DNA of 26,462 nt from a virus. Below, piece by piece: positions 1 through 26,462 of this stretch (position 1 is the first letter of the stretch; every line of letters starts with the position of its first letter). Below the pieces are notes generated by a model that worked only from the letters and a program-made list of their open reading frames with translations, ran no database searches and was not told the origin of the DNA. Location: positions 1 through 26,462 of the IMG/VR virus record IMGVR_UViG_3300045049_000204; one strand, written 5' to 3'. Made by a program: the position numbers and the translations under genes.

Positions 1-104
1 AGGACGACGCGGAAACGGGTTGGCACTACTTCGATGTGAAGTTGGATGATGCCGTCTGCGCCGGTCCTCACACCTTCGGCGCGCTGGCGGAGCGTCTGCA
101 ATGA
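1..104 (+). CDS. Partial unknown protein, C-terminal end only
   Basis: Only the last 33 codons are in the window, in frame 3, ending at TGA 102-104. The visible tail (…WHYFDVKLDDAVCAG…LAERLQ) has no motif I recognise. The stop overlaps the ATG of the next small gene at 101, so the two are probably co-transcribed and translationally coupled. The 5' end lies outside the window. Confidence 0.55.
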   Translation, partial: DDAETGWHYFDVKLDDAVCAGPHTFGALAERLQ

Positions 105-277
105 ACACCGGCCCAGACACCCGCTCCGGCTACGTGCGGGACCAGCAGGCGATGCGGGCCTTGGATGCGTATGCGTGGGCTGCAAGGCCTCTGATCAACT
201 GGCGCGCGCTCGGGTGGTCGCTGGTGATCGTCATGATCGCCGGTTTCCTGCTCGGGCTGATGGCGGTGGGGAAATGA
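101..277 (+). CDS. Small single-pass membrane protein, unknown function
   Basis: This 58-residue ORF starts at ATG 101 inside the stop of the preceding gene and ends at TGA 275-277, overlapping the ATG of the exonuclease gene at 274. The N-terminal 35 residues are polar (MNTGPDTRSGYVRDQQAM…). Residues about 38-56 (GWSLVIVMIAGFLLGLMAV) form one clear hydrophobic segment, followed by GK at the end. This suggests an inner-membrane protein with a cytoplasmic or periplasmic N-terminal tail. The perfect fit between two overlapping neighbours is the main support for its being real. Function unknown; I see no link to lysis, since the lysis genes are in the other operon. Confidence 0.65.
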   Translation: MNTGPDTRSGYVRDQQAMRALDAYAWAARPLINWRALGWSLVIVMIAGFLLGLMAVGK

Positions 278-1173
278 ACGCCCACACCCCCATCGAAACC
301 GACGCCGAATTCCGCGCCCGCGTGGTCGGCGCTTCGGAGGTGGCGGCTTTATTCGGCTGCAGCCCATGGCTGACCGAATATGAGCTGTACCAGCGCAAGG
401 TCGGCAAGCTTCCCACGCCCGAGTTCAACGCGATCGGCGAGAACGGCGTGCCCGAGAATGAGCGCTCCTATTGGGGCGTGAAGATGGAGCCGCTGATCAT
501 CCAGGGGGCTTGCGAGCGCTGGGGCTATGTCCCGCTCGACGAGGCGCACCGGATGGAAAACGGCGCCGGACTTGGCGGCCACCCCGACCGCATCGTCATG
601 TGCCCTGAGCGCGGGCGCGGCGTGCTGGAGGCCAAGATGGTCGACTGGCTGGAGGTGAAGAAGTGGGGCGACGAGCCGCCGCTGAATTACCTCCTGCAGA
701 ACATGTCCTATCAGGGGCTGGCAGGATGCGTCTGGGGCGACATGATCGTCCTGGTCGGCGGCAACCAGCTGCAGCGGTTCCAATACGAATTCCGACCGAC
801 GGTCTATTCCGAGATCGAGGAGCGGGTCGCCGCCTTCTGGGAGCGCGTGCGGACGAAGAACGCGCCCAAGCCGGATTACAAGCGCGACGGCGACACGATC
901 GCGGCTGTCTATAGCGGTGGCGCGGGCATGATCGACCTGACCCGCTGGAACCGCGGCGTCGTGCTGGCGGCCGAATATCTGGAGGCCAAGGAACGGCGCG
1001 ATGCCGCCGACCTGGCCATGGAAGCCGCCAAGGCTGAATTGCTCGACCGCTTGGGCGACCACGACGCCGCCAAGCTGGAGGGCTTCTATCTCTCCGCGAC
1101 GATGATCAAGGGCTCGACCTACACGGTCAACCGCAAGCCCTATCGTCGCTTCACCGTGAAGGAAGCGGCGTGA
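274..1173 (+). CDS. YqaJ-family phage exonuclease (lambda-exonuclease-like)
   Basis: A 299-residue protein of the YqaJ viral recombinase family, PD-(D/E)XK-fold 5'-3' exonucleases that resect double-strand ends so that an annealing protein can act. Visible signatures are the N-terminal GASEVAALFG block (residues 19-28), GVKMEP with Glu72, the catalytic set GGHPDRI (Asp105) and LEAK (Glu119, Lys121), and the LLQNMSYQGLAG helix (141-152). The C-terminal 60 residues are helical and charged. I chose ATG 274 because conserved sequence begins just after it and it overlaps the upstream stop as ATGA; an in-frame start at 46 would add residues that are a shadow of the small membrane gene. A second exonuclease follows with a GTGA overlap, then a candidate annealing protein, which together form a recombination cassette. 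The family call is firm; the biochemical polarity is inferred from relatives. Confidence 0.88.
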   Translation: MNAHTPIETDAEFRARVVGASEVAALFGCSPWLTEYELYQRKVGKLPTPEFNAIGENGVPENERSYWGVKMEPLIIQGACERWGYVPLDEAHRMENGAGLGGHPDRIVMCPERGRGVLEAKMVDWLEVKKWGDEPPLNYLLQNMSYQGLAGCVWGDMIVLVGGNQLQRFQYEFRPTVYSEIEERVAAFWERVRTKNAPKPDYKRDGDTIAAVYSGGAGMIDLTRWNRGVVLAAEYLEAKERRDAADLAMEAAKAELLDRLGDHDAAKLEGFYLSATMIKGSTYTVNRKPYRRFTVKEAA

Positions 1174-1877
1174 CTATCATCCGCGTCATTGACTTCGAGA
1201 CGACGGGCACGGAGCCGCCCGAGGCTGAGGTGTGCGAGGTCGGCATCTGCGATCTTCACCTTGAGGCGAAGAGAATCGGAGCGCCGATTTCGTGGCTTTG
1301 CGGCGTCCAGGCCATGCCGCCAGAGGTGCGCGCCGTCCATCATATTAGCTTGAAAGAATGTGCAGGCGAGCCGGCCTTCGACCAAGCCAAGCTTTGGGAA
1401 TTCGCCGAGAAGGAAGGTGTTGCGGCCATCGCCGCTCACAATGCCGAGTTCGAGGTCAAATTCCTGACGCCTCCCATTCCGGTCATCTGCACCTACAAGG
1501 CCGCCCTGCGCGCTTGGCCGGATGCGCCGGCGCACAACAATGGCGCCCTGCGCTACTGGCTGGAGGATCAGGGGCTGATCGTCCCTGTCCATGAAATGAC
1601 CCAGCCCGCGCACCGGGCTGGGCCTGACGCCTACACCACGGCGCATATCCTCCTGGCCCTGTTCAACGCGGGTCACACCGGTCGCGAGATGATCGCATGG
1701 ACCAAGGAGCCTCGCCTGCTGCCTACGTGCCCAATCGGCGCGGAATGGCGCGGCAAGAAGTGGGCCGATGTCGACGCGGGCTTCCTGCGCTGGATGACCA
1801 ACAACGCCACCATGGAAGCCGATCTGAAATGGAACGCGCAGCGGGAATTGGACCGCCGCGCCAGCAAAGGAAACTGA
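1170..1877 (+). CDS. DnaQ-fold 3'-5' exonuclease (exonuclease X / Pol III epsilon-like)
   Basis: A 235-residue protein of the DEDD exonuclease superfamily, which removes nucleotides from 3' ends using two metal ions. ExoI is VIDFETTG (Asp8, Glu10), ExoII is AAHNAEFEVKF (His90-Asn91, with Glu95 where Asp is usual), and ExoIII is HRAGPDAYTTA (His148, Asp153). The HxAxxDA form of ExoIII marks the DEDDh subgroup that includes exonuclease X and RNase T. The C-terminal about 65 residues carry a basic tail after WRGKKWADVDAGFLRWM, an arrangement seen in exonuclease X-like phage proteins. The start is GTG 1170, overlapping the TGA of the YqaJ gene, with no better alternative. It probably works in phage recombination or repair with its neighbours. 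The Asp-to-Glu change is conservative. Confidence 0.85.
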   Translation: MTIIRVIDFETTGTEPPEAEVCEVGICDLHLEAKRIGAPISWLCGVQAMPPEVRAVHHISLKECAGEPAFDQAKLWEFAEKEGVAAIAAHNAEFEVKFLTPPIPVICTYKAALRAWPDAPAHNNGALRYWLEDQGLIVPVHEMTQPAHRAGPDAYTTAHILLALFNAGHTGREMIAWTKEPRLLPTCPIGAEWRGKKWADVDAGFLRWMTNNATMEADLKWNAQRELDRRASKGN

Positions 1878-1879
1878 TC

Positions 1880-2965
1880 ATGGCAACTGCAATAGCTGAA
1901 CGCCCCCGCACCGCCGCCGACATCCTTGGCGCTGCCACACAGGCCCGTGGGGTCGGCAAGTCTCAGGCGACCACGATTGAGCAGTCGCGCGCCATCGCGG
2001 AGGTCCAGGCCGCCGTCGTGGTCGCGATGCAGAACCCGCGCGATAAGGCTCGGGCGCTCAACGAGGCGCTGGAATCGTGCCGCACCCGCGAGGTTGCTGA
2101 AAACGCCTTCTTCAAGTTCCCGCGCGGCGGACAGTCGGTGAGCGGCGAGACGATTCACCTTGCCCGCGAACTGGCGCGCTGTTGGGGCAACATCGATTAC
2201 AAGATCGCCGAGCTGAGCCGGGATGACGATGCCGGCGCATCGGAAATGATGGCGATTGCATGGGATCTGGAGACGAATGCACGCTCCAGCCTGACCTTCA
2301 TCGTGCCGCACCTACGCGACAAGAAGGGCGGCGCGGAACGGCTGACCGATGTCCGCGACATTTACGAGAACAATGCCAACATGGGCGCCCGTCGGCTGCG
2401 CGAGTGCATCTTCGCCGTGCTGCCGAAATATCTGGTCCAGGCGGCGGCGGACGAATGCCGCAACACGCTCGAGACGCGCAATGCGGAGGTGCCGCTGCCG
2501 AAACGCATCGCCGACGCGCTGACCGCTTTCGCGAAGATCGGCATCGACAAGAGCCGGATCGAAGCCAAGCTGGGCTCCACGTCGAAGTTCACGTCGGTCG
2601 ATCTGGCCAACCTCCAGATCAGCTACAAGAGCATCCTGCGCAATGAGATCAGCGCGGATGACGAATTCCCGCGGCTCGATGGCGGTGCGCCTGTCGGCAG
2701 CAAGCTCGACGCGCTGGAGGATGCAATCCAGGCCGGCAAGGAAGGCCGCGCCGACGAGCAGCATGGCGAGGAGCACACCGCCACCGCCGACGAAGACGCC
2801 GAAGTCTCGGACCTGCTCGCCCACATCGAGCGCAAGACGCGCATCATCGATGTGAACAGCCTCGTCTCCGACTGGAAGCACAAGATCGAGGGCTGGAGCG
2901 AGGACAATCGCTCGATCGTGGCCGAGGCGCAGGCTGCTAAAATCGCCGAACTCAAAGTCGCCTAA
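1880..2965 (+). CDS. Unrecognised phage protein, candidate single-strand annealing/recombination protein
   Basis: A 361-residue protein starting at ATG 1880, two bases after the previous stop, with CAGCAAAGGAAACTG as a plausible ribosome site. I recognise no catalytic motif. The first about 260 residues are dense in charged helices (SQATTIEQSRAIAEVQAAV, MGARRLRECIFAVLPKYLVQ) with a Gly-Gly turn, SGETIHLARELAR, in a position reminiscent of RecT/Erf-like folds. The C-terminal about 110 residues are acidic (DEQHGEEHTATADEDAEVSD), similar to acidic tails of proteins that recruit partners such as SSB, and end in a basic helix. Placement directly behind two exonucleases suggests a strand-annealing partner or recombination mediator. 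That role is inference from context; a nucleic-acid-binding accessory factor is equally possible. Upstream in-frame ATGs at 1697 and beyond lie inside the exonuclease gene and are not used. Confidence 0.72.
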   Translation: MATAIAERPRTAADILGAATQARGVGKSQATTIEQSRAIAEVQAAVVVAMQNPRDKARALNEALESCRTREVAENAFFKFPRGGQSVSGETIHLARELARCWGNIDYKIAELSRDDDAGASEMMAIAWDLETNARSSLTFIVPHLRDKKGGAERLTDVRDIYENNANMGARRLRECIFAVLPKYLVQAAADECRNTLETRNAEVPLPKRIADALTAFAKIGIDKSRIEAKLGSTSKFTSVDLANLQISYKSILRNEISADDEFPRLDGGAPVGSKLDALEDAIQAGKEGRADEQHGEEHTATADEDAEVSDLLAHIERKTRIIDVNSLVSDWKHKIEGWSEDNRSIVAEAQAAKIAELKVA

Positions 2966-2998
2966 CCCCAACCACCACCACGAAGAGGAGCGGAAGCG

Positions 2999-3343
2999 GT
3001 GACGCAGATACCCGAATATCCGTTTTGGCAGGCCGATGAAGCGGAAGCGACGTTTGGCGCGAACCGCAGGCGTTACGCTGTGTTGAGTAACGGAGAGGCG
3101 GACGCTGTTGCTCGGCAGTTGCGCGATGAAGAGCGAGCCTTCCACAGCCTGTTCTTCAACGGCGGTCGGCTGGCGGATCACGGGTTTCAGTGGAAGCCGG
3201 AGATTGCCCGCGACAACAAGCCTTACCTCACCCTGCGCGCGCTGATGTGTTCCTTCGATCCTTCGCACGAGGTCAAGACCGCGACCGTCGCACTGGCCCT
3301 GCATCACTGGTGTGATCGCATTCCCGCCCAGGTGCCCGCATGA
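2999..3343 (+). CDS. Hypothetical protein, 114 residues
   Basis: Starts at GTG 2999 after a strong Shine-Dalgarno run, GAAGAGGAGCGG (2982-2993). It follows a 33-base gap after the recombination gene, which contains CAACCACCACCACG but no clear promoter. The product is soluble and mixed-charge, with aromatic N-terminal PEYPFWQADEAEATFG and a central GGRLADHGFQWKPEIARDNKPYLTLRAL, and no recognisable fold or metal motif. Its stop overlaps the next ATG (ATGA at 3340-3343), placing it in the operon. Function unknown. Confidence 0.65.
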   Translation: MTQIPEYPFWQADEAEATFGANRRRYAVLSNGEADAVARQLRDEERAFHSLFFNGGRLADHGFQWKPEIARDNKPYLTLRALMCSFDPSHEVKTATVALALHHWCDRIPAQVPA

Positions 3344-3519
3344 CCACCTCACCAGCCGAGGTTGCGGTGCGCTTGGTCAAGCGGATGGCCACGGCATGCG
3401 ACAACACCCGCACCATTCGCGGCCGTGATGAAGTGGCTGTCCGCACGCGTGATTGGCACGCTCTGATGGACCTAGCTGAAGAAGCCCGCTCCATTCTCAC
3501 GGAGAAAACCAATGGTTGA
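3340..3519 (+). CDS. Hypothetical small protein, 59 residues
   Basis: A small ORF starting at ATG 3340 within the stop of its neighbour and ending at TGA 3517-3519, eight bases into the next gene. The product (MTTSPAEVAVRLVKRMATAC… ending SILTEKTNG) reads as two amphipathic helices joined by the basic turn RTIRGRDEVAVRTRDW. No motif is recognisable. Support comes from the overlapping start and stop, continuing the coupling pattern of the operon, and from phage-like composition. Confidence 0.6.
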   Translation: MTTSPAEVAVRLVKRMATACDNTRTIRGRDEVAVRTRDWHALMDLAEEARSILTEKTNG

Positions 3520-3739
3520 GCAGCCTGAAACCGCCGCCGAAGCGGTCGAATTGCTTCGTCTCCTGGTGGCCTATGACGACGAGGCCAAACCCAACGGCAT
3601 CATGGACTGCGTCGATAACACGGGGAGTCCGTACCAGAGCGCTGGCATGGCCGGCCTGATCACACGCGCGCGCATGCTCGCTAATCCCTTCGACCTGGCT
3701 GCCGCCCTCGCCACCCCGGAGCCCAGCCATGACCGGTAA
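3512..3739 (+). CDS. Hypothetical small protein, 75 residues
   Basis: Starts at ATG 3512, preceded by GGAGA at 3501-3505, and overlaps the previous gene by eight bases. The sequence begins MVEQPETAAEAVELLRLLVA and contains DCVDNTGSPYQSAGMAGLITRA; no family is recognised. The start region AATGGTTGAGCAGCC (3511-3525) is nearly identical to the start of the gene at 4964, which suggests cassette exchange through shared gene-start sequence. It overlaps the following gene by 11 bases. Confidence 0.6.
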   Translation: MVEQPETAAEAVELLRLLVAYDDEAKPNGIMDCVDNTGSPYQSAGMAGLITRARMLANPFDLAAALATPEPSHDR

Positions 3740-4256
3740 AGCAGAGGTTGAACAGGTGGAGCTTGAGACGGCGAGGACGATCCTCGGCAGCGATCTCGGT
3801 TGGCTGACGGATTGTTATGACCGCGCCGATCGAGACGACAAGCGTGAGGTTGAAGAGCGGCTTGCCGAAAGCCTCGCTCGTCATCGCCCACGCTGGCCAA
3901 CCAATTCAGTTGATGTTGAACAGAGGGCGAGGGAATTGCTAGCGGCGCAGCAAGAGATCAAGGCGTTCGCCGATGACATTCTTACTGGTGAAGGTCGTCT
4001 CAGCGTCGTTGGTGTTGATCAAGCTCTCAGGGCTATTTGCGCCGCCCTCTCCGGCTCCCGTCTCTCCAATGAAGGGGTTGCGCTTCGCGAGGCGCTGGAA
4101 CGCATCGCCGGAAGCTGGACGCAGTTCAAAGACGAACCGGGCAACTCGCTTGCGTCGGGTTACAAAACGCAGCGGGACATGATGCAGAACATCGCCCGCC
4201 AAGCCCTCTCCTCACTCCAGCCAGCTTCTCTTTCAGAGGAGAGCGGACATGAATAG
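3729..4256 (+). CDS. Hypothetical protein, 175 residues, helical
   Basis: The ORF starts at ATG 3729 inside the end of the preceding gene and ends eight bases into the methyltransferase gene. The product is largely alpha-helical and charged (EVEQVELETARTILGSDLGW, ADRDDKREVEERLAESLARH), with a C-terminal part (ALREALERIAGSWTQ…SSLQPASLSEESGHE) rich in Ser and Gln. There is no signal peptide, membrane segment or catalytic motif. Codon usage is slightly less GC-rich than its neighbours in the central part, which may mean independent acquisition. Function unknown. Confidence 0.6.
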   Translation: MTGKAEVEQVELETARTILGSDLGWLTDCYDRADRDDKREVEERLAESLARHRPRWPTNSVDVEQRARELLAAQQEIKAFADDILTGEGRLSVVGVDQALRAICAALSGSRLSNEGVALREALERIAGSWTQFKDEPGNSLASGYKTQRDMMQNIARQALSSLQPASLSEESGHE

Positions 4257-4971
4257 GGCGACCCCTTCGGGGCAACCTGCTCTCGTGCCTTCGGCATCGA
4301 GCCGCCAAGGCGTCTCGACCAAAGGCTTCGATCAGGCGCAGTTCCGGCGCGTCTGGGCGATGCCGAATGGAGAGACATTCTCCGTCCCGCCAATCGGAGA
4401 ATTCGTGCGCCGCTACCTGGTAGACGGGGCGGTCAGCGTCGATCCGTTTGCGCGCAACCGTGATTGGTGCACCTACACCAACGATCTTGACCCGCTCACG
4501 TCGGCGCAATCTCATATGGACGCCGAAGAGTTCTGCCTCGCCCTGGGCGAGCGCGGTGTGGTCGCCGACGTTGCTATATTCGATCCCCCTTATTCACCTC
4601 GGCAAATCGCAGATTGTTACCGTCGCGTCGGCTTGGCTGTAGGCCAGCAGGAGACACAAAGCGGGCTTCTCTACAGGCGCGTGCGCGACGCTTTAGACCG
4701 TCTGGTGCCGATTGGCGGGATCGTTCTTTCATTCGGCTGGCAAAGCACAGGCATGGGTCGCGGACGGGGATATACCCCGCTCGAATATCTCCTGGTAGCT
4801 CATGGCGGCGCTCATAATGACACCATCTGCGTGGCGGAGCGGAAAATCGCGTCAGTCGACACTCACCCGAAGGGCGGAGACAGCGAAGCGGCTCCGGCTC
4901 TGCTGAGTGGCGCGGTCGGCGAAGCCGAGACGCCCAAAACCAGTCCAGCCAGGGGGAAGAAGAATGGCTGA
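4249..4971 (+). CDS. Putative DNA adenine methyltransferase, DPPY motif
   Basis: A 240-residue protein with the motif IV tetrapeptide DPPY (Asp112-Tyr115) in AIFDPPYSPRQI, typical of N6-adenine or N4-cytosine DNA methyltransferases. A possible S-adenosylmethionine-binding motif I is VDPFARN (64-70), followed by the acidic YTNDLDP. A later GGIVLSFGWQSTGMG region fits the beta-strand after motif IV. The protein is short, so any target-recognition domain is minimal. Phages use such enzymes to protect their DNA from host restriction or to alter gene regulation. The start at ATG 4249 has a strong AGAGGAGAG site (4233-4241). Codons 5-18 contain two closely spaced hairpins, which might control translation. 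The specificity cannot be read from the sequence. Confidence 0.72.
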   Translation: MNRATPSGQPALVPSASSRQGVSTKGFDQAQFRRVWAMPNGETFSVPPIGEFVRRYLVDGAVSVDPFARNRDWCTYTNDLDPLTSAQSHMDAEEFCLALGERGVVADVAIFDPPYSPRQIADCYRRVGLAVGQQETQSGLLYRRVRDALDRLVPIGGIVLSFGWQSTGMGRGRGYTPLEYLLVAHGGAHNDTICVAERKIASVDTHPKGGDSEAAPALLSGAVGEAETPKTSPARGKKNG

Positions 4972-5200
4972 GCAGCCCGCGAACCTCTACATGACCGAAA
5001 AGCGCCTTCGCATACTCAGGAGCGCCGAAGGTGAGGCCGGCGTTGTCGGCATGCCTTATCTCACCGGGTTTGAGGCAGTCTCATGGAAGCGCTCGACCGA
5101 ATTCCTGTGCGACCGAGGCCTGCTGAAGAGGAACGCCCACGGCGATTTCTACATCACCGACCTCGGCCGCCAGTTCGTGGAGGCATTCCATCATGGCTGA
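4964..5200 (+). CDS. Small winged-helix-like protein, unknown
   Basis: A 78-residue product starting at ATG 4964 behind AGGGGGAAG (4951-4959) and overlapping the methyltransferase stop. The pattern is a first helix (YMTEKRLRILRSAEG), a short linker with GMPYLTGFEAVSWKRSTEFLCDRGLLKR as the likely recognition region, then a hairpin DFYITDLGRQFVEAF. This is the outline of a winged-helix domain of MarR/PadR shape, in which TDLGRQ is the frequent wing-to-last-helix turn. It may be a small DNA-binding regulator or a remnant of one. The call rests on pattern only. Confidence 0.55.
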   Translation: MAEQPANLYMTEKRLRILRSAEGEAGVVGMPYLTGFEAVSWKRSTEFLCDRGLLKRNAHGDFYITDLGRQFVEAFHHG

Positions 5201-5561
5201 GAGCGATATCTCCGATGTGGTGGAGAGGGCGCACAACGGTCTGACAAAGGATCAAATCGAAAGCGTCCAGGCGATGCTTGCGATGCAGTTATTCGAGCAT
5301 GATCCGATGTGCGGGTCGGAGATTTGCGAGAAGACAGCACAACGCATCGCACCGTTCGTGGCTGAATTCACACTGGAGCTATTCAAGGGCCAAGGCGCCA
5401 GCATTCAACAGATCGCAGAAATCATCGACCCCAGCAGCTTTTGCGACATTCCGTTCACGGATGATCCGGCGCTGCTCGACGTGGTCGAACGGTCGAAGCA
5501 GGAGGCGCTTCGCAAAGCCCGCGCCATCCGCTCTCTCGCTATCGAGGAGGGGGAAGCATGA
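5193..5561 (+). CDS. Hypothetical protein, 122 residues
   Basis: Starts at ATG 5193 with GGAGG at 5179-5183 and overlaps the previous gene by eight bases; its stop overlaps the next ATG (ATGA at 5558-5561). The product is acidic and helical (SDISDVVERAHNGLTKDQIESV…), with CGSEICEKTAQRIAPFVAEF in the middle and a basic C-terminal helix. Two Cys residues lie near positions 40-45 but no second pair is present, so a zinc site is unlikely. Function unknown. Confidence 0.6.
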   Translation: MAESDISDVVERAHNGLTKDQIESVQAMLAMQLFEHDPMCGSEICEKTAQRIAPFVAEFTLELFKGQGASIQQIAEIIDPSSFCDIPFTDDPALLDVVERSKQEALRKARAIRSLAIEEGEA

Positions 5562-5956
5562 GCGGGGAGGCTGTCCCGGTGTTCGTATTCGGCAGCAATC
5601 TCGCGGGCCGTCATGGCAAAGGCGCGGCTCTTTGGGCTCGCCAGCATCGTGGTGCGATTTACGGTCAGGGCCACGGTATCCAGGGCGATAGCTATGCGAT
5701 CCCGACGAAGGGCTGGAAGCTGGAAACGCTGCCGCTGTGGATGATCGAGGGCTTCGTCCAGGAGTTCCTGATCTTCGCCCACAAATACCATTTCCGCCAA
5801 TTCCAGCTCACGCCGATTGGCTGCGGCCTCGCGGGCTACACGCGCGAGCAGATCGAGCCGATGTTCGACGCGGCGCCGAGCAATGTCATTTGGCCGCCAG
5901 AGTGGGCGGACGCCGCCGCCCTCCGTTCCCGCGCCTCTGCGCATGGGGAGGGTTGA
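5558..5956 (+). CDS. A1S_2505-type phage protein, macro-domain-like
   Basis: A 132-residue protein beginning MSGEAVPVFVFGSNLAGRHGKGAA, a signature of the phage non-structural protein family often annotated A1S_2505. Proteins with this FGSNxxGxHGxGAA start resemble macro domains, which bind ADP-ribose or related nucleotides. Further conserved blocks are GHGIQGDSYAIPTKGW (residues about 38-53), FQLTPIGCGLAGY (about 88-100) and NVIWPPEWAD. The length is usual for the family. The start ATG 5558 overlaps the preceding TGA, and the stop TGA 5954-5956 is followed one base later by the GTG of a small gene. A role in reversing or sensing ADP-ribose-type signals during infection would be attractive but is only inference. 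Confidence 0.78.
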   Translation: MSGEAVPVFVFGSNLAGRHGKGAALWARQHRGAIYGQGHGIQGDSYAIPTKGWKLETLPLWMIEGFVQEFLIFAHKYHFRQFQLTPIGCGLAGYTREQIEPMFDAAPSNVIWPPEWADAAALRSRASAHGEG

Positions 5957-5957
5957 G

Positions 5958-6083
5958 GTGGGCAAGCGATGGGCGCGACTTCCCCGCACATGGGAAGAGG
6001 TTTTCGCGATAGCCCTTGGCAAGCCTGACCCTCTCCGTGGGCTCGGCATCCCGTATCCCTCCAGCACACAAGAGGAAAGCTGA
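5958..6083 (+). CDS. Hypothetical small protein, 41 residues
   Basis: I choose GTG 5958 because GGGGAGGG (5945-5952) lies just upstream, whereas the in-frame ATG 5943 has no such site. The product (MGKRWARLPRTWEEVFAIAL… ending SSTQEES) is short, with one probable helix. The junction 5938-5960 recurs almost exactly at 10582-10604, where another small gene starts at the equivalent GTG; this supports the start choice. Function unknown. Confidence 0.45.
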   Translation: MGKRWARLPRTWEEVFAIALGKPDPLRGLGIPYPSSTQEES

Positions 6084-6086
6084 GCC

Positions 6087-6383
6087 GTGGGGGACATCTT
6101 CACCCTGGCCAAGAAGATGGAGCGGGCCGCACGCAACGGGACGGGCTTCAACGTCACGGCGGAGGAAATGCGCCTCCTATTGGCTGGAGACTGTTACAGA
6201 CTGATCCAGGAAATGAAGCTCAAGGAGTTACAGGCGAAGTGTCTGGGGCAGGAAAATACACTGTCGGGGAATACTGGCTCGACAAGCGCCGCGACGGAGC
6301 CAGCCCCGACATCTGGCAAATCACCACCTATAAGCGGGGCAGCCGCCAAATCGTATATCGCAGCACTAAGTGCCGCAGCCTAG
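6087..6383 (+). CDS. Small pre-integrase protein (possible excision/regulatory factor)
   Basis: Starts at GTG 6087 behind AGAGGAAAG (6071-6079). The first about 50 residues (MGDIFTLAKKMERAARNGTG, FNVTAEEMRLLLAGDCYRLI, QEMKLKELQAK) look like a genuine helical small phage protein of the kind often found just before integrase genes. The last about 45 residues are low-complexity Ser/Ala/Pro, and that part lies over the N-terminus of the integrase gene in another frame, so it looks like a passive read-through tail. Overlap with the integrase is 145 bases, unusually long for this operon. A role as a directionality factor is possible from position only; no winged-helix Xis pattern is evident. Confidence 0.55.
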   Translation: MGDIFTLAKKMERAARNGTGFNVTAEEMRLLLAGDCYRLIQEMKLKELQAKCLGQENTLSGNTGSTSAATEPAPTSGKSPPISGAAAKSYIAALSAAA

Positions 6384-7582
6384 AAGACGCGAAGGGTGCG
6401 CTCCATGCCTATGTGGACGAGGTACGCGCCACCAAGCCGACTACAACGGAAGCGCTCAAGGCGCTGCCGTCGATCATGGCCTACTGGCGCGAGCACGGCA
6501 AAAAGGCTGAGCGGCCCGACGCCATCGCCTGCTCCCTGCGCCTGTTCATCGGCTTTCTCATGCAGGACGCGGCTGGTGTGAATCTGACCTTCGCCCAGCT
6601 CGACCGCGCGCTGTTCGAGCGCTTCATTGCGTGGCGCATGGGGCCGCACGCCTACGAAGTCCCGTGGGCCGGAAAGGAATACAAGGGATCGAGCAAGGGC
6701 GTGAAAGGCGAGACGGTCAATAGCGACCTCGCGCGCGTCGCCGCTGCCGTCAACCATCAGGTCCGCTGGGGCCGCGTTCCCATGGCGCCGAAGGTGCCCA
6801 GCGTGGACAAGAAGCTGCGATCCGAGGCGCGAGAATACCGCTACAGCTTGAAGCAGATGGGCGCGATCATGGCGGTGGCATCCTATGACGTGCAGATGTT
6901 CCGCTGGCTGGCACTACAGCTTGCCACGCTGGTTCGGCCCGAAGCGGCGCTTGGGTTTGACCCGCGCCAGCAATACACTCCGGACACGGGCCTGATCGAC
7001 CTTCACCCCAAGGGTTGGCCGCGCACCAAGAAGCGCAACCCGGTCGTGCCGGCGATCGAGGAGTTCAAGCCGTTCCTGGAGACGTGGGCCGAGGATGGCG
7101 CGGAGATCGTGTCATCGCGCAAGGTGGCATGGCGGACGATCCGCCGCGTGCTGAACCTGCCGCTTGAGGCCGAGGCCAAGACGATCCGCTATTCGGTGGC
7201 CACCCTTCTGCGGAATGCGCACCGCGTGCCAGCAGACCAAATCGAGATGCAGTTGGGGCACCGCGCGATCAACTCCGTCACGGAGCGCTATGCGAAGTAC
7301 GATCCCGACTATCTGGCCGAATCAAAGGCCGCGCTGTCCAAGGTCTGGCAGGCCGTCATGGCGGAAGCTGGCCAGTGGCACGCTGTCCATTTGCTGTCCA
7401 AGACGGGCAACGGAAAGTCGATTGTGATTGACTTTCCAAGCGAAAAAAGCGAGGATTTCAGCCGTTGGAACGGTGGTGCCGCCTACAGGACTCGAACCTG
7501 TGACCCTCGCATTACGAATGCGAGAAAAGGCCAGAAAACCGCCGTTTCGCGTGAGGTACGCACGAAACGGAGTGGCAACTGA
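6239..7582 (+). CDS. int: Tyrosine-type site-specific recombinase (phage integrase) with attP in its 3' end
   Basis: A 447-residue tyrosine recombinase that would integrate the phage genome into a host tRNA gene. The N-terminus (KYTVGEYWLDKRRDG…) is an arm-binding-type domain. Residues about 70-180 form the SAM-like core-binding domain. The catalytic domain spans about 200-365, with box I Arg233 (LATLVRPEAAL), the beta-hairpin Lys264/265 (RTKKRN), Arg317 in KTIRYSVATLL, QLGHRA (His341) and the nucleophile Tyr351 in TERYAKY. The usual His of the HxxR box is Lys here. Residues 366-447 go beyond the family domain; 412-429 (GGAAYRTRTCDPRITNAR) are the conceptual translation of a tRNA fragment. 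The start GTG 6239 is the first available in frame and has a weak ribosome site. The stop overlaps the next ATG (TGATG). Confidence 0.9.
   Translation: MSGAGKYTVGEYWLDKRRDGASPDIWQITTYKRGSRQIVYRSTKCRSLEDAKGALHAYVDEVRATKPTTTEALKALPSIMAYWREHGKKAERPDAIACSLRLFIGFLMQDAAGVNLTFAQLDRALFERFIAWRMGPHAYEVPWAGKEYKGSSKGVKGETVNSDLARVAAAVNHQVRWGRVPMAPKVPSVDKKLRSEAREYRYSLKQMGAIMAVASYDVQMFRWLALQLATLVRPEAALGFDPRQQYTPDTGLIDLHPKGWPRTKKRNPVVPAIEEFKPFLETWAEDGAEIVSSRKVAWRTIRRVLNLPLEAEAKTIRYSVATLLRNAHRVPADQIEMQLGHRAINSVTERYAKYDPDYLAESKAALSKVWQAVMAEAGQWHAVHLLSKTGNGKSIVIDFPSEKSEDFSRWNGGAAYRTRTCDPRITNARKGQKTAVSREVRTKRSGN
7382..7400 (+). repeat. Left arm-type paired repeat of attP
   Basis: GCTGTCCATTTGCTGTCCA contains two copies of the octamer GCTGTCCA eleven bases apart, about one helical turn. 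The block recurs in the same orientation with one mismatch at 7603-7621, on the other side of the tRNA-derived core and at a similar distance. Paired direct repeats on both arms are typical of integrase arm-binding sites. A further single octamer occurs at 7333-7340, which may be coincidental coding sequence. Confidence 0.6.
7412..7437. repeat. Left inverted repeat beside the attP core
   Basis: GGAAAGTC (7412-7419) and GACTTTCC (7430-7437) are perfect 8-base inverted arms separated by ten bases. The element lies between the left arm repeats and the core. It may bind a recombination accessory factor or form part of the core-flanking site. It is inside the integrase reading frame, where it encodes nothing conserved. 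Confidence 0.5.
7474..7523 (-). other. attP core: 3' half of a tRNA-Thr(CGT) gene
   Basis: Read on the minus strand, 7523 to 7474 gives the anticodon stem-loop TCGCA-TTCGTAA-TGCGA with anticodon CGT, a 5-base variable loop GGGTC, the T arm ACAGG-TTCGAGT-CCTGT, the acceptor 3' strand AGGCGGC, discriminator A and an encoded CCA. No D arm or 5' acceptor strand (which would be GCCGCCT) follows beyond 7524, so this is not a functional tRNA gene. Such 3' fragments are the identity segment that lets a phage insert in a tRNA gene while regenerating its 3' end. The fragment lies in the integrase frame and is flanked symmetrically by inverted and direct repeats. Confidence 0.82.
7542..7570. repeat. Right inverted repeat beside the attP core
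   Basis: CCGTTTCG (7542-7549) and CGAAACGG (7563-7570) are perfect 8-base inverted arms with a 13-base spacer, ending 10 bases before the integrase stop. It mirrors the left inverted repeat across the core. It could be a protein-binding site of the intasome; no T-run follows, so termination is unlikely. Confidence 0.5.
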
Positions 7583-8097
7583 TGGGGAACGAAGCCGGAT
7601 TTGCTGACCATTTGCTGTCCATGCACGATTGGCGTTCGCGCCAACCTGCGTGGCAAGGAGCCGACGGGCTGCCCATGGCGCGCGGAGAGTTCACGCTTCG
7701 CTGGCAGGCCGGGGAGTGGTGGCTTAACGGCCCTGGCAAGTTGCGTGCGGTCGGCGGCGACCTGACCCACGCGCGTAAGGAGATGGACGCGGCGCACATT
7801 GCGCGCGTCTCCGCCCTCCCCGCCCCCGCTGTCCGAAGCGTCTATTTCATCGGCACCGAAGCCAAGGTCGGGCGGGCGGTGAAGATCGGGGTTGCAGATC
7901 AGCCCGAACGCCGCCTGCGCCAACTGCAGATCGGATCGGCCGCCCCTCTCCATATCCTCGCGGTGACGCCTGGGGGCGAGTTCGAGGAAGGCATCTACCA
8001 CGCGAAGTTCGCGCGCCTCCGACTGCGCGGCGAATGGTTCAGGATCAGTGCCGCCTTGCTCCGCGAGATCACTCGTCTGCGGAGTAAAGCCGCATGA
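7582..8097 (+). CDS. T5orf172-domain protein (GIY-YIG-like)
   Basis: A 171-residue protein. Residues about 85-155 match the T5orf172/MUG113 domain, a GIY-YIG nuclease-superfamily module: VYFIGTEAKVGRAVKIGVA holds the two beta-strands, RLRQLQIGSAAPLHILAV follows, and HAKFARLRLRGEWFRIS carries the conserved H-x-x-F…GEWF block. The N-terminal 80 residues are a Trp-rich lead (WRSRQPAWQG, WQAGEWWLNGPGKLRAVGG) with no known family. ATG 7582 overlaps the integrase stop as TGATG, so the gene is coupled to the integrase in the free phage; codons 8-14 lie in the right attP arm repeat. Nuclease activity is uncertain because the canonical GIY and YIG motifs are degenerate in this subfamily. Confidence 0.75.
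   Translation: MGNEAGFADHLLSMHDWRSRQPAWQGADGLPMARGEFTLRWQAGEWWLNGPGKLRAVGGDLTHARKEMDAAHIARVSALPAPAVRSVYFIGTEAKVGRAVKIGVADQPERRLRQLQIGSAAPLHILAVTPGGEFEEGIYHAKFARLRLRGEWFRISAALLREITRLRSKAA
7603..7621 (+). repeat. Right arm-type paired repeat of attP
   Basis: GCTGACCATTTGCTGTCCA matches the left arm block at 18 of 19 positions, in the same orientation, again with two octamers eleven bases apart. It sits inside the 5' end of the T5orf172 gene. Both copies are about 110 bases from the centre of the tRNA-derived core, the geometry expected of integrase arm sites. Confidence 0.6.
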
Positions 8098-8267
8098 CAC
8101 GCTCTTATTCCGCTAAAGAAAGGATTGAGCGTAAACGGCTCAAATCCTCACCAAAATTCGAATCGGTGTGGAAAACGGGGCCGGTTCCGCCTCTCTTGCG
8201 CGAATCAGTAGGGAAAACTCGTTCCACCCCCATCAGTGCCCCCAGATTTGGCGGGGGTGGGTTGTGA
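8094..8267 (+). CDS. Hypothetical small basic protein, 57 residues
   Basis: Starts at ATG 8094 in the stop of the previous gene and ends at TGA 8265-8267, overlapping the next GTG. The product is very basic at the N-terminus (MTRSYSAKERIERKRLKSSP) and ends PRFGGGGL. A hairpin with arms 8121-8130 and 8138-8148 (AGGATTGAGC and its near-complement with one bulge) lies early in the reading frame, so this stretch might instead be a regulatory spacer with an accidental ORF. I lean towards a real small gene because of the overlaps at both ends. Confidence 0.45.
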   Translation: MTRSYSAKERIERKRLKSSPKFESVWKTGPVPPLLRESVGKTRSTPISAPRFGGGGL

Positions 8268-8803
8268 GGATTGCCCCGCACCACATCGAAGGCACGCCGG
8301 AGCACAAGCTTTCGGCGATGATCGACCCGGCACCGGCTTACACGCCCGCCTGCCCGTGGCCAGATGACTGCATGGTCCAGTGGGGTCATGGCATCATCCC
8401 GGCTGTCCCGTTCTTCGAAGCCTTTCCACCGGGCACGTTCATTCGGGGTGAGGGCGACACGCTCGAGCAAGCGGAGCGCGAGGCGTTCGCTCAATACCAG
8501 GCCGAATTCCTCTGCGAGCATCTGTGGGGCCGACACAGCGAGGGGCGAGGCACCTATCTGAACGGCGCTGGCTGGTGCCGGAAATGCGGGGCCTTTCGAA
8601 GCAAGATGTTCAACGAAGTGGTCGTGCTCGGCAAGCATCGAAAGCCGCTTAGCCGGACCGAGGCGGATTGGCTCCGGTCGCTCGAAAACGACCATGAGAT
8701 GAATGCGATCATGGATCAGAAATATCCGGGCGAGCGGGCCAGCAGGAGGCTGAGCCAAAAGCGGCTTCGGCTGCGCCTCAATCTCTTCGGAGCCGCAGCA
8801 TGA
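8264..8803 (+). CDS. Hypothetical protein with Cys/His zinc-like cluster
   Basis: A 179-residue product from GTG 8264, preceded by GGCGGGGGTGGG (8250-8261); a longer in-frame GTG at 8168 has no ribosome site and overlaps the small gene. The central segment FLCEHLWGRHSEGRG, NGAGWCRKCGAFRSKMF holds Cys-x-His and Cys-x-x-Cys pairs about 20 residues apart, a likely single zinc knuckle. N-terminal DPAPAYTPACPWPDDC also contains two Cys. The C-terminus is a basic helix (RRLSQKRLRLRLNLFG). A nucleic-acid-binding role is plausible from the zinc site and basic tail, but I do not recognise the family. Confidence 0.62.
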   Translation: MRIAPHHIEGTPEHKLSAMIDPAPAYTPACPWPDDCMVQWGHGIIPAVPFFEAFPPGTFIRGEGDTLEQAEREAFAQYQAEFLCEHLWGRHSEGRGTYLNGAGWCRKCGAFRSKMFNEVVVLGKHRKPLSRTEADWLRSLENDHEMNAIMDQKYPGERASRRLSQKRLRLRLNLFGAAA

Positions 8804-8844
8804 CCCCCTCCATCGCACACAGAATTGCGGGAGGGGGGATGTGA
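8800..8844 (+). CDS. 14-residue bridging mini-ORF (tentative)
   Basis: ATG 8800 overlaps the previous TGA, and its own TGA (8842-8844) overlaps the GTG 8841 of the next gene. The peptide is MTPSIAHRIAGGGM. The strong GGGAGGGGGG (8829-8838) inside it serves the next gene. It may only keep ribosomes moving between two genes rather than encode a useful peptide. Confidence 0.3.
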   Translation: MTPSIAHRIAGGGM

Positions 8845-9371
8845 GCCTGCCGTTTAGACCCGGTGATTGGGCAGTTGATCCATCCGGGGAGCGCGTCGCC
8901 CGCGTGATGCGGGTCTACGAGTTCGAGGGCGACGTGCTGCTTGACCTGTCGATCTACGACCACAAGGGCTCGCGCATTGGTCGCCAGAGCCCCGCAGAAG
9001 GTGGGCCGAAAAGCTTTGAGCCTGCGTGCGCCGCCAAGCATTGGGAGCGCATCAAGCGCCCCTCGTTCCCGATCGTGCCGAGATGGATGCCCAACGGTGA
9101 CGGGACGGCAAGCCTGCGCATGTGGGCCGGCGATCGTCTGCCGCCTGCCAACTGGACCCCGCCGGAGCCCGCGCGCAAGCCCACGGTAAAGGCGCCCGAT
9201 AATCCGCCATTCCTCTCGCTTGAGGAATACGAGCACTTGGCCGACCTGTTCGCCAGCGCGAACGACCCGGTCAGCGCGAAGATAGGGGCGAAGGCAGCCG
9301 AGGTCGTAGCATGGCTCAAGCGGCTACGGGGCTCCACCTCCCCCACTAAAACCGAACCCCAAGGAGAATGA
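8841..9371 (+). CDS. Hypothetical protein, 176 residues
   Basis: Starts at GTG 8841 behind a strong purine run, GGGAGGGGGG (8829-8838). Residues 1-75 (MSLPFRPGDWAVDPSGERVA, EFEGDVLLDLSIYDHKGSRI) look like an SH3- or KOW-type small beta-barrel, the PGDWAVDPSGE opening resembling those seen in phage barrel proteins. A proline-rich linker follows (PPEPARKPTVKAPDNPP), then a helical C-terminal segment EEYEHLADLFASANDPVSAK. The stop TGA 9369-9371 overlaps the first ATG of the next gene. Function unknown; the domain reading is pattern-based. Confidence 0.62.
   Translation: MSLPFRPGDWAVDPSGERVARVMRVYEFEGDVLLDLSIYDHKGSRIGRQSPAEGGPKSFEPACAAKHWERIKRPSFPIVPRWMPNGDGTASLRMWAGDRLPPANWTPPEPARKPTVKAPDNPPFLSLEEYEHLADLFASANDPVSAKIGAKAAEVVAWLKRLRGSTSPTKTEPQGE
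9361..9366 (+). promoter_or_regulatory. Ribosome binding site that selects among three ATGs
   Basis: AAGGAG lies 1, 4 and 7 bases (measured from its GGAG core) before three consecutive ATG codons. The spacing favours the third, at 9374. The first ATG overlaps the upstream stop codon, so re-initiation there cannot be excluded. Confidence 0.6.
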
Positions 9372-9373
9372 TG

Positions 9374-9727
9374 ATGGCGAGATACCGTAAGAAGCCTGTC
9401 GAAATTGAAGCAATCCGATGGGAGGGCTCAGTGATCGGCCTCACCAATGGCGATGGCCCATTCCCTCCTACCGCCGAAAATCCGGCGCCAGCCAACCTGC
9501 GGCTTGAAATGCCAGAGTGGATGCCTCCAGCGCGCGTTGTGCATGAGATCGATACGGTGGTTGATGTGGCGCCGGGCTCCGTCGTGCGGCAGGGCGATTA
9601 CCTGTTCATCGGAACGCTCGAAGGCACACATCGCGCCGATCCGGGCGACTGGATCATCCGCGGCATCAAGGGTGAACTCTACCCGTGCAAGCCCGACATC
9701 TTCGCCGCCACATACGAGCCCACCTAA
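9374..9727 (+). CDS. Conserved phage protein of the YRKKP…DWIIRG.KGE.YPCKPDIF family
   Basis: A 117-residue member of a very widespread phage hypothetical family, recognisable by RYRKKPVEIEAIRW at the N-terminus and GDWIIRGIKGELYPCKPDIF at the C-terminus. Its function has not been established to my knowledge; it is frequent among early or accessory genes of tailed phages. Three ATG codons follow each other (9368, 9371, 9374). The AAGGAG site at 9361-9366 is properly spaced (7 bases from GGAG) only from the third, which also gives the family's usual MARYRKKP start. The middle (residues about 15-50, GLTNGDGPFPPTAENPAPAN) is an insertion-like variable loop. Confidence 0.82.
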   Translation: MARYRKKPVEIEAIRWEGSVIGLTNGDGPFPPTAENPAPANLRLEMPEWMPPARVVHEIDTVVDVAPGSVVRQGDYLFIGTLEGTHRADPGDWIIRGIKGELYPCKPDIFAATYEPT

Positions 9728-9854
9728 CTCAATCGGCTTTCTCTACTGGACTTTGGTAAATGTATTTGGAGCTATTCCGGCTTTCGTCGCTACGCGATCG
9801 AGCCCCTACGGGTCTCGCCCCTAACGGGCTTCAATCCGGGCTATAGGAGAAATT
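9728..9854. other. 127-base non-coding gap with small hairpins
   Basis: This is one of the few non-coding gaps of the operon, and its first 60 bases are noticeably less GC-rich than the surroundings. At 9797-9830 an imperfect tandem, CCCCTACGGG then CCCCTAACGGG, is bounded by AGCCC (9801-9805) and GGGCT (9826-9830), allowing alternative small hairpins. No T-run follows, so it is not a clear terminator. I see no convincing promoter, though TTTGGTAAATG followed by TATTCC is a weak candidate. Confidence 0.4.
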
Positions 9855-10058
9855 ATGTTGATAGTTACGCCGTCTAGCGATCAACGCGGTAACCGTTCCT
9901 ACGCCGTTTGGGAGTATGACACTTCACGGCCCCGCAATCCGTCGGCCGCCGACCCTCGCGCGAGATATGCTGCGAAGGGGATCATTGGCGTGTTCTCGAG
10001 CCTGTCCGCTGCGCAAGGGATGAGCACCCGACAGGGCGAAGACGCTGCAAGCGGCTGA
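9855..10058 (+). CDS. Hypothetical small protein, 67 residues
   Basis: Starts at ATG 9855 with AGGAGA at 9845-9850. The product (MLIVTPSSDQRGNRSYAVWE, YDTSRPRNPSAADPRARYAA…) has a beta-rich start and an Arg-rich middle and ends SLSAAQGMSTRQGEDAASG. No family is recognised. It stands between two short non-coding gaps, so it may be an independently acquired cassette. Confidence 0.5.
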   Translation: MLIVTPSSDQRGNRSYAVWEYDTSRPRNPSAADPRARYAAKGIIGVFSSLSAAQGMSTRQGEDAASG

Positions 10059-10131
10059 GTGGCGAAGCCATGCCAGCCCGGTGGCCAACGGCCATGCGCC
10101 CAAACACTATAGCCTAACCAGGAGCACCACC

Positions 10132-10422
10132 ATGGATCTACTTGAACTGGCTGAACGGGTGGAACGCCTCCACAAGGGGGCGACATCGGGGCCATGGTGG
10201 ATCACGCCAGGCGGTGGGAGCATCCGCGCAAACCGAGTGTACCATCCAGAGGGGCGGCAGCCTTATACGCTCGATGTGCGGATCACCCTCGGTTATTACG
10301 GGAAGCGATCTCAACGATCGATCGACTGGGCGCTGATTGTGGAAATGGTCAACCACGCCCCGGAGATAGTCGCTGCGTTGCGTGTTGCTGCCGAAAAACA
10401 ACATGAGCGAGCCGATGCCTAG
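10132..10422 (+). CDS. Small phage protein, TPGPW-like family, 96 residues
   Basis: I use ATG 10132 because AGGAG (10119-10123) is well placed; the in-frame GTG at 10081 lies in the gap. The product starts MDLLELAERVERLHKGATSG, then PWWITPGGGSIRANRVYHPE, and ends with a helix around IDWALIVEMVNHAPEIVAAL. The layout of an N-terminal helix, a (T/S)GPW turn, a short beta region and a C-terminal NHAPEIVAALR helix is common in small phage Ea22-like proteins of unknown function. The 73 bases upstream (10059-10131) contain the small stem TGGCC-AAC-GGCCA but no clear promoter. Confidence 0.6.
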   Translation: MDLLELAERVERLHKGATSGPWWITPGGGSIRANRVYHPEGRQPYTLDVRITLGYYGKRSQRSIDWALIVEMVNHAPEIVAALRVAAEKQHERADA

Positions 10423-10600
10423 CTCGTTTCGCAATCTAACCGTAGCGCAGCTTCAAGCGAGGCGTGAAATTGAAGCGCGTGTAGCCGAGCGACAGCTTGC
10501 CTTCGTGGCAAAGATAGATCGCCGCATTGCGCATCTGCTTCAAGCGGCAGACACCGCCGCCGCATTGAAGGCGCAGGCCCGTGCGCGTGGGGAGGGGTGA
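10403..10600 (+). CDS. Hypothetical small helical protein, 65 residues
   Basis: Starts at ATG 10403, overlapping the end of the preceding gene by 20 bases; no strong ribosome site is visible, so re-initiation is likely. The sequence is almost entirely one long helix (LTVAQLQARREIEARVAERQ, AFVAKIDRRIAHLLQAADTA), possibly a coiled coil, ending ARARGEG. The end and following start (10582-10604) nearly repeat the boundary at 5938-5960. Confidence 0.5.
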   Translation: MSEPMPSSFRNLTVAQLQARREIEARVAERQLAFVAKIDRRIAHLLQAADTAAALKAQARARGEG

Positions 10601-10601
10601 G

Positions 10602-10793
10602 GTGCGCGAACTGACGGAAGACGAGGAGCGCGCTATCCGGAGCCTGAAACGCCTGTCGCGGAAATGGCCAGCGTCGCTTAAGCTGTTCGCCTGGAACGGC
10701 TCGCTTTGCGTCATGGAGAATTACGTCGAGCCCGGCCATGATGCCGTGCTGGATTACGTGGCTGGCATTCCGTGCGACGGTGGTGATCCATGA
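10602..10793 (+). CDS. Hypothetical small protein, 63 residues
   Basis: Starts at GTG 10602, one base after the upstream stop, behind GGGGAGGGG (10589-10597). The product is MRELTEDEERAIRSLKRLSR, then KWPASLKLFAWNGSLCVMEN and a short acidic end: a helix followed by a beta-hairpin. Small phage proteins of this outline are common and uncharacterised. The stop overlaps the ATG at 10790. Confidence 0.55.
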   Translation: MRELTEDEERAIRSLKRLSRKWPASLKLFAWNGSLCVMENYVEPGHDAVLDYVAGIPCDGGDP

Positions 10794-10831
10794 CACGCGC
10801 CCGCTCGGCTATGGTAGGGGACAAAGGGTGA
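10790..10831 (+). CDS. 13-residue bridging mini-ORF (tentative)
   Basis: ATG 10790 overlaps the preceding TGA, and its TGA (10829-10831) overlaps the ATG of the membrane protein gene (TGATG). The peptide is MTRARSAMVGDKG. It resembles the mini-ORF at 8800-8844 in length and in bridging two genes, so both may serve translational coupling. Confidence 0.3.
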   Translation: MTRARSAMVGDKG

Positions 10832-11031
10832 TGACCTATAGAGCACGGACAATTTTGATCGGCTGCCCATTCGCAATAGGCTTCTGGCTGTTCGCGGTCT
10901 TGGTGAAGATCGATGTGGAAGGAAGCTTCCGGATGAGCGCTGCCGGGATCGCCGCCCTGTTTTTGCTGGGCCTCATGTTGTGGGCGATCATCTCGCTGAT
11001 GGCTTCTGTCGTGTTTGAGGAACGCAAGTGA
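10831..11031 (+). CDS. Small two-helix membrane protein, unknown function
   Basis: A 66-residue protein with two predicted transmembrane helices: residues about 8-24 (ILIGCPFAIGFWLFAVL) and about 38-61 (AAGIAALFLLGLMLWAIISL), joined by a short loop containing KIDVEGSFRMS. The C-terminus ends FEERK and the N-terminus is basic. The start ATG 10831 overlaps the mini-ORF stop. Size and topology resemble small phage membrane proteins such as superinfection-exclusion factors or holins. Since the lysis genes are elsewhere, a lysis role is unlikely; exclusion is a guess. Confidence 0.6.
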   Translation: MTYRARTILIGCPFAIGFWLFAVLVKIDVEGSFRMSAAGIAALFLLGLMLWAIISLMASVVFEERK

Positions 11032-11210
11032 CCTATAGAGAGGAAGTGATCGAGGCGTACGAGCGCGTGAGATCAGCCGGCCATGCGGCGCTAGACAGTC
11101 GCGGCCTGTTCGCGCACCGGAACGCGTTCTGCCAGGCCGCGCATGCTAAGGTCGATCAATGCGCGATACGACTGCTCACCACCCTGGAGACAATCCATGA
11201 CCCTGAGTGA
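11028..11210 (+). CDS. Hypothetical small protein, 60 residues
   Basis: Starts at GTG 11028 overlapping the membrane protein stop (GTGA). The product begins MTYREEVIEAYERVRSAGHA and is helical throughout. Its first 13 bases (TGACCTATAGAG after the initial base) match those of the preceding gene's start at 10831. Function unknown. Confidence 0.55.
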   Translation: MTYREEVIEAYERVRSAGHAALDSRGLFAHRNAFCQAAHAKVDQCAIRLLTTLETIHDPE

Positions 11211-11448
11211 TCGCGACGCCAGTTGGCAGCGCTGGTTCGCATGGTATCCCGTGCTGGTCGGCGACGAATTTGCAAGCGAGCGGCAAGATGTTCGTGTCAG
11301 CCTCGACGGCGGCCGATCTTTCGACGCAGTACCAATGCATAGGCGCACGAAGAGGGCTGACAAGCGCGTATGGTGGCAATGGATTGAGCGGCGCAAGGTT
11401 GAAGGCGGCTTTGGCATGCCGTTCTGGATTAGGAGGCTTCCCCAGTGA
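11197..11448 (+). CDS. Hypothetical Trp-rich protein, 83 residues
   Basis: Starts at ATG 11197 with GGAGA at 11186-11190, overlapping the previous gene by 14 bases. The product is rich in Trp and Arg (SWQRWFAWYPVLVGDEF, DKRVWWQWIERRKV, MPFWIRRLPQ). It looks like a compact beta-sheet protein with the internal strand QDVRVSLDGGRSFDAV. The same outline recurs in small phage proteins of unknown role. The stop overlaps the next GTG. Confidence 0.58.
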   Translation: MTLSDRDASWQRWFAWYPVLVGDEFASERQDVRVSLDGGRSFDAVPMHRRTKRADKRVWWQWIERRKVEGGFGMPFWIRRLPQ

Positions 11449-11642
11449 CCCCGAGTGACCCAACGGATGAACTGGTGGAGCGGGCTTACCAAGCCTTTGT
11501 CGCCATTGCCATTGACGAAGGCACTTATACTGAGGCGGCCGATGACGGCACTATCGTCGCAATCGATGGCACGGTCAGCTTACGCAAGGGTATCCGCGCA
11601 GCCATATCCGCCATGCAAGCTGAAGGGGCGGCCGTGGAATGA
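11445..11642 (+). CDS. Hypothetical small protein, 65 residues
   Basis: Starts at GTG 11445 (GTGA overlap) with AGGAGG at 11431-11436. The product is acidic (MTPSDPTDELVERAYQAFVA…) with a beta-turn region EAADDGTIVAIDGTVSLRKG and a C-terminal helix. Its TGA (11640-11642) overlaps ATG 11639 of the YozE-like gene, whose frame is broken shortly afterwards. Confidence 0.55.
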   Translation: MTPSDPTDELVERAYQAFVAIAIDEGTYTEAADDGTIVAIDGTVSLRKGIRAAISAMQAEGAAVE

Positions 11643-11895
11643 CCTTCGGCCCTGGCTATCTCAGCAAAAAGACCGCACCGACTGGATCGGGAAACTCGCG
11701 CGCGCCGCGTCGGCCGATCGGCGGTTTCCCTGGGCGGGGACGCCGGGCGCAATCTACCTCCACGTCAGCCGGCACATGGGCGGAGACGACGGGACTTGGC
11801 TCCAGGCCGTCCTTGCCGCCATTGAGGAGTGGAACGGGGGACCGTACAATCTGCGGGAGGATCCGGGATTCGGCCGCGAGCAACGACGAGGGTAG
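11639..11895 (+). pseudogene. YozE/SAM-like small protein, frameshifted near its start
   Basis: The downstream frame encodes RPWLSQQKDRTDWIGKLARA… to YNLREDPGFGREQRRG. The WLxxQxxRxDxIGxLAR pattern is that of the YozE_SAM_like fold (UPF0346 type). That frame (ending TGA 11893-11895... with its stop just after RRG) has no usable ATG, GTG or TTG near the domain start. The only well-placed start, ATG 11639 (ATGA overlap with the upstream gene), is in another frame. Adding one C near 11646-11648 would give MTFRPWLSQQKDRTDWIG, a natural family start, so a one-base deletion or sequencing error is likely. The alternative is a -1 frameshift at C-AAA-AAG (11665-11671). The domain is otherwise intact, so the gene may still be expressed. 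Confidence 0.5.
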
Positions 11896-11905
11896 CCGAA
11901 TCGTC

Positions 11906-11927
11906 CGGCCTGTGATCGAACAGGCCG
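11906..11927. promoter_or_regulatory. Perfect hairpin just before the SRAP start codon
   Basis: CGGCCTGT (11906-11913) and ACAGGCCG (11920-11927) pair perfectly across a GATCGA loop, ending one base before ATG 11929. It could be an operator, or an RNA hairpin that hides the ribosome site. No ribosome site is visible between the stem and the ATG, and no T-run follows, so termination is unlikely. Confidence 0.5.
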
Positions 11928-11928
11928 C

Positions 11929-12573
11929 ATGTGCAACCGAGCCCGCGGCAGATTCGAACCCGAGACCCTGCGAGAGAAGTTTGGCGCCACCTGGGGGCCG
12001 TCTGGTCGCTGGAACACGCCGACAGTCGAATTAGTCCCGCGCAAGGCCGCGCCGGTCATCCGCTCAGCCGAGGCCCAGCGCATAATCGACCTGATGCAAT
12101 GGGACGTGCTCGGCGGGAAGGGCAAGTGGCCCATGACCAACGTCCGCCAACTCCACCTGCCTCAATGGCGCAAGCTGGCGGAGAAGCCGGAAAACCGCTG
12201 CCTTGTCCCGCTCACCGAATTTTGTGAATGGACGCCGGAGCCGATCGACCTGGGCGACGGCAAGAAGCCCGTGCGCGGCGAGATGTGGTTCCAGGTGAAG
12301 GACCAGCCCATCTTCGCGGTTGCGGGCTTCTGGCAGCCGCTGGAGCACGATCAACGTGGCTTCACGATGGTGACGTGCGATCCGAACGAGCTCGTCGCGC
12401 CGATCCATCCCAAGGCGATGATTACGATCCTGTCCGAGGCGGACTGGGAGACGTGGCTGCATGGCAGCTATGACCAGGTCGTGGCGCTGCAGCGGCCCTA
12501 TCCGGCCGACCTGATGACCGTGCGCGGGCCGGAATTCCCGACCAGGCAGAAGAAGGAGCCGACGCTGCTATGA
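11929..12573 (+). CDS. SRAP/HMCES-type protein (SOS response-associated peptidase)
   Basis: A 214-residue protein of the YedK/HMCES family, which protects abasic sites in single-stranded DNA by forming a DNA-protein thiazolidine crosslink through Cys2 after removal of Met1. Visible residues are the Met-Cys-Asn start, Asn71 in MTNVRQL, Glu100 in LTEFCEW, and His160 in APIHPKAMITIL. They match the active-site set known for YedK (Cys2, Asn, Glu, His). The length is usual. The start ATG 11929 is fixed by the required Cys2. A perfect hairpin precedes it. The following gene overlaps by ATGA. In a phage it may shield abasic DNA during replication or recombination. The family call is firm; the phage role is inferred. 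Confidence 0.92.
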   Translation: MCNRARGRFEPETLREKFGATWGPSGRWNTPTVELVPRKAAPVIRSAEAQRIIDLMQWDVLGGKGKWPMTNVRQLHLPQWRKLAEKPENRCLVPLTEFCEWTPEPIDLGDGKKPVRGEMWFQVKDQPIFAVAGFWQPLEHDQRGFTMVTCDPNELVAPIHPKAMITILSEADWETWLHGSYDQVVALQRPYPADLMTVRGPEFPTRQKKEPTLL

Positions 12574-12893
12574 GGCTCGATCGCGATCGGCTGGCCGAAC
12601 TCGACCCGGTGCAGGCGAATGTGATGGTGATCGTCCAGGCCCTGCTCGAACACCAACGCACGCCGGGCGAGGCGGTGCCCACGCTCGAGCCCGGACTCTC
12701 CGCCGAGGCCTGTATCGTCGCCGCCGCAGCGCTGATCGAGGTCGGATTTCAGGAAGGCGTTGAGGAGCGGGCTGCCCAGCGCGCCGAGAAGATGATCGGC
12801 TATGTTCGCCGGTTCCGGGAAGAGCGGAGCGCGACCGGCCTCAACGCGCTGGAGCAGCTAGGCGCGATCGTCACCTCGCATCGCGTACAGTGA
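12570..12893 (+). CDS. Hypothetical helical protein, 107 residues
   Basis: Starts at ATG 12570 overlapping the SRAP stop and probably co-translated with it. The product is entirely helical: MRLDRDRLAELDPVQANVMV, a central EACIVAAAALIEVGFQEGVE helix and a basic C-terminal helix KMIGYVRRFREERS. It contains no catalytic motif. Its coupling to the SRAP gene may indicate a shared role in DNA damage tolerance, but nothing in the sequence shows this. Confidence 0.6.
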   Translation: MRLDRDRLAELDPVQANVMVIVQALLEHQRTPGEAVPTLEPGLSAEACIVAAAALIEVGFQEGVEERAAQRAEKMIGYVRRFREERSATGLNALEQLGAIVTSHRVQ

Positions 12894-12896
12894 TGC

Positions 12897-12925
12897 TTGA
12901 CTCCATGAGAACAGAGTAGGAACAA
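12897..12925 (+). promoter_or_regulatory. LexA-type operator/promoter (GAAC-N7-GAAC)
   Basis: GAAC (12909-12912) and GAAC (12920-12923) are separated by exactly seven bases. This is the direct-repeat LexA box of alphaproteobacteria (GTTC-N7-GTTC on the other strand). A -35-like TTGACT (12897-12902) stands 17 bases before the hexamer GAACAA (12920-12925), so the box would overlap the promoter core and block it when LexA is bound. The -10 element itself is poor. It sits in the only gap ahead of the two genes at 12949 and 13300. Confidence 0.6.
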
Positions 12926-12948
12926 ACGCAACCTCTCAGGAGGTCGCT

Positions 12949-13293
12949 ATGTCCGAGTCGTCCAACGTCACGTCGATCTTTTCGCAAGTCTTTAATCCGG
13001 AAAACCCGGACCACGTCATGGCCGACGTTGCGGCATACCTCCGGCCCGACCTGCCCCCGAACAAGCGCCCCGCCAGCTATGGCTATCGCCTGGGTGACCG
13101 GCAGATCAGCGTCCGCGTGTCCCGCGAGGCGCTGGTCCTGATCGCCGGGTCGGACGATCTATCGACGCCTCAGATCATCGAACGCTTCAACGGCGTCATT
13201 GACCGCCAGATCGCGCAGATGATGACATGGAAGCCGAAGCCGATCGATGGTCGGTGGACGCTTGAGGCAGATGATGTCGTGCCGATCCTTTGA
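12949..13293 (+). CDS. Hypothetical protein, possibly SOS-controlled, DUF1488-like outline
   Basis: A 114-residue product from ATG 12949 with an excellent CAGGAGG site (12936-12942). The C-terminal half (ISVRVSREALVLIAGSDDLS, IERFNGVIDRQIAQMM) recalls the DUF1488 outline of a beta-strand ending in 'SREAL', then helices with a final RxIxxxA. That likeness is weak. The LexA-type box 26-40 bases upstream suggests induction on DNA damage, separately from the rest of the operon. In temperate phages such single SOS-controlled genes often act in induction (for example antirepressors), but nothing here proves that. Confidence 0.62.
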   Translation: MSESSNVTSIFSQVFNPENPDHVMADVAAYLRPDLPPNKRPASYGYRLGDRQISVRVSREALVLIAGSDDLSTPQIIERFNGVIDRQIAQMMTWKPKPIDGRWTLEADDVVPIL

Positions 13294-13299
13294 CGGAGC

Positions 13300-13707
13300 A
13301 TGGCTAAAAGCCCGCCGGGCAGCATACCGCCTTGGGCGAGCGACGTCCGGTCGATGCTCGCCGCCTATGAGAACCGGAAGCTGACGATCCACGTCCGCTG
13401 CCTGAAATGCCGCGCCACCCGCGTCCTGAACTATCGCGATCTGGAGCGCATCGCCGATGCCAAGGGCATGGCGTACAGCCTCTACAATAAGCGAACGCGC
13501 TGCCGCCTGACCACCGGATGCGAAGGCTGGAACGTGTTCGGCTATTGCGAGGGCCTATGGGTCTACCACCTCTATGACGAGCGGCAGGAGGATCGCTGGG
13601 CCGAGCGAGACCGGATCATGCAGGAGCGGGCCCGGGAGTTCGTCATGCGCGAGCTGAAGGATGCCAAGTTCGCGCGCGAGAGGAAGAAGGCGATGACGCG
13701 GCATTAG
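13300..13707 (+). CDS. Zinc-ribbon-like hypothetical protein
   Basis: A 135-residue protein that starts at ATG 13300, six bases after the previous stop, with ACGGAGC as ribosome site. A probable zinc site is formed by CLKC (residues about 34-37, VRCLKCRATRVLNYRDLERI) and two later Cys residues in TRCRLTTGCEGWNVFGYC. The last 50 residues are a long charged helix (DERQEDRWAERDRIMQERAR…). The zinc part suggests nucleic-acid binding. It shares the putative LexA-controlled promoter with its neighbour. Its TAG stop overlaps the convergent spanin gene's stop in TTAG. Confidence 0.68.
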   Translation: MAKSPPGSIPPWASDVRSMLAAYENRKLTIHVRCLKCRATRVLNYRDLERIADAKGMAYSLYNKRTRCRLTTGCEGWNVFGYCEGLWVYHLYDERQEDRWAERDRIMQERAREFVMRELKDAKFARERKKAMTRH

Positions 13708-14051
13708 TGCCGCCCGGGCACCTCCGGTGTCGCCGCGGCACTTTGCAGCAGTGGATCCGCGACATCCGCATAGCCGATCATTTCGAGCAGGCGCGCGGTG
13801 GCGAGATCGAGCGCCTGGCGCGCATCGGCCGGGCGGGTGCCGAGGCAGGCTGTCAGCGTTTCCTGCGGCGTCGGCTTTGACTTGCACGGCGGAATCGGGA
13901 CATCGCCGGCCTTCACCGCCGCGACCGGTCGATCGACATAAACGATCTCGTGCTGGATGTTGAGCGACGGCGCACCTTTATCGGTCGTGACGCAGCCGCC
14001 CTGAAGCATCAATACGAAGAACGGGAGCGGCACAAGGCGCTTCATTGCCAT
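13704..14051 (-). CDS. Rz1-like outer-membrane spanin lipoprotein
   Basis: A 115-residue small lipoprotein of the two-component spanin system that fuses inner and outer membranes at the last step of lysis. The N-terminus (MAMKRLVPLPFFVLMLQGGC) is a short signal sequence ending in a lipobox-like LQGGC, with the lipid-bearing Cys at residue 20 and Gln at -3 instead of the usual Leu. The rest is Pro- and Ala-rich with a C-terminal helix (ADARQALDLATARLLEMIGY). The gene overlaps the end of the Rz-like gene by ten bases in another frame, typical of spanin pairs. Met codons at 14051 and 14045 are both possible; AAAGGG is close to both. Its stop overlaps the convergent plus-strand gene. Confidence 0.72.
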   Translation of the reverse strand: MAMKRLVPLPFFVLMLQGGCVTTDKGAPSLNIQHEIVYVDRPVAAVKAGDVPIPPCKSKPTPQETLTACLGTRPADARQALDLATARLLEMIGYADVADPLLQSAAATPEVPGRH

Positions 14052-14518
14052 AGCCCTTTCGTGGTCTCTGACGGTTCGCAGGGCGCCCCGGACAAAGGTT
14101 TCGCCGCCGACGCGCGCAGGGCCGCGATTGCCGTCTGCCGCTGGGCCGCGAGCCTATGGGCCTCCGCGATCAGCTGCTGAGCCTTGGCAAGCTTCGCCGC
14201 CTCCGTCGCCGCCAGATCATGGATGGACTTGCTTTGGACGCGCAGGGCGTTGTCGGCACCCTGGAGGCTCGCCAGCGCGACTTGCTCGGCGTGGAGCGCC
14301 CGATCCAGTTGTGGCTGGAAATGGGCATAGTCTACCGCCTTCTGGCGAGATTCTGCCCAGGGCGCGCGCCAGATGAGGATGGCGAGGATAAGGATTGCGA
14401 TGCCGCCGAGAATGTACGGCACAAGCGGCTTCAGGCGCTCGACAATTCCGATCACCTCACCAGATCCCGGCACTGCGATGTCAGCCACGCGCCGGAACAG
14501 GAATCCGCCTAGGCTCAT
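14042..14518 (-). CDS. Rz-like inner-membrane spanin
   Basis: A 158-residue protein with one transmembrane helix at about residues 31-50 (LVPYILGGIAILILAILIWR). A long Ala/Gln/Leu-rich coiled coil follows (residues about 58-140), containing HAEQVALASLQGADNALRVQ and EAAKLAKAQQLIAEAHRLAA. This is the layout of i-spanins, which span the periplasm to meet the lipoprotein partner. The N-terminal 30 residues (MSLGGFLFRRVADIAVPGSG) are longer than in lambda Rz. The start ATG 14518 overlaps the previous stop by ATGA. Function in lysis is inferred from topology and from the downstream Rz1-like gene. Confidence 0.72.
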   Translation of the reverse strand: MSLGGFLFRRVADIAVPGSGEVIGIVERLKPLVPYILGGIAILILAILIWRAPWAESRQKAVDYAHFQPQLDRALHAEQVALASLQGADNALRVQSKSIHDLAATEAAKLAKAQQLIAEAHRLAAQRQTAIAALRASAAKPLSGAPCEPSETTKGLWQ

Positions 14519-14865
14519 GGTTCGGCCCCCGGCTTCGGCGCCTCGTCATCGTCGCCGCCACTGCTGTTGCCCTCGAAGCCGGCCGCGCTGGCCTTGAACG
14601 ACCATGATCGCTTGCCCAGCACATAGCCGAGGCTGGTCAGGCCGACGAAGATCAGGCCGAGGCAGCCATAGAGGCCATAAGCGATCGGCCACGGGCTTTG
14701 CGATTTCTGCGCCGTCAGTTCGGCCAGGCGCCAGGCAAAGACGATGCAGGTGAGCGTGAGCCCGACCAGCGCTAGGAGGGCCGCCAGCATGCGCAGATCG
14801 CGCTTCCTGGCCTGCTCCTCAGTCAGGATCGCATCGCTCGCGGGTAGGATGACAGGATTAGCCAA
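14515..14865 (-). CDS. Two-helix membrane protein, candidate holin or lysis regulator
   Basis: A 116-residue protein starting at TTG 14865. That start is favoured by GGGAGG (minus strand, about 14872-14877) seven bases upstream and by overlap with the previous gene; no ATG is available before the first membrane helix. Helices lie at about residues 27-47 (LAALLALVGLTLTCIVFAWR) and 63-85 (YGLYGCLGLIFVGLTSLGYV). The C-terminus is acidic and Gly/Ser-rich (EGNSSGGDDDEAPKPGAEP). Two helices with charged tails between endolysin and spanins suggest a holin or antiholin. Which of this and the 67-residue neighbour is the holin cannot be told. Confidence 0.62.
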   Translation of the reverse strand: MANPVILPASDAILTEEQARKRDLRMLAALLALVGLTLTCIVFAWRLAELTAQKSQSPWPIAYGLYGCLGLIFVGLTSLGYVLGKRSWSFKASAAGFEGNSSGGDDDEAPKPGAEP

Positions 14866-15061
14866 GGATCGCCTCCCAGAGCAGCTTCAGCAGCCAACAG
14901 ACCGCTATGACGTTGCCAACCAAGCCGGACGCGGCAGCAATCGCGCCACCGATCAGGATACGCGTGCTGGCTTGCGGCCCGGACCACGCCTGGCCGACGT
15001 AGAGGAAGCAGCCGCCGAACAGCAGCACGGTCGACACGACCGCGAGAATGAATAGGTGCAT
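14858..15061 (-). CDS. Small holin-like membrane protein
   Basis: A 67-residue protein with two hydrophobic helices: residues 3-23 (LFILAVVSTVLLFGGCFLYV) and about 36-60 (LIGGAIAAASGLVGNVIAVC). The loop between them is short (GQAWSGPQASTR) and the tail WEAILG is short. Size and topology match class II holins, which form the membrane lesion that lets endolysin reach the murein. The start ATG 15061 has GAGGAGG well placed, and the gene lies 10 bases after the endolysin stop. The adjacent 116-residue protein could be its partner. Confidence 0.65.
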   Translation of the reverse strand: MHLFILAVVSTVLLFGGCFLYVGQAWSGPQASTRILIGGAIAAASGLVGNVIAVCWLLKLLWEAILG

Positions 15062-15071
15062 GGGCGCCTCC

Positions 15072-15551
15072 TCAGGCGTGGTCGTATTGAGTGAGACTGC
15101 GCCCTCGGATGATCGAGTGCAGCGTGTCGGCGTAATTCGAGGCGGTGGCGTAGTGGGGCGCCATCAGGTCCACGAAGCGGCCGACGTCGGGCAGAGCAGC
15201 GCGCGCGGTGGCATAGACCGGCGCGGTGGCCAGCAGCTTGGCGTGGGCGTCGAAGAAGGCGTCCGGGCCGGGATAGTCCTTGAACCATCGCTGGCATTTG
15301 ACCATCTCGCCGCGCACTTCCTCGTGCGTCCAGCAGAGGGTAGCTGGCTCGAGCGGCGTTCCCGGCTTGTACGGAAACACGGCGCCCTTCACCTTCGCCG
15401 TGATCCCGCCATAGTTGAATTTGCCGGTCTCGTGGGCGCCCCAGCCGCTTTCCACCGCCCATTGGGCAATGGTGACCGACGCCGGCACGCCCCACTTCTT
15501 CTGGCCGGCCTGCGCGGCCGCAATCACGGCCGCAGGGATCTGCGTCGTCAT
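15072..15551 (-). CDS. Glucosaminidase-type endolysin (FlgJ/GH73-like)
   Basis: A 159-residue protein whose core is a beta-N-acetylglucosaminidase domain of the FlgJ/GH73 type, which cuts the glycan strands of peptidoglycan. The catalytic Glu34 is in VTIAQWAVESGWGAHETGKF, followed by the conserved NYGGITAKVKG block and later AFFDAHAKLLAT, with NYADTLHSII near the C-terminus. There is no signal peptide or anchor helix, so release would depend on the holin. No binding domain is attached. The start ATG 15551 has GAGG six bases upstream. It heads the lysis cassette endolysin-membrane proteins-spanins. Confidence 0.85.
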   Translation of the reverse strand: MTTQIPAAVIAAAQAGQKKWGVPASVTIAQWAVESGWGAHETGKFNYGGITAKVKGAVFPYKPGTPLEPATLCWTHEEVRGEMVKCQRWFKDYPGPDAFFDAHAKLLATAPVYATARAALPDVGRFVDLMAPHYATASNYADTLHSIIRGRSLTQYDHA

Positions 15552-15622
15552 AGGAACCTCGTCGATGTGGGATCGTTTGGAGCCGGGACCGGAGACCCCC
15601 CCCGCTCACCGGTCAGGCTTCC

Positions 15623-15654
15623 ACGCCCCGCTAGGCTACGCGCTGGCGGGGCGT
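15623..15654. terminator. Strong GC hairpin between DUF5664 gene and endolysin
   Basis: ACGCCCCGC (15623-15631) and GCGGGGCGT (15646-15654) pair perfectly over a 14-base loop, just 3 bases beyond the DUF5664 stop. A run of eight C lies farther on (15596-15603). There is no T-run after the stem in the minus direction, so it may be a processing or partial-termination structure that separates the lysis genes from upstream genes. Confidence 0.4.
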
Positions 15655-15657
15655 TTG

Positions 15658-16038
15658 CTATTCGGCCAGCGTGAGCGGCTTGGTCAGACTGTCGTAGAGC
15701 GCCTGCATGTTCACCGGCGGTGGCCGGTCATCGTTCAGCGAGCCATGCGCCTCGGCATCGAGCAGGATGGCGAGGCAGGCGCGAGCGTGAGCCAGATGAT
15801 GCACGCCGCTGTCCTGCGCCGCCGTCTCGCCGTTCAGCCATGCCTCAAGGTGGCGCATTGCCGCGCTGACATAGACGGTCGAGCTGACGTTCTTCTCGCG
15901 CCAGTTGTAGGGGCCATACTTCGCCGCGCCGTCGCGGAAAGCGCAGGCCTCATGTGCGAGCGCCGTGCCCGGTATCAGGTGCAGCGGTGGCTTGGTCACG
16001 CCGAAGCGCGTCTTGGGATTGTCGTCGGGCAGGTCCAT
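15658..16038 (-). CDS. DUF5664 protein (dATP/dGTP diphosphohydrolase-like, MazG fold)
   Basis: A 126-residue protein with the DUF5664 signature: HEACAFRDGAAKYGPYNWRE, then VSAAMRHLEAWLNGE, DSGVHHLAHARACLAILLDA, and NDDRPP. Pfam names this domain the N-terminal part of a dATP/dGTP diphosphohydrolase because a relative, MazZ, works with PurZ in phages that replace adenine by 2-aminoadenine. The His/Glu-rich helices fit a MazG-type nucleotide pyrophosphohydrolase. The start is ATG 16038, overlapping the upstream gene's TAA as TAATG. No PurZ-like gene is in the window, so here it may only balance or degrade dNTPs. The placement in the late operon is unexpected for a nucleotide enzyme. Confidence 0.8.
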   Translation of the reverse strand: MDLPDDNPKTRFGVTKPPLHLIPGTALAHEACAFRDGAAKYGPYNWREKNVSSTVYVSAAMRHLEAWLNGETAAQDSGVHHLAHARACLAILLDAEAHGSLNDDRPPPVNMQALYDSLTKPLTLAE

Positions 16039-16301
16039 TACCGGCCTTTCATGAAGAAGCGGCGGTGAAACCACATGGCCGCAGTGATCGCGCAGGAGCC
16101 GGAGAGGCCGTATGTCGCATATTCCGCGAGCCCCGCGCCGGGCGCGACGATGCGCGACCACAGCATTCCCTGGCTGATCGCGATCGAGAAGGAGCAGCCG
16201 GCCGCCATGGCGAAGTTGCCGTGGTTCACCGATCGGGACTGGAATCCGAGGAGGAAGACGGACGCGAAGCCGCAGCCGAAGATGGCGAGGAAGTGTGTCA
16301 T
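16038..16301 (-). CDS. Small phage membrane protein, 87 residues
   Basis: Hydrophobic throughout, with likely helices at residues about 3-20 (HFLAIFGCGFASVFLLGFQS), 30-50 (FAMAAGCSFSIAISQGMLWS) and 58-78 (AEYATYGLSGSCAITAAMWF), ending in a basic tail (HRRFFMKGR). The QSRSVNHGNFAMA loop recalls a recurrent family of small phage membrane proteins whose role is unknown. Its stop overlaps the DUF5664 start, and its start overlaps the phosphoesterase stop by four bases. A superinfection-exclusion or membrane-stress role is speculation. Confidence 0.6.
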   Translation of the reverse strand: MTHFLAIFGCGFASVFLLGFQSRSVNHGNFAMAAGCSFSIAISQGMLWSRIVAPGAGLAEYATYGLSGSCAITAAMWFHRRFFMKGR

Positions 16302-17617
16302 GCCGCCCTCGCCAATTCTTCCGTGAAATGCAGCGTCGTCACCATCGCGCCGTTGACGTGGTAGCTGTGCCCGAGCAGTTCCCGTGCCGCCGCCAGCCCC
16401 TTGTCCGCCGCCCAGGCATTCCGGGCAGCCAGCGTCGGGTGCTGCAGCACCATCATGCCGCGCAGTTCCTTGCCCTGGTGGATGATGAAATGCTTATGGT
16501 GGAGGTGCCCGGTGTGGCAGACCCGATAGGTCGCCTGACCCCACATCTCCGCAAAGTCCGCGGCGAATACGCCGGGTAGTTCGTTCAGCCCCACCTTGTC
16601 GCCGTGGTGGCTGGAAATCATCGTCTTGCCGAACAGCATCCCCCAATAAGGGCGAATCGATTGCTCGACGAGCACCCGCGGCTCGTCCTGGAAGATGCGA
16701 GAGAAGAGTTTGCGCATCCACCACGCCGACAGCGGGTCGTGATTGCCTGGCTTGATGACGAGGCGGACGTTCCGATACCGCTTGAGCCCATGAAGGACTG
16801 CGGCTTCGATGACGTCCGCTCCGACGTCCGCGATCTTGGGAAATCGGCCATCGACGTCCAGCAGGTGCTTCGATGCCGGCGTGAGCGGCGCGTAGCCATC
16901 GGAATCGAGGAAGTCGCCGAGCACCATCAGCAGCAAGTCTTGCGCCGGCGGGAGGGCGTCCATGAGCCAGCAGGCGCCGTTGAGCAACGTCTCGCGGGCA
17001 ATGCGGAGGTCCCAATTACCGGACCCGGTTTCGGCGTGCCAGGCGTGGGCACCGACGTGGCCGTCCGCGATCGTGACCTGGTTGAGCATCTGCGCCGGGC
17101 CGAGTGTATCGGGTAGTGCGACTGGCGCGAGCGGCGCGATACCTTCGACGCGGCGATCCAGCAGTGTCAGCACCTCGTCGACACGCGAGGCATCGGCAGG
17201 GTTATATTGCTCCCAAGTCCGCTCGATACCGCTTCCGCCGCGCTGGACCGTAATGCGCCCGAGCAGATGGCCTTCGGGAATTTCAGGGATTGGCGCGTCG
17301 CCGTCTGGTAGTTGGCGCTCCCAATTGCGCTCGACGCCCTCCGGCCCGCGCTGCACCGTGACCTTGCCCATGTGGTAGCCAGGCGCGGTGCCGGAATCCC
17401 AATGGCCGGGCGCATAGCCCTGCTGCGCAGCCTTCTTCTTGACCGCTTTCAGCGTGGCATGGACCAGAGACTTGTCGACGCCAAGCACCGCCGCCGCTTT
17501 GCCGCCGCTTCCATGCTCCATGTAGGCGCGGAGGATCTCGGCTTGGCGCGGCGTGGCATAATTCAGCAGCTTGGGATCAATCTCGGTCAATCGGCCCTCC
17601 CGCCGCTGTTGAGCCAT
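16298..17617 (-). CDS. HTH-containing phage metallophosphoesterase with internal repeat
   Basis: A 439-residue protein. Residues 20-65 form a helix-turn-helix (ATPRQAEILRAYMEHGSGGK…LGVDKSLVHATL). Residues 84-100 and 120-136 are a tandem duplication (MGKVTVQRGPEGVERNWE; LGRITVQRGGSGIERTWE). Residues about 180-400 are a calcineurin-like phosphoesterase: ADGHVG (Asp185, His187), GDFLDSDG (Asp235), GNHD (Asn292, His293), SHHGD (His338) and GHLHHKH (His371, His373), all metal ligands present. The enzyme could cut phosphodiesters in DNA, RNA or cyclic nucleotides, and the HTH suggests DNA. Similar HTH-phosphoesterase genes are recurrent in tailed phages and are uncharacterised. The start ATG 17617 follows a 37-base gap. 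Confidence 0.85.
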   Translation of the reverse strand: MAQQRREGRLTEIDPKLLNYATPRQAEILRAYMEHGSGGKAAAVLGVDKSLVHATLKAVKKKAAQQGYAPGHWDSGTAPGYHMGKVTVQRGPEGVERNWERQLPDGDAPIPEIPEGHLLGRITVQRGGSGIERTWEQYNPADASRVDEVLTLLDRRVEGIAPLAPVALPDTLGPAQMLNQVTIADGHVGAHAWHAETGSGNWDLRIARETLLNGACWLMDALPPAQDLLLMVLGDFLDSDGYAPLTPASKHLLDVDGRFPKIADVGADVIEAAVLHGLKRYRNVRLVIKPGNHDPLSAWWMRKLFSRIFQDEPRVLVEQSIRPYWGMLFGKTMISSHHGDKVGLNELPGVFAADFAEMWGQATYRVCHTGHLHHKHFIIHQGKELRGMMVLQHPTLAARNAWAADKGLAAARELLGHSYHVNGAMVTTLHFTEELARAA

Positions 17618-17654
17618 GGTACGCGGACGCTACGGGGACGGATTCATTGGCGCG

Positions 17655-17984
17655 TCAGGCGGCGAGGTCTCGATCCTCACGCTGGTGCGCGGAAGCGGCG
17701 GCGCGCTTTGCCTCCACTTCCGCGACGATCTGCGGGATCGCTGCGGGCGGTGCATACTTGACCGCCAGAAGGAGGCTATCCGCCTCCGTTACCGCACTGT
17801 TGAGGCGATGGCTCAACTCACTGACCATCCGCTCCAGATGGGCTATGCGAGCGTTCAGCGGCCCAACAAGCGACGCCTCCCGGCCCACCTCTATCTTCCG
17901 CCTGGCGATGATGAAGGTGAGCACGGCGCCCACACTTCCCCCGCTGATGATTCCGGGAATGAACTGGGCGAGGTCAAGCGTCAT
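17655..17984 (-). CDS. Membrane-anchored coiled-coil protein, 109 residues
   Basis: One hydrophobic segment at about residues 8-26 (FIPGIISGGSVGAVLTFIIA) is followed by a basic stop-transfer RRK. A coiled-coil follows (LNARIAHLERMVSELSHRLN), then an Ala/Glu-rich helix (IPQIVAEVEAKRAAASA). This topology resembles spanin-like or anchor proteins, but a spanin pair already exists at the end of the operon, so its role here is unknown. The start ATG 17984 follows the esterase gene after 71 bases, which contain the small hairpin GATCC-TGGG-GGATC (minus strand). Confidence 0.6.
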   Translation of the reverse strand: MTLDLAQFIPGIISGGSVGAVLTFIIARRKIEVGREASLVGPLNARIAHLERMVSELSHRLNSAVTEADSLLLAVKYAPPAAIPQIVAEVEAKRAAASAHQREDRDLAA

Positions 17985-18055
17985 CGTCCAGCCACCCGGC
18001 CGGAGGTCTCCATTTTACCCATGTGATTTGATCCCCCAGGATCGGTGGTGGAGGC

Positions 18056-20392
18056 TTAGGATGCGATCAGGAAGTCATTGCCCGGCGTGCAGCCGGCGGC
18101 GGTGCTGGCATCGCTCCCGTTGCCGCCGAAACACCAAAAGGGCTGGATCATGACGTCGTCTTCGCCCGCAATATAGCCGCCGAGGATTGACGCATTGGTC
18201 CGGAGGTTCAACTCGACCGTGTTGTTGCCGGTCGGGTTGGCCGGGTTTTCGCCCCACGGGAAGCCAACGTAGATCGGGCCTACGATCGGACTCGATAGGG
18301 TGAAGTGCACGGTGACCTTGCCGCTGACCGGCGCGTCGATCGTGGCCGCGGAGGCGACCGTGTCGAGCGTGGCATATGACAGTAGGTTGGCCGCGCTTGA
18401 GGCAAAGCGCATGCCTCCCCCGAACTCTGCACCACCGACACCGTACGCGGAGTTCAGGTAGCGCATCCCCGTAAGCGTGTTGAGATCGAACGTCACATTG
18501 ACGTGCGTATTGTCGACCTTGGCGACGGAGTAGGCCGCAGGTCCCAGCAGGTTGTAGCTCGACTTGCCGTCATACCAGGCCTGCGTCCGAGCCATCCGAC
18601 GATAGACGATCGCATAAGTGTCTGGGGAGAAGTGCAAATCCGAATATGTGCTGCCGGTTACCTGATGCTGCATGTCGAGCGCGAACGCCCCAAGCCGCAC
18701 CGATCCACCTCCGCTCCGGTTGGAATAATCATAGGCGAGCTTCGCCTGCGCTCGCCTGATTGCCTCCCAAGAATTGGTGGAGGTTGCACCGGAGGCGTGC
18801 GACCCGACTGGCTTCATGTAATAATTGATCGCGCGGCCATTGTAGGCATCGGCAAGATCGGCAAGCTGCAACCAAGTCGTGACGTACGCAGCGTCATCAC
18901 CGGTATTGCTCTCGCCATCGATCCAATAAATGGTTCGGATGTTCTTGCCGATGTTCCGAATAGCGCCAAGGAAGGTTGCCCAATCGACACTATTCGGGCC
19001 ACGCGTTTGGATGCTGGTCGAACCCCGTCCGCCCATGATCATGCCGACGCCGGTAGCGGCGGAATAATTGCTTTGAATCGTCCCGGCTAGGCCGCCCGCT
19101 AGGGCGCTATTTGGTGTATTCGATATTGCGACCGTGAAGTCAGATAGCGGCATACTGCCGGAGACATTGTTCGCAGCGTCGTAGTTATATGCGTTGGTCG
19201 CCGCCGTGAAGGTCTCAAGGGTCGCAACAGAAGAATAGCTGTTACCGGCGTTCGATTGGCCGTAAATCCCAATATTCTCCGACGGATAGACATAAGGCCC
19301 GTGAGAGCAAATAGATTTACCGCCGGCCGCGTCATTGCGACAGACCTTCAGCACATAGGCCGTGCCGGCAGAGGGGGTAAACGCTATCGTCTTGCCGGTT
19401 ATAGAACCGCCGCCGATCGACAGGCTTTGGATCGGCTGGTTCGTTTGGCCCGAAACGGCCGCGCCTGTGGACGTTGTGATCGAATATGACAGCGAAGAGG
19501 AAGCTGGATCCGAACCGGTATAGGTCGCGTCGATCGTGAGCTTGAGCGTTCCGTCAGTCTCGATCTGCGCGTTGTGCGTCGGCTGGAAAAGCGTCATCCG
19601 GTCGGTGCCGCCGGAATAGCCAAATTCGGCATCGTATGACGCGCCAGTGGTAGGCGCCAACCCATTCCAGCCATAATTGCCCGTCGGGGTGATCCCGAGG
19701 GCGGTCAGGTCAAAGCCGGTCGTCGGGAAAGATGGTGAGGCCGCAGTAGCCGAGATCTGTCGCCCATTGAGGCGCGGGATGATCTTGGTGCCGATCGTTT
19801 CCCATTCGAGGACGTCACCATTGTAAACAAGATGGCCGGTAACGCTGGAAGTTGTGCCGCCGGTGCCATTGCTGAACGCTTGAAGGTTGAAATATGTCGA
19901 CGTTCCGCCGCCTCCGCGCAGCCCCGAAAAGCTGTCAGTTCCGCCGACCATATTGCGGTGAAGCTCGAAGCGCTGGGTGCCCTGCACCATCGTGGTGCGG
20001 AAATAGCTGTACGGCGAGCCCGCATATTTCGCCGCGTGTGCGCTCGACGAACCCGAGGTGCCATACGTGTAATGGGTGGTCGTATTGACCTTCACGGCGG
20101 TGTTGCTGGCACCTGAGCCGCTATCGAGCAGCGTCGTGAAGCCGTTCAGGCCGTGGATGCTGATGGCGGTTCCCGTGCCCCAGCCTTCAGTCCCGGCGCC
20201 CGACCCCGCCGTGAAGGCGTAGAAGGTCGGGGCCGTTGGCGCGATCCAGGAGAGAAGGCGCCGATTGAACTTGAGGCCGGTCGAACTGAAGACAGGCGAA
20301 TAGGTCGGCGCGATCTGCGTCGCCCGAGCTTGCGCAACCTGCGGAAGCGCCAGCGATGCCAGCGCGGCTATGGCGAGTAAAAGCCTGCGCAT
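18056..20392 (-). CDS. Secreted-looking tail-associated SGNH/sialate O-acetylesterase-like protein
   Basis: A 778-residue protein beginning with a clear Sec signal peptide (MRRLLLAIAALASLALPQVA, likely cut after QA near residue 22). Residues 25-345 are a Gly/Ser/Thr-rich beta region of lectin- or tailspike-like composition. Residues 375-600 are an SGNH hydrolase related to sialate O-acetylesterases: block I IGIYGQSNAGN (Ser380), IYWIDGESNTGD (Glu494) and block V YSDLHFSPDTY (Asp585, His587). The last 170 residues form a further beta-rich domain. The likely reaction is removal of acetyl groups from surface polysaccharide, helping adsorption. Its gene is among tail-fibre genes. A signal peptide is unusual for a virion protein. 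Confidence 0.8.
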   Translation of the reverse strand: MRRLLLAIAALASLALPQVAQARATQIAPTYSPVFSSTGLKFNRRLLSWIAPTAPTFYAFTAGSGAGTEGWGTGTAISIHGLNGFTTLLDSGSGASNTAVKVNTTTHYTYGTSGSSSAHAAKYAGSPYSYFRTTMVQGTQRFELHRNMVGGTDSFSGLRGGGGTSTYFNLQAFSNGTGGTTSSVTGHLVYNGDVLEWETIGTKIIPRLNGRQISATAASPSFPTTGFDLTALGITPTGNYGWNGLAPTTGASYDAEFGYSGGTDRMTLFQPTHNAQIETDGTLKLTIDATYTGSDPASSSLSYSITTSTGAAVSGQTNQPIQSLSIGGGSITGKTIAFTPSAGTAYVLKVCRNDAAGGKSICSHGPYVYPSENIGIYGQSNAGNSYSSVATLETFTAATNAYNYDAANNVSGSMPLSDFTVAISNTPNSALAGGLAGTIQSNYSAATGVGMIMGGRGSTSIQTRGPNSVDWATFLGAIRNIGKNIRTIYWIDGESNTGDDAAYVTTWLQLADLADAYNGRAINYYMKPVGSHASGATSTNSWEAIRRAQAKLAYDYSNRSGGGSVRLGAFALDMQHQVTGSTYSDLHFSPDTYAIVYRRMARTQAWYDGKSSYNLLGPAAYSVAKVDNTHVNVTFDLNTLTGMRYLNSAYGVGGAEFGGGMRFASSAANLLSYATLDTVASAATIDAPVSGKVTVHFTLSSPIVGPIYVGFPWGENPANPTGNNTVELNLRTNASILGGYIAGEDDVMIQPFWCFGGNGSDASTAAGCTPGNDFLIAS

Positions 20393-20395
20393 GGA

Positions 20396-21400
20396 TCAGC
20401 CCGCCGTGTAGCCGCTGTTGACGTTCAGATACGTCTCAGCGGTCGCGGATGTGTTGGTCAGCCGCGCGCGATGATACCGCGTGAGCACGGGCACCTGGAG
20501 AATCAGCGGCGTTCCAGCCGTAACCGTGCCCGTCGCACAGACGTAATTCGAGGAAACGAAATTGTCGTTCGAGCAATCGATGTAGGCCGTGGCAGCCTGG
20601 TCCGTCAGGAAGAAGGCGCTGAAATAGCTGAACTGGTGATAGGTGCCTTTCGCGTAACCGCTATCCCTCGACAGACCTGTGAATGTCGGCGTTGCTCCGC
20701 CGCTCCCGGTCAGCGGGGACGTGACATCGCATCCGGATGCGCACGCGCCATTCCAGAAGATCGAACCGCGGTTGGCGACCTGAAGGTTGCCACTCACGTC
20801 CTGCTGATTGGGCTGCTGGTTGCCGTTGGGATCCTTCGCGCCGGCCAAGGTCGGCTTGGTCGCCGCCGTGGCGCCCGTGGTCGCCTGGGAGGCAGCGGTG
20901 TTGGCCGCAACTGCAGCGAGGTTCCCACCGGTCTCTTGGGCCGCGTTCGAAGGAAGCGGCAGGGCGGCGGCCGACACTGGCTGCGTCGCCTGCCAGAAGG
21001 TCCCGGTGACCGCGATCGTTGGCGCCGTGCCGATGTTGAAGGTGGGCGTGGAGGCGAAGGCGGGAAGAGTGCCCGAGATGCCGACATTCCAGGTCCCGCT
21101 CTGCTTGGCGATCGTGCGCAGATCGGCGCTGAGATTGGTCGAAAGCGGGTTGGTTGTGCTGCCTTCCGCATAGGTTGGCGGGGCGGCCGTCGCGGTGACC
21201 GTCGTGCTGCCGCCAGTACCACCTCCGGATGCCTTGTACGGCGTGCGAGCAATCGGGTCCCACAGCACTGCGCCTGGCACGCAGGTCCCGGCAGAGTCAT
21301 AGGACGCGCACGCTGCTGTCTGCGCCACAGCCCGGCCATCAAGCAGGCACGCAAAAGCAAGCCCGAGCGCCACCGCGCCCGCGCGAAGCAGGTTCTTCAT
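20396..21400 (-). CDS. Signal-peptide-bearing fibre-region protein, 334 residues
   Basis: Starts at ATG 21400 behind AAAGGA (minus strand, about 21407-21412); the in-frame start at 21475 would destroy the signal peptide. The product begins MKNLLRAGAVALGLAFACLL, a Sec signal with cleavage near AVAQ. The mature part is Ala/Thr/Gly/Ser-rich (TNPLSTNLSADLRTIAKQSG…) with NLAAVAANTAASQATTGATA-type helices. The C-terminal 90 residues contain four Cys (WNGACASGCDVTSPL, YIDCSNDNF, NYVCATG), consistent with disulphides formed in the periplasm. It precedes the esterase gene by three bases. It could be an exported partner of that esterase. No family recognised. Confidence 0.7.
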   Translation of the reverse strand: MKNLLRAGAVALGLAFACLLDGRAVAQTAACASYDSAGTCVPGAVLWDPIARTPYKASGGGTGGSTTVTATAAPPTYAEGSTTNPLSTNLSADLRTIAKQSGTWNVGISGTLPAFASTPTFNIGTAPTIAVTGTFWQATQPVSAAALPLPSNAAQETGGNLAAVAANTAASQATTGATAATKPTLAGAKDPNGNQQPNQQDVSGNLQVANRGSIFWNGACASGCDVTSPLTGSGGATPTFTGLSRDSGYAKGTYHQFSYFSAFFLTDQAATAYIDCSNDNFVSSNYVCATGTVTAGTPLILQVPVLTRYHRARLTNTSATAETYLNVNSGYTAG

Positions 21401-21422
21401 TTTCGATCCTTTCAGGTGGGCG

Positions 21423-22343
21423 TCAGAAGCCGATGGCGAACCAATCAAAGGTCGTGCCCGGGCCAGCCGCGACACTGGCCGAGGATGCCGAATAGATCGT
21501 CATGCCGGTCGTGGAATAATCCCCGGTGCCATGGAAAGCGCTTGGCGGCCCTCCGGCCGCGTTAGAGGCTAGAGCGCAGAGGCACGACGTGCTGAACGGC
21601 TTGGCGAAGGTGACCGCCTTCGCTCCTGACGAGTCGCTATGTTGGCCATTGCCCCAATTCAAGATGAGGCCACCTGGAAGAGTGACATAGCCGATCGCCG
21701 TTTTGCTGGCGATGAGTGGTGCGGCGGAATATTGCGAGATTGCGCCCGAGGTGATCGTCGTCGCGCCATACGCGACCGTAACAACCCACAGCCCCACGTT
21801 GCCCGCATCAGGCGTCGGAGTAACCTGCGAGCCCGTCGCGGCGGCGATCCCAGCCTTGACGGTCACTGCGACGGTAGCCTTGCGGGTGGTCGGCTGTGCG
21901 ACTCCGCTATTGTTCGGGCCAGTATACGCCGTGGTCGGGTCGGATGCGTTGTAATAGGGGAGCACGACATTATCGGTGTCGGTCTCGGAGAAGGTGGCCT
22001 GGATCAGGTAATTGATGCTCTGGCCCGTGGTCGTCGGTGCTGGACACGCTAACGTGACCGCGTCGAGCAGGATGCCCTGCTTCATGATCTGGTGAGCCGT
22101 ATCCGCCGCAAGAGAGCTGTAGGCGCTGCTATCGAGGTTCTGCTGGGAGTAGATTTCGCCCGCCCCCACTTTGACATTCATAGATGCAGGCGAGGTCGGG
22201 CCGCAGGAAAGTCCATTGGTTGTGGTTGCGCCTCCGAACATTGCCGAAGCCAGTGCCGCGAGCGCGACCATGGTATTACGTTCGGAGCCGAGCAGGTCGG
22301 TTTCGAGCGGGATCTGCCCAGGATAAATCAGCTTTCGGTCCAC
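21423..22343 (-). CDS. Tail fibre protein with gp53-like C-terminal domain
   Basis: A 306-residue protein starting at GTG 22343, chosen because GGAGG (minus strand, about 22349-22353) is well placed and because VDRKLIYPGQIPLETDLLGS matches the usual opening of such fibre proteins. The N-terminal part (NTMVALAALASAMFGG…PASMNVKVGAGEIY) is the baseplate-attachment region. The C-terminal domain (IGYVTLPGGLILNWGNGQHS…KAVTFAKPFSTSCLCALASN) is the gp53-like tail-fibre tip seen in many phages, which contacts the host receptor. The first 57 codons of the longer ORF lie over the terminator and the upstream gene and are not used. Genes downstream continue the fibre region. Confidence 0.82.
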   Translation of the reverse strand: MDRKLIYPGQIPLETDLLGSERNTMVALAALASAMFGGATTTNGLSCGPTSPASMNVKVGAGEIYSQQNLDSSAYSSLAADTAHQIMKQGILLDAVTLACPAPTTTGQSINYLIQATFSETDTDNVVLPYYNASDPTTAYTGPNNSGVAQPTTRKATVAVTVKAGIAAATGSQVTPTPDAGNVGLWVVTVAYGATTITSGAISQYSAAPLIASKTAIGYVTLPGGLILNWGNGQHSDSSGAKAVTFAKPFSTSCLCALASNAAGGPPSAFHGTGDYSTTGMTIYSASSASVAAGPGTTFDWFAIGF

Positions 22344-22350
22344 CAAGGCC

Positions 22351-22382
22351 TCCAACGAGAAAAGCCGCCTCGAAGGGCGGCT
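22351..22382 (-). terminator. Factor-independent terminator after the baseplate genes
   Basis: On the minus strand AGCCGCC (22382-22376) pairs with GGCGGCT (22369-22363) over a CTTCGA loop and is followed by TTTTCTCGTT. It lies after the gp48-like gene (stop at 22406) and before the tail fibre start, so fibre genes may need read-through or a separate promoter. Confidence 0.68.
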
Positions 22383-22405
22383 GGCGGTGTTGAAATCGGA
22401 ATGGA

Positions 22406-23155
22406 TCAGGCGGTCGGTCGGACTAGCGTATTGTCGAACAGCACAGCGCCGCCCCCGGACAGGTAATCCTGATGCGCGGTTGGATCGGGCTTCTGGTTCA
22501 GGATATTGACCCAAATGACAGTCGCAGCCGGGCGGACGCGCTCGATCGCCGCATATATCTGCTCGTCAACCACTCGCGCGCGCACGTCGTTGATCGATGC
22601 GTATTCAGCTCGCGAGGGCGTCGAGTAGGCGCCGGTCGAAATGCCATATCCAGCCACCAAAGGAACGCCGGTGTTCGGCTGCCGATAAGCAATCACGAAC
22701 GCTTGGCGAGGCAACAGCAAAGAGCCATAGCCCCCAGCCGCGCCATAGCCGCCATTCGGCGCCCCATAAGCCCCTGTATCTTGCGGTCGGCTCGGCTCGA
22801 AGATGGCTGGCTCGACACCAGTCAGCACGGTCAACACCCGCTTTATCGCGCGCCGAGTCCCCTTTTCGCCGAACAGCGAAGCGAGAATACGGGCACGAAA
22901 GGCGTCATCCCCCTCGTTCCGGGCCCTGGCTATGCTTGGCCCAAAATAGTCCTGCGCGATCAGATCGAGCCAGCCGTCGGTCGCGGTGGCAATCCGCGTC
23001 TGTCGCCGCGCAAAATTGATCAGATCGTAGAGAAATGCCTTGGCTGCCGCTATGCCAGTCAAAACGCCATCAAGGACCGGGTTTCGATCGTCGAACCAAG
23101 GCGGCGTGAGACTCTTCAGCCTGGCCAGCATGTCCGTACGATCGCCGCTAACCAT
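22406..23155 (-). CDS. Mu gp48-like baseplate/tail protein
   Basis: A 249-residue protein in the position of Mu gp48 or P2 gpI, between the J-like gene and the fibre gene. The N-terminus (MVSGDRTDMLARLKSLTPPWF, then NPVLDGVLTGIAAAKAFLYD, DGWLDLIAQDYFG) is the typical helical opening of such proteins. The middle is a Gly/Tyr-rich loop (GAYGAPNGGYGAAGGYGSLL) of low complexity. The C-terminal half contains IYAAIERVRPAATVIWVNIL. It is longer in the Gly-Tyr segment than I would expect for Mu gp48. The start ATG 23155 has AGGAGAAG upstream. It is probably a baseplate component linking the wedge to the fibres. Confidence 0.72.
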   Translation of the reverse strand: MVSGDRTDMLARLKSLTPPWFDDRNPVLDGVLTGIAAAKAFLYDLINFARRQTRIATATDGWLDLIAQDYFGPSIARARNEGDDAFRARILASLFGEKGTRRAIKRVLTVLTGVEPAIFEPSRPQDTGAYGAPNGGYGAAGGYGSLLLPRQAFVIAYRQPNTGVPLVAGYGISTGAYSTPSRAEYASINDVRARVVDEQIYAAIERVRPAATVIWVNILNQKPDPTAHQDYLSGGGAVLFDNTLVRPTA

Positions 23156-23167
23156 TCGCGCTTCTCC

Positions 23168-24295
23168 TCAGGCGATGGTGACGGACGAGGCCTTGATGAC
23201 CTGCTTATTGGTGGCAGTGATGTCGGACGTCCCCCCGTTCAGGAGCACGCTCGTGACGTCGATCACGGAAGGTGATGCATCATAGGCAATTTGGATCAGG
23301 CGTGACCATGTGAGCGACGCCCCGAGCGCGAGCGTGTTGACATAGCCCAGAATCGCAGCCTTCACTGCGGCGGGGGCGCTGATCGGATCGCTATGCGGTG
23401 CCAGCGTAAGGCTCATCGAGACCGTGACGCTCACGACTACCGGCGCGAAGATGCCGAAAGTGGATGTGATCGGCCGCACCAAATCGACCGATGCATAAAC
23501 GCGCGAGAGCAGGTTGCTCGGCGGCGCACCCGACCCATCATCGACCACGGCATAGAAATAGCCAGGGTTTACCGAGCCGTCATAGTTCAGATTCTCAACC
23601 AGCGAATAGGTAAGGCCGGCGTCCGTGGACAAGATCGCGTCGCCAACCGCGTCGGGTGTCGCCTTGGAAAGGGTTCCGAGATATTCCACGAAGCGCGCGC
23701 GCAGCGTGGCATCGCTTTCAGCATCGGACCCGTTCGTGAAGGCGTTGGCGTTGGTGACGGTGTCGATACCGCCGATCGCTTGCCCCATGGTGGCTATCGC
23801 GCCAGGCACGATGTTTCCGCCGGATCCTGGGGTGACAGCTGAGACCGGCACGCTCACAGACGCGATTCCAGCCGGCAGCACGTATCCGGCAGCGCCGCCA
23901 TTCCAGGCCGGGTTGCTATCGTCCTCTGTGACAGCGAATTGTTGCGTGCCGTCGAGCGTCTGAACCAAAGCCCCCGCGGGCACGATCGCCTGCGTGGTGG
24001 GCGTGAAGCGCGAAAACGTCACCATCCCTGTGGCCGGGATCGCGCTCAACCGGGTGAAGCCATAATCGGCCATCCAGCTGTCGAGATCCACGCCGGTGGA
24101 CGTGGAAGCTCGGGTCATCGCCAGCACCTGCAGAACGAGCCATTGAAGCCACAGCGCGACCGCGGCGTAGGCTTCCACAATCGCGCGCAGGATCGATCCC
24201 AGCGAAAAGTCGACCAGAGCATTATTCGCGCCCTGGATCGCAGTCACCTGCTCGGTGACCAGCGCGTCAAAGCTCTTGGTCTGAAGGTTGGCCAT
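23168..24295 (-). CDS. Baseplate J-family protein (Mu gp47-like)
   Basis: A 375-residue protein of the baseplate J/gp47 family, a wedge component that surrounds the spike in contractile tails. Conserved segments are GSILRAIVEAYAAVALWLQW (about residues 32-51), the GVDLDSWMADYGFTRL block, the VTFSR…GTQQFAVTED strand region, SDATLRARFVEYLGTLSKAT with the ARF pattern, and the C-terminal LGASLTWSRLIQIAYDASPS. The length is usual. The start ATG 24295 overlaps no other gene but is within two bases of the W-like stop. Confidence 0.88.
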   Translation of the reverse strand: MANLQTKSFDALVTEQVTAIQGANNALVDFSLGSILRAIVEAYAAVALWLQWLVLQVLAMTRASTSTGVDLDSWMADYGFTRLSAIPATGMVTFSRFTPTTQAIVPAGALVQTLDGTQQFAVTEDDSNPAWNGGAAGYVLPAGIASVSVPVSAVTPGSGGNIVPGAIATMGQAIGGIDTVTNANAFTNGSDAESDATLRARFVEYLGTLSKATPDAVGDAILSTDAGLTYSLVENLNYDGSVNPGYFYAVVDDGSGAPPSNLLSRVYASVDLVRPITSTFGIFAPVVVSVTVSMSLTLAPHSDPISAPAAVKAAILGYVNTLALGASLTWSRLIQIAYDASPSVIDVTSVLLNGGTSDITATNKQVIKASSVTIA

Positions 24296-24297
24296 GC

Positions 24298-24684
24298 TCA
24301 GGCTCCGACGTTGAAGGACAGCGTCACAGGCTCACCCGAGGGCGCGTCGACATAGCGGATAGAAACGGCAAAGCCGCCACCATCCGAGACCGGAATCGGC
24401 TTCACATCCACCACTGGCGCCGGACTGCGCGCGACGGCCTCCTCTAGTTGCATCTGCCCCGAAATCAGCGCCCTGATCTTGGCCACGTCCGCCGTGCTGC
24501 CGACATAGCGCGGCAGGCCGGCACCATATTCTGGGTGGAAGATGTAATCGCCCGGATTCGTAAGTAGGCGCCGCACGACGCGCTGCTGGCCGCGCTTGGT
24601 GTCCGCCACTGTCGCGAGGTCACCGGTTGCCGAAACCGCCAGGTCGGCGCCGATATACTGATCCAGATCGGCAAGGGTCGTCAT
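24298..24684 (-). CDS. Baseplate wedge protein W/gp25-like (Mu gp46)
   Basis: A 128-residue protein matching the small wedge protein family of T4 gp25, P2 W and Mu gp46. It has the pattern DLAVSATGDLATVADTKRGQ, then QRVVRRLLTNPGDYIFHPEY and GAGLPRYVGS. In this family the conserved Arg-rich helix after the beta-hairpin contributes to the sheath-attachment EPR-like site; here RRLLTNPGDYIF fills that place. The C-terminal strand region (FAVSIRYVDAPSGEPVTLSF) is usual. It overlaps the V-like gene by ATGA at 24681-24684. Confidence 0.85.
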   Translation of the reverse strand: MTTLADLDQYIGADLAVSATGDLATVADTKRGQQRVVRRLLTNPGDYIFHPEYGAGLPRYVGSTADVAKIRALISGQMQLEEAVARSPAPVVDVKPIPVSDGGGFAVSIRYVDAPSGEPVTLSFNVGA

Positions 24685-25316
24685 TGCGGCGGTCCACTCG
24701 TGTCCGTGCCGGTCTTCACGGCGGTGTGGATGTGGTTCTTCAGGCTCTTGCCGCCACCGACCACGTCCTGATCAGATGTGACGGTGCCGCCGGTGACGTT
24801 CAATGCGCCTTCATGCGCCCAGGTGCCCTTGCTGCTGATATCGCCGCCCTTGAGCTGGATCGATGCGCCAGCGCCCGTGTCGGCCTTGATCGTGCCGTCA
24901 TGGGCCAGGCTGATCAGCGCGCCTTGGCCATTCGCGATCGTGACCGCGGCATCATTCGTCAGCTTGATCGATGCGCCCGATTTGTGGACCAGCCACGCTT
25001 CGCCGGCGGGGACGGACAGGGGTCGCTCGACGTCGTTGAAGAACGACAGACCGGCAGATCCAACCCCGCCGTCCGCCTCCTGGAAATCGATCTGGACCGC
25101 AGTCCCGACCTGCGGCGCCAGGAACAAACCCCAGCCATTGCCGACCCAGGCCGATTTGAGAGGAATCCAGCCCGTCAGCGTGCCGTCCGGCTGCAATTGG
25201 ACCTTCACGGCGTGATTGGTGGGGTCGTAGCTTGTGATGACCCCATGCCGGGTCACAGCGCGCGCGTTCGCCGCTTCTTGCGCAGCACGCCTGACCTGGT
25301 TGAGGAACGCCTCCAT
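24681..25316 (-). CDS. Baseplate spike protein V-like (Mu gp45)
   Basis: A 211-residue spike protein: an OB-fold N-terminus (VTRHGVITSYDPTNHAVKVQ, VGTAVQIDFQEADGG), a beta-helix stalk with repeating ASIKLTNDAAVTIANGQGAL and IQLKGGDISSKGTWAHEGAL strands, and the tip segment LKNHIHTAVKTGTDTSG with an H-x-H pair that in P2 V and Mu gp45 holds an iron ion at the membrane-piercing tip. The N-terminal helix (MEAFLNQVRRAAQEAANARA) is usual for the family. It overlaps the P-like gene by one base (TGATG). The trimer would cap the tail tube. Confidence 0.88.
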   Translation of the reverse strand: MEAFLNQVRRAAQEAANARAVTRHGVITSYDPTNHAVKVQLQPDGTLTGWIPLKSAWVGNGWGLFLAPQVGTAVQIDFQEADGGVGSAGLSFFNDVERPLSVPAGEAWLVHKSGASIKLTNDAAVTIANGQGALISLAHDGTIKADTGAGASIQLKGGDISSKGTWAHEGALNVTGGTVTSDQDVVGGGKSLKNHIHTAVKTGTDTSGPPQ

Positions 25317-26446
25317 CAGCCGGCCGCCGCTTCTATCTCGTTGCTGATGTTCTTTGCCGAGAGCGACATGCGATAGCCCTCCGCCATGGACATCGATCGC
25401 TTGACCGAGTCCGGATAATAGACCTGGTCGAGCGAAGTGCCGGTCCCGGTTACGATCACCGGCTTTGCGCAGGTCAGCAAACCGTCGCCGGGCAAATCCG
25501 CAGTCAGCTTCACCATGTGCGCCGTGATCTGCTTGTAGAGCGCCTGCGCCCGCGCGCTGGCCTGATCCTGCGTCAGGCCAGGCACATGGAAGTGGTAGAC
25601 TGTCGTGCTGTTCGGGTCCGAACTGACCGCACGGCCGGGGCGAATTCCTTTGGCCGCTTTCGGCCAGGATGCCGTGTAGGCCTTCTTGTGCTTCGCGTTC
25701 CAGCTGCGGACCTCGACGGAAACCCCCTTAGCGATCGTGAGGCTGCGCGAGAATTCGAGTGTGGTCGTGCTGGAGTGGGGCGACGCGTCATCGTGCGACG
25801 GCTGCACCCATTTTATCGCATAGCGGTCGCCGGTGTCGCTGGGCTTGGGTTGGAAATGGAGCTCGTTTCCGGTGACAAAGACGTCGAAGCCCTCGAAATC
25901 AGCCAGTCGGCAAAGCAAGTCCCATTCTGATTGCTGCTGGTTGATGTCCGTGTGGTCGAGAGAATAGAATTGCCCGATCCGGGTGGTCGTCTTGGTCACC
26001 ACCGGCACTAAGCCGCGGCGCTGGGCCAACAGCGTAGCAACGTCGCTCGATGTGCGATTCTGGTGGTTTTCGCTCGTCTTAGTGTCGATCAGCCGAGCGG
26101 TCAGGTCGCGCCCTGAGAGTCCGATCGTGGACTGGTCGAAGCTGAAATCAATGTCGTCAACATCGCCCAGGATGAGCCGATCCGCACTGGTCGGCGCATA
26201 TACGCCGCTGCCGATCCAATCCTCGGTCGCGAATATCTCAACCTGAAGCGATGCCTGCGCCGCGAACCAGTCGACGCCATATCCGCTGGGCAATCCGTGG
26301 AGCGCAAACTCGACCCTGAACGTGTCGGCGCTGCGGAAATTGTTGTTATCGACTTCCCAACTGATCCAGCCCCAGACGATCTTGCCGTTGAGCTTGATCG
26401 CGCCGCGGGGGTGGCGTGCGCGGGGTTGCCCTGGAGCGGTTGGCAT
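25316..26446 (-). CDS. Baseplate hub protein, Mu gp44/P2 D-like
   Basis: A 376-residue hub protein of the late-control D/gp44 family, which makes the ring on which the spike sits. Visible blocks are IKLNGKIVWGWISWEVDNNN and FRVEFALHGLP at the N-terminus, SFDQSTIGLSGRDLTARLID, the characteristic INQQQSEWDLLCRLADFEGF (residues about 165-185) with LHFQPKP, and a C-terminal domain around GDGLLTCAKPVIVTGTGTSL and DQVYYPDSVKRSMSMAEGYR. The start ATG 26446 has GGAGGG on the minus strand at the very edge of the window. It leads the visible part of the late operon; more tail genes are expected beyond the window. Confidence 0.84.
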   Translation of the reverse strand: MPTAPGQPRARHPRGAIKLNGKIVWGWISWEVDNNNFRSADTFRVEFALHGLPSGYGVDWFAAQASLQVEIFATEDWIGSGVYAPTSADRLILGDVDDIDFSFDQSTIGLSGRDLTARLIDTKTSENHQNRTSSDVATLLAQRRGLVPVVTKTTTRIGQFYSLDHTDINQQQSEWDLLCRLADFEGFDVFVTGNELHFQPKPSDTGDRYAIKWVQPSHDDASPHSSTTTLEFSRSLTIAKGVSVEVRSWNAKHKKAYTASWPKAAKGIRPGRAVSSDPNSTTVYHFHVPGLTQDQASARAQALYKQITAHMVKLTADLPGDGLLTCAKPVIVTGTGTSLDQVYYPDSVKRSMSMAEGYRMSLSAKNISNEIEAAAG

Positions 26447-26462
26447 TTTCGGGCCGCCCTCC

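Follow-up and report, generated by a model that had tools for sequence, protein, structure and literature searches.

What becomes of an integrase when the site at which it recombines lies within its own reading frame, and is the resulting change put to use? The question is raised by a viral stretch of 26,462 nucleotides (IMG/VR record IMGVR_UViG_3300045049_000204), hereafter the window. We understand this locus as a compact integration module of lambda type, from a temperate sphingomonad phage and in its attP form, in which the altered tail of the enzyme is most probably a tolerated by-product. That the att site is inside the integrase gene, and that a tail of 19 residues gives way to 6 encoded by the host, is confirmed by what follows. 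The features that first come into play are these:

6239 to 7582, plus strand: tyrosine integrase, 447 aa in its free (attP) form, recognized by its translation, its PHROG match, its catalytic residues and its model
7474 to 7523, minus strand: attP core, the 3' half of tRNA-Thr(CGT) with CCA (tRNA positions 27-76), recognized by BLAST and by matches to host tRNAs
7523 to 7582, plus strand: post-core tail of the free integrase, RKGQKTAVSREVRTKRSGN and a stop, read from the translation, which becomes MLYQLS and a stop when integrated

The integrase gene starts with GTG at 6239 and stops with TGA at 7580-7582. Its product matches phrog_1 (integrase, 2.6e-17), and the best folds found in the PDB are those of Tn1549 Int and lambda Int. 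The R/K/R/H/Y catalytic set of lambda-type tyrosine integrases is present: R233, K265, R317, H341 and Y351 are invariant in an alignment of 41 related sequences, in agreement with the preliminary description, which had placed the catalytic tyrosine at residue 351. The same description took residues 366-447 to be made largely of att DNA, which was too generous. In the AlphaFold2 model (mean pLDDT 86.5), a helix (360-383) and two strands (384-388 and 394-398) belong to an ordered integrase fold that is common to the family and extends up to about residue 398; only residues 412-447 fall below a pLDDT of 50 and are predicted to be disordered. The core begins 60 residues past Tyr351, and the catalytic domain is complete in L002, the integrated relative described below.

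Positions 27-76 of a tRNA-Thr(CGT) gene align by BLAST with 7523-7474 of the window, on the minus strand, at 98%, so that the half tRNA with its CCA is where it had been claimed to be. The core comprises the anticodon arm, with its loop at 7512-7518, the T arm and the acceptor with CCA. Translated antisense and in frame, it makes up residues 412-429 of an integrase whose 447 residues run on to 7582, again as previously proposed. ARAGORN and Rfam found no complete tRNA in the window, an expected outcome for ARAGORN since attP carries half a tRNA. The integrase has phage genes to its left, for a RecE-like exonuclease and a DNA polymerase exonuclease subunit, and to its right, for T5orf172, a DNA repair exonuclease and baseplate proteins. 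With phage genes on either side and no complete tRNA, the window is the attP form. Beside the baseplate genes stand two long open frames (18056-20392 and 20396-21475, both on the minus strand; 778 and 359 aa), neither of which had a PHROG match. Two further loci, L006 and L012, are also in the attP state: each contains this half of the tRNA and no complete one. In both, the core is read through by the integrase (60-64% identical), into free tails GKRGKAVVLRDFEREHGEAK and RTGRRTAASSRKRPERSGDK, respectively, that finish at an ATGA overlap with the T5orf172 gene; the overlap is TGATG in the window, and the three tails differ in size by 3 nt only.

The integrated state rests on a single member of the clade, L002 (IMGVR_UViG_3300009551_000356; integrase 82% identical over the protein), and attR was recovered in no locus. 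In L002 a complete tRNA-Thr(cgt) (7236-7311, minus strand) overlaps the 3' end of the integrase gene, which ends with CDPRITNAMLYQLS and a stop (NAMLYQLS) where the free form of the window ends with RKGQKTAVSREVRTKRSGN. The DNA to the right of this tRNA is chromosomal, its first gene (GRERRMHARAYDYWVSLLRGR) resembling the gene (ERRMHVRAYNHWVSLLRGR) next to the unoccupied tRNA-Thr(CGT), or attB, of the Sphingomonas genome L062. A search for the full tRNA in host genomes, as the preliminary description had proposed, recovered it as attB in Sphingomonadaceae: of 399 genomes, 5 carry the window core followed by a host D-arm (C or T at one acceptor-stem base), two of them exactly, and 71 carry a variant core with C replacing T. 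In all 13 inspected loci with a complete site the integrase frame is predicted to end with MLYQLS, because the stop TAA is supplied by the conserved D-arm, read antisense. The predicted tails of the two states therefore differ as had been anticipated, and the claim that integration rewrites the C-terminus of the enzyme stands, with the tRNA and MLYQLS end of L002 and the matching attB of hosts behind it. Host tRNA and window are the same up to 7523 and diverge from 7524, which places the exchange within the shared tRNA segment; to judge from this alignment, the crossover probably falls in the anticodon loop (7512-7518). The Thr-clade integrase was absent from the Sphingomonadaceae and Sphingomonadales genomes searched, making a comparison of attR impossible, and a single-protein scan of genome contigs returned no relatives. 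When phages were searched by tblastn for the core peptide, the hits were mainly phage tRNA genes.

The core is only the centre of the attachment site, which also involves the neighbouring gene:

7333 to 7340, plus strand: candidate arm-type octamer, GCTGTCCA, P side, -141 from the core start, proposed from repeat count and cross-locus spacing
7382 to 7400, plus strand: pair of candidate arm-type octamers with an 11-bp spacing, GCTGTCCATTTGCTGTCCA, at -92 and -81 on the P side, in integrase codons 382-388
7569 to 7572, plus strand: GGAG, likely ribosome-binding site of T5orf172, from the sequence and a similar GGAG in L012, L009, L021 and L007
7582 to 8097, plus strand: T5orf172/MUG113 protein of the GIY-YIG superfamily, 171 aa, from its profile match, starting 108 bp from the core start
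7603 to 7621, plus strand: pair of candidate arm-type octamers with an 11-bp spacing, GCTGACCATTTGCTGTCCA, at +129 and +140 on the P' side, at the start of the T5orf172 gene

The exact octamer GCTGTCCA occurs four times in 26.5 kb, always inside 7333-7621, where 0.94 copies would be expected across the whole window. Together with a fifth, near copy, these octamers (-141, -92, -81, +129 and +140 from the core start) delimit a full attP of 7333-7621, and the predicted arm-type sites flank the core on both sides, as in lambda-type systems. Their spacing is near-constant in eight attP loci (the window, L006, L012, L007, L009, L013, L021 and L038), with right-hand octamers at 129-130 and 140-141 and a left-hand pair 11 bp apart. 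The octamer itself tends to vary jointly on both sides, from GCTGTCCA to GCGGACCA in L021 and GCGGGCCA in L007. This layout is the pattern of arm-type integrase sites, to which the enzyme would bind. The P-side octamers are inside the integrase coding sequence and the P'-side ones in the first codons of T5orf172, whose ATG, at 7582, shares one base with the integrase stop. The distance from core start to downstream ATG is likewise kept, at 108-109 bp, in the window, L006, L012, L009, L013, L021 and L007. The T5orf172 gene matches the MUG113 (5.5e-10) and T5orf172 (1.1e-06) profiles above cut-off, and Y88, K101-I102-G103, R111 and E136 of its product are invariant. Scans for promoters and terminators yielded no hit beyond chance expectation.

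The sequence and geometry of the site, attL in a relative and attB in hosts are thus directly observed, and we may propose how they work together. The P-arm sites would be held, together with the crossover core, by the 3' part of the integrase gene, and the P'-arm sites by the first T5orf172 codons. The integrase would recombine attP with the 3' half of a tRNA-Thr(CGT) gene of the host, so that a whole tRNA again stands at the end of the integrase. As the antisense tRNA frame of this clade is free of stops before and within the crossover region, the integrase would be read through it, ending in 19-20 phage-coded residues in the free genome and, in the prophage, in MLYQLS, stopped by the TAA of the antisense D-arm. 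Co-transcription of the integrase and T5orf172 would be lost in the prophage. The changed tail would be a by-product of packing att into a gene, with at most a modest effect on activity of the kind seen in Mx8.

Relatives show that this read-through is not general. All four Thr-clade members have a frame that stays open across the core. Most relatives have their stop ahead of the core or within it, many integrases of the tRNA-Val type ending before the tRNA. The preliminary description had set its reading against two outcomes, another attB in prophages of this type and relatives whose integrase stops ahead of the core. The attB is indeed the tRNA it had predicted, but such relatives exist: in L019, where the half tRNA is likewise tRNA-Thr(CGT), the integrase ends ahead of the core, and a distant second integrase family found at tRNA-Thr(CGT) in Sphingomonadaceae (L188 and L190) stops about 15 bp before the tRNA gene. 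In five loci of the tRNA-Val type (L009, L013, L016, L037 and L038) the stop TAA is made by the antisense anticodon in the core (VGGDGLEPPTLSV and a stop, or similar), reading GTG TAA at the anticodon, and as a consequence the protein is unchanged by integration. The opposite arrangement is found in L010/L041, L031 and L032, where a 5' fragment of tRNA-Val (covering positions 1 to about 40) lies in sense orientation downstream of the integrase. In the five tRNA-Val-type relatives that allowed the comparison, the frame beyond the natural stop meets another stop ahead of the downstream gene; the difference from the attP loci of the Thr clade, 3/3 open against 0/5 in sequences that are not independent, is at most suggestive of weak selection for openness.

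Within the tail, the marks of a selected peptide are wanting. Between the window, L006 and L012, the body of the enzyme has the usual excess of third-position differences and the post-core tail lacks it: the third-position share of tail differences is 0.32-0.36, and a value as low as this occurs in just 2.6-4.6% of body windows of the same length. Residues 397-411 are likewise flat by codon position, and in the core it is the DNA itself that is fixed. Across the tail, the +1 frame is open as well in the three attP loci (3/3), which makes the openness of the integrase frame unremarkable, and the tails align no better than column shuffles (P for open and as good 0.10, 0.21 and 0.30). A conserved peptide and a degron were each considered for the tail and rejected, the former by the codon-position and frame tests, the latter by inspection of the C-terminal ends. 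The meaning that had been given to the swap, a mark of integration status or a change in stability, is therefore a weak proposition, there being no codon bias, an open +1 frame, predicted disorder and no ssrA-like end.

It is very improbable, in particular, that one of the two tails acts as a degron, in the manner of the integration-dependent immunity of mycobacteriophages. The C-terminus is a suitable, state-dependent place for such a signal, and disordered tails can serve as protease handles. No ssrA-like (LAA) degron is found at the integrase ends, the free forms finishing with SGN, EAK and GDK and the integrated form with QLS, unlike the tags known from mycobacteriophages (PMC9262239). A functional switch in which the free tail makes attP x attB recombination efficient, while the MLYQLS form is less active or changed in specificity and so stabilizes lysogeny, has more in its favour and is still unlikely. 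The same anatomy exists in Mx8, whose integrated form is less active or altered (PMC4701971, PMC6070905); the frame is open in every member of the clade, and the free tails are basic (+6, +6 and +2, against 0 when integrated). These arguments are met by a tail without amino-acid constraint, disordered in the model, of which only 19-20 non-conserved residues are lost (112 in Mx8) from an enzyme whose ordered part is whole in both states, and by relatives that manage without it.

The by-product reading of the tail leaves the fate of T5orf172 to be considered. Its uncoupling upon integration, as previously suggested, follows from the geometry as far as separation from the integrase is concerned, but no attR displays it; among 13 genomes holding relatives, two have a T5orf172 match, neither of them traced to an attR. 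The overlap might be fortuitous and of no consequence for this gene either, a hitchhiker beside attP with start signals of its own, and this we regard as possible, if on the doubtful side. T5orf172 does have its own GGAG ahead of its ATG, and unrelated genes occupy the same position in L007 and L038. Against chance, T5orf172 follows att in nine loci (the window, L006, L012, L009, L013, L019, L021, L030 and L037). Of 80 T5orf172 loci collected by sequence, a set that includes some of the integrase loci already named, 19 have close upstream a tyrosine integrase recognized by the model built here, several with a tRNA 3' fragment in between. By analogy, T5orf172 could conversely be a functional partner of att, combining a GIY-YIG-type nuclease domain with an integrase-type N-terminal domain at the arm-type sites; this is decidedly improbable. 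Only the free genome would yield it along with the integrase, since the gene is shifted by integration to the far end of the prophage, and one may speculate that it cuts rival att sites or promotes homing of the module. The N-terminal domain would be integrase-derived in L006 and L105 and perhaps of similar shape in the window, to judge from a low-confidence model: there the C-terminal domain is confident, the N-terminal strand-strand-strand-helix is mostly below a pLDDT of 50, and similarity to the integrase N-terminal domain is undetectable.

Attachment sites inside integrase genes are known from very few elements, integrative and conjugative elements (ICEs) in rumA among them (PMC4701971), and the Islander search provided for integrases of the Mx8 and SSV types, which reach over attP (PMC4383910). 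In Mx8, attP is within int, and the gene left by integration is a recombinant one whose 3' end is new and whose activity is altered (PMC6070905, PMC4701971). The window has the same arrangement, a likeness of layout and not of sequence membership: the attP core is inside the reading frame of a tyrosine integrase, and the C-terminus is replaced in the prophage form, as seen in L002 and predicted in the 13 loci. Mx8 exchanges a 112-residue end for 13 residues; in the phage described here, 6 take the place of 19-20, past the end of the ordered fold. With the IntP/IntX precedent of Mx8, the window integrase joins an already known phenomenon. The streptococcal ICEs in rumA also have att inside the integrase gene, and a C-terminus that differs after excision (PMC4701971); they differ from the window by a serine integrase and a target that is not a tRNA. 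SSV-type archaeal, or suicidal, integrases share a tRNA-gene att site translated as part of the enzyme and are split by integration (PMC8371274). In that type the catalytic part is separated from the N-terminal part, whereas here all catalytic residues precede the core. As in mycobacteriophage BPs, attB is a tRNA gene and crossover alters the 3' end of a phage gene, but in BPs attP lies in the repressor gene and ssrA-like tags are lost on integration (PMC9262239). The core of the window lies in the integrase gene and no such tag ends the free forms, in contrast to this system, to which the preliminary description's analogy with phages having attP in a regulatory gene refers.

A well-resolved case, with attP, attL and attB sequences, is thus added to these few elements, and relatives that stop before the core provide a natural control. 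The whole att, arms included, is in coding sequence at near-constant spacing, while the tRNA target and the end of the frame change between clades; the evolution of such overlaps is therefore easy to study. The recurrent T5orf172 neighbour suggests a connection, open to experiment, between phage integration and a protein of the GIY-YIG type, and its association with attP may be of more interest than the tail swap. In L006 (4338-4886), the T5orf172 protein encoded beside attP has at its N-terminus a copy of the N-terminal, arm-binding domain of a sphingomonad integrase (residues 19-78, about 50% identity, E 1e-13), and the same fusion is found in L105 (1790-2326), where the adjoining integrase is of a different type. 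One is reminded of ICP1 Odn, a nuclease of the T5orf172 kind that mimics the replication initiator of a rival and so arrives at its target (PMC9040626). The likeness, one of analogy, concerns the copied N-terminus of L006; Odn has a different DNA-binding part, and the window protein has no detectable similarity there. Finally, in L104 (from 2698) and L113 (from 2689), an open frame leading into T5orf172 begins at the integrase stop. In L104 this frame crosses an antisense tRNA 3' fragment (GGRYRARTCDLLGVN), and integration might there alter the start of the T5orf172 gene instead, from a putative start codon.
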